The notes under the pieces are model-generated. The model had not been told where the DNA came from and ran no database searches. It saw only the letters and a program-made list of their open reading frames with translations. A stretch of 53,375 bases of DNA from Cladochytrium replicatum (Eukaryota; Chytridiomycota; Chytridiomycetes; Cladochytriales; Cladochytriaceae). The position numbers and the translations under genes were made by a program. Shown here piece by piece: positions 1-53,375 of the stretch. Positions within the stretch are counted from its first letter, which is position 1; each line of letters starts with the position of its first letter. The DNA lies in NCBI GenBank assembly GCA_025526935.1, contig JAHLKD010000150.1:7501-60875 (forward strand), read 5' to 3'.

Positions 1-1324
1 GGCCCTGCTGCCGCATCATCAGTGACAGCTGTGCTCATGCGTGCCCATATTGCTGTGAACCCAGCCCCAAAGAAGCCATACACGATCGCAAACACCGCAA
101 GCACCGGTAGGGATTCAGCGAGCCACCAAACTCCAAGACAGGCAACCGCTGCCACAATTGTCGACGCTACCGCCAACGCGTCTAGTGGCACCTTCCTCTT
201 GTCGGAAAGCAGGCCAAAGATGAACTGTCCCGCCATCTGGCTGATACACATGAGAGCGAGCAGTAACGCTCCAGCCAGACTGCCCCCACCTCCGCGACCG
301 CCCCAAAGACCCAGTGCTGACGCATAGGAGGGGAGATAGAGCGCTGGGAAGAAGTATCCAAAGCCCTGCAGCAAGTTCGAGACGGTATAGACCCAGAAGA
401 GCGAGCTTCGGAGAAATACCCAATTCATACGGGGAACAGGATTCTCCTCCACGGCAGCGGACCGGGTCGCAAGGACCGGGATGCGGCCCTTGAGCATTGG
501 GATGAACGGTCCCGTAGAGACAGCCAGACCGATGGCGACGGCGCGAAGGGTGGTTTTGTAGCCGTATGCTTCTAGTAAGGCCCGCAGTACGAATGGCATA
601 ACGGATCCCGAAAGGCCAGAGGCAGCGCACAGCATCCCGTATGCCATTCCGCGGCGTGCGACCCAGTACTCATTGACCATGTTGAGGATCGGGTAGTAGA
701 ACGTCAAGAAGCCTACTCCGTATCCGATACCCTGAGTGAGGATGAGAGTTTCGAGTGTGTTGGCGAAGGATCCCAGCACAAGACTGAGAATACAGATAGA
801 CCCTGGATGTGAAGTAATTGTGGTTAGCAGAGAGCAGCGGATGCTCGGTCTGATGAACATAACGTACATCCAACCAAGATCATGAGCTTTCGCCATCTCT
901 GGAAACGCTGAATAAAGGGCATGATCACTGCTCCCCCGAGGTACCCCAAGCCAGAAGCGACGGTCCCCACAACCGAGATGTAGCGGTTCTGGGAAAACTC
1001 TGGGACCTTGGAGTAATAATCCTGGAATACACCAAACGCAAGAGGGAAACCTGTGTGGTGGAGTGTGAGCAAGCTTATCCGTAGGCGCACACACTTTTCT
1101 GCAGAATTACCCCACAAAAGTGTCTCGAAGACAAAGGCAGCGCACAGAAGTCTCCAAGCAGCTGAACCTCCATCCACCGGAGCACGTTCCTGCTCTCTCA
1201 GCGGAGAACCGTGACCATCGTGCTCATCTTGGTTGACCAGCGAGCTATTCTCGCGGCAGTCTTCGACCCGCAACGTCACCGGTGTTGAATGCGATTCGAT
1301 GGGAACTAACTCGGTATCGACCAT
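1..1324 (-). CDS. MFS monocarboxylate-transporter-like carrier, 3' end cut by window
   Basis: Multi-pass membrane carrier of the major facilitator superfamily, closest in appearance to the fungal MCT (SLC16-like) group, which is expected to move monocarboxylates or related metabolites; the substrate cannot be read from sequence. Three exons join in frame: 1324-1111, 1050-868 and 802-1 (still open at the window edge). After a hydrophilic N-terminus of about 60 residues the first membrane segment is split by intron 1, giving GFPLAFGVFQDYY, a typical start of helix 1 and loop 1 in this family. SGLGYLGGAVIMPFIQRF and GLSGSVMPFVLRALLEAYG are also family-like. The ATG at 1324 is the first Met of the exon. 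Its 5' side faces away from the sterol-GT gene, whose stop lies 191 bp upstream. The frame is intact over about 399 codons and the C-terminal helices lie outside the window. Confidence 0.82.
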
Positions 1325-1515
1325 AGTGAATGGTCCAGAATGTGTGACGTTGGGCAGATGTGATCCGAATCACTTAACTTATGGACCATGATGTCACACA
1401 CAAGTATTATGATAATTTTGATTTTAATTTTGTTTGAGAAATTTGAAGCACCTCAAAAGAATTAACCCTTGTATTGTTAGAGCAATACCCTGCAGATCAA
1501 TCGCTCCAAATGCAA

Positions 1516-4500
1516 TTAAAGTTCGCGGGTTTTAGATTCAAGGAGCTCGCGGAACCGGATCAGAACAGCCCGTCGCTGCTTGAGTGCCGCTCGTGCTTTG
1601 CTGACCCTGTCTTGAATCGATGCTGCTGTCACCTCACTCTCAGACCCCGATCCATCTCGCTCCTCTTGAGCAACCCTCAGAGCGAGCTCTGCATCCATCT
1701 TTTCTATTAGCAGTGCCTCGTCTTCTTCATCGACAAACGTGCTGGCTAGTGCAGCATCAATCTTGTCCGTGAGTGCAGAATATCCACTATCGTCAAAAAA
1801 TTTCGTATCTCCAACTCGAACGGGGCCTTCAAAAAGATGTGTTGATTTTCTTTCTTTATCGGAAACGGCTGCAAGGTCGACGTCCGCATCCTCCTCATCC
1901 GACTCTGTGCTATGCCCCGAGAGCGTAAAGCGAATTGTGGTTGGGACTGGAATAAAGGTATTCCCTTCCTTTTGTAAAACCACCGGTGTTTCTGGAACAT
2001 CTGGCGACTCAACAGTGTGATGATCAGAGTAGTCGTCCAGGGGCAATCCCATCAACTCGCGATGCCGACGGTCGTTAAAACTGTCATACGAAGGCGGGAG
2101 ATACGACGGAGATAAACGCTCATGTGAGCTTTCGTGCATACGTGGGAACGTAGCGGGATGTTGATCGACATTTTCGGTCCGTTCAGAAGACAACGGGGTT
2201 GTGTTTGCTCGCCCCTGCCGATTGGGCGACGGTGATCGTGATCTAGAGCCGTTGCTACCAGGATGCAAAAGTGATTTAACGCCTATTGAAATCAGAGCTT
2301 CAGCAACGCGAAACTTTACCAAATATATGAACAACTCACCGGAAGCAATACCTCGGCCCAAAGTATTAAATCCGCTCTTTACTCTGTTTGGAACTTCCCC
2401 TACAGCTGAAGCAGCGAATGTGGCACTTGCCCCGAGTGTGGATGCTACTTGCAATCCGTACGACGCAGATTGTGTTACCGTTTGCATATTCCGACGGGCA
2501 GACTCCATAGTGGATGACATGATCGATGCACTAATACCCCTGGCTAGTTCCAAAGCTGATTTTCTCTTGGAAAGCGTCCCAATCCACCCCCTGTGATAGA
2601 GAGGAGCTTCTCTCCCGTGCAAAACCGTGTAGACTTCAACATCCTTTCGTGAAACCAGATCAAACTTTTCAAGGGTTCGGAAAGTCGAATCCGACAAGTG
2701 AACACCAGAAGCGGTGTGAATCCATCGAGCTGCCCGCGGGTGTTCTTCGGTCCTCGCCTCTATTTCACAACACACCAAGTTCGCCGGAAGATGGCGGTGG
2801 AAAGAACGAAGTCCTTCGAGAGCGCCTTGTTCTTGGCGCAATCGTTCGCCCAAGTCCTTTGCTCGTGCGACAGTTAATGGATCCAACGCAACTTCAAATG
2901 CTTTAACAAGTCGAGCAACTGTGAGTTTTTGGTGGGGAATCGGTGCTGGTCCCACTCCCATCGAAGCACACATGGCACCCCAGAAGGGCTGGTCACCGAA
3001 GAACGGCACAATAATGGTAGGAAGGCCTGCTCGCAACCCCGCCGCAGTGGTTCCCGCCCCGCCGTGATGGCATACCGCAGCAACGTGAAGGAAGAGCCAG
3101 TCATGTGGGACAGCATCAATGAAAAAAATGTCCTCATTCGTGTCTTCTTTGCCCTTCCCGATTCCACTCCATCCTTTTGAGATAATCGCACGAACGCCGG
3201 ACTTCTTGACTGCCGTCAAAAGGGTCTTTGTGAGCTTGTCCGGATCATCGATAACAATTGATCCAAAGCCGATGTATACTGGTTTTTCTCCATTCCTGAG
3301 AAACCGCGCAAGATCGTCCGGAGGAGTATAGTTGTTCTGATTCGCCTCGTCCAAGAAGAAAAACCCGCAAATGTCAATATGTTTGCCCCAGTCGACCGGT
3401 TTGGGGATCAAGCCAGGACTCCAGCAATACGTGTGTGGGATTCTAGAGGAAAACATCAGCGACACTCGGAATTTAGGCATGACACAAACTCACTTTAGTT
3501 GCTGCATGATGTATGCTCCAGATGACCCGAGGGGTTCAAGATTGAGAATCTTGGTACGAAAGTCGTTGATGATGTCCCCGAGACCTTGCCATGTCATCAT
3601 TTCCAATATCTCATAGGAAATATAGTTCATCCTTCTTGCAGACTTGTCTTTCTTAGGCTTGTCGCTTCCGTCATTCTCCTCATCAGGATCGGCAGACGGT
3701 GCAAGAGTTGGATTTGGCTTCACAGTGGTAAGCGGATGAGGGAATGCGCGCGTTGGCGACCACTTGACAGAAATCCACGTTAGTACATTCAATTCAACCA
3801 CACTGATAGCACCAACTTACCGGCATTGTGAAGTAAATGTGCAGGGGAACGTTCAGCCGTTCCGAAATATGTACATGAGCGAAGACGGGAGGGTTTGAAA
3901 TGATCGCATCGACAGTGAAAGGCTCGGCATCCGGATCATCGCTTTTGGTGTCGATGCAAGCTTGCCATGATGACTCCAGAATATCGGCAATTTGTCGACG
4001 CTTCTTGCCAATATCACCGGCAGCGATACTGGAGATACTTGGAAGAAGACCCGGATTCTTCACCATGTCTGGAGAATGACTTGAGCATCGGCACCTCTAC
4101 CCCCTATTCTCAACTTACAAGCCATCAATTCCGCCGGATCACCTGCAAGCGGATAAAACTCCAGCCCAGACTTCTTGACAAAATCCTTAAAGTTTGCATG
4201 TGTTGCCAACCGCACACGATGTCCATAGCATTTTAGCTCCTTTCCAAATGCTAGAAACGGCTGAACATCACCGCGACTCCCGACGATTAAAATCAGAATG
4301 TTCAAGCGCGGACTCTTTGTCTTCCCGGGGACATCGGCCGCGATGTTCTTCAAGGGCGGTGGGGGGATGTAGGATGTGGAGTGATTGTACAGCATCTCAA
4401 TTTCCGTCTGTCGGCGTTTCAACGCATGAGGCTCGACAATAGACGAGGATGTAGTGGCATGACGAAAGATCGGGGGAATGTCAGACTCATCAGAAGACGA

Positions 4501-4801
4501 ATCACTCTCATAGGGAGTCTCGGCGACCAGTTTAGAGCCTGCCCGAGCGGCGGAAATCGTCGAAGAAACGACGGACTCTAAACGTTCGAGAATCTCTACT
4601 CGTCCATCGCTTGATACCGAAGCTTCATAGGAAGAAACCGTGTCCCTCCTTGTTGGGATACGAGAACTCACCCGTGCTCTCCCAACGCGTGGTGGAAGTT
4701 CGATTTCTACTTCCTACCTCGCCAATGGTTAGACAAACGAAACATTAATCAGAATAAGCTAGGCTCACAGGTGCAGTGCTGCTTGCTGGGCTCGCCATCA
4801 T
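1516..4801 (-). CDS. GT28-type sterol glucosyltransferase-like protein (UDP-sugar dependent)
   Basis: Five exons: 4801-4769, 4713-4119, 4068-3821, 3762-3494 and 3442-1516; 3072 nt, 1023 aa. The N-terminal GT28 half carries [17 protein letters not shown] (about residues 155-171); the split motif [15 protein letters not shown] is rebuilt exactly by intron 3, which has a TACTAAC branch site. The UDP-sugar-binding signature [18 protein letters not shown] lies near residues 505-525, followed by [10 protein letters not shown]. This matches sterol 3-beta-glucosyltransferases (Atg26/UGT80 family), which move glucose from UDP-glucose to sterols at membranes. It lacks the N-terminal PH/GRAM domains of yeast Atg26 and instead has a roughly 480-residue Ser-rich, acidic, coiled-coil-prone C-terminus. 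A short first exon ([11 protein letters not shown]) is inferred; exon 2 has no usable in-frame ATG upstream of the glycosyltransferase core. The acceptor could be a sterol or another lipid. Confidence 0.88.
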
Positions 4802-5177
4802 GTAAAACTGAGCAGCCTCCTCTTGTGTTAAATCAGTTCGCTGCGCAGAGAAATTTTCTTGATTGCGGTGGCAAAGAATTTTTCAAAGGAGGAATGAGAA
4901 GGTGGAAGGGAGGCGGCACGGACTCTTAAAACACGTTCAGAGACATAGTGTCAGTGCTTTTGAGCTTTGGGTGGGGAAATGGCACTGCGTTCGTTCGTCG
5001 GATGGCACAGGTGAGGATCACAGCAAGGTTGGTGGCACGGAAAATACATACATTTGAACCGCATGCTAATAGCATTAGATATCGATTCGGTTCTGTAGAA
5101 AATCCGGAATTTCAATCGCACAAAATCGAGTGGATGCAGCCAACGAAAGTGTGCTCTTCGTCGGTGGATTACTGAGG
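4802..5177. other. Intergenic, no gene recognised
   Basis: About 375 bp between the 5' end of the sterol-GT-like gene and the oxygenase relic. Short open frames on the plus strand have no recognisable content. The part next to 4801 should hold the sterol-GT promoter; I see no motif that I would name. Confidence 0.5.
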
Positions 5178-5740
5178 CCGGACCAATGCTATGGGATCAG
5201 GGGTAAATTTCGTCCTGATGTGCTTCTTCGGACGTCCGAGAGAAATTGAAAGCAGATCCATGATTCGCTGCCCAAATTCAGTTCGCGCTTCGGTATACAA
5301 AAGGACAGCTGGACGAGGGTTTGGCAGAGCCCCATCTGGGAATTAGTTGGGGCCATCAAGCAGAGTCGATGATTTGAACGCGTGGATGATCCCACCAGTG
5401 CTCGGATCCCACATATAGGGCACTGCGAGATCAAAAGCGATGAGCGGTGTGCTTGAAGATGATCTTTCTGAAGCTTACCTCTTTACTGCCGGTTGAGTTT
5501 TTTCTCCACCTTTAGGCATATAGCCACTCCACGCAATACTACCGTTTCGAACGTGGAGCTTTTCCCTCTCTTCTGCCGAGAGCTCGAAGTACTTGCGCGA
5601 TTCGCTTAAAACCTTGCGCATCACAGCTTCATCGAGCCAATGATTCGTAGCGACGAACGCACCCCATGTTGTGCAAGCTTTGTGCATCTGCTGGGCCACA
5701 ATAACCGGGTCTCAAGATAGGTCGATCAGCGCACTTCATG
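5178..5740 (-). pseudogene. 2OG-Fe(II) dioxygenase (isopenicillin-N-synthase-like) relic
   Basis: Minus-strand remnant of the N-terminal half of a non-haem iron, 2-oxoglutarate-dependent oxygenase. The frame reads LIDLS, a stop codon, then DPVIVAQQMHKAC and TWGAFVATNHWLDE, the DIOX_N motif of this family (PVIDLS...AC..WGFF.V.NHG). YFELSAEEREKLHV and SGYMPKGGEKT follow. A credible intron (5468 to 5421) joins to VGSEHWWDHPRVQ, then GPN, an in-frame TAA, and FPDGALPNPRPAVLLYTEA. The catalytic HxD...H region is missing: similarity fades near 5180. Two in-frame stops plus loss of the catalytic half make it non-functional. Boundaries are approximate. Confidence 0.75.
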
Positions 5741-6022
5741 CATGCTCAACCAGGTCCTCTCTGACCACTGTCCCCAGATCTTGCAAAATGAATCATGACA
5801 TCATGAAGCCCGCGAGGCCTCACTTCTATAACGTATGCCGCCGTGGTTTGATAGTGACTGCCCCACAAAGTCATCGGTTATTGCGATGATCTGGTGTCCG
5901 TTCGATGAGAAACCAATGTTAAAACGCTTGGATTTGATCGACTGTGTGAAGGCACTTAGGCAGAAAACCGCGGCGAAGTCAGGAAAAGACAAGAAACTGT
6001 TTTATTAACTAATGGAACAAAA

Positions 6023-6960
6023 TTAAATCTTGCCGGTCCAGAGGCGCTTCACAAACGCCGTGATCCCAATGTCGTTCGTGTTGAACTGGAAGAGGCCGTA
6101 GAGCGTGAGTCCAGTAGCGCCGTACACAAGTGCCTTCGCAGTCCAGTAGATCGGCTTGCCGTACTTGCGCTCGTGTAAGTAGTCGACAACAATACCATCG
6201 AATCCAATGTGGCAATGGAGAGGGAGGACAATCTGAAAGTGACGGTTGAAATTAGCGTCGATCATTGAGAACCAATTTCTGATAGAACTCCAGTTGTCCA
6301 CCACACATCAACACCCTCCCGATTTCGATTCACACTGTTGGGATTCCTTTGCTTACACCCAAAGAAACGTCGATCAAAGCGTTAGGCCCAACAACAAATG
6401 CGGCACCCATAAGAGGAAGCGAAATCACCGAGAGACCACGCTCCAAGTCCCAATGGTATGACCCGTGCGTCCGAGATTTGTGTGCAGTGGCTTTATATTC
6501 GTCAATTCGCATCGTTTCGCCCAGAATATTGTTCGGAGAGGGAGATTCATTGGAAGAAAATGAGAATTTGATTCTTTGGCGTGTTGTGATTTCGAATATT
6601 ACCTGCAGCAGCACCAGAAACGGCAGCTGAATGAACATAAGATATATTGTCAGGAATCGTCCTCCTTAGACATAAAAATGAAAAATATCAACTAACCATC
6701 GGACTGCTTCTGTGAAGAGCTGTGGAACAATGCTGCCGGTGCTATGTAGAAAACGATAAAAAATCAGAAATCCGAAACCTTTCAGAACATTCTTCTCAAT
6801 CTTCGTAGCATGGACACGGTCCTTTGCACCATTCAAGAGCGCATTTTCGCCGAATAGTCTTACCAGAACCCAAAGGTCTGAGCATGTTGATCCTTGTTGT
6901 CATGAGCATTGGTGCGGTAAGCGAGCGAGCTGATGCCGCTGAGGTGAATCCGAGTGACAT
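6023..6960 (-). CDS. SDH4: Succinate dehydrogenase membrane anchor subunit (CybS)
   Basis: Small membrane-anchor subunit of mitochondrial complex II, holding haem b and ubiquinone in the inner membrane with the SDH3 subunit. Five exons: 6960-6864, 6741-6697, 6626-6603, 6490-6357 and 6232-6023; 510 nt, 169 aa. The N-terminus (MSLGFTSAASARSLTAPM) is Ser/Arg/Ala-rich and free of acids, a good mitochondrial presequence. GSYHWDLERGLSV begins the CybS domain, then PLMGAAFVVGPNALIDVSLG and LPLHCHIGFDGIVVDYLHER, which contains the His-Cys-His-Ile-Gly region and the DY pair conserved for haem and quinone binding. Three hydrophobic spans are visible. Length is normal for fungal CybS. The gene is intact although relics flank it on both sides. 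The three 5' exons are inferred from splice sites and phase; exons 4 and 5 are certain. Confidence 0.92.
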
Positions 6961-7149
6961 TGCGACCGATTCGACTGTACTGAGGTTCTCTGGTGGCCTC
7001 GTTTCGCTTCGATCCACCTGGTGAAGAACAAGAATCTCTCGGTCTCGATCGGATGGAACGTCCCGGGTGAGAGGACACGAGATGCGAGTAGGGTTAACAT
7101 TGTGGTTAGGGTTGGGCAGTATGACGTCATGTTACAGGGTGTAATAATT

Positions 7150-8560
7150 CTTGCCCTTTGCTGACAATTGGCGATACAAATCAGCGGCTGCACTCTCCCC
7201 CATCCATCTTTTCGAAGTCTTCGGGCGATATGTGATAGCCCTCCCGGAAAGGGGCATCGCTGGGTCGGATGGAATCAAAGTATTTATGACGTAGGGCTCG
7301 CTTGGCAGTCCTGCATTCATCAGAGGTAAACTTTAGCATGGACTATCGTCAGGATCATATCAGCTCATGATCACCCAGTTGTACTCGATTTACCCTCAGT
7401 AAATCGTAGGACGTTTTGTCTAGTTGATCAAAAGAGCATACGCAATCGGTCGTCGCTAGGGTCAGCATCATCATCCACACGGATATCGTCATCTCCAAAG
7501 ACTACTCTTTTCCCGAGAACCCTATCGGAGATGAGATTTAGAAAGGTTTTGAGAAATTCCGGATGGGTCCTCACTGGCCAGGAGAGAGAGTTCTGAGAAA
7601 TCATCTTGAAAGAGTGAATTGAGAATCCGGCAATTTTGATCTTCTATCTTGCAAACCTAGCGGCTCAATGAAGATCTGTTTGCCACGTAGCATTTCTAGG
7701 ACCGGGAAGAACAATTGATCTAAGGCTAAACGAACCAAAGGACAAGCTTACCACCCATGATACATCCTATTGACCATACGTCCACTTTTGCCCCATGCGT
7801 TTCGCGATCCGCCCCAATTAGCAACTCCGGTGCACGATACAGCGGGTAACAATCTGAGGTGGAGACCAATGAGCGACGTATCAGTCGCCAGAGATTGTAA
7901 CTACCTCGGCTGTTTTCGAAAATGGATCTTGCACTGGTCTAGCAAGACCAAAATCACACACTTTCACAACCCGCTGATCTGGGCTGACCATTATGTTGGC
8001 TGTATATGAGAGCAAATGATCAACTCTCAACGGGTAAATTAGCCATTTGTCAAATACCAGGCTTCAGATCTCGATGATAAAATCTATTGCACTGGGCATA
8101 CCAGATGCCCTCAAGTATCTGAAACGTTATACCCTCAAGAAAGGAGTTAATGGCGTTCCAGAAATAACGATACAAAACCCTTGCCTTAACATCGATTTTC
8201 TCTCTGGGTGTCTGTCGCATCAACTCCACCAGATCATGCCCACAATGCTCCATAACTACATACATAAAGTTGAATGCGATGAATGCATCCCGGATACTGC
8301 GAACGGAAGAATTCAGATCTTCACGCTCAATTTCATAGATCCATAACCTCACGTGGCAATATTCTTGTGCTTGAGAGTGATTAAAATGTTCAACTCCCTC
8401 AGAGTGCACTTTCCAATTTCCTAGAATTGCTCGGTCGGAGCCCGTTTGACTGCTACAATGATCTTTGATCCCTTTTATTCCATTGGAATACAGTTCCATA
8501 AGCCCCGGCCCCGATTGCTTCTGGGTGTGTGATGTAGTCACGGATGAGGGCATCAAAGGC
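7150..8560 (-). pseudogene. CDK-like Ser/Thr protein kinase relic
   Basis: A decayed cyclin-dependent-kinase-type gene reads from 8560 down to 7150 in several frames. In order: glycine loop IGAGAYGTVF (near 8500), LRELNILITLKHKNIA, MYVVMEHCGHDLVELM, ITFQILEGIWYAQCN and YHRDLKP (near 8065), ANIMVSPDQRVVKVCDFGLA (DFG magnesium loop, near 7960), the T-loop VQDPFSKTAEVVT, then YRAPELLIGADRE and VDVWSIGCIMG, and a C-terminal AKRALRHKYF. Lesions: a stop in the N-lobe, frame changes after the glycine loop and after KHKNIA, a single missing base in the RWYRAPE motif (about 7840, only TG remains for the Trp codon), and stops in the C-lobe. The subfamily (CDK10/11-like or CDK9-like) cannot be settled. 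Confidence 0.78.
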
Positions 8561-9111
8561 TATGTGCGGGTTTTGAGTACTCGACAGAGAGCCAGTGCCA
8601 TCTGCACTGGCTTCCAAGGAATGCCGAACTAACCCTTTAGGCTAGAGTGATCTGCGTGACACAGTTATTTCGCGAAAAGTCTTGCCTGCCAGAGGTGATC
8701 TTTGGCGGGTTTAAATTTGTAACTACAAAATTTTTATGAAGGATCCGATTGTCCTCTCTGTTCACGATAGTATTTACTAAATTTACCTGTATGGTTCTTT
8801 TGTAGGGTATTAGAATTATAATGTAATAAATTCTATGGATTAAGAGGTTTACAATAAGTAAAAACGGGTGAATAAATATATTGTACAGCAACCAAGCTGT
8901 TTAACACCCCAACTCATCATAAAATTTTATATTAATATTAGACTAAGGAATAAAGGCCATATAGAGTCTTTAATAAAATTATGCATAGGATTTATATTAC
9001 CCAATATAATGTATTGTCCTATGTATTCACCTGCATTCCTTCTTGAATCGTTCTTCCTGATTACATATATGGCTACCATACATTTATTGGTAATTTCATT
9101 TCATTTAATAT
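8561..9111. other. AT-rich intergenic island
   Basis: About 550 bp clearly richer in A/T than the flanks, especially 8640-9110, with many short ATT/TAT runs. Apparent open frames here are low-complexity Ile/Leu/Asn/Tyr translations and I do not believe they are genes. It may be decayed transposon or organelle-derived DNA. No tRNA, repeat unit or terminal repeat was seen. Confidence 0.5.
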
Positions 9112-10508
9112 TTGAGAGAATGCACTTCGCTTTCCAGAATCAACTTGCATTCTCCACACATACGAATGTCATTCTTACCTGATATTGCCTCTTCGTCGTC
9201 ACCGATCCGGCAAAAATTCGAAGCACACTTACATGCCAGACGGTTTCCCTTCCAGCTGGAACCGTCGATGTCCCGACGAGCCATCAAAGACGGCGGGTTT
9301 CGAACCCGTTGTCCGTGTCCTCAACATCCGAGTCATAATGCAGACCAGGACACGAAAACGCTGACAAGTCTAGCACTGGCAGCCGGAGGTAGAAAAGGAG
9401 CGCTCAATAGCCGTGTAAGATCAGTATCAGTAAATCCCATGGAAGAGTTCGACACGATACCATTCTTGAGCGGCCACCGGATCCTGGAATCGGAGTCGAG
9501 CAACCAGCAACAACGAGACGACGACCAAGTTTCTCCTCCGACTCCAACCTCACGAGATCTTCTCGACAGCACTCACAATCACGTCAAAAATCACTGCGAT
9601 GGGTTTCACGTTCGACAACCTCCCCGTGCCAGCACGCGATTTCCCCACCAGCATCCTCCACCCCGACCCAAAACGCAAACTCACCTCGTGGCATGGATCA
9701 GAGGACATCAAATGCCAACTCTTCTTCCGTAACAACCTCGGACTGGCCCACCCAGTGCAATGGCGGCAAGTAGTTCAGTTGAAGTGGTTGTCTCCACCCA
9801 TTGTGCCCATCACAGGTGGTGTGGTGGAGGGAGATCAGGAAATTTAGAGTTGATCGACCATGCAAGGCTTGACCCGTGGGGGACGTATGCGAGTAGGTCC
9901 ATGGAAAACCAGGAGTCTGTTGCCTCTGGAAGCCGAAACGTCGGAAGGGTAAAATATTCGGAGGATATGGGAGATGATCTGTTTTCGGACTTCTCGTACT
10001 GATGCATAAATTATATTGATATTAATAAATGTTTTCTCTCGGTCCGGACGGACAGAAAGAGGGGAGATGGGGCGGATTGAATCTTGGATATGGGCGAAAA
10101 ACAACAATGCCAGCAAATCAGCGGTCACTGGATTAGCAGCCATAATTAACCCTGGACAAACAGCACCAGCAGCGGTCACCACGCCTAAATGCTCAGTCTC
10201 GTGGGGGGATTCTTCCATTCCTCAACGGCGAATAATCTTGTTTATGTCCCCTCGGAGATTTTCCGGCCGTCCGAACTGTGGCGTAAAGCCCCATTTTACC
10301 CACGCTTGTGAAGCATCTCAAACACTGGCCATGCCAAGACGTCGATGACGACTATATTGCTCAGAATTGTACTGCTCGGCTTACGTCGATCAGAATGGTC
10401 ATGCCACCAAGAAAACTTTTGTTGGTCTCGCCAACATGTCCGACTTAAAAGAACAAAACACGCCTCCAGAGAACAATTCGTGATCTTTACGGCACCCGTG
10501 GGGGAAAC
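9112..10508. other. Unresolved intergenic region upstream of the sugar-transporter relic
   Basis: Both strands carry medium open frames (plus 9112-9732 and 9599-9847; minus 9333-9572 and 9844-10218) that overlap each other and match no family I know. The plus frame starting at 9599 (MGFTFDNLPVPARDFPTSIL) has protein-like composition and could be an exon or relic of an unknown gene, but I cannot find consistent splice partners. A small CG-rich palindrome, GTCCGGAC, lies near 10,041. The last few hundred bases are the expected promoter region of the transporter. Confidence 0.35.
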
Positions 10509-12509
10509 ATGAGCAGCGAAAAACAGGGAGCGCTCTCGGGCAACTTGCCAAAACTCTATGGACTGTGTCTGATCGCATTCGTCAACTCCGCTACCTACGG
10601 ATTCGACGGTAGTCTTATGAGCGGAATCAACGCCATGCCTCAGTACCTCAGCGTATGCCACTAAGAAGATCATGGAATATTGCTTTTATAACTCATTTAT
10701 GTTCTTTAGTACTTCGGTTTATCTGATACTGGTGTCTTGACTGGATTCATCATCTCGATCTACCAGATTGGTTTCATTGTCTCTCCTTTCTTCGGTGTGT
10801 ATAATAACTCATAAGAAGATATTGATGAGGATCTAACATTTGATTTTAGCTGGCCCTTTCGCCGACAAATATGGTCGCCGTGCTGGTATGGGATTCGGTT
10901 CGGGTATTCATCGTTGGTGCTGTCCTCGGTGCGACCAGTACGACAGTCGCTCAGTTCATGTGAGTGTCGGAACCCAGGCATCAAGTATTTCTATATCCTT
11001 ACTTTTGCTTTTCTTTGCTCTTAGTGTCTCGCGATTTATCCTTGGTTGCGGAATCTGCTTTGCCTCCGCCGCCGCTCCGTCGTGGGTTGCAGAGATCAGT
11101 CACCCAACTTACCGTGGAACCATTACAGGTGTCTACAACACTTTCTGGTGTATGTTTGCTCGGAGGATTGTAAACCCGTCGACTTACTCTTTCGATTCCG
11201 ATAGATGTTGGCAACATTCTTGCAACGTGGACCCTGTACCCGTGCTCTTACCTTGAGAGCGAGATCTCCTTCCGTCTTCCGGTAAGTCTTAAATAGAGCC
11301 AGGCGTACGCGAATTTAAAAGTTCGCGTTAAGATTGCTCTCAAGGTTTCTTTGGCCTGATCGTTGTTTCCTCCGTGTGGTTCATGCCCGAGTCACCCCGC
11401 TGGCTGATCAATAACGGAAAGTCTGAGGAAGCTCTCAAGATCCTCGTGCACTTCCACGGTGACGACGACCCCGACAGCGAGCTCGTCAAGCTCGAGTTTG
11501 AAGAGATGGTGGAAGCCGCCTCGAAGACCAAGGAGTCTCTATATGACTACCGTCCCCTCTTCGCTGATCGCCAAAACAGCTACCGTTCATGGCTCCTCAT
11601 TGCTGCCGCCGTGTTTGGTCAGATGAGTGGTAACGCTGTCATCAGCTACTTCATGCCTCAGGTGCACGCCCGTGATCAGTGCATCAAGCGAGCTGGTACT
11701 AACACCTTGAATTTAGATGCTTAAGCAAGCCGGTATCACCGACACTCACATGCAGCTCCTCTTGAACGCCATCAACTCCCTCATCTCTTTTGCCGCAGCG
11801 GTTACCGGTGACAGTCTCGTAGACGGAGTGGGACGCAGGAACCTCCTTCTGGTGCACGGGTCTCGCAACCGTTTGCTTAGCAGTCATTACCGGTGTCACC
11901 GCGACCGCTACCGACATAGCAGGCTCCGCAGTCGCTGTATTATTCATCTACCTCTTTGGTATTGTTTTCTCGTTCGGTTGGACTCCGATGCAAGTCCTTT
12001 ACCCCGTCGAAATTGGTACGCTTCTACTACTGTGATCAGATTTTTGATTGAAAAAGGTTGTCTAATGTATATATTCTATATAGTGCCGTACAAGAACCGC
12101 GCCAAGGGTATGGGTCTCAACAACCTTCTTGTCAACATCTGTGGTTTCTACTCGTCGTACTTCACACCCATCGCGATGGGCTCCATCGGCTGGAGGTTCT
12201 ACTTTGTCTACGTACGTACCTCAACATTTATGAGAAGCTTTTCGTGCTATTGATGTATTTGAAATTTTTCAGATCGCGTGGGACTTGATGGAGGTATTCG
12301 TGATCTGGAAGTTCTTCGTCGAGACAAAGGGCCGCACCCTTGAAGGTAAGGATACACCCTCTTTCTGTGAATATCCATGTGATATCATGGTTACTCTATC
12401 AGAACTCGATGCCATCTTCGACTCAGCCGATCCGGTAAAGGAATCTTTGAAGCCCGTCGCACGCGATGTTGTGGACTACACGGCAGTCGATGTCAAAGCC
12501 AAGCAGTAA
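10509..12509 (+). pseudogene. MFS sugar transporter with multiple frameshifts
   Basis: Fungal sugar-porter-family gene (hexose/lactose-permease-like, plasma membrane) with about nine exons. The start MSSEKQGALSGNLPKLYGL is followed by ATYGFDGSLMSGINAM (helix 1), FADKYGRRAG (the helix 2-3 GRR motif), RFILGCGICFASAAAPSWV, PESPRWL (sugar-porter signature), VDGVGRRN, PVEI/VPYKNRAKGMGL and FFVETKGRTLEE near the end. Splice sites are good throughout, but the frame breaks at about 10,899 (one extra base), at the 11,150-11,206 junction (a stop is created or bases are missing), at about 11,344 (one base missing) and at about 11,850 (one extra base). Neighbouring genes are intact, so I favour a young pseudogene over poor sequence, though base-calling errors would look the same. 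The last exon ends at a normal TAA. Confidence 0.75.
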
Positions 12510-12856
12510 GCTGGATGTAGCTGAGGGTCATGATATCGACTTGTCGTTTTTGGAATAACTATGTTTATCGCAATGTGAGATGAAGAGTATTTGAACGAAA
12601 TTGGTACCAATACAGATGCTCAACAAAACAATACAGTAATACAAAATTGAAAAAACAATTGTTTCTTTTTCTATTTATCCCACGAGGCTTTGACTCCCAG
12701 ATTTCTGACACCTTCGTCGGGGAGGTCCATTTTGCGTGTCGCGTCTCGGTGCTTCGAATCGAATCGAATCTGCTCTACGTGCGTGTTCGGTTGCTTTCTG
12801 GCATCGCGGAGTCTGATAAAGTCGTGATTTGGTCTAGTAACGGTGGAAAAGGGGTC
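12510..12856. other. Intergenic between sugar-transporter relic and nucleoporin gene
   Basis: Holds the 3' region of the transporter relic and the 5' region of the nucleoporin gene. The frame is open upstream of the nucleoporin ATG from 12,647 but contains no upstream in-frame ATG, which supports the start at 12,857. Confidence 0.5.
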
Positions 12857-15800
12857 ATGGAAGTGTTCGGCGCCGCTCTCCCCGGGTGGGCTGTTTCTCT
12901 ACTGGCACTTGCCCTTGTTGCGGTCGTCGGGAACACTGCGTTTACTTGGTGGAAGCGAGCTCAGCAGGAAAAACGCGCTCGTTTCTACGAGTCTCTAGGG
13001 TACGCCAATCGCAACCTATTCAATACGCTTGCTAAAGCTGATCGTCTCTTTAACAACAGACCGAAGAGGAAGATCGAACTCAGCGACAGACCACCTGCGT
13101 TAGCCTCTAAGCCGCGACAACCACAAAACTATGTGTCCCCACGGAGGAACGATTGGTTGGTCGGTCAGGAACGCCGTCCGCTGGGACCAGGCTGGAATGC
13201 TGGTATGCCAAACAACACAGCGTGGTTGATCATTTTTGATTTTTTTCTGTCGCTGTTATAGGATTTCAACCACATCTATCTGAGCCGACCAGACGTGCGC
13301 CGCATGTGCAGGAGCCTTTCCGTTCGGGTCCGTTAGAAAATTCACAGCCATCATCAATTGCCATGGGATACGGAGCGAATCCGAGAATACCTCCCAACCA
13401 TCCACCTAGATACTCACCGGAAAGATCACAGCCGAACGTTGAGCGGAACGATTCATTCAGCAGTTCGTTTAAATTCTTCCTTTCAGTTCCCTGTTAATCG
13501 CAATTCGCCTGTTAGATTTCACACCCGCTGCTTATCAGAGCACACCGCGGTTGAGACCAGATTATGTTGACAGTATGCCTGAATGTTTTATTTTAATCAT
13601 TGCAACTAACCATCGTTTTTCAGATATTCCATCTGCTCTTTTCGAAACGCCGAATATATACGCGAACAATCATTCTGCAAAACAGCCAGCGTCTACATCC
13701 CATGAATTTGAACCTCTGGGTCCGAGACCCTGGTTCGCGGATAATGTAAACGTTTCTTCTTACCAGCCGTTACCCCCCGGTTCCAGAAAAAGAATTTTCC
13801 TTGACGAAGTGCGTTTCAGCTGTTTCTTTGCACCAAAGACTTAACCTGCTTTTTCAGAACAATACGCAAGACCGCGACGAACTGCGAATTATTGAAACAG
13901 TTGAAGAGACGTCATCGCCTGTGCCTAAGCGTCGCCGAAGGCTTGTGGAGAACAACGAGGACCTGGATATGGAGATCGTTACAACGGAAGAATCGCTCGG
14001 TTCTTCCCGATCAGGGCGTCGAATTATTAAACGTGTTATAAAACGCAGAGTTAAGAAGCCGAGTACAAATCCTCAGCAGTCTCGTAGGACATCAGACAGG
14101 CAAGCAGATCGGCGTGGATTTGCTTCCACATCAGGTTCCGTTACTCCACAGACGGGAAAACGTAAATCGGCGGATCGTTACAGCTACGAGTACGAGGAGA
14201 ATGAAAATGAGGACGATGTGGATGAGTTGGACATGCCAGCTGGAGATGGATGGATTACTCGCTCTGCGTTGAAGTCAGGGAAGCGCTTGCGCACCGGAAA
14301 GGCTGCGGACGATAACGCCGAGTCCGACCTCCCTATATCATCCAAATCAAGCAGGAAGCGGGCGGCAGAGACTGGCAGTAGCGTAAGCTACCATCAAGAC
14401 ATTTGGGTGAACTTTTTAACGTCTCGTCTTCACAGACTAGCTCATTTACCAAAAGGAAGCCACAATTGGATGACGACGAAAGCGAACACGAAGAAGATGA
14501 GAAGGTAATTTCCAATCTGGCCAGAGGAAACAGAGATCTGACCAATAAGTACAGGCATCTTCTTCTGCACCACGATCACCTCCAAAATTGCAGGCTATTT
14601 CAACTGCTAAGGGTCGTGTCAAAGTCTCACAAACACCAAAGAAGGATTCTTCAATAGCAAATGGGCCAATCGACATGTTGAAGCCGCCGATGACAACCAA
14701 CGACGCTGATGAAACCATCCGCAAACTGATTTCTACGCCTAGCAAAACACCTTCGACAGAAAAGAAAAGTTTCAAGTTTGCATCAGATGATGGAAAGCCG
14801 AACGAAGTCAAATTGTTCAATGCCAGCTCGCCGCCGGACAGTGTAGGACGCACAAAAGGAATTAAATTCAATGCCGAAGAATCTGCAAGTCCCCTTGCTC
14901 CTGCTTCCAAGCCGACTTTCGAACTGCAAAGCACGTTGAACGAAAAGGGCAAGGAACCAGCAAAGTTGTGCTTCTCTTTGCCGATTGCAGCTTCAGAGGC
15001 GGCAGAGGCGACAGAACCAAATTCAACGTCCTCCGCCAGCGATGAAGCTTCGACGAAGATTGCGCCAGTTGCTGCCTTCGGAACTCCTACACCCGCAGCC
15101 CCATCATCTTTGAAGTTCGACTTCTTTAAGACTGGCAAGCTGCCCGAGCTGTCATCCACTCCCGCCGTGGCGTTCGTTCAAAAGGACGACTCAGCTTCGG
15201 CAACTGCAGCGGCGACTAGTGTTCCGGTTGGGTTCGGAACAAACCAAGTTGTCGCGTTTTCTTTCGGCGGACCGTCGGCGGATTCTGCGAACAGCACACT
15301 TTCTAAGCCCGTTGTCTCCGAGACCACAGAAGCGAAGCCAGCAGCAGCCGCGGCTACCACGACAGTTGATGCAAAACCGGCCTTCCCTTCTTTCACATTT
15401 GGTGGTGCAACCGCCTCTGGTCTCTCCTTTGGGGTTAAGCCCACAGACTCTCCCACAGAAAAACCACCGGCTTCTCCTACTACCATATCTGAGGCTCTTA
15501 GGTTGAGCTTCAGTTTGCCCAATACGGGTACCGCTGCTCCACCTGCACCAGCGTCAGTTACCGGGACTTCGGCGACTTCGGCGACTTCGACCGCACTTGC
15601 GCCAGGGCTCAACTTCAGCATGAGTGGCGGGTTTGGATTGTCAGGCTCATCTGACCCTGCTGCTATCACGAGCGTACCTGCCCCAGCGTTCTCAACTGGT
15701 ACTGGCGCATCGACTAGTGGTGGGCTCAAATTTGGAGCATCCGCGACCCAAGCGTCGTCCGCTCCTGTGTCCAGTTCGCTCTCGTTTGCAGCCCCTGCCG

Positions 15801-17020
15801 CATCTACAACAACCCCGAGTTTTGGATTTGGTGCGCCTGCTTCGGGAACCGCTGGACAACCTGCGACATCAGGTTTTTCATTTGGTGCGTCGACCGGCGT
15901 TGTGACATCAACTCCTGCTGTTCCAAGCTTCTTGAGTCAGGCGAATGGCACTTCAGCAGGCTTTGGGACTCCCACGCCTGTGGCCGCAGGAGCTGCCGCA
16001 TCTGCTGTTTATTCGTTTGGTCAACCACCTCCGGCATCAGCGGTGTCAGGTGGGTTCGGATTGACAGCACCGGGGGCGGCTCCCTCATTCAACTTCCCTG
16101 GAACGCAAGCAACCACCACCCCAGCTGCCCCATCTTTGGGCTTCGGCACATCTGGATCAGGTGCATCCCAGAGTTCATCAAAGTCGGGTTTCAACTTTGC
16201 TGGTGGAGCAACAAGCTCCGCTCCAGCGCAAAAAGGTGCCACATCGTCGTTCAGTTTTGGTGCATCCGCACCACCGGCATCTCAACCAGCTCCGGGCACC
16301 CCCAGTACGGCATTCACGTTTGGAACCGGCGCACCTTCGTCCTTCGGAGTGTCCACGTCTCAACCGTCATTCGGAGCCGCCACAAGCTCCAGTGGCTTCT
16401 CCTTTGGACAGACTTCTGTCACAAGTACTGCACCAGCTTTCAACGCGCCGGCCACATCCAAGCCTTCATTCACTGCCCCCAGCGCCGGCGCGCCCAATAC
16501 AGGATTGCAATCATCGTTTTCCGGGTCGGCGGCTGGAGCTGCAGCGCCCGCCCAGCAGGGCTTTTCATTTGGAGGATCTTCGTTTGGTGCCGGACAGCCC
16601 CCGAAGCTGCCACAGCAGTCTGGATTCTCATTCGGGCAACAAAGTGGTACACCTGCATTCCAACAACCGCAGCAGCAAACCGCCCCAGCGTTTGGAGCTG
16701 GGAGCGCAGGTGGGTCCGCCGGATTCCAATTTGGCACGTCTAGCGCAACTGATGGAGGAGGCACCGCGCCGTTCAAGTTTGGCGCTGCCTCCGCGGCAGG
16801 TGGAGGCGGAACCGGATTTTCTTTTGGCCAGTTGAACTCACGTGGGCCAGGTGGATCAGCAGCCTCCGGACCTTTCAGTTTCAGCGCTGGGTCCTCGGGA
16901 GGCGGTGGAAGCGGTGCGTTTGTCCCGCCGTCGGCGAGTGGTGGAGAATCGTTAAAGCTGGGAAGGAAGATATTGCCACAACCAAAGGCGCGAAAGAGGC
17001 TTCCGATGCCTCCGCGTTGA
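12857..17020 (+). CDS. Membrane-anchored FG-repeat nucleoporin (POM121-like architecture)
   Basis: Seven exons: 12857-13202, 13262-13462, 13516-13572, 13624-13808, 13858-14382, 14436-14504 and 14555-17020; 3849 nt, 1282 aa. Residues 1-32 form a short lumenal tail and one hydrophobic span (VSLLALALVAVVGNTAFTWW) followed at once by basic residues (KRAQQEKRARF), as in a single-pass membrane protein. The middle is disordered with strong nuclear-localisation-type clusters (PKRRRRL; RRIIKRVIKRRVKK near residues 305-320) and acidic patches. From about residue 630 to 1250 it is rich in FG dipeptides (GFSFG, FSFG, SFG) spaced by Ser/Thr/Ala/Gly/Pro, the transport-factor-binding mesh of the nuclear pore. 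The C-terminus is basic (KILPQPKARKRLPMPPR). This order (membrane span, NLS, FG) is that of vertebrate POM121. The FG nature is certain; orthology to POM121 is not. All introns keep frame. Confidence 0.88.
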
Positions 17021-17083
17021 CGATAAAGAACTGATGATGGAAAGAAAGAATGATAATGTGTTGATGTGAAAAGCGAAATACAA

Positions 17084-17090
17084 AAGGAAT
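17084..17090 (+). repeat. Candidate target-site duplication, left copy
   Basis: AAGGAAT lies just before LINE copy 1 and recurs at 21847-21853 just after its 3' end. Seven bases is short for a non-LTR duplication, so chance is possible. Confidence 0.45.
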
Positions 17091-17263
17091 GCATGAACAA
17101 GCACGCCTGCGCAGCCGCATGCCGCGCCGCCCGCCACACACCCTCCAAAATTTTCATCTTCTGGCCATGCTCGCTTCCGTGCTCCCTCTGTGTCCCACCC
17201 TCGCGCCCCTCAGGAAATTATTCCTGACTCTCAGCCCAGCAACTTTGATGGAGAAAATTTTCT

Positions 17264-18474
17264 GTGGCAGATGAAGTGAATTCTCCTCGCAAATCACGTG
17301 ACCACCGATCACATGACCAAGCATCATCCACTTCAGAACCAGCTCGAATTAGAGGAAGATCCCCCGCAAGTGTCGTTGTTCACATGAATGATACAGTCGA
17401 AATGTCACTTACCATTGCTGATGCTGATCCCAAAGGGAAACGTCAAGCCTCAAAATCACCCCCGACTCGCCGACCTGCCTCTCGTGCCAGGGTCGAGAAG
17501 AATGCCTCTGCAGCTGATCATGCTACCTCTCCCTTGCCTACTCCTCGTGACCGATTCTTGGATGCTCTGCATATGCTGGCCCCTGCTCAAACTTCTGGAT
17601 CTCATCCATTAGTGATGTCTGCTTTCACTCGTGCAATGCAATTTCTCCCAGTATTGGAACCAGAGACTGAGGCTGCCTTCTTTGCTGCATTGACTATTGC
17701 TGTAGTTCCGTTGGTTGAAACTATCAGCTGCCCTCCTGCTGCTGTCTCTGCCGTGCCTTCCTATGCTCAAGTTGCGAGGCTAGCCGACTGCCACCTGCCC
17801 CTGCTACTCGCAATCCTGGGCCTTTCAGCACTGCAAAATTTGCCTCTCGTGCATCAAATGCTATTGTTTGTATTGAAGCTGCCGAAGCTGATGCTCAACC
17901 CACCCTTTATCGCTCAGTGGTTGCTGGAGTGGAACCCCTATCTCGCAGATCACTACGGCCACCCAGATTGGTGATTGATTACCCGGCTGAGTCACCAATT
18001 TTGATCAATCCTTCTCAGCCTGTTCGTGATGGTGCTGCTGGTTTTGCTAATGTGAGGCTTAAGGAAATTAGTCGTCAGCCACTTAATCAGCTCCGCACTC
18101 TGATTAATCGAATTTCTGGAAACCCTCAATTTTCGCGTGACATTCGCCATATTAGTTTTATTGGGCGTAACACTGCTGAGTTTATTTGCACTTCTGACTG
18201 TGCTGACAAGCTCCGCAAGGACATTTTTCCAGGTGATGAGGTGCCCGTTGATCGTTTTGACCCTGGGCAGCTTCGTTCTGGGTCTGTTCAATCACTTGAG
18301 CAACGTCAAGTTGCTGTAGCAAAGGCTGTTCACAAAAGATTTGCTCACCTCTTGCGAATTACTCATGATCCTGCAGTTTTTCATTATCTTCGTTCTAATC
18401 TTCCTGCTGCAGACTTTGAAGCTACTGTTTCTTTAGCCCGTTCTTCGCGTTCTGAACCTACATCTCGCAATTAA
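17264..18474 (+). pseudogene. LINE copy 1 ORF1 (gag-like), frameshifted
   Basis: ORF1 protein of the LINE, presumably the RNA-binding partner needed for retrotransposition. The N-terminal part is Ser/Arg-rich and disordered; the C-terminal part contains IRHISFIGRNTAEFICTSD followed by ADKLRKDIFPGDE, a domain also seen in the ORF1-only elements of this window. The frame shifts near 17,750-17,800, where one base present in copy 2 is missing, so the two halves read in different frames. The stop codon TAA overlaps the ATG of ORF2 (TAATG at 18,472-18,476). Confidence 0.8.
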
Positions 18475-21400
18475 TGTGGACTTTTCGTTCTGGAACCTTC
18501 AACTGTAGAGGTTTGCCTCTGGATTTTTCAGATTTACTTGCTTGGCTTGTTACTCATCAGCTTGATTTTTTAGTTTTAACAGAAACTCATCAGTTAACTT
18601 TAGACAGTGTTTCCTCAGAGTATTTGTTGTTTGATTCTCGTCCTCCACCAGACGCTCCTTTGGCATCTGGTGTTGCTCTTCTTATTAACCCACATCGTTG
18701 CAGTACTTATCAATTTAGGTTGATTGCATCAGTTCCTTCTGGGTTTGGTTTGTGGTTTAGGTTTCGTCAGGTCGTGATTGGTGGATTTTATTTTCCCCCA
18801 CGTTGGACTGCGGAGGACTGTTTGGGTGCATTATCTGATTTTCCTCAATTTGTTTCGAATTCGGATACACCAGTAGTTTTGATGGGTGACTTCAATTTTA
18901 GAACTCAGAGCACTGGTGATCATGTTACTAATGCCCGTGCCAGAGCACTTCTTCCTTTTTTTACAGCCCACTCACTTTCATTGGTTGTCCCAGCTTCTTC
19001 TTCAGCTCGCCGCCCAACTTTTCGTTCCCACTTAGGGAGTTCAATTATTGATTTGTTTTTTGCTTCTACTTATGTGACAGCTTCCTCTTATTTAGTGCAT
19101 GATCAACCCCAGTCTATGGCTCCACATCCTTCAGACCATTTTGCAGTGACCTGTTCATTTTCTTTAGCTGGCCCAGATCCTCGGGCCACTGTGCCTCCTC
19201 CTCTACCTTCTTGGAATCTCCGATTGTTAAAGGATGAAGTTATTCGTAAGTCGCACAGAGAAACTGCTAAGATTCTGCTTCCTCCAACATCAGAGGCGCT
19301 AACAGCAGCATTGGAACTACTTCAGGTCCCTGTGGGGACTTCTCTTTCTCATGCAGTGGCTCAGGGAGCAATCGATTCAGCATTTCAAATTATAGTTGGT
19401 TTTTATGAGGCAGCAGCAGTTCTGACATTGGGACCCCCAACACCTCGTCGTAGATCACCAGCGACCACTCCTTTGCCCCCTGAGATTGCTTTGTTGCATA
19501 GTAAGGCTCGTTCAGCATTCCGTGACTATTATTCCCTCTTGCACCACAATTCTTCTGACCCTCTTCTTCCTTTTCTAAGAACCCGCCAATGTGATAGTCA
19601 CAAAGCATTCAAATCAGCTCTGAGATCACACAGGCGTAAGACAAAAGCAAATTTTTTTGATGACCCTAGTTCTTTATCAGTGCCTTCTCTTCTGAAACAT
19701 GTGTCACATGCTCGGCGCTGTGCTAACTTTCGTACATCAGCTAATGGTTTAGATTTCGATCCTCAGTCTTTAGCCAAATGTGCTGATCATTTTGCTAGTG
19801 TCCACAATGCTCAGGCTGCTGACCCGGTTTCCCCTTCAATTGTTCTGTGTGATTTTCAGCTGCCATTGGATGTTGAAGCTTTGTTCTAGCTATTAGGGAA
19901 TGCCCTTTGGAGTCTGTCTCAGGTCATGATCGTCTGCCTGCAGAGCTTTATCGCCCTATTTCAGCTATTCTTGCTCCATTGTTCTTGCAGCTTTCTCAGT
20001 CTATTTTTCGCAGTAGTCTTACACCCACTTCATGGAATCTTGGGCTTTTGCACCCAGTTTGGAAGCAACGTGGTACGCTTGGTGACATTACTAATTATCG
20101 CCCCATTACTCTTTCGTGTGTTGCCCGAAAAATTTTTGAGCGAGCTTGTTGCCACATCTTTATTCTGCTATCACGTCTCAACGCCCACTTGATGCTGCCC
20201 AAGCGGGATTTCAGTCACACCGCTCGGGAATGGAATGTGTTTTTGGTCTTCAGGCATGTATCTCCCGTGCGTCTAATGCCAAGGTTCCTTGGGTTGCTGG
20301 TTTTTTAGATATTCAAGCAGCTTATGACACCACAAATCGTGCAATTCTTTGGGCTGAGCTTCTTTCTAGGGGAGTACCGTTGCCATTTGTTTTTGTTTTG
20401 AAGTCTCTGTTTGATTTTTGTTCTTCCAGAGTGGTTGTTGCAAATTGTTTTTCAGATGCTTTTGATTTGTTTAGAGGTTTGTTTCAAGGTTCTGTTCTCA
20501 GTCCACTTCTCTATATCACTTTTCTTGATCCTCTACCTGGGCTCCTCCGACCATTTGCCCCACCTATAACACTCTTTCATCCTGCCAAACCACGATATAA
20601 TTCTTTTTTATTTTCCAGATGATTTGGCCTTGTTTGCACTTACTTTGGATGCTATGCAGGCTCTTCTCTCTGTTTGTGACCAGTTTGCCCAAGCTCGTGG
20701 TTTTTCTTTTGCTCCTTTGAAGTCTGTGATTCTCACAAGAATTCCTATTCCTGCTAATTTGCCTTTGCTTCTTCATGGTCAAACTCTGCAAGCCTTCATT
20801 TCGTTATCTGGGTTGCTTTTTTGGAGATACTGGATTTGATGTTTCACTGACTATTTCCCATCAACTTGCCATAGCACGTGCAGCTCCTTTTGCTTTGCTT
20901 TCTTTTTCCAGGATGTTTGGTTCTCATTCTCTGGTTGTGGTTTGTCATTTATTTTTGTCTTTTATGCGACCTACACTTGAATTTGGTTTTATGTTATTCT
21001 TCCCTCTGTTGCTGTTTGCAAACCAGTTCGGACTTTTATCCACCAAAGTTTGTGTCGATTTCTTCGCCTTTCATTACCACGTCAATTGCTGGGGTTTTGC
21101 TGTTTTTTAAGTTTCCTGACCTTCAGTTTCGGCTTCAATATCTGCAGTTTCAGATGTTTCAACGTTGGTTGGATGATGATCCCCCTGATATGGTTCACTC
21201 TATGTTGTCATTCTTTCTTCCCAGGGAAAGCACTTTTGTTGTTCTCCTGTCGCTTTCAACAATCACTTCCTCTTCCAGGCTGCAAATGTTGTAGTTCCCA
21301 AAACTTCTAATGTTATCGCAAATCACTTTCACCAAGTAGCCTCATCTGCCTATGGTTCTATAGCTGCTAGCTTTGCTCCCCTTGCATCTGTCCACGCTCA

Positions 21401-21770
21401 TGCGCTAGCAATTGCTCCTCCATGCTTCCCTATTTCGTCAATCTTGAGGCTTCTGCAGTATCGCCTTGGACGTTTGTTTTATCACCCCCGCAAGCAGTGT
21501 TGTCGCTGCCGCACTGCAACACTCTCTAGATCTCATGTTTCAGAATGTTTGCGTCTTGACCTATTGTTGCCTCCTGTTCCTGTTCCTGTTTTACAACTTC
21601 CGATTGATGTTGCAATTGATAGCCTTTGTCCACTTCGCATTGTTAACCCAGCGAATCTTGCACCATGGTATCTTGTTTTTTGTTGCCTTCATAAGATGAG
21701 TTTACATTCTCTGTTTTGCTTTGTTGCTTTTCCTTATGCTGCGCGCCCTTCCCTATGTGCTGGTCCATGA
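18474..21770 (+). pseudogene. LINE copy 1 ORF2 (endonuclease + reverse transcriptase), frameshifted
   Basis: The first 471 codons are open: an APE-type endonuclease with FNCRG, LVLTETH, LMGDFNFRTQS and PSDHFAV, the expected metal-binding and catalytic motifs. Then a one-base deletion (near 19,881) stops the frame. Reverse-transcriptase pieces follow in other frames: YRPITLSCVARKIFE, AQAGFQSHRSGMEC, AGFLDIQAAYDT and GLFQGSVLSPLLY. At the catalytic FADD box this copy reads TTTTCCAGATGAT, which destroys the box and shifts the frame. The C-terminal Cys/His finger region is partly kept. It cannot make an active ORF2 protein. Confidence 0.85.
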
Positions 21771-21846
21771 CCATCTTGTAAGGCACTGTCGGTGTTGTTT
21801 TTTGTTATGCATTGTATGTGCAAAATAATAAATAATGTTGTTAAAT

Positions 21847-21853
21847 AAGGAAT
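21847..21853 (+). repeat. Candidate target-site duplication, right copy
   Basis: AAGGAAT directly after LINE copy 1, matching 17084-17090. Confidence 0.45.
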
Positions 21854-21900
21854 AAAGTACATATTGTAATTAAAACAATAGTTAGAAACATAGAAAGACT

Positions 21901-21992
21901 AGTGCTGGTTTGTTACCATTTTGTAAGGCATGTTGGATGTTGTTTATTGCTTGTTATTTATGTGCAAAATAAATACATAATGTTGTGCAAAA
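21901..21992 (+). mobile_element. Older LINE 3'-tail fragment
   Basis: TGCTGGTTTGTTACCATTTT followed by TGTAAGGCATGTTGGATG and ATGTGCAAAATAAATACATA aligns along its length with the 3' tail of the LINE but is clearly diverged. It is an older truncated insertion on the same strand, immediately beside copy 1. Confidence 0.65.
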
Positions 21993-22195
21993 GAAAAGTT
22001 GAGTGACGGCTATACTAAGCAAGCATAGTTTATTCGTAAACAATGGTGTTTCTTCTTTCGGAAGCGATTTGAACAATATTCACATAATAATTGATTTATT
22101 CTTAATCAAAAGTCTAGATGTACGGAACAGATATGAACAAATATGAGTTGCAAGCGCAAAAACCACAACATTTATGACCGCCAATCGATTGCTTA

Positions 22196-22941
22196 TCACT
22201 TCCTGCCTTCGCCAGTTGATAGCGTACTCAGCAAAACAATCGAAATCACGGCCACGATGAATATTCCCCACTTCAAATTGCGCCTCTTCAACATGACTTT
22301 CGGATCTTCCAGTGTTGCGTCCAGGTCTTGAAGCTCTCCTTCGTGAGATAAAGCAGCGGGAATTGCTACGATACGTTCAAGTTGTAAATTGTCTTTTGAC
22401 ACAATGCGACGAGTAAAAATACTCCGAAGAAGGCGAAATACTTTCAAGTTTGTCAATTTCTTTGCAACATCGCAAAACAGCAAATGGGCCACTTACTTGG
22501 CTTGTTCACCGGATGATCGGGATCGACAATGACGGCAAACTGAGCAGCGCCTGTCCGTTGTTGCTGCTCGGAAGACAAAACCATTGTAGAGTCTGAAATC
22601 GTTGAGTTCGACCACTGTCGTGTCAAATCGGTTGGACGGTCGACTGTGACATAGAAATCAAGTACACTACTGCGGTCAGGTGGGCCGGGGTACGACGGTG
22701 GTTGAGAAGTAGTCTCGACCTCGAGGTTGTTGATCTGAATAGGAACTGCATGACGGGGAACGCCAATCTGGTCATCGTTCTCCGAATTCAGGTGCACGGT
22801 GTCCATTGGCTCTATGTCGGTAATGCCATTTGATGATCTCGTATTTTCGGTCCGTTGATTCGCGGAAGTGTCAGGACGTGGAGATTGACCTGCAGAGTCA
22901 GCAGACTCTACATCAACGACGATAGTGCATTCAGAGCTCAT
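22196..22941 (-). CDS. Tail-anchored membrane protein of unknown function, paralog A
   Basis: Two exons, 22941-22497 and 22440-22196; 690 nt, 229 aa. No known domain. The N-terminal 130 residues are acidic, Ser/Thr-rich and disordered, with a PPSYPGPP proline motif. A short motif, QFAVIVDPDHPV, lies just before the phase-1 intron. The second exon adds a basic helix (RLLRSIFTRRIVSKDN), an acidic stretch and a single C-terminal membrane span (WGIFIVAVISIVLLSTLS) preceded by KRRNLK, ending six residues later. This is tail-anchored topology, with the bulk of the protein cytosolic, likely in ER or mitochondrial outer membrane. The 5' neighbour on the same strand (23434-24031) has the same plan and intron phase. 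Intron end chosen at 22441 (56 nt), in keeping with the other introns. Confidence 0.72.
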
Positions 22942-23433
22942 AGAGTCCGCGTATGGTGAAACGAATTGGGATGCCGTTGTTTATAAAGCAAAAAGGAAAA
23001 ATCCCGTGAATCATTCGCGAACCAACGGAACGAAATTGAAAAGGAAATTTGCACGCGCCAGTGACAAATTCGTGCAACCCCACAACGTCTGTGCAACTAC
23101 AAAATTTGTAAACCGTTAAAGCCAGCTCACTGTTTCGCCTGCCCTCTACTAATCGAGCTTGGAAGGAATATCTTTCCCAATCATAACAAATGAGAGCTGT
23201 AAAAGTGTATACGGAACAGTCACATTACTGCATGTGTGGTGTCACGTCCGTCCGCGTGCATGTGTCTATTTCAATATAGATCATTAGATAAGATCGTGCA
23301 GTGCAGGGCGTGTTCTTCAGATCTGCGATCGAGAGGGTACAGATACAACACAGATATATTTCACAAACTGTTTTGACTCTAACTGTTGCTCTTGCAAGTA
23401 AATATCTAATGCCATAGAATACTGCTACGACCA

Positions 23434-24031
23434 CTATTTTGCAGGTGCCGTGACCCATACTGCTGCAACTAAACCAACAAGCGCTGCTACGGAAAAGGCA
23501 ACAAGGAGCACCCTCAGCCTGTTGCGCGCTATACGCTCTGGCGAGCTGCGTCCACCACAACCAAAGTTTCGAGAAACTGTGATGATTCAACAATTACATT
23601 TTGCTCCTCTCAAATGACGAAATCCACTTACATGAGAAAGCCTTGTGATCGTCCTCGACGAGGATTACATAGTAGGAACTATCGCGTTCCAGTGGTGAAG
23701 TGGACCCGCCATCGCTGCTAGAAAATGCACCGAGGTCAGACGCCATGGACGAGGTACGAGTGATGGCATCTGTAGCATGCGGAGGATAAACAGCTGGTCT
23801 GGTGATCGACACGATAGTTGTTGAATCAAGTTCATTTTGAAGAGGTGCTGAGTCGAGCTCAATGACCGTCAGGGTTGCTGCCTCTGATGCCGAAGTTTGA
23901 AGACCCGACCTTGGTTCGGCGATCGTTGGCAAAACAGGAGTTGATTCTTCATCGCTATGGGGTGCAGTATTGTATTGCTCGAGAGGCTGTGAAACACTTG
24001 AAAGTTCTGAGAGGGTGGAGATCGGGTTCAT
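23434..24031 (-). CDS. Tail-anchored membrane protein of unknown function, paralog B
   Basis: Two exons, 24031-23632 and 23576-23434; 543 nt, 180 aa. Disordered Ser/Thr-rich N-terminus, then SYYVILVEDDHKAFS directly before a phase-1 intron, matching QFAVIVDPDHPV in paralog A at the same place in the gene. Exon 2 encodes RNFGCGGRSSPERIARN, then one hydrophobic span (VLLVAFSVAALVGLVAAVWV) and a five-residue tail. It therefore also looks tail-anchored, with the N-terminus in the cytosol. Tandem position, same strand, same two-exon structure and shared motif argue for a local duplication. Function unknown. Confidence 0.7.
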
Positions 24032-24685
24032 TCAAATTTAGAAAGATTGGCTTTTTGTTGGCGTGGGTGACAAAGAGGAAGAAGGGAAGCTTTATAGTTT
24101 AACGAAGAAAACGTAGCGCAGTCAAGGGACAGGCGTCCACGTTTTTTTGCTCTTCATTCCACCTGCTTCCGCACCATATAGCCCATAGCTGCTATATTAA
24201 ACATTGCTAAGCAATGAACGCTTGAGCACGTGTTGAATCGCCAAATTTGTCATCAAGCAATGTTTTGCAGTGACAAATCAACGAATTCAATGATAGGTGC
24301 ATCTGGTCCGAGCAAATCAGGGAATGCCAAACATGGGTACATTTCGAACTGAAACCTTTTAAGGTTGTTTACGTGGTGATAATGAAACTGATAACTATCT
24401 TTAATTAGGATTTCGAAAATACCAAAGAGGGACGGGAGAGAAAGCAAATAACCAGTGAAAACATACATGAAAACTACAGTGGTGTTATGAGGGCAAATCT
24501 ACCCAAATAGAAAACCAAAAACATGATGGCATCCAGGGCAAAAATCATCAAGACGCAAAATCGTCAGCATGAATAATGCATCAGCGAACTCAACTGAAAA
24601 AGGCTAAAAGAGTGACTTATTGCCCCGTATTGAATTAAATAACTTCAGATGACGAAATTTCACCTTTGTTATAAACAATTACCAA
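24032..24685. other. Intergenic, no gene recognised
   Basis: About 650 bp between the start of paralog B and the 3' end of the UBA-LRR gene. One minus-strand open frame (24253-24468, 71 aa) starts with ATG and has a hydrophobic N-terminus, but nothing supports expression. The part nearest 24,032 should be the paralog B promoter. Confidence 0.45.
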
Positions 24686-27600
24686 TCATTCGATGCCATT
24701 AGTAACCGCCTTCTGATCTGATGACGTCAAATCGCTGATAGACCCATTCAAGAATTCGTCAATTTCGCGCATCTGATGAATGGAAAAAGGTCGTTCAGAC
24801 ACATTCCGCTTGTGGAAAGAATTGCTTTACCTGGTTGCTCATCTCGGCCATAAACTCATCCGGATCTCCAATCCCCTCGGATGTCTCAACCCCGTTCCAC
24901 CCCACTTGATCCAAACCAAGCTCCTCCAAGCTCCCGAAAGACGTACCCATGGCTCCAACCTTCTTCACGCTACCGTCGGTGGTATTGCCATTCGTTGCTG
25001 GCTCGATCTGGGTCTCCACCACACCATTTTCAAGGTCGCATGACGAACTCCCGTTCGACTTGACTGTTGTCGTATCATCGACACCAATCTGGGTTACAAC
25101 CGCTCCATAAGCTCCGTGATCTTCGTCGGCCGTCGCCCATGGCGAACTAGGTTCACTTTGCCCAGTTGTGATGGAGGAAGGGTAGTCCTTGAGAAGACCC
25201 ACAGACGATGTCGACGCAGTTGCCATGGTAACCGCAACTCGTAACGTCTCCTCCCCTACCTTGGCGCGGAGAGATGAACCACGAGCAGGTGCGACTAGCG
25301 CTGTTTCATTCTCTATGTTCGGATAAGAATCTCGTTGTGGAGGAATCGGCGGTGCGCTAGACGTTAAAGGTGACGTCGCTTTGATCTGTTTTGATTCGTA
25401 TTTCTTATGCAGCGCCTCGAGCCGGTCATTAAGTGCAAATATCCGGGCTATGTGTTTCATCAGCACAACGATTCTGCAGTGAATTTGACTCTTCCCGGAA
25501 CTCACCCACGAGTTCCTCGTCCTGCAGTACGTTACTAGAGATGAGTTCCTGCAACTTTCGACGGGTCTTAAGCGTGTCCTCGTAAAGTTGCTTCAAAAGT
25601 AAAGAAATTCAGCCGCGGACGAAAATCGGAATGCATTCTCAAACCTCGACGAGCTCCTCTTGCGACAGCGTACGCCTTCGCCCCAAGCTCGCCATGGCAG
25701 CAACCGGCTCACTCCCCTCTGCGTTCAGAATGTCTTCAAGCAATGTCGCCGAGGTATCACCGGCTGCCATCTCCTCCTCCGCTTTTCGACGCCGCGCGTT
25801 CGCTGTCTCTACGACCGATCGTGGCTGGCCCTCTTTCAAGTGTGCTGGAGATTTAGACCTCAATCGGTGGGGTGGGATGGGCGACGTAGGACGTAAAAGG
25901 GACGAGGCAGATGCGGCTGGGCTCACTGCCTTTGGATTCTGCCCGCGCGAGCGCTGGATCTCTCGATTTCGCTGGCAATAGATCGTTATGTCGTTTAGGA
26001 GTCGCGCAAGCTCCGAGTCTTCAACCTGAATTATGGTAGCTCTTAAGCACGATGATTTACAGAGGAATGTCAATTTACCTCGGCAACGGCAGACGAGCGC
26101 CCGCCCTCTCGTTCCATTAACGGAGCAACTTCGAATGTCGTCACCGAATTGTTCATACGAAGCGATACCGAGATGGCGAGGGCGCCCGCAATCTCGACGG
26201 GGTTGTGGGTAATATCCAGCTTTTCGAGCGTGGTTACGAGCGGCAACGCCTCAGCCAGAGTGACAGCTCCTAGTTATATTTGTGTTAACAATGTTATACG
26301 AAGTTTGGTCCAATTATCACCTTCGCTCGACAATCCAGTGTTTGATAAGTTGAGCTCAGTTAGCCGATGGTTTGCAGCAAGAGCATCCTTGAGTGCAACC
26401 ACCTGTGTTTCCATTCAGTAAACATCATCACAAATAAATGATCTACCTCACCCCTGCCATATTTGAACCAAATACCGGGTTCATGCTCACATCAAGAGTT
26501 CGTAAAAACTGATTTGTTCTCTGCGGGAAACGATGAGTTGACCATGGTATTCAACTCTTTTCTGCAGTACATACAAGCGCTTCGCATAATGTCACAAAGG
26601 TGGCAGGATCCATCTTGTTATCTCGCAAGTGGAGTTCTCGCAGAGTGTCGCTGTGTGCTATCGCAGATGCTAGCACCGCAATTCCGTGCTTAAAATGCAC
26701 AACTCAGTTCAGCAGTAAGTTCCCATCACATGCCAACTCACCCGCAGATCATTGCCTCGAAGATCCAACACCTCCAATCTGCTACCACTAATCATATCCG
26801 CGATTCCCGTCGCACACTCCCATGACAAATTGTCGTTCCTAAGAAGCAGGGTCTTCAAGTTTGACTTCTTGATCCCAGGAATAAGCGCTTCCACATGCGT
26901 GGATCTAAGGCGACAATTATCAAGCCTTAGAATTTGCAGCGTCGCACCGCACGGTGGAGTATCCGAACCCTGCCCGAGTGCATGTGACAAATAGAGCAGA
27001 CCTCTTTTGTCGAGAGATAGGCCAGAGATATCGAGATACTGAAGGGCTTTGCTCTATGTTGAAAAAAAAACTTAAAAATCCACTGCGAGGATGCACAAAA
27101 ATAGTAACCACCTTCTTGACATAGACTGCAACATACTTCATTCCAGTCGTTCGCAATCGCCTGTTGTTCGCCAGACTCAACCACGGCAGGCCCGTCGACT
27201 TCTCCCCACCAGTCGGAGCCTCAGCCGCAACAGCTCCACCTTCGTCAAGCTCACTCGAGGCCGTCGTGCTGCTGCTCAAAATCGCATGTAGCACAATCTT
27301 CAAGATCTCATCTTCCAACCCACAGTTCTCCAGCATTAACTGCTGAAGCGAAAACCCGACAATCAACAGATCCGCAAGACTCCCGACGTTCTTGCTGTCC
27401 AGAGCAGCACCAGAGAGATCAAGCTTCGAGAGCGCCGAGGCAGGCGCAGCCGCGTGGGCGTACAATGGAGAAGGCGTGAGCGGAGATCCAGTCGATTCGA
27501 TCACGTTCTGCAGTTGTGCGAGCAGTTTTTCGATCGGAAGCTCGGAGCGCCTGGTGCACGTCTGGAGGTAGTAATGGTACAGGTCGGTGATGGTGAATTC

Positions 27601-28970
27601 GGAGGGTCGTTTGTAGATCACACGGGTGCTCTTCTGGCCGGTTTCGGTCTTTGAAGAGGAATCACTCTGCGCTGGGAGCTCTGGCGAAAGCGGAGAAATA
27701 GATGGAGAGGCTACTAATGTTGTTGGGGATGTGACCGCGTGCGTTTCAGAACTACTCGCACCCGCCGCTGTCGGACTTTCCTCCTCCTCCTCCGCTTCAT
27801 CGTCGTCGTCGTCAAGGAAGTCAAACGGCTCCGGTTCAATGGTGATCTCAGGAAACGAGAATCGTACGCGCTTTGGTAATTTCGCGAGCATGGGATTCGG
27901 AGAGTTACTGCCATTTGAAAGACTATTCAGTGAGTCGTTGCTCGCACTCCCAGCGGAATCACTCAATCCATGGGTAGAAGAATTTGAATGAGAGGACGGT
28001 GTCGAATTTGCAGGCTCTCCAGAGCTGCTGCTCGTAGAGATTTTCCCACCACTTCTTATCCTTCCGAGTGTGCTGATCGCCGATCCGAGCCAGTTGTTAT
28101 TGCGAAAGAGAGAATTGCTGCGGACAGTACCTGGTGGTGCCATGGTAACTTTTAATATACCACGCGCAGGTCGAGCATTTGGTGGTGGGGGTCTGGACGG
28201 TTTTGGTGACACGACGGGTGAATCTAGTTAGTGCAAGATTAAAACATTTAACGAACAAAGAGTCGACTTCTCATACATGTTACAGCTCGAGCCTCGTTGG
28301 CAGAGGCTCCCTGCCTAGCAAGAAGCCATCCTATGCAAGCTTCCAAGAGCGACTGATTTGGATACGGCTGTGTCGGAACACCAGGCGGCTTACGATCCGC
28401 AACACACTCTGCAATCGCCACCTCTGCGATCTCAACATCAAAGCCCATCGAAAGCAGTTGCGCTAGAACAGAGTCCGGCTCCTCCTCTGATGATGGGAAT
28501 TCCACCACCATCGCTGGATCAGTTGACGGGAGCGTCGACTGCAACCCCAGAAAGCTTTGTCGCTTCTTCATGTGTTCTGCGGACACCATGTTCTCATACT
28601 TCATCTGCTCAGTGTGTGACAAGGGAACTGGGTATGGCGGACGTGGAAGATCGAGCGATGGCATGACGACGGAAGGAGGTGTCGGCGCAGCTGCCTCGCT
28701 CGTCCCCTGGTGTACTGAGTCTGCAACATCCTGATATGAGAGCTTTGATCTGGGAGCGGATGATGGGAATGTATCAATGGTAGCAGCCTGGAGGGAGAAG
28801 CGATGGGAGTTGGTAACGGGATCGTCGAACTCTTCATCTGGAGAAACTGCGGGCCGAACCTCGAGGGCAAGTAGCGGAGATGTCGGAATAGGCGAGTTAG
28901 CTGGCGCCTTCCCTTTGATCGCTTGGGAGACTGACGGGGTGAAGGAGGGGGATTGCGGAGCAGGAGACAT
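24686..28970 (-). CDS. UBA / PP1-docking / leucine-rich-repeat / GAT-like protein (PPP1R37-like)
   Basis: Eleven exons: 28970-28277, 28223-27112, 27053-26742, 26688-26575, 26520-26452, 26402-26321, 26269-26079, 26025-25645, 25590-25506, 25447-24831 and 24772-24686; 3744 nt, 1247 aa. Order: disordered N-terminus; UBA-like domain (about 166-220, VLAQLLSMGFDVEIAEVA ... LLEACIGWLL); RGILK; a PP1-docking RVxF motif (KRVRFSF, about 349-355); an acidic stretch; then leucine-rich repeats from about residue 500 (ALSKLDLSGAALD, LQQLMLENCGLED, LQILRLDNCRLRS, LKTLLLRNDNLSW, LEVLDLRGNDLR, LRELHLRDNKMD, LTELNLSNTGLSS). Next comes a helical segment (QLYEDTLKTRRKLQEL ... IFALNDRLEALHKKYE) resembling a GAT three-helix bundle, then an acidic tail. 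The RVxF plus LRR part resembles PPP1R37 / fungal Mhp1-type phosphatase-1 regulators. Intron 1 (CTAACTAG end) joins the UBA exon to the RVxF exon in frame. Function is inferred. Confidence 0.85.
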
Positions 28971-30121
28971 CTCTTTGCGAAATCACGTAAGCTTTGTACC
29001 CACGGGAAGAGAGAAATGGAATAGAGAAAGAGCCCCAGATCTGAATAATATGGATAGATCGAACAGGCAAATGTTGGTGCACTCTAAACAGCCGGGTTTT
29101 GACGGTATGTTCCGGAGCGCAGGTGGGAGTTCAGCCAGCGCGTTTGATAGAAAGCTTAGAGACAGGAACAAGAATCGGCAATGCTTGTTCTGCACCCTCA
29201 GCTTCAATGCACGTTCGGTGTACCCCTGCCGTGGTTTGCAGTGCTTTGGGCTGATCGCTTGCAAGCAAGCAAGCAGCGTGTCTAGGCGAGCGTGACCAGC
29301 ACACACACCAGCCACAGAAGTGCCACAATAATGGAAGCTTAAATTTACACCTGGGCTGGGAGCCCATTTGAATAGCAGAACCACCACAGACGGATATAAT
29401 GCGGTCGCCTCCCACGGCATTAGTATTGTATGCTGCGGTGACCAGGCACAAGCGATCGCTGCGGATGGTTGTTGAAACACATTCCTTCCTGCGCGCTTCA
29501 ATGAATTTTTCAACGATTTTGGATTCTCGTTCGGCGCAATTCTGCCATTTTGTGATGATGATGATCCGTGCTTTTGGCCCAAAATCTCGAAAGAGCAACT
29601 AAGGAATGCATCACGGGTTTTCGACCGATTCATCTAGCTCGAAACGAGATTGTGGCAGGAAACAGGTCCATATACTCAAAAATCTCTCAACTTGGGTGGA
29701 GGAACGAGTGATGAGCCATGCAGTTGGGACAATATAGGAAGCTGTGTCCGCGGATGGGAATTGAAGAGTTGGGATTCGGCTAAAATTCCAAGGACAAGCA
29801 GGATTGCGGACGGCATTTTCTTCAATGAAGCGACGAAGTAGAGCATCAAGAATAAGGCCTTGGTCGACATGATACTTAATAAGTACAGAAAAGTGGAGGC
29901 AAAAGGTGGGACAATACTTTGAATTGAACTACACCATGCGTGAGACTCTTTCAAACTAGTTTTGGAGTTATGTGCAATGTTAGCATTGAATTGTTTTGCT
30001 ATGCCCGTCCAAATCCTTCCCAACATCAACTACTTTGTGGGTTTGCGGGCAACGTACATCGAAGTACAACAATTTTGAGTTAAGAAGGAAGGATGGCTGT
30101 TTTAATCCTCAACACTTATAT
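28971..30121. other. Intergenic, possible small gene not resolved
   Basis: About 1.15 kb between the 5' end of the UBA-LRR gene and the 3' end of the aldehyde dehydrogenase gene. A GCAA-rich run lies near 29,260-29,276. The minus-strand frame ending near 29,676 includes MPSAILLVLGILAESQLF, which looks like a secretion signal, but the predicted protein is only about 46-65 aa and unsupported. The remaining open frames overlap on both strands and are not convincing. The 28,971-29,300 part is the likely promoter of the UBA-LRR gene. Confidence 0.4.
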
Positions 30122-32481
30122 TCACTTCATCATGGACATCAGAACAGTCCAAAGACCACCCAGCGTACTCGCAGGTTCATAAGCGTAAAGCAACCGCATC
30201 AATCCATCCATAAACACTCTGCTGCGCTTTGTCAGCGGGAACTCGAGCGGCTTCGGGATCGCAGTCTTTACAACTGCAACTCGGTCTTCAGTGATTGATT
30301 TGAGATAGCACTGACCGCGGAGACCCTCGATTCCAGCGAATCGATCGAATCCGGACTGCTTAATACCTCCAAAAGGCATACCCTACAAGACGCCTCAATC
30401 AACTTCCTCAATTTTACCTGCACAGTTTAAATAATACCTGGACAAGGTAGTTCGTTCCGAAATCGTTGATGTTGGACATTCCAGTCTGCAAGGCATTCAC
30501 GACCCTCCTTCCTCGGGCCAGATCCGCAGTGAACACACCGCTGCCCAAACCGAATCCGCACCCGTTTGCCATCGCAATCGCCTCCTCCTCGGTGGAGAAT
30601 TCGTACACGACCATGACAGGCCCGAAAACCTCCTCGTGCGCAATTTCCATGTCCATGCGCACGTCTACAAGCAAGGTTGGTTCGAAATATTGTCCCTGTG
30701 ATTGCGGATCTGAATGCTGACGGAGAAGTTTAAAAAAATACCCCAAACCTTTGGATAGCGCGGGTGGACGTATCGCCTGCCTCCACAGATAAGACGTGCT
30801 CCCTTCTTCACGGCATCTTGGACGAGCCGTTCCAACTTTTCAAGCTGAAAAACATAAGTTCAGAGGGCAATCCGTATTTATTGCATTCGACTAACTGATC
30901 CAGGAAGAACCAAGGCTCCAACGTCAACTTCTTCTTCGAGTGCAGGTCCAACTCGGAGATGCTGGATGTACTTTGCAACCCTGTGCACATACATGTCGTA
31001 GATTTTCTTGTGAACAATGACTCGCTCCAATCCTGTAATACCTTTCGTGAGCCTTCTGGAAGACAATATGATGACGAAATTTCTCACCTGCACAGTTTTG
31101 TCCAGCATTTTGGAATGCAGTTCGTAGCGTAGAGTGAACGATTTGCTCGAGATCCGCATCTTCGAAAACTATGGCCGGGTCCTTTCCCCCAAGCTCCAGC
31201 ACCACAGGAGTCAACGTCGCAGATGCATGCCTCATCACAACCTTTCCAATCCCCGGCGACCCAATGAAGATCACCTTCACCGACCCAACAGTCAGCTTCC
31301 TTCTCAACATCTCTTTCCGTCCACGTACCTTATCAACCGACTCGACCAGCGCGGCACCAGTCTCCGCATACCCATTTACGAATCTCACCAAATCCTTCGA
31401 AATTCCGTGAGCCGCCAACGCCGCGTGAACTAACGACTCCCAGAACCCACAGCTCCACGCCACCTGCTCCGAGCACTTCACAACGGTAGCATTCCCAGCC
31501 ATCAGGGCCGAAATCACTGGTCCGATCGAGTTGTGGAAAGGGTAGTTCCACGACACAACGCAACCCATCACACCGACTGGGACGTACTCCACATAAGCAC
31601 GTTTGTAGATCGTCATGAGCCCCGGAGACCTGTACTCCCGCTTAAGGGACCTTTCACCGTTCAAAATGGTCCAGCGGAGCTTCTCGCATGTCACCAGCAC
31701 CTCTCCGAACCACGCATCCACCTCTGGATTCATTAAGATGAGATTGTGAAACTTACCGGGGGTAGGGCACATACGTGTTTTTCCAGAGTCTCGGACGCAG
31801 ACTTGAACGATATGGTGCTGTTCGCGCACGGTGAAGTCGAGAAGACTCCGCAGGATCGCGCGACGAGTCTCGAATGGAACCTGTGCGTACGACGCCTGAG
31901 CTGCTCTCGCCCGTGCCACAATGGCCTTGACCTCGTCTGGAGTGGATGCGCGAATCGGGTCTCTGAGCGTCCGTCCAGTGGTCGGGTCATAGCACCGGAT
32001 GAGCTGCGGGTCCTTCGAATCCTGCAAGTGGTTGTGAGGAATTGTGGATGGATCAGACAAAGACTGCATACTCGGATGCCAGGGGTGTTCATAACGTCTC
32101 CTTCACTCCATCCAGGTTCAGCCTCTGATTCTCTTTGTCAGCGATGCAAGTGAGATGCAAGTGAGATGCAACCATGTTCATACCCTTCGGGAAGGACACC
32201 GTGATCTTCTTCACCGGCTTGAAGTTCTCCAACAAGTTGAATGTCTCGGACAAGGGAACAACCACGAATATCCAGGTCGCATAGGCTAGAACGAGGGATG
32301 CAGCGACGGTGGACACCGAGAACGAGGCCGCGCTATGATGGGACGGCGGGGGAATGTTGCATTGCTCGGATGGATCAAACATGACAGAGTCTGAGACGAG
32401 TTTTCCGTGCGCAATGTAGCTGACAAGGTTTTTAACCTGAGCCTTCGTCGGGAAAACCCAACGCAAGGGCAGGATGGCCAT
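30122..32481 (-). CDS. MSC7: Aldehyde dehydrogenase, membrane-anchored Msc7 type
   Basis: Seven exons: 32481-32107, 32021-31775, 31723-31088, 31032-30896, 30844-30749, 30695-30438 and 30382-30122; 2010 nt, 669 aa, close to yeast Msc7. NAD(P)-dependent oxidation of aldehydes is the family reaction. An N-terminal membrane span (TVAASLVLAYATWIFVVV) sits about residues 55-75. The ALDH fold follows: YDPTTGRTL, VGVMGCVVSWNYPFHN (cofactor-binding WNYP), FIGSPGIGK, LELGGKDPAIVFEDADLE with catalytic Glu about 384, FQNAGQNCAG with nucleophile Cys about 418, EEVFGPVMVV and MPFGGIKQSG. The C-terminal extension (RLLYAYEPASTLGGLWTVL) is typical of the Msc7 branch. Substrate unknown. Intron 1 (donor GTGAAG) is the least certain junction; the intron 5 end was placed so that its length and GQYFEPT fit. 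Confidence 0.88.
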
Positions 32482-32831
32482 ATTGCCATTTCGGGTACTA
32501 ACGTGTTTTGGTGATTTTGGTATGATTGGTCAGGCGACGAGTTTGGATTGTACATCGCACTGTGATTGTGTGAAGTGACGGAGAAGAGCAGTATATTTCG
32601 GATTTACTATTATCAATGTAATGTCTCAATGGAAAAGGCAAAAGTACAAATTTGGGTAACAATTTGAGAAAGACCATTTCAGATATGGAGAGACTGTATC
32701 GCAAAGCGAGCATAAACAGAATGTCAAATGTTCATCTGTTGTAAAGACGCTGTACAGTTGCCTTACTCTGGTATGTTCACAACTCACACTCGCAACTGCC
32801 ACTTTTCGGTCTCAATGATCAACAGTCCAGA
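32482..32831. other. Intergenic, promoter region of the aldehyde dehydrogenase gene
   Basis: 350 bp between two minus-strand genes: the 3' side of the Gln-rich protein gene and the 5' side of the aldehyde dehydrogenase. No gene is seen. Confidence 0.5.
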
Positions 32832-33635
32832 TCAATCCAACATACGGTCATCGCCCCGCTTATGTCCTCGCATCTTCTTCGGCGTCTGCGGCTCGATTCC
32901 ACCCATTGGCGACCCGGAAAAGAACGGGTAAGTATCACCAGATGGCCCGTTTGCAGCCGTCCACCTCCGCTTTGCTGGATTCTGCATGAACTCATTCTGA
33001 AGCTGTTGCTGTTGCTGCTGCTGGTATATCTGCATAACGAGATCGGCACTGTGCAGATTTGCTGGGTTAGCAAACATCGGTGGGGTTGGAAGGAATCTGT
33101 TGAAGACGTCCGAGGCTGTATGGGCAGGAGTCAATGGTGGGGGCTGAAATGTGAAGTTGAACGACGACTGGGGAAATGTGGCAGAGGCGGTCGTTTGTGT
33201 TGGGTTAGGGCTCCGTTGCTGACTTGGCGAAGAAGCTACTTCTACATCGTTAGAAGCACTATCCTGAGATGATGGTGCGCGTTGTTGTGTTTGCGGTGTC
33301 TGTGGAGGCTGTTGTCGCGGCTGCTGGGATTCCTGCACAGCACTAGCTTGAAATGCATCTGCGCTGGGGTTTGAGACCATCTCATCTTGCTGCGGAGTGG
33401 TATTCGAGCTTCGTGCGCTTTCAAGTTTTGTTCGAATAAGGGCAATCAGGTCTGGGATTGGAACTGCAGATGTTCCAGGCGGTTGGCGAGCGAGCGTCAG
33501 GAGAAGGTCGTGCAGAGCCTGAGTATATCCTGCCTGGTACGATCGTTCCCGTTGGCGATGCGCCTGCTTGTAGAGAAGCGCGAGGGAGTTCGCGGCATTT
33601 TTGAACTCTTCATGAAGTTGCAGGTCGTCTTCCAT
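32832..33635 (-). CDS. Gln/Pro-rich protein with a short N-terminal helical domain
   Basis: Single exon, 267 aa. Residues 1-65 look folded and helical (LHEEFKNAANSLALLYKQA, SYQAGYTQALHDLLLTL), with Tyr/Gly spacing that reminds me of the N-terminal domain of HAPSTR1/TAPR1 (C16orf72) family proteins, nuclear stress-response factors; this is a weak resemblance from memory. The rest is disordered, rich in Gln, Pro and Ser, with a short polyQ run (near residue 210) and a basic NLS-like end (NPAKRRW; PKKMRGHKRGDDR). A nuclear regulatory protein is likely. It is divergent from RPS25, sharing a 354-bp intergenic region. The start is the only ATG at the head of the conserved-looking domain. Confidence 0.75.
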   Translation of the reverse strand: MEDDLQLHEEFKNAANSLALLYKQAHRQRERSYQAGYTQALHDLLLTLARQPPGTSAVPIPDLIALIRTKLESARSSNTTPQQDEMVSNPSADAFQASAVQESQQPRQQPPQTPQTQQRAPSSQDSASNDVEVASSPSQQRSPNPTQTTASATFPQSSFNFTFQPPPLTPAHTASDVFNRFLPTPPMFANPANLHSADLVMQIYQQQQQQQLQNEFMQNPAKRRWTAANGPSGDTYPFFSGSPMGGIEPQTPKKMRGHKRGDDRMLD

Positions 33636-33989
33636 GGTACTGAAAAAGAATCAGGGTCAGTATCTTAGGCAAAGTAAACCTGAAGAAATTCGAATGCTTA
33701 CTTTTCTTGTTTCCCGTGGCTATTCGAGAAACTCGATGAGAAGTTGAGGAGTGGAGCACTGCCACACAAACTGTTGTGAAATAATTGACGATGCAACATT
33801 CTTAGGATGATGGTTTAGTTCTGGTGTTTGTGTATTCTAGTATATGATTCCATTCCATTTCTGTTCTGCTTGCAGCAAAGTGTGCGATTTTTATGGGAGC
33901 CTCTTGGATTCGAACAGTGGGTCCAACATGAGTGGCAGTGTTTGGTGGCCAACATCCCGAGCACAGCCACTGCCTTAACCCCAACCACA
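33636..33989. promoter_or_regulatory. Divergent promoter region between the Gln-rich protein gene and RPS25
   Basis: 354 bp separates the two start codons, so both promoters must lie here or in the first RPS25 intron. It has a pyrimidine-rich character on the minus strand, but no motif that I can name with confidence. Confidence 0.45.
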
Positions 33990-34825
33990 ATGGTGAGTGC
34001 TGCTGGAGGACTGGACGAAGGGGTGATGAATGGATGCATGATGACCGGAACGAATGTGGAGACGATATGAACATATGTTTGGATGGATGAACGTGCTTCG
34101 ATCGGAGTGTCAGATGGCGAGATGGATGGATGGAAGTCGTCAACCAGATGGGGGAATGATCCAGAACGATTCGAATGTGGAGGCTAATGTTGAGAGCTGT
34201 TTATCGATACGCCCATGCGCATACGTAGAGCTGTTTTGGTTTTCCCACCAGAAGAACACCAGTTTTAAATTATCGACTCCTTTCCCTCTCAGGCCCCCAA
34301 AGCAGCAAAGGCAGCGCCCAAGCCCTCCAGCTCTGGTGGTGGAAAGAACAAGAAGAAGAAGTGGTCGAAGGGAAAGGTTAAGGACAAGGCCAACAACGCC
34401 GTTGTCTTTGACAAGACTACCTACGAGAAGCTCCTCAAGGAGGCACCCACCTACAAACTCATCACCCCATCTGTGCTTGTCGACCGTCTCCGCATCAACG
34501 GCTCGCTCGCTCGCGTGGCCATTCGTGACCTTGAGGCGAAGGGCTTGATCCGTCGCGTCTCCAAGCACAACTCACAGGTACATGCACTCTACTCGCAATT
34601 ACACCTTGAATATTTATTTAATACTTAACTGAATAAGCTCATCTACACGAGAGCAACCAAGGTTGAAGAAGTCGGTGGGGACGACGCTCCAAGGGCTGCG
34701 GGAAAGAAGGGCAAGCAGCAGCAACAAAAGAAGGACGCATACGACACCGTACGTGGTGAAACTGTTTTTGGATTGATCGCTGCTGATCTTTTTCTTGGTA
34801 GCCCACCACTGACTCGGAAGATTAA
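33990..34825 (+). CDS. RPS25: 40S ribosomal protein S25
   Basis: Small-subunit ribosomal protein of the 40S head. Four exons: 33990-33992 (the ATG alone), 34293-34577, 34638-34748 and 34802-34825; 423 nt, 140 aa. The Lys-rich N-terminus ([18 protein letters not shown]) and the core motifs [19 protein letters not shown] and [18 protein letters not shown] are diagnostic. The C-terminal tail ([17 protein letters not shown]) is longer than in yeast. The 300-nt first intron directly after the start codon is typical of ribosomal protein genes and is several times longer than other introns here; it may hold transcriptional enhancer signals. Confidence 0.97.
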
Positions 34826-35037
34826 ATTAGTCGCCAGGGTCAAACGGGATCAGGATCATGTTGTGGCTGTCCATGGCTCATTGTGCTGCATGGTTGCCTG
34901 TGCCGTCTTTGTGTTAATATTACAACTAGTTGCACATTCCGTATAGGTTTTGTCCTTCCACGTCATTCATGAACAGTGTTAGGAAAATTCTTGCTTCCGC
35001 TTTACACAGATACAATTACAGGCAAACTGATATCCAG

Positions 35038-35140
35038 GTGATGGCGAACATAGGCATATTTGAGAAATTATATCAGGTGTTATCAAGCAGAGAGCAAATT
35101 AGCATACTGGCGATGGCGAACACCGACACATTCGAGAGGT
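35038..35140 (+). repeat. Imperfect direct repeat downstream of RPS25
   Basis: GATGGCGAACATAGGCATAT at 35,040 and GATGGCGAACACCGACACAT at 35,112 repeat with a 72-bp period. Origin unknown. The rest of 34,826-35,197 holds only the RPS25 3' region. Confidence 0.5.
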
Positions 35141-35197
35141 AATGTCGGGAATAGTCCGTGTTATGGTCTACTTACATCCGTTTCATTATACCTCAAA

Positions 35198-35279
35198 CGT
35201 CACCTGCAGGATTCGAACCTGCGCGGGCAGAACCCAACGCCTTAGCAGGGCGCCGCCTTAACCACTCGGCCAAAGTGAC
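35198..35279 (-). tRNA. tRNA-Ser (anticodon GCT)
   Basis: 82 nt on the minus strand with no intron. The acceptor stem GTCACTT pairs with AGGTGAC (one G-U); discriminator G at 35198. The D arm holds the A box (TGGCCGAGTGG), the anticodon stem CGCC/GGCG encloses loop CTGCTAA with anticodon GCT (reads AGC/AGU), there is a long variable arm (GGG/CCC stem) as expected for serine, and the T arm GCAGGTTCGAATCCTGC holds the B box. CCA is not encoded. Confidence 0.95.
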
Positions 35280-35309
35280 ACTGAAACACCACGACGCTAG
35301 CTTTGTTGT

Positions 35310-36588
35310 TTTCTCTCTTCTCTGCCATGATCATTTGCACCTCACCTCCGGTTATCCATCGCAACTGTGAGCCTTGTACCCCTGCTGCCCTTCTTTTCAC
35401 CTCTGCTCCTCTCTCCCTTAGCTCTCCATTGACCCTCTCACCTGCTTCTCTTCTGAGCAGTCTGCTGACTAGCAGGGGCTACTCCTCTGCTCATCCCTTA
35501 TCTCTCTCACTTGCCTCTGCTCTGCCTTCTGACTTTGCAAGTTCCCTGACCTTCCTAAAGTGCTCTGCACTTCTATTGCGCTCCCTTTCTGCTCTCTCCC
35601 CTGCTACCCTCAACCCTGATCTGCTTCCAACTCTCCCTGCTTCTCCTCCACATTTACACGTCGCTGCCACCTGTGCCCTTGGTGCCACCAACACTGCCAC
35701 CAGCACTGCCCCTGGTGCCACCCACACTGCCACCACCACTCTTGACAGTTCAGCCACCTGCTCAGCCCCATCTCCAGCCTCATCACCTGCCACCAATGAT
35801 TCCATGAATGAGCTTACTTGTTCGCACTTCCTCTTGGACGACCTGCCGACCTCGCATAGAAGCTTCAAATTTGTCAAAGAATGTGCCGAATCCTTCACTA
35901 CTCTCCGATTTTCTGGTTTTACTCGTCGCCCAATCAGGGACCTTCGTGTGTTGCTTCGCAAAGATCTTCCGTATACCGCTTACCATGGCATCCGCTACAT
36001 CTCATTTCTCGGCTCTGATTCTGTTGAATTTCTTTGTCGTTCTTATGCTGCTGATCTGATCCGCAAACACATACCTGGTCGAGAAATCACTGATTTGGAT
36101 GTGTCCCCTCCTTCGTATTCTGACAGTTCCGACTCTCTGCAACGCTATGACTCTCTGCTCCATCGAAGTGCCAAGGCGATTGCTACTACGTCTGAGCCAG
36201 CTGTTGCATTGTTCTACCGCAATCTTGTTGATCCGTCTCATCTTTCTACGCTGTTGCATCTCGCTCGATTATATGCCCCTTCGATGACCTCAGCTTCTGA
36301 CCTTCGTTTGACCCAGTGATTTGCTGTTATATTCTTCACAATGTTGAGTGTTCTTTCTTTTCTTTATCCCTCACCTGTATTTGACACCTGAGCAGAGCCT
36401 GACGGGTAGTCACAGGAATGAGTTTTTAAGATCTCTGATTTCTATTTCGCTTTGCCCTCCGACTTGCGCGCTTCCCTATGTGCTGGTCCACGACCATCTT
36501 GTAAGGCACTTTGGGTGTTGTTTATTGTTATGCATTGTATGTGCAAATAAATAAATAATATTGTTCAAAAAAAAAAAAAAGAAAAAAA

Positions 36589-36589
<1 letters not shown>
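35310..36589 (+). mobile_element. ORF1-only non-LTR element, copy A (HAL1-like)
   Basis: About 1.28 kb with a single ORF (35327-36319), a 3' region containing CACCTGTATTTGACACC and CTGACGGGTAGTCACAGG, the tail TGCTGGTCCACGACCATC through ATGTGCAAATAAATAAAT, and a poly(A) at about 36,567-36,589. The tail is the same as that of the two-ORF LINE, but no endonuclease or reverse transcriptase is encoded. It is therefore non-autonomous and probably mobilised by the LINE. Copy B (43,047-44,320) is nearly identical, so activity was recent. The 5' boundary is inferred from where copies A and B stop matching. Confidence 0.85.
35327..36319 (+). CDS. ORF1 (gag-like) protein of the ORF1-only element, copy A
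   Basis: Intact 330-aa frame. The first 160 residues are Ser/Thr/Ala/Pro/Leu-rich and low-complexity. From about residue 165 a folded part begins: SHRSFKFVKECAESFTTLRF, then IRYISFLGSDSVEFLCRSY and AADLIRKHIPGREITDLDV. This aligns with the C-terminal domain of the LINE ORF1 (IRHISFIGRNTAEFICTSD, ADKLRKDIFPGDE), which is probably an RNA/nucleic-acid-binding or multimerising domain. The start at 35327 matches the start of copy B. Confidence 0.8.
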   Translation: MIICTSPPVIHRNCEPCTPAALLFTSAPLSLSSPLTLSPASLLSSLLTSRGYSSAHPLSLSLASALPSDFASSLTFLKCSALLLRSLSALSPATLNPDLLPTLPASPPHLHVAATCALGATNTATSTAPGATHTATTTLDSSATCSAPSPASSPATNDSMNELTCSHFLLDDLPTSHRSFKFVKECAESFTTLRFSGFTRRPIRDLRVLLRKDLPYTAYHGIRYISFLGSDSVEFLCRSYAADLIRKHIPGREITDLDVSPPSYSDSSDSLQRYDSLLHRSAKAIATTSEPAVALFYRNLVDPSHLSTLLHLARLYAPSMTSASDLRLTQ

Positions 36590-36649
<60 letters not shown>

Positions 36650-36704
36650 TCTCTCACTCTCTCTCTCACTCTCTCTCTCTCACTCTCTCTCTCCTCTCTC
36701 TCTC
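36590..36704 (+). repeat. CT dinucleotide microsatellite
   Basis: About 115 bp of almost pure CT with a few CA interruptions, directly between the poly(A) of ORF1-only copy A and the ORF1 start of LINE copy 2. It may be part of the LINE 5' leader or a microsatellite grown at the junction; copy 1 lacks it. Confidence 0.95.
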
Positions 36705-36712
36705 ACAAATCA

Positions 36713-38135
36713 ATGCCGCCTCCCAGCGCTCCGCCTGCGCAGCCGCCTGACGCGCCGCATGCCGCGCCGCCCGCCGCACCGCCCGCCGCACCCCTCTCAA
36801 AAATTTTCATCGCTTCTGGCCGTGCTCGCTCCCGTGCTCCCTCTGTGTCCCACCCTCGCGCCCCTCAGGAAAACATTCCTGACTCTCAGCCCAGCAACTT
36901 TGATGGAGAAAATTTTCTGTGGGCAGATGAAGTGAATTCTCCTCGCGAATCACGTGACTCACGATCACGTGACCAAGCGTCATCCACTTCAGAACCGCCT
37001 CGAATTAGAGGAAGATCCCCCGCAAGTGTCGTTGATGTTCACATGAATGATACAGTCGAAATGTCACTTACCCTTGCTGATGCTGATCCCAAAGGGAAAC
37101 GTCGAGCATCAAAATCACCCCCGACTCGCCGACCTGCCTCTCGTGCCAGGGTCGAGAAGAATGCCTCTGCAGCTGATCATGCTACCTCTCCCTTGCCTAC
37201 TCCTCGTGACCGATTCTTGGATGCTCTGCATATGCTGGCCCCTGCTCAAACTTCTGGATCTCATCCATTAGTGATGTCTGCTTTCACTCGTGCAATGCAA
37301 TTTCTCCCAGTATTGGAACCAGAGACTGAGGCTGCCTTCTTTGCTGCATTGACTATTGCTGTAGTTCCGTTGGTTGAAACTATCAGCTGCCCTCCTGCTG
37401 CTGTCTCTGCCCGTGCCTTCCTATGCTCAAGTTGCGAGTGCTAGCCGACCGCCACCTGCCCCTGCTACTCGCAATCCTGGGCCTTTCAGCACTGCAAAAT
37501 TTGCCTCTCGTGCATCAAATGCTATTGTTCGTATTGAAGCTGCCGAAGCAGATGCTCAACCCGCCCTTTATCGCTCAGTGGTTGCTGGAGTGGACCCCCT
37601 ATCTCGCAGATCACTACGGCCACCCAGATTGGTGATTGATTACCCGGCTGAGTCACCAATTTTGATCAATCCTCCTCAGCCTGTTCGTGATCGTGCTGCT
37701 GGTTTTGCTACTGTGAGGTTTAAGGAAATTAGTCGTCAGCCACTTAATCAGCTCCGCACTCTGATTAATCGAATTTCTGGAAACCCTCAATTTTCCCGTG
37801 ACATTCGTCATATTAGTTTTATTGGGCGTAACACTGCTGAGTTTATTTGTACTTCTGACTGTGCTGACAAGCTCCGCAAGGACATTTTTCCAGGTGATGA
37901 GGTGCCCGTTGATCTTTTTGACCCTGGGCAGCTTCGTTCTGGGTCTGTTCAATCACTTGAGCAACGTCAAGTTGCTGTAGCAAAGGCTGTTCACAAAAGA
38001 TTTGCTCACCTCTTGCGAATTACTCATGATCCTGCAGTTTTTCATTATCTTCGTTCTAATCTTCCTGCTGCAGACTTTGAAGCTACTGTTTCTTTAGCCC
38101 GTTCTTCGCGTTCTGAACCTACATCTCGCAATTAA
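36713..38135 (+). pseudogene. LINE copy 2 ORF1, one-base frameshift
   Basis: Starts MPPPSAPPAQPPDAPHAAPP, with a Pro/Ala-rich head, an Arg/Ser-rich section (RIRGRSPASVV, RRASKSPPTRRPASRARVEK) and the C-terminal IRHISFIGRNTAEFICTSD domain. One extra C near 37,411 (CTGCCCGTGCC against CTGCCGTGCC in copy 1) breaks the frame; the downstream half is open from 37,374 to 38,135. The stop overlaps the ORF2 start in TAATG. Confidence 0.82.
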
Positions 38136-41100
38136 TGTGGACTTTTCGTTCTGGAACCTTCAACTGTAGAGGTTTGCCTCTGGATTTTTCAGATTTACTT
38201 GCTTGGCTTGTTACTCATCAGCTTGATTTTTTAGTTTTAACAGAAACTCATCAGTTAACTTTAGACAGTGTTTCTTCTGAGTATTTGTTGTTTGATTCTC
38301 GTCCTCCACCAGACGCTCCTTTGGCATCTGGTGTTGCTCTTCTTATTAACCCACATCGTTGCAGTACTTATCAATTTAGGTTGATTGCATCAGTTCCTTC
38401 TGGGTTTGGTTTGTGGTTTAGGTTTCGTCAGGTCGTGATTGGTGGATTTTATTTTCCCCCACGTTGGACTGCGGAAGACTGTTTGGGTGCATTATCTGAT
38501 TTTCCTCAATTTGTTTCGAATTCGGATACACCAGTAGTTTTGATGGGTGACTTCAATTTTAGAACTCAGAGCACTGGTGATCATGTTACTAATGCCCGTG
38601 CCAGAGCACTTCTTCCTTTTTTTACAGCCCACTCACTTTCATTGGTTGTCCCAGCTTCTTCTTCAGCTCGTCGCCCAACTTTTCGTTCCCACTTAGGGAG
38701 TTCAATTATTGATTTGTTTTTTGCTTCTACTTATGTGACAGCTTCCTCTTATTTAGTGCATGATCAACCCCAGTCTATGGCTCCCCATCCTTCAGACCAT
38801 TTTGCAGTGACCTGTTCATTTTCTTTAGCTGGCCCAGATCCTCAGGCCACTGTGCCTCCTCCTCTACCTTCTTGGAATCTCCCATTGTTAAAGGATGAAG
38901 TTATTCGTAAGTCGCACAGAGAAACTGCTAAGATTCTGCTTCCTCCAACATCAGAGGCGCTAACAGCAGCATTGGAACCACTTCAGGTCCCTGTGGGGAC
39001 TTCTCTTTCTCGTGCAGTGGCCCAGGGAGCAATTGATTCCGCATTTCAAATTATAGTTGATTTTGTTGAGGCAACAGCAGTTCTGACATTGGGACCACCA
39101 ACACCTCGTCGTAGAGCACCAGCGACCACTCCTTTGCCCCCTGAGATTGCTTTGTTGCGTAGTAAGGCTCGTTCAGCATTCCGTGACTATTATTCCCTCT
39201 TTCACCACAATTCTTCTGACCCTCTTCTTCCTTTTCTAAGAACTCGCCAACGTGATAGTCACAAAGCATTCAAATCAGCTCTGAGATCACACAGGCGTAA
39301 GACAAAAGCAAATTTTTTTGATGACCCTAGTTCTTCATCAGTGCCTTCTCTTCTGAAACATGTGTCTCATGCTCGGCGCTGCGCTAACTTTCGTACTTCA
39401 GCTAATGGTTTAGATTTTGATCCTCAGTCTTTAGCCAAATATTCTGATCATTTTGCTAGTGTCTACAATGCTCAAGCTGCTGACCCAGTTTCACCTTCAA
39501 TTGTTCTGTGTGATTTTCAGCTGCCATTGGATGTTGAAGCTTTTGTTCTAGCTATTAGGGACTGCCCTTTGGAGTCTGCCCCGGGTCATGATCGTCTGCC
39601 TGCAGAACTTTATCGCCCTATTTCAGCTATTCTTGCTCCATTGTTCTTGCAACTTTCTCAGTCCATTTTTCGCAGTAGTCTTACACCCACTTCATGGAAT
39701 CTTGGGCTTTTGCACCCAGTTTGGAAGCAACGTGGTACGCTTGGTGATATTACTAATTATCGCCCCATTACTCTTTCGTGTGTTGCCCGAAAAATTTTTG
39801 AAGCGAGCTTTGTTGCCACATCTTTATTCTGCTATCACGTCTCAACGCCCACTTGATGCTGCCCAAGCGGGATTTCAGTCACACCGCTCGGGAATGGAAT
39901 GTGTTTTTGGTCTTCAGGCATGTATCTCCCGTGCGTCTAATGCCAAGGTTCCTTGGGTTGCTGGTTTTTTAGATATTCAAGCAGCTTATGACACCACAAA
40001 TCGTGCAATTCTTTGGGCTGAGCTTCTTTCTAGGGGAGTACCGTTGCCATTTGTTTTTGTTTTGAAGTCTCTGTTTGATTTTTGTTCTTCCAGAGTGGTT
40101 GTTGCAAATTGTTTTTCAGATGCTTTTGATTTGTTTAGAGGTTTGTTTCAAGGTTCTGTTCTCAGTCCACTTCTCTATATCACTTTTCTTGATCCTCTAC
40201 CTGGGCTCCTCCGACCATTTGCCCCACCTATAACACTCTTTCATCCTGCCAAACCACGATATAATTCTTTTTTATTTGCAGATGATTTGGCCTTGTTTGC
40301 AATTACTTTGGATGCTATGCAGGTTCTTCTCTCTGTTTGTGACCAGTTTGCCCAAGCTCGTGGTTTTTCTTTTGCTCCTTTGAAGTCTGTGATTCTCACA
40401 AAAATTCCTATTCCTGCTCATTCGCCTTTGCTTCTTCATGGTCAACCTCTGCCTGTCAAGCCTTCATTTCGTTATCTGGGTTGCTTTTTTGGAGATACTG
40501 GATTTGATGTTTCACTGACTATTTCCCATCGACTTGCCAAAGCGCGCGCAGCTTCTTTTGCTTTGCTTTCTTTTTCAAGGATGTTTGGTTCTCATTCTCT
40601 GGTTGTGGTTCGTCATTTGTTTTTGTCTTTTATTCGACCTACGCTTGAATTTGGTTTATATTTTATTCTTCCCTCTGTTGCTGTTTGCAAACCAGTTCGG
40701 ACTTTTATTCACCAATGTTTGTGTCGATTTCTTCGCCTTTCATTTTCCACTTCAATTGCTGGGGTTTTACTGTTTTTTAAGTTTCCTGACCTTCAGTTTC
40801 GGCTTCATATCTGCAGTTTCAGATGTTTCAACGTTGGCTGGATGATGATGCCCCTGATATGGTTCACTCTATGTTGTCATTCTTTCTTCACCAGGGAAAG
40901 CACTTTCGTTGTTCTCCTGTCCCTTTCAACAATCACTTCCTCTTCCCGGCTGCAAATGTTGTAGTTCCCAAACCTTCTGATGTTATCGCAAATCACTTTC
41001 ACCAAGTAGCCTCATCTGCCTATGGTTCTATAGCTGCTAGCTTTGCTCCCCTTGCATCTGCACACCCTCATGCGCTAGCAATTGCTCCTCCATGCTTCCC

Positions 41101-41446
41101 TATTTCGTCAATCTTGAGGCTTCTGCAGTATCGCCTTGGACGTTTGTTTTATCACCCCCGCAAGCAGTGTTGTCACTGCCGCACTGCAACTCTCTCTAGA
41201 TCTCATGTTTCAGAATGTTTGCGTCTTGACCTATTGTTGCCTCCTGTTCCTGTTCCTGTTTTACAACTTCCGCTTGACGTTGCAATTGATAGCCTTCGTC
41301 CACTTCGCATTGTCAACCCAGCGAATCTTGCACCGTGGTATCTAGTTTTTCGTTGTCTCCATAAGATTTGGCTTCACTGTATGGGTCTGCCATTAGAAGT
41401 TTCTCCTCCAGACTCCCTCTTTGGCCCTGCATTTGTGGATCTTTAA
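38135..41446 (+). pseudogene. LINE copy 2 ORF2 (APE endonuclease + reverse transcriptase + Cys/His finger), frameshifted
   Basis: Open for 573 codons from 38,135: endonuclease motifs FNCRG, LTETH, MGDFNF and SDHF, then reverse-transcriptase start HDRLPAELYRPIS and NYRPITLSCVARKIFE. One extra base near 39,802 ends the frame; the next frame (39,588-40,964) carries AQAGFQSHRSGMEC, AGFLDIQAAYDT, FQGSVLSPLLY and the catalytic FADDLALF. Another shift near 40,807 leads to the frame ending at 41,446 with a CX2C...HX3C finger (CCHCRTATLSRSHVSEC), common at LINE C-termini. Confidence 0.88.
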
Positions 41447-41690
41447 CGTTTTCTTTTCTCATTATTTATTACTCACCTGTTTTTTGGCACCTTAGCAGTA
41501 TCTGACGGGTAGCCACAGGTTTGAGTTTACATTCTGTTTTGCTTTGTTGCTTTTCCTTATGCTGCGCGCGCTTCCCTATGTGCTGGTCCATGACCATCTT
41601 GTAAGGCACTTTGGGTGTTGTTTTTTGTTATGCACTGTATGTGCAAAATAAATAATAATATTGTTAAAAATAAAAAAAAAAAAAAAAAAA

Positions 41691-41992
41691 CCTCATAGTG
41701 GCTCAGTCGGTACGAATGCGACTTTTCGAAGCTAAAACACCGCGGTTCGAATCCTATAGGGGACAGGATTCGAATTTCCTACGAAATATATCTCTCGCAA
41801 TATCGTGTCACGTGCAAGTACCACGCCACACCTCCTTCGATTCGCCATTGCCTTCGCTCCTCTTTCCTACGGCTCGCACGGCTCCCCAAGTACTGAAGAT
41901 TCCAAATCTTGGTTGAAGTACACGTGGGTGACATGTACTGATTAAGCATTGTCAATACATGTTATAACATTCAAAAAAAAAAAAAAAAAAAA
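41691..41992 (+). mobile_element. tRNA-derived SINE
   Basis: About 300 bp. The head has a perfect RNA polymerase III A box (TGGCTCAGTCGG, 41699-41710) and B box (GGTTCGAATCC, 41744-41754) spaced as in a tRNA, with a degenerate acceptor stem (CTCATAG / CTATAGG). An unrelated body of about 200 bp follows, then a poly(A) of about 20 (41,973-41,992). It lies exactly between the poly(A) of LINE copy 2 and truncated LINE copy 3. It does not share the LINE tail, apart from poly(A). Confidence 0.85.
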
Positions 41993-43046
41993 CCTTTTAT
42001 TTGTTTTTGTCTTTTATTCGACCTACGCTTGAATTTGGTTTATATTTTATTCTTCCCTCTGTTGCTGTTTGCAAACCAGTTCGGACTTTTATTCACCAAT
42101 GTTTGTGTCGATTTCTTCGCCTTTCATTTTCTACTTCAATTGCTGGGGTTTTACTGTTTTTTAAGTTTCCTGACCTTCAGTTTCGGCTTCAATATCTGCA
42201 GTTTCAGATGTTTCAACGTTGGCTGGATGATGATCCCCCTGATATGGTTCACTCTATGTTGTCATTCTTTCTTTACCAGGGAAAGCACTTTCGTTGTTCT
42301 CCTGCCCCTTTCAACAATCACTTCCTCTTCCCGGCTGCAAATGTTGTAGTTCCCAAACCTTCTGATGTTATCGCAAATCACTTTCACCAAGTAGCCTCAT
42401 CTGCCTATGGTTCTATAGCTGCTAGCTTTGCTCCCCTTGCATCTGCACACCCTCATGCGCTAGCAATTGCTCCTCCATGCTTCCCTATTTCGTCAATCTT
42501 GAGGCTTCTGCAGTATCGCCCCGCAAGCAGTGTTGTCACTGCCGCACTGCAACTCTCTCTAGATCTCATGTTTCAGAATGTCTGCGTCTTGACCTATTGT
42601 TGCCTCCTGTTCCTGTTCCTGTTTTACAACTTCCGCTTGACGTTGCAATTGATAGCCTTCGTCTACTTCGCATTGTCAACCCAGTGAATCTTGCACCGTG
42701 GTATCTAGTTTTTCGTTGTCTCCATAAGATTTGGCTTCACTGTATGGGTCTGCCATTAGAAGTTTCTCCTCCAGACTCCCTCTTTGGCCCTGCATTTGTG
42801 GATCTTTAACGGTTTCTTTTTTATTATTTATTACTCACCTGTTTTTTTGGCACCTTAGCAGTATCTGACGGGTAGCCACAGGTTTGAGTTTACATTCTCT
42901 GTTTTGCTTTGTTGCTTTTCCTTATGCTGCGCGCGCTTCCCTATGTGCTGGTCCATGACCATCTTGTAAGGCACTTTGGGTGTTGTTTTTTGTTATGCAT
43001 TGTATGTGCAAAATAAATAATAATATTGTTAAAAGAAAAAAAAAAA
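41993..43046 (+). mobile_element. LINE copy 3, 5'-truncated
   Basis: Matches copy 2 from about position 40,616 to the poly(A), almost base for base. It lacks the endonuclease and the reverse-transcriptase core and has a deletion of about 24 bp before the Cys/His finger (CAGTATCGCC joined to CCGCAAGCAG). The 3' UTR hairpin and tail are kept, ending in poly(A). Classic dead-on-arrival insertion. Confidence 0.92.
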
Positions 43047-44320
43047 TTTATCTTATCTGCCATCATGATTTACACCTCGCCTCCGGTTATCCATCGCAAA
43101 TGTGAGCCTTGTACCCCTGCTGCCCTTCTTTTCACCTCTGCTCCTCTCTCCCTTAGCTCTCCATTGACCCTCTCACCTGCTTCTCTTCTGAGCAGTCTGC
43201 TGACTAGCAGGGGCTACTCCTCTGCTCATCCCTTATCTCTCTCACTTGCCTCTGCTCTGCCTTCTGACTTTGCAAGTTTCCTGACCTTCCTAAAGTGCTC
43301 TGCACTTCTATTGCGCTCCCTTTCTGCTCTCTCCCCTGCTACCCTCAACCCTGATCTGCTTCCAACTCTCCCCGCTTCTCCTCCGCATTTACACGCCGCT
43401 GCCACCTGTGCCCTTGGTGCCACCAACACTGCCACCAGCACTGCCCCTGGTGCCACCCACACTGCCACCACCACTCTTGACAGTTCAGCCACCTGCTCAG
43501 CCCCATCTCCAGCCTCATCACCTGCCGCCAATGATTCCATGAATGAGCTTACTTGTTCGCACTTCCTCTTGGACGACCTGCCGACCTCGCATAGAAGCTT
43601 CAAATTTGTCAAAGAATGTGCCGAATCCTTCACTACTCTCCGATTTTCTGGTTTTACTCGTCGCCCAATCAGGGACCTTCGTGTGTTGCTTCGCAAAGAT
43701 CTTCGGTATACCGCTTACAATGTCATCCGCTACATCTCATTTCTCGGCTCTGATTCTGTTGAATTTCTTTGTCGTTCTTATGCTGCTGATCTGATCCGCA
43801 ACCACATACCTGGTCGAGAAATCACTGATTTGGATGTGTCCCCTCCTTCGTATTCTGACAGTTCCGACTCTCTGCAACGCTATGACTCTCTGCTCCATCG
43901 AAGTGCCAAGGCGATTGCTACTACGTCTGAGCCAGCTGTTGCATTGTTCTACCGCAATCTTGTTGATCCGTCTCATCTTTCTACGCTGTTGCATCTCGCT
44001 CGATTATATGCCCCTTCGATGACCTCAGCTTCTGACCTTCGTTTGACCCAGTGATTTGCTCTTTGCTGTTATATTCTTCACAATGTTGAGTGTTCTTTCT
44101 TTTCTTTATCCCTCACCTGTATTTGACACCTGAGCAGAGCCTGACGGGTAGTCACAGGAATGAGTTTTTAAGATCTCTGATTTCTATTTCGCTTTGCCCT
44201 CTGACTTGCGTGCTTCCCTATGTGCTGGTCCACGACCATCTTGTAAGGCACTTTGGGTGTTGTTTATTGTTATGCATTGTATGTGCAAATAAATAAATAA
44301 TATTGTTCAAAAAAAAAAAA
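43047..44320 (+). mobile_element. ORF1-only non-LTR element, copy B (HAL1-like)
   Basis: Nearly identical to copy A (35,310-36,589) from just before the ATG to the poly(A) at 44,309-44,320. It sits directly on the poly(A) of LINE copy 3. The same 3' hairpin and tail are shared with the LINE. Confidence 0.87.
43065..44054 (+). CDS. ORF1 (gag-like) protein of the ORF1-only element, copy B
   Basis: Intact 329-aa frame, one residue shorter than copy A at the N-terminus (MIYTSPPVIHRKCEPC against MIICTSPPVIHRNCEPC) with only a few other substitutions. It has the same low-complexity head and the same C-terminal domain (IRYISFLGSDSVEFLCRSY). Preservation of an open frame in both copies contrasts with the broken ORFs of every LINE copy here. 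Confidence 0.8.
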   Translation: MIYTSPPVIHRKCEPCTPAALLFTSAPLSLSSPLTLSPASLLSSLLTSRGYSSAHPLSLSLASALPSDFASFLTFLKCSALLLRSLSALSPATLNPDLLPTLPASPPHLHAAATCALGATNTATSTAPGATHTATTTLDSSATCSAPSPASSPAANDSMNELTCSHFLLDDLPTSHRSFKFVKECAESFTTLRFSGFTRRPIRDLRVLLRKDLRYTAYNVIRYISFLGSDSVEFLCRSYAADLIRNHIPGREITDLDVSPPSYSDSSDSLQRYDSLLHRSAKAIATTSEPAVALFYRNLVDPSHLSTLLHLARLYAPSMTSASDLRLTQ

Positions 44321-44880
44321 TCGTTTGCCCCTGTCCGCAATTTGAAACTTCGTCACCCTTTGTTGCTACCCCCACACCAACATCTCCCAACAGTATGTCT
44401 TCGTTTGTTCCTGCTATATCGGCTTGGCCGCCTGTTTCCAAACCCCTGACCTTATTGTAGGAACTGTCATGATGCCCCTGAAGTGTCGCGTGTCCATGTC
44501 TCTGTGTGTCTACATTTGCGTGCTAGTTTGTCTGCTAGTTTTGATTTAGGCCCTGACGATCCCCGCCTACCTCTGGACATTGCAATTGATATGCTTTCAC
44601 CACAGCGTTATTATCCTTTGCCTGCTTTTCCCAGTGGCTTCTTGTTCTTCGTGCACTTAACCGCATTTGGTCAAACTGTATTGGTTATGAGTTAGTTTTG
44701 TCTCCAACTCCTGATTGTATCTTGTCTGCTTTTGTTGATTTGGATATGCCTTAGTGTTTTGAAACATTTTACTTTTCCTACGGCTCGGCTCCCCATGTGC
44801 TGCCAATTTACGTGTATTTTTACACTTGTATTTGGATTTTGCAAAAGACTTTTATTGTAATTGTTTAATGTTCATGTTAG
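44321..44880 (+). mobile_element. 3' fragment of a second, divergent LINE family
   Basis: Reading through two frames gives a CX2C...HX3C finger (CRNCHDAPEVSRVHVSVC), then RLPLDIAIDMLSPQRY and IWSNCIGYELVLSPTPD followed by AFVDLDMP and a stop near 44,754. These align with the ORF2 C-terminus of copies 1-3 (QLPLDVAIDSLRPLRI; IWLHCMGLPLEVSPPDS; AFVDL), but the nucleotide sequence is very different. The 3' region also differs from the main family tail. Confidence 0.7.
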
Positions 44881-44964
44881 TGTGTATGAACTTCTGTGTG
44901 AGAATATTTAGTGTGGTGTGAGAGTGGCTGGTTCCTTGAGACAGTGGGTCCCATCCACCACTGG

Positions 44965-45546
44965 TTAAGTCTTTTGGAACCCAGTCCTGATGGACCGATC
45001 AATGTTGTCATTTGAAAGCATAAAATCCTTGGCCAAACCTGCCTTCCGAGGTTTCCAATTCACCTTAGGGAGCGTTATAGAGGACAGATGCCGGATGTAT
45101 GCCGTCCAGAACCTTAGCCACTCTGAAGGATATGTATCCACTAATGCTCTGAACATGCGATATATAGTAGCAGACATACTTAGCGAGTCGTTGTGCCGAA
45201 TCATTCCAAGCAAAATGCCTAAGACGAGTAAGGCCGCTCCAAGCACTTCTACTTGAAGTTGATGTTCAGCTTGAGCGTTTGTCAGATTCAACAAAGATTG
45301 GCTGTAAGAACCCTTTTTGTGTGAGGATTTTGTAGTTAACATTATAGGCTGTAAGAACTCAATTTGGGAGAGGATGTTAAAAACTAGCATATCAGACTGT
45401 TTGCTATATGGGTTATCCTTGGGTTGTCTTTTTTCTCTTTGACCTGAGAGTTTTTTTGTCAATCCCTCTTCATTCTTATTTATGGACTTGTATTTCATGT
45501 ATTTATGTCCATGTTTGGCAGGTCCTGTGTGGAGTGATCTTGGCAT
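44965..45546 (-). other. Open frame of unknown nature in the transposon graveyard
   Basis: A 193-codon open frame on the minus strand, no ATG at its head. The second half (EVLGAALLVLGILLGMIRH, YPSEWLRFWTAYIRHLSS) has protein-like composition with Trp and Arg. It lies downstream of the hAT relic in the same orientation, so it may be an additional transposon ORF or an independent relic. No family recognised. Confidence 0.4.
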
Positions 45547-45578
45547 TTAGTGGCGAATGTGGTGTGGCTTGGTCCTTT

Positions 45579-45673
45579 GAGTTGATGTGACCAATGTCTT
45601 TGACCACAGGTATGCCCACAGGCACTGTTCACTTGAATATAGGAGTTGATGTGACCAATGTCTTTGACCACAG
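45579..45673 (+). repeat. 31-bp direct repeat, two copies with 64-bp period
   Basis: GTTGATGTGACCAATGTCTT (then TGACCACAG) occurs at 45579-45609 and again at 45643-45673 without a mismatch. Local tandem duplication. Confidence 0.9.
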
Positions 45674-45767
45674 CATTCCCTGGTTGCCTGACCAGCTTGG
45701 GTGTAGTGTACAGCCTGTCGGAGTATTAGGCATATACACACCTGGGAGAACAGGTACTGGGCCAAGA

Positions 45768-45851
45768 GACGGAACCTGGAGCTGTTGTGCTAGCTACAGT
45801 ACAGCTAAAGACGCCCTACCACTGCCAGGAGAAGCCCTTGGTTTTTAACAG
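45768..45851 (+). repeat. Left copy of a roughly 84-bp dispersed direct repeat
   Basis: Shares most bases with 48742-48824, same orientation. On the plus strand both read the peptide DG(T/I)WSCCAS followed by TAK and ALPLPGEAL, and many differences are in third codon positions, which suggests that it was once coding. Confidence 0.8.
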
Positions 45852-45969
45852 AGGATTTTGTTGTTAACGTTGACAAACTTGATTGATGGTGGAAGAGACG
45901 GCAATTTAAGGTCATGAATAACTTCAATGATCTTATGCATCTGGAAGCAGATGCCCTGGATGACCTCTT

Positions 45970-46820
45970 TCACCAAAAGGATAGCCGTACAAAGGTGTTG
46001 CTGCAGCTAAGCAATGCAAGGGAACTGGTTGGAGAACTGGTTTGTTGTACCTTGGGAATTCTACCAATCCCCTTGATAGCTGACGAGATGCTTCTTGGGC
46101 TGCCCATTGATGTTGGCACCGCAGGTGAAGCAGCTTCTGAATGACCGGCCTGTTGTTTCAGAGCAGCAAGCTCTCCCTCCAGGGCAGTCACACGTGATTT
46201 CCATTGTGAAATCTCCTGGGATGCTGCCTGCTTCTCCCTTTCTATTGCAGCAGTGATCTCCCTGAATCTTGCTAGCACTTTGTGCTCCCTGTGCTGAATC
46301 AATGCACCGGCCTGCCCAATTGATCAATGAGGGCCCTCTCTTGCACTTCTGCTGCGATTCGGGTCCTCCTCTCGTTCATTGCCGTCTCTTCAAGATCTTT
46401 GTCATCTTCAACAGTTGTTCTGACTCTTTGCGGACCTGCTTTGTCCTTTCCCGGTCCTCATGTGCTCGTTTGATGGTCACTTGGAACTCTTCAACGTTTG
46501 CAAAGACAGGCATTCCTCTGTAAATGTCGTACTTGTGTCCCTACCACCGGCAAAAGTCCAGAAAAGTTGTTTCCTTCTGAAAGGAAGAACTTTTCAAGCA
46601 CTCCATACGATATTTAAAGGATTAGGTTATCATCTGTTGCTTCCAACTCTAAGACCACATCAAAATCCTCGCCAATGTTATGCACCTTTGCAAAATCCTC
46701 ACTAACATCACTTTTTGAATCTAGGGAATCGTTTTTGAACAGATCTTCAGAACTCAATTGATGCAACCAGTCATGAAGCCGTTGTGCGGATACATCCAAG
46801 TGTTTGGCAATAACCATTTT
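45970..46820 (-). pseudogene. Decayed coiled-coil ORF
   Basis: Minus-strand pieces in several frames: MVIAKHLDVSAQRLHDWLHQ (about 46,817), VEEFQVTIKRAHEDRERTKQ, AMNERRTRIAAEVQERALID and ITAAIEREKQAASQEISQWK followed by VTALEGELAALKQQ. The heptad-like pattern predicts a coiled coil. Stops and frame shifts separate the pieces. It follows the hAT relic on the same strand and may belong to the same element or be captured host sequence. Confidence 0.5.
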
Positions 46821-46879
46821 TGTGGCGTGTATCGTGTGCTTGGAAGGTCAATTTCCCTGAGACTGAAGCGTCATGAAGC

Positions 46880-48700
46880 CATCAACGCATTTATTGTTCT
46901 TGGAGCAAGGCGATTGCAAGTTGCAGGTACCAAATCAACCCTCGCTGAAAACTTTCGTTTGACTGGAGCCCTCATTGCTATTATTCCTAAATAGTCCATT
47001 GCCATCTGGGTTAGGGCGCTGGAAATTTCACACTTCGAATAGTCTTCTACCAGTTCATAATGTTGATTGGCTTCCCATCAGAATCTATACCGTGGAGTAC
47101 CTGATCGCCAAGATAGCGATCCAGTTCATCTTTTTGCTTGGAAAAATCTCTTCTTGCCAGCCGAAACCCATTCAAATGGCTCTCAAACTTTCAACGTCAG
47201 TTTTTATCTGGCAATCACCAGAAGGTTCGCTGGAATCGTGCGACATTTTGGTGTGTTTCCAAAAACATCGGCACCAGTGTTCTTGACTTTTCATGACTTA
47301 TACAATTCCTCCCAGACTTTCTGCACTAAGGTGACCTGATCCCCTCCTACATCTTTCTCCCAAGCCTTTTTAAAATTGACAATATTGATCCTTAAAACGA
47401 GGAATAAGTACCATAGCAACTGCTAAACAAGGGCTCTTAGCGATTGAGTAATATATTCTCAGCTTTTTTAGTGCATTTTGAAATGCTTTGGTAATTTCAT
47501 CCAATTCTGCCTCCTCTAGGTCGTCCAGTTGATTGATGAGATAGCTGTAAAATGGAATGACAAGCGGAAGTGTTGGATATCTAGACCCTCAATTGCCTTT
47601 GATATAACCTTGAAAACACTCAAACCATCCCGGATCTTCTGTAGGACCTCCCATTGCTTTGTATTTATTGACCAATCTTTCAAAGAATCTCTAATCCAGC
47701 ATATTTTGTCCATTGCCTCTCGTAGCTGTAAGGCTCGTTTGACCATATAGAACGTGGTATTCCAGCTAGTTGTCACATCAATAATTGGTATTAGAGGAAC
47801 CAGTTTCATAAATCGGCATGAACCAAAAATGAGCTTTGTCATTTTGGGGAAGACTGGATTCCTCTGACCAGCCGTCAAAGAAAGGTTTATGACATTAACG
47901 CTGGAGTTATTGACATGTGCGACTGTGTCCCCCCCTGCAGGCCCGATTGTATCGATAAAATTCTTTGCTGCAAGATTGATAATGTGTGCTATACACCGCA
48001 TGTGTTGAGTTTCTGCGGACCACACAATATCCCTATCTTCCAATAGTGTCTCCAGCTTAGCACTCATGGTAAAGCTGTTTGAACCATTGTCAGCTGTAAT
48101 GCACAATAAGCGTTCAACCCGATAGCATGCCAAGTTCATCCAGACACTTGACAAGCTGATTAGCCATCGTGACGCCTTCATGCTTTCCAGCCATCGGAAT
48201 CATCTGCAGCAGCAAGTCCTGCGGCTCTCATTCTCTCGTGATGAAGTGAGCAGTAATTCCAAGAAAAGATATCTGGTTCTTTGATGTCCAACAGTCAGCT
48301 GTTATTGATATTTTTGAAGGCAAACCAACAATCAGACCTCTAACGAGCTCCTTCTGCCTATCGTAAAGATCGATCTCATTTTGCTTCACTGCTTTTGCCC
48401 TTTTTGGTGTTTAGTTTGGCTGAAAAGTCTTCAGCATGCTGATAAAGAACTCGTTCTCCACAACAGTAAAAGCCTGATTGTCTACAGCAATCCAGTCCAA
48501 AATCGACCACCACTCTACGTCTAGATTGAACACAAAGTCTTGCTCCTTCACCAGCGAGGCAAAATTCAATGTCTGTTGTCCCTTGGGGTGGTGTCCAACA
48601 GTCCAAGCGACCTGGCAATACTTCCATGGCGGTTTTTCAGATGCCGGAGAAAGTTTTTTGTTGATACCGTCTTATCGACCTTCTGGCTCCGCCTTTAAAA
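46880..48700 (-). pseudogene. hAT-family DNA transposase relic
   Basis: Fragments in the order of a hAT (Ac/Tam3-like) transposase on the minus strand: ILDWIAVDNQAFTVVENEFF (about 48,470), LPSKISITADCWTSKNQISF then LGITAHF (about 48,300), a long open frame 48,181-47,516 with ITADNGSNSFTMSAKLE and RCIAHIINLAAKNFI, then LDEITKAFQNALKKLRIYYS, and the C-terminal dimerisation motif FPALTQMAMDYLGI, APVKRKFSARVDLVPA, RLAPRTINALM (about 47,030-46,890). Many stops and indels. No clear terminal inverted repeats or 8-bp target duplication found. An N-terminal BED finger was not seen. Confidence 0.85.
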
Positions 48701-48741
48701 TTCAGGGGCTGGCAGACTTCGCTTCCGTGTGTCAAGCTGAT

Positions 48742-48824
48742 GACGGAATCTGGAGCTGTTGTGCTAGCAAAAACACAGCTAAAAACGCCCTACCGCTTCC
48801 AGGAGAAGCCCTGGTTTCTAACAG
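48742..48824 (+). repeat. Right copy of the dispersed direct repeat
   Basis: Partner of 45768-45851; begins just outside the hAT N-terminal relic. Peptide on the plus strand: DGIWSCCASKNTAKNALPLP. Confidence 0.8.
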
Positions 48825-49724
48825 GTGGTGGTTTCATCCAGTACCCACTATTTGGACCTTTTTGTGTGTTCACTCAGGAATGTATTGCTGGCTGCACAAA
48901 CACTTCCCTGATCACTCAGAATTACGGGCGATCAGTTTCGATTATTTTACGCATTTCTGAACCAATTCTGTCGACTTTGTCGAGGTATCAGGATCAGGTT
49001 GCGAGAGCGCGAGCAGGAGAGTCTGCAATTGCTGGAGAAGGGGTTGAAACAGCTTGCGCAACTCATGAAGGAGCCTAGCAAATGCTCAGAGAAATGCGTT
49101 TTTGTTGATGTATTTGTTGGCGGACGTTGCTGGATTTTGGCTGGTGTCGGATCTGGCCAGATCGCTGTCCCGAATGCATTGTCAACTTGTTAAACTGTGT
49201 GCGTTGAAGAAGGACGTGCTGAATCAGCTGTATCTTTGAGCAGCTTGAATTCGAGACGATGCACTCGCGATACAGTCCGTGGCTCTTGCAGATAACTTGG
49301 TTCTGACGACAGATCAGCTTGATGCCATTGACGTTCCTGATGTCAAGGACGATACTGTCAGTATGAGCGTGAGCGAGTTCAGGATTTGGAAATTGTGAAG
49401 GAAGCTTCGATTGGTCGCTTCCGCTCTCCAGATTCTTGAACCGCAAACTTTGGAATTTTTGCCCATTGAATGCTTTACACTTGTATTTTGAATGATTTCC
49501 AGTGGAATATTTCCAGCTCCCCTCCCAATCAAAGCCACAGCTCTGGTGACGTGCTCCCTTGACTGACACCAAATACCGATATCGCAATCTGTTACTTGTC
49601 CCCCGCTCGAGGTTTTCTATCTGCAAGCTTCCCTTGACACATTCGCTCGTGCCTCTACAGCACCACCAGACTACCTTCAGAACCTCCGACCACTCAACCA
49701 CCTCAACAGCACCAATACATTCAA
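48825..49724. other. Unresolved region between the repeat and the AN1 gene
   Basis: About 900 bp. Around 48,985-49,090 one plus frame reads RLREREQESLQLLEKGLKQL, a coiled-coil-like stretch with no gene context. The long minus-strand frame 49,848-49,075 overlaps the AN1 exon and looks like a shadow. The last few hundred bases should hold the AN1 gene promoter. Confidence 0.4.
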
Positions 49725-50226
49725 ATGGACGCCGCGCAGAACCCTCAGATCCCCCAACCTCAAAAGCAGAAGCTCTCGAAAGACACAAACCGCTCCCAGG
49801 ACCAACAATCCGTGACTCAGCCGCAATCCCCATCCACCGCACCTCCATCCACCACCTCTCCCTCCGACTCGTACGCTACCCTTACAACAGCATCGTCTTC
49901 CACTTCAGTCACTGCAGCACCATCAGCACCCGCACCCTCCGCACCATCAACTCCCAAAAAATCTTTGCGTTGCAAGAGGCCTGGATGCAATGACAAGATT
50001 GTGAAGGTCGTTGGCCACTGCAGGTGAGATCTGGGCACACAATTTTGATCCTGATAAGTATCCAACAGCTGTTTATGTTTCAAGATATTGCGAACTCGAC
50101 TTTTGCAGTGCACACCGATTGCCCGAAGCACACGTTTGCCAAAACATGCAGTCATGCCGTCAGGCGTCCTTTGACAAAAACGCTGGAAAGCTTCTTGGCG
50201 AGAAGTGTGTGGCATCCAAAGTTTGA
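49725..50226 (+). CDS. AN1-type zinc-finger protein
   Basis: Two exons, 49725-50023 and 50085-50226; 441 nt, 146 aa. The first 78 residues are Gln/Pro/Ser/Thr-rich and disordered. A C-terminal AN1 finger starts at about residue 82: CKRPGCNDKIVKVVGHCRYC, then CSAHRLPEAHVC, giving the CX4C..CX2C..CX2HX5HXC arrangement that binds two zinc ions; the intron splits the CRYC motif in frame. The tail has further Cys (QNMQSCRQ, GEKC). AN1 proteins act in ubiquitin/proteasome stress responses, often paired with an A20 finger; none is present here. Small, single-finger fungal members of this family are common. Confidence 0.9.
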
Positions 50227-51309
50227 ACGTGATGTTGACTCATTGGTATGATTGTTGTTGGAGAATCTTGTTTGGGTAGGTGAGCTGGGAGGTGATTTTG
50301 TTCTGGATATTCGTTTTTTCAATATTTCTTTTCTCGTCAATCTACTTTATCATTGTGTTGTGTGTTTGAGTGTTGGTTCGTTTAAGACTCTTTATCTACT
50401 CTTTTCCGTCACAAACTGTTTTTCTCCCTGTTATCCCTGTTATCGACGTTGCTAGCTTTGTCCATGATATGGTGTGAATGGATTCGTTTTGCCACCGACC
50501 CTAAACTTCACACATGACCATTACAGTCCTCCATGTGGTTGAAATGTATGGTGTAAAAAAGCTCAAACAATTTTGCCAACTTATTTTAACCAATGATTCA
50601 TAGTTATAGACCAAGGAGCGCACCAGAGACCACGAAACATCACTACGCCAAAGGATCGTTTCTGGATTTGACAGTCACCCGGGCAAATGATGAATGCCCC
50701 AAAACAAATCATCGGCCCTGACAATCATCCGGGCGTTTAGCGTCATGGTGCTTGCTATCTTGGTGCAGTGGGACTCTGAATCGGGCGAGACACAGACGGC
50801 CGTCCTCAAACTCTTGGACCGACGCTTCGGTGAGTTGTTCCGCAGCCGCAAAGTTTCTGCCCACAATTACACCATGGAGGATTGCTGGAAAAGGTACGTA
50901 GAATGTGGCGAAGCTCCAGATCTATTAAGTGCATCGAGGAATTGGACAAGGAAGAGGGCCCCGGTGTGGAAGTTGTGGTTCCTCTTTGATTTGCGGTACT
51001 TATAATATTATTGGTAGCGTTTCTGTGCTTGTCGTCCACCATACGCAACCGGAAAATGTACTACCGTGATCAACTATCAAGATTTCTTCACAGCTGTGAT
51101 TCGGACCTGCCATTGCAAAAGTAATACGCTGATGTTCCAAGGCTTTCATGTTTAAGATATCATGTATTCTTCCCCGCGTTATCCATGTGAGGGCGCCATA
51201 GTTACTCCCAATACACGGGATCAATCTTCAGCTTATGAAGACAATATATGAAAGAATACACGGTTTAACAACTTTATCATGTCCTGATAGTTGAACCAAT
51301 ATAATGATC
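50227..51309. other. Intergenic, no gene recognised
   Basis: About 1.08 kb between the convergent AN1 (+) and palmitoyltransferase (-) genes. Open frames on both strands (plus 50694-51005; minus 50806-51048) overlap and match nothing. A 16-bp near repeat, TGACAGTCACCCGGGC / TGACAATCATCCGGGC, occurs at 50669 and 50719. The ends are the two genes' 3' regions. Confidence 0.45.
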
Positions 51310-52906
51310 TTACGCTCCACTTTCCCTCCGCTGACGCATTCCAAGCACCTCGTTTTCACTGACATCATCCACTGCTTCGTGTTCATCCCACAAGCTCGAG
51401 TTTGAATGAGCCAATGAAGACCCCACATGGCTGTTTGCTGAATGTTGAACTGATGGAATTTGGTGACCACCTGCATTCAACCCGTTCCTTCCGTAGCTTG
51501 CATAGAGCTTCTCATTCCTTTCTTGCACTTCCTTCACCATCCTCTCGCGGTCCTCTTCGGTCAAATCTCTAACAACATAACCGTCGCTCGAGCGACGAAC
51601 ATGACGCCTTCCATATTTACTCCCCGAACCTTCCAAATCATGCAGCCTCACATTCTCCCCCGCAGTCCCTTCCTCGTCTGTCGAGCCCGAATCCACGCCC
51701 GGATCTCCCTCAGAAGACGAAGAAAGATCCTCGTACCGTCTGCGGTACGGATTCTGCCTGTACTCATGGTACTCCGGCGGTGGCCACAAAATCGGTTGCC
51801 CATCCTTGGCAAGTTTTGCGTTCACCGCAAACGCAGTACCGTCGTAGGCCCGCGGGGGTGGCAATGGAACGAACCACAACGGCCACCAACGAGTCCCGAA
51901 CAACATGCTGAGGTTCGAATACCAGCCCAGATCATATGGGTACTGGTAATCCTTCGATATCTGCTTGCGTCGGATGAGCTTTGCAATGGTGTTGTTCTCC
52001 TCGTGCTCGATGGTCGTAACGTTGGAGCACGCGTAGTAGATGTGGAAGCCCATCATCATGCCAACTGTGAAAAGGAGGATGAAGAGCAGCATGATGTCGA
52101 TGATCATGAAGAGGACTTCTTTGTTGCCTGCTGGGGGGGTGTAGAAGTACCGCGGGTTGATTTCGCCGGTTGCAAAGTTGTAGTATTCGGTGGAACTGGG
52201 GCTCTGTGAGCGGATCAGGTCCGCCATGCGCCAACCGATGAGAGCAAGGCAGTAGACGGCAGAGAAGGTCACGGAGATTAAGAACCGGACAAAGTATCCG
52301 TGGTTATAGTGGCCCACGCAATTACCCACCCATGGACCTTGTCAAAAAATAGTCGGCATAAACCTTCAATTCCCCGAACGGTTAAGAGGTACTCACAGTG
52401 ATGGTCCATTTTGAGGACACAGCGCTTGCAGTAGCTGCAATGGTGTGTCCGGGGGGGCTTAAATGTCATGCATTTCTGACACCATCGTGGTTTCCCTGAC
52501 GACTTCTTCAGTTCCTGGACTACAGGCCTCGCCCTCAGTGTCATCACAGAAGATGCATGGGAAGTTTTCCCATCGTCGATGCTCGCTCCGTCGACTAAAT
52601 CAAGCTCCCGCACTGCTCTCGCTGGATCGTATCCCTTGGGCACTTTTCCAGGGTCCGTCAGCAATGTAAGGAAGTAATTGAGCCATGTAGAAATGATTGC
52701 AATATCGAATGGGATCAGGAGAAGCCATGGAGCATTTGGAGTCTTGTACGATAACCAGTTCGAGAAGATATATGCCTGGTTTGAATGAGTAAAAGTGATC
52801 CACATCATGGGAGTGTTTCGCTAGATACCCTCGAAGTGAATGGGATGAATGTCATGAGAAACAGCGCTGTGGATGCTGCTGCGATCGTCCAGATGTCCGC
52901 TGCCAT
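51310..52906 (-). CDS. PFA4: DHHC palmitoyltransferase, Pfa4/ZDHHC6-like
   Basis: Three exons: 52906-52829, 52775-52397 and 52337-51310; 1485 nt, 494 aa. Protein S-acyltransferase that palmitoylates cysteines of membrane proteins; Pfa4 works at the ER (chitin synthase in yeast). Two membrane spans at the N-terminus, then the Cys-rich domain CQKCMTFKPPRTHHCSYCKR with DHHC at about 150-153, the last Cys codon being split by intron 2, then PWVGNCVGHYNHGYFVRFL. Two more spans follow (about 170-255). TTIEHEENNTIAKLIRR and YPYDLGWYSN resemble the Pfa4-specific TTxE region. The 200-residue C-terminal tail is acidic and Ser-rich. The start at 52906 gives a hydrophobic first segment (MAADIWTIAAASTALFLMTF); the alternative ATG at 52808 falls in the intron. 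Confidence 0.9.
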
Positions 52907-52953
52907 ATTTGTTAACGGATTCTTCTACGACACCAGCCACACCTCTCAATTTA
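52907..52953. promoter_or_regulatory. 47-bp gap between divergent start codons
   Basis: The inferred ATG of the palmitoyltransferase (-) and that of the SRPBCC gene (+) are only 47 bp apart, so any promoter must overlap transcribed sequence, or one start is wrong. Confidence 0.4.
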
Positions 52954-53375
52954 ATGCCTGGAGAATCTGTTGACCTGTCTGTTCCGAGGGTCGTCAAGGA
53001 CCCCGTTGTCGTGCATGACTCGCGGATCCACATCAACGCTCCCGCTAAGCTCGTCTTCTCAATCCTCATCGGTATCAATGACTATCCCACATGGAACCCG
53101 TTGTTTAAAGCGAGTATGTCATTCAAATTCCACGTTTCCTGACGGGATCACTCAAGTAATCATTTATGACAAGTAACCGGGGCGAAGGACGGTGTGCTCA
53201 AGATCGGACTACCTATCACACTCTGGTTCGTACGAAACTCGCAGCACGTGTTCTGATTGTTTCACTGATTCTCTGAATTTGGCCAGGATCCGAATCCCCG
53301 GAACTCCGCTTTCCATTCCCTGCGGACCGCTTCGCGTCCACGAGCTCACACCTCCAGATTCAGATGCGACCACTT
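52954..53375 (+). CDS. SRPBCC (START-like lipid-binding) domain protein, 3' end cut by window
   Basis: Three exons visible: 52954-53113, 53174-53225 and 53287 to the edge. The joined product has VVHDSRIHINAPAKLVFSIL followed by DYPTWNPLFKA, the typical first strand and helix of the SRPBCC / polyketide-cyclase-like fold (APxxxVxxxLxDxxxYPxWNP), then KDGVLKIGLPITLW and IRIPGTPLSIPCGPLRVHEL. Such small helix-grip proteins bind hydrophobic ligands; in fungi most have no known role. An in-frame ATG at 52873 lies inside the palmitoyltransferase exon 1 and is less likely to be used. About 99 codons are visible. Confidence 0.75.

Follow-up and report, generated by a model that had tools for sequence, protein, structure and literature searches.

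Non-LTR elements that target tRNA genes have been described, in the literature searched, from dictyostelids. One of them, TRE5-A.2 of Dictyostelium discoideum, bears ORF1, lacks ORF2 and is tRNA-targeted, and the accessible portion of one report states that it is mobilised in trans (PMC5391098). The element is found upstream of tRNA genes, the 5' ends of element and tRNA facing each other, and occurs in tandems, as far as the accessible text of three reports goes (PMC5391098, PMC5911963, PMC5006619). HAL1 of mammals is an ORF1-only relative of the L1-type LINEs with several independent origins, described as an L1 derivative; tRNA-gene targeting is not mentioned in the accessible part of that account (PMC5753468). 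Drosophila HeT-A is, in the part of its description available, a non-LTR element without a reverse transcriptase of its own, which is thought to borrow one and occupies a fixed target niche, the telomeres (PMC5537684). Apart from TRE5-A.2, no ORF1-only element with tRNA targeting was found in the literature searched, the coverage of which was partial, and the accessible part of PMC6875170 holds nothing on such elements.

The genome of the chytrid Cladochytrium replicatum was found to carry a family of this design, O-I. Like TRE5-A.2 in the available descriptions, O-I is non-autonomous, has kept ORF1, lacks ORF2, lies antiparallel upstream of tRNA genes and forms tandem stacks; the likeness is one of design, drawn from published descriptions. 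An initial annotation of the locus had named HAL1 as the nearest design. TRE5-A.2 is nearer and HAL1 comes next, and this placement is new beyond that annotation, as are the tRNA-gene targeting and a sister lineage bearing the tail of a different LINE. With HeT-A the family has in common the missing reverse transcriptase and the fixed niche, the target being telomeres in one case and tRNA genes in the other.

Organisation of the locus

The window, which is the whole stretch of DNA analysed (53,375 nucleotides of contig JAHLKD010000150.1), includes a stack of forward-strand elements starting 35 bp upstream of the 5' end of a reverse-strand tRNA-Ser gene (gct, 35,197-35,280, ARAGORN). The first is copy A of O-I (35,316-36,578 by alignment to copy B, A-tail to about 36,589), with an open ORF of 330 aa (35,327-36,319, by ORF reading) and a 3' tail (36,320-36,566) whose last ~206 bp align with the LINE-1 tail at 83%. 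It is followed by a LINE-1 copy with a (CT)n leader, in which ORF1 and ORF2 are each broken over several frames (36,590-41,667), by the short SINE3, which lacks an ORF, has an A-tail and, judged by eye, carries a tRNA-like head (41,692-41,975), and by a 5'-truncated LINE-1 copy (41,999-43,032). Copy B of O-I with its A-tail (43,047-44,320, from genome search and alignment) has an open ORF of 329 aa (43,065-44,054), the C-terminal half of which is homologous to LINE-1 ORF1, and a 3' tail (44,055-44,308) in which folding predicts an AU-rich hairpin ahead of the A-tail. A 5'-truncated LINE-2 fragment (44,321-44,843) is the oldest visible layer of the stack.

That copies A and B each carry one intact ORF and neither endonuclease nor reverse transcriptase, as the initial annotation had it, was borne out: an ORF1-type protein is present, EN/RT and ORF2 are absent by Pfam, BLASTP and ORF reading, and the copy B ORF has no significant Pfam domain (best E 0.38). 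The further claim that every LINE copy is broken holds inside the window but not elsewhere. At six LINE-1 loci (L043, L045, L046, L048, L052 and L054) a 473-aa ORF1 and an ORF2 of at least 1108 aa occur together, and a stop-free ORF2 frame of this minimum length is present in 16 of 83 LINE-1 matches. The LINE ORF2 frames match Exo_endo_phos (3.7e-15) and RVT_1 (4.3e-19) in Pfam.

The O-I family

O-I is a discrete ORF1-only family with an element length of about 1.26 kb, and copies A and B, which are 98% identical across 35,316-36,578, are both members. A genome search with copy B, with scoring of 40 out of 413 candidates and all copy counts therefore lower bounds, gave at least 55 matches; at least 43 of these extend over 800 bp or more at 93-100% identity. 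The starts of 34 of these 43 fall within bases 1-13 of copy B, and the ends of 38 fall within its last 5 bases. The recurrence of copies with shared ends is not due to chance, and the observation made on copies A and B is thereby confirmed. Median differences among 22 near-full-length copies amount to 7 per 1267 bases, and two copies at separate loci are identical, which indicates recent activity. A full-length ORF without stops is present in 22 of at least 128 protein matches (121 of 359 candidates scored).

For the analysis of flanks, a set of 30 distinct copies with at least 1050 aligned bases was used; L036 (827 bp) was left out, and it too has a tRNA gene, 31 bp upstream. Most copies do not run on into an ORF2, the ORF being followed by its own tail in 29 of the 30, while the alignment of the thirtieth, L035, ends at base 1109. 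Target-site duplications appeared, by eye, short or absent.

The ORF1 protein

Resemblance to the LINE ORF1 had been claimed for the C-terminal domain, and two-sequence BLASTP against LINE-1 ORF1 agreed with this, aligning residues 183-314 only (31%, E 6e-14). For the N-terminal half no match was found in LINE-1 (L043) or LINE-2 (L071). As the C-terminal half alone is homologous, the O-I ORF1 does not derive from that of its partner LINE, and the family works like HAL1 but is not classed as HAL1; it differs in the same respect from TRE5-A.2, which the accessible descriptions present as a TRE5-A.1 derivative without ORF2. The comparison also refutes the view of O-I as internally deleted LINE-1 copies, to which a common tail and target might lead: besides the N-terminal half absent from LINE-1, the 31% of the C-terminal half contrasts with 97-100% among the LINE-1 ORF1 regions found, and this view retains practically no probability.

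An RRM-like fold, an RRM domain being a mark of L1-type ORF1 proteins, is tentatively predicted for the C-terminal half. A profile search of the PDB with the alignment of this half gave no significant match, and the predicted structure of the full-length protein has a pLDDT of 42.

The 3' tails

In the SINE/LINE partnership the 3' tail of a LINE recurs in a non-autonomous partner; O-I, unlike the SINE of such a pair, encodes a protein. Its tail is 82.8% identical to that of LINE-1 over 209 bp, with 95 of 109 positions identical in the last stretch, and 40-47 bp of its own sequence separate the stop codon from the shared part. Thus, the initial annotation was right that the last ~200 bp stay close to the LINE of the window while ORF1 is far more diverged, and that ORF1 and tail of this non-autonomous family have different histories. 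The tails of LINE-1 and LINE-2 have only 39 bp in common (77%), and their ORF1s are 42% identical, closer to each other than that of O-I is to either. Folding of the terminal hairpin gave z values of -3.3 (LINE-1), -2.4 (O-I), -2.8 (O-II) and -1.8 (SINE3); the value for LINE-2, 0.5, comes from an ill-chosen stretch running beyond the A-tail, and a separate 110-base fold shows a hairpin there.

Insertion upstream of tRNA genes

O-I, LINE-1, LINE-2 and SINE3 all occur as stacked insertions upstream of tRNA genes and antiparallel to them, the arrangement described for TRE5-A.2. Among 118 element-tRNA pairs from 58 sequences of the four element types, with double counting of a small number of overlapping loci (L027/L028, for example), 108 have the element 5' of the tRNA gene and antiparallel and 10 violate this rule. 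A tRNA gene is present in the upstream flank (up to 1500 bp) of 22 of the 30 O-I copies, antiparallel in all 22, and at no more than 36 bp in 14; in the downstream flanks examined (~1.2 kb for most copies) no tRNA gene occurs in any of the 30. For most of the eight copies without a tRNA gene in the upstream flank examined, that flank contains a further element of these four types, and L037 has neither. The O-I distances to the tRNA gene number 17, of which 16 are distinct (L027 and L028 are one copy) and one, L057, belongs to a tail fragment only. The copies of O-I closest to the gene are 6-35 bp away from it, compared with ~44-54 bp in the available descriptions of TRE5.

O-I is probably an ORF1-only non-LTR family that the LINE-1 ORF2 protein mobilises in trans via the shared tail, the family's own ORF1 protein packaging the RNA. 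Common tail and common target both point to the use of the LINE-1 enzyme, which would recognise the O-I tail, while the O-I ORF1 protein would most likely act in cis by coating the mRNA that encodes it. Delivery of this complex would follow ~6-35 bp upstream of tRNA genes in antiparallel orientation, as for LINE-1, LINE-2 and SINE3, and would make the elements stack. The ORF1 protein may have a share in finding the tRNA gene, targeting by way of this protein being reported for TRE5-A; it need not be encoded in cis for targeting, since SINE3 reaches the same site with no ORF. Within one genome, two autonomous LINEs and a SINE, together with ORF1-only parasites numbering at least two, are all directed at the same kind of site. 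This combination allows the roles of ORF1 protein, ORF2 protein and tail of a LINE in fixing the target to be told apart, a question asked so far mainly with Dictyostelium TRE5-A.

Sister lineage and selection on the ORF

O-II is an older, decayed sister lineage that has both ORF halves in common with O-I and carries the tail of LINE-2 (80% over 130 bp). Between the two lineages pN/pS is 0.54 and 0.70 for the two ORF halves, both below the neutral simulation, and differences by codon position are 57/29/76 over 116 codons, the second position being the most conserved. The ORF looks constrained across O-I and O-II. Within O-I, to which the dN/dS check proposed in the initial annotation applies, the outcome is less clear: the shared variants, 16 N and 10 S, give an omega of ~0.65 and singletons ~1.2 (Fisher p 0.23), shared variants of the C-terminal part alone ~1.2, and the pooled pN/pS is 0.89. 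In LINE-1, the omega from shared variants was ~0.48 in ORF1 and ~0.21 in the initial part of ORF2.

These within-family counts, not different from neutrality, together with the use of the same target by the ORF-less SINE3, would suit an ORF that is a by-product, with O-I moving SINE-like by its tail alone and the ORF1 product idle now. This is unlikely in view of the conserved second codon position, the pN/pS between the lineages and the number of full-length, stop-free ORFs. Intactness of ORF1 had also been read as a hint that the protein is needed in cis, but this inference is weak, because intact ORFs are expected regardless in copies so young, LINE-1 also has intact copies outside the window, and SINE3 reaches the same target with no ORF.

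O-I and O-II may share an ancestor that was itself ORF1-only and had a packaging protein under constraint, each lineage acquiring the tail of a different LINE, or keeping pace with it, and surviving by partner switching among tRNA-gene-targeted elements. This history, that of an old lineage and not of fresh deletion products, has in our view a little less than an even chance; if it is true, a retroelement can persist with a packaging protein alone by swapping tails. The bit scores of the O-I C-terminal half, higher with LINE-1 (58.5) than with O-II fragments (42.7 and 38.1), count against the preferred reading of O-I as a trans-mobilised family with O-II as its sister lineage. A rather less probable, still tentative origin is internal deletion of a third autonomous LINE with the same ORF1, extinct or missed, whose kinship with LINE-1 would account for the tail. 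HAL1 and TRE5-A.2 are, in the accessible descriptions, derivatives of autonomous elements, and a rare parent could have escaped the 121 of 359 ORF and 150 of 469 reverse transcriptase candidates covered. However, no LINE carrying this ORF1 was found among the matches listed: no ORF2 was seen joined to the O-I ORF in at least 128 matches or to the O-II N-terminal half in 79, part of them read as sequence. The long tail match of O-I to LINE-1, set beside the short one between LINE-1 and LINE-2, and the closer kinship of the two LINE ORF1s likewise argue against such a parent.

The 150 RVT_1 candidates listed in the search for a third LINE family were mostly LINE-1 and LINE-2, and the shorter matches are taken for LTR elements. 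The match of LINE-2 ORF2 to L1 ORF2p (1.2e-22) is stronger than to any of the R2 proteins compared (3e-18 at best), which places it coarsely.

ORF1-only elements form a young family

A single pile of retroelements occupies 35.2-44.8 kb of the window and lies upstream of the minus-strand tRNA-Ser gene at 35197-35280. All elements share one orientation and follow in the order O-I copy A, a broken LINE-1, SINE3, a 5'-truncated LINE-1, O-I copy B and a 5'-truncated LINE-2 piece. O-I denotes an ORF1-only non-LTR family, LINE-1 and LINE-2 are two-ORF LINEs, and SINE3 (41692-41975) is a short ORF-less element with a tRNA-like head as judged by eye. As O-I copies A (35316-36578) and B (43047-44320) both lie inside this stack, they are two layers of one pile. 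At 17114-21986 the window has another broken LINE-1 copy and, after it, two decayed tail fragments, 13 kb from the sole tRNA gene detected in the window by ARAGORN.

The genome (50.5 Mb, 198 contigs, window included) was searched with copy B, giving at least 55 matches, at least 43 of them of 800 bp or more with 93-100% identity. Both ends recur among the matches listed: 34 of 43 long matches begin no more than 13 bases from the copy B 5' end, and 38 of 43 stop no more than 5 from its 3' end. The ORF1-only organization proposed in the initial annotation was borne out, as 29 of 30 distinct copies inspected with flanks pass from the ORF to their own tail and do not continue into an ORF2. A search with the ORF protein gave at least 128 matches, of which 22 among those listed span residues 3-330 without a stop. 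The copies are young, since two at separate loci are identical and the median pairwise difference among 22 near-full-length copies is 7/1267 bases. Short 5' leaders ahead of the ATG vary by copy group (L011, L021, L024, L025, L027, L029, L031); this could mean that transcription begins in the neighbouring DNA, close to the tRNA gene.

The O-I protein and its constraint

No Pfam family was matched by the O-I ORF protein. The C-terminal domain, modelled on LINE-1 ORF1 in alignment with O-I, has a beta-alpha-beta-beta-alpha core and, after it, three helices (pLDDT 77), and its structural neighbours were mainly RRM domains with modest Z (best 6.2). This is compatible with, but does not prove, an L1-type RNA-binding ORF1 protein.

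Within O-I, pooled pN/pS was 0.89; shared variants (16 nonsynonymous, 10 synonymous, omega about 0.65) and singletons (about 1.2) were not distinguishable (Fisher p 0.23), and shared variants of the C-terminal part alone gave about 1.2. Between O-I and O-II, its older decayed sister lineage, the N-terminal half gave pN/pS 0.54 (bootstrap 0.44-0.68) and the C-terminal half 0.70 (0.58-0.87). Neutral simulation of this comparison gave values of about 1.0, the lower 2.5% bounds being 0.80 and 0.81; the C-terminal interval overlaps this edge. N-terminal differences by codon position were 57/29/76 among 116. From these pN/pS values and codon-position differences, the ORF protein appears to have been constrained at some time after the O-I/O-II split.

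Mosaic structure of O-I and O-II

Over 209 bp the O-I tail has 82.8% identity with that of LINE-1, whereas its ORF has 31% identity with LINE-1 ORF1 (residues 183-314), in agreement with the earlier claim of a tail that closely matches the LINE and an ORF1 that is far more diverged. Identity with LINE-2 ORF1 is 27% over a similar stretch, and sequence comparison disclosed no counterpart of the O-I N-terminal half in ORF1 of either LINE. The tails of LINE-1 and LINE-2 have just 39 bp in common (77%).

O-II was detected by protein search through the O-I N-terminal half (45%, residues 14-116). Broken copies lie at L069, L072, L073 and L074, with the N-terminal half of the ORF in L069 and the C-terminal half in L072 and L073; a tail of LINE-2 type comes next in L069 (77% over 123 bp) and in L073+L075 (80% over 130 bp). 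A C-terminal tree of five sequences splits LINE-1 and LINE-2 from O-I and O-II with 99% ultrafast bootstrap. Counted against this grouping are that the tree is unrooted and that in BLASTP O-I scores higher to LINE-1, with 58.5 bits, than to the O-II fragments, which are shorter and give 42.7 and 38.1 bits.

Insertion upstream of tRNA genes

ARAGORN scans of upstream flanks of up to 1500 bp located a tRNA gene at 22 of 30 O-I copies, antiparallel in 22/22 and at most 36 bp away in 14 of the 30; none of the 30 had one downstream (flank mostly about 1.2 kb). A tRNA gene is also present at 18 of 29 LINE-1 loci (L040-L068). Over 57 loci and the window, the element lies 5' of the tRNA gene and antiparallel in 108 of 118 element-tRNA pairs (LINE-1 37, O-I 30, LINE-2 26, SINE3 15), the ten exceptions comprising eight antiparallel pieces of LINE-1 or O-I and two pieces of LINE-2 on the tRNA 3' side. 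Nearest distances were 6-35 bp for O-I (16 distinct), 6-23 bp for SINE3 (n=7) and 6, 6 and 31 bp for LINE-2. SINE3 has at least 40 genome copies (96-100% identity), and its tail has 33 bp in common with LINE-2 (91%). Because it reaches the same destination with no ORF, the target can be found without ORF1 provided in cis.

Most likely, O-I mRNA would be bound by its own ORF1 protein, its shared 3' tail would be recognized by the LINE-1 ORF2 protein, and the latter would use a nick upstream of a tRNA gene as the site at which to copy the RNA. The precedent is TRE5-A.2, reported as lacking ORF2, retaining ORF1 and being mobilized in trans; interaction of the TRE5-A ORF1 protein with TFIIIB subunits is also reported (PMC5391098 and PMC5911963). 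An ORF1-only, tRNA-targeted design mobilized in trans, as O-I would be, already has a known example in TRE5-A.2, and HAL1 provides known ORF1-only elements. O-I differs from both in that its ORF1 is not that of its partner, and in that a sister with the same protein, O-II, bears the tail of the other LINE. A bold reading, given slightly less than an even chance, is that O-I and O-II are a partner-switching lineage.

LINE-1 and LINE-2

LINE-1 appears to be alive in sequence terms, since 16 of 83 ORF2 matches lie in stop-free frames of at least 1108 aa, and six such loci additionally have the 473-aa ORF1. For LINE-2, stop-free frames of 1163 aa occur in 19 of the 150 matches listed, and the copy at L071 has both ORFs open; the LINE-2 ORF2 is closer to human L1 ORF2p than to R2 proteins. 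A (CT)n leader opens both LINEs, which are 95% identical across the first 59 bp of ORF1 (L043/window 36713-36771 vs L071 153-211), whereas the C-terminal parts of ORF1 have just 42% identity and the remainder is strongly diverged, as if 5' ends had also been exchanged. At G000:C73:48378, C88:188455 and C55:38676 the RT matches are shorter (about 480 bp), have long open frames and are probably LTR retrotransposons.
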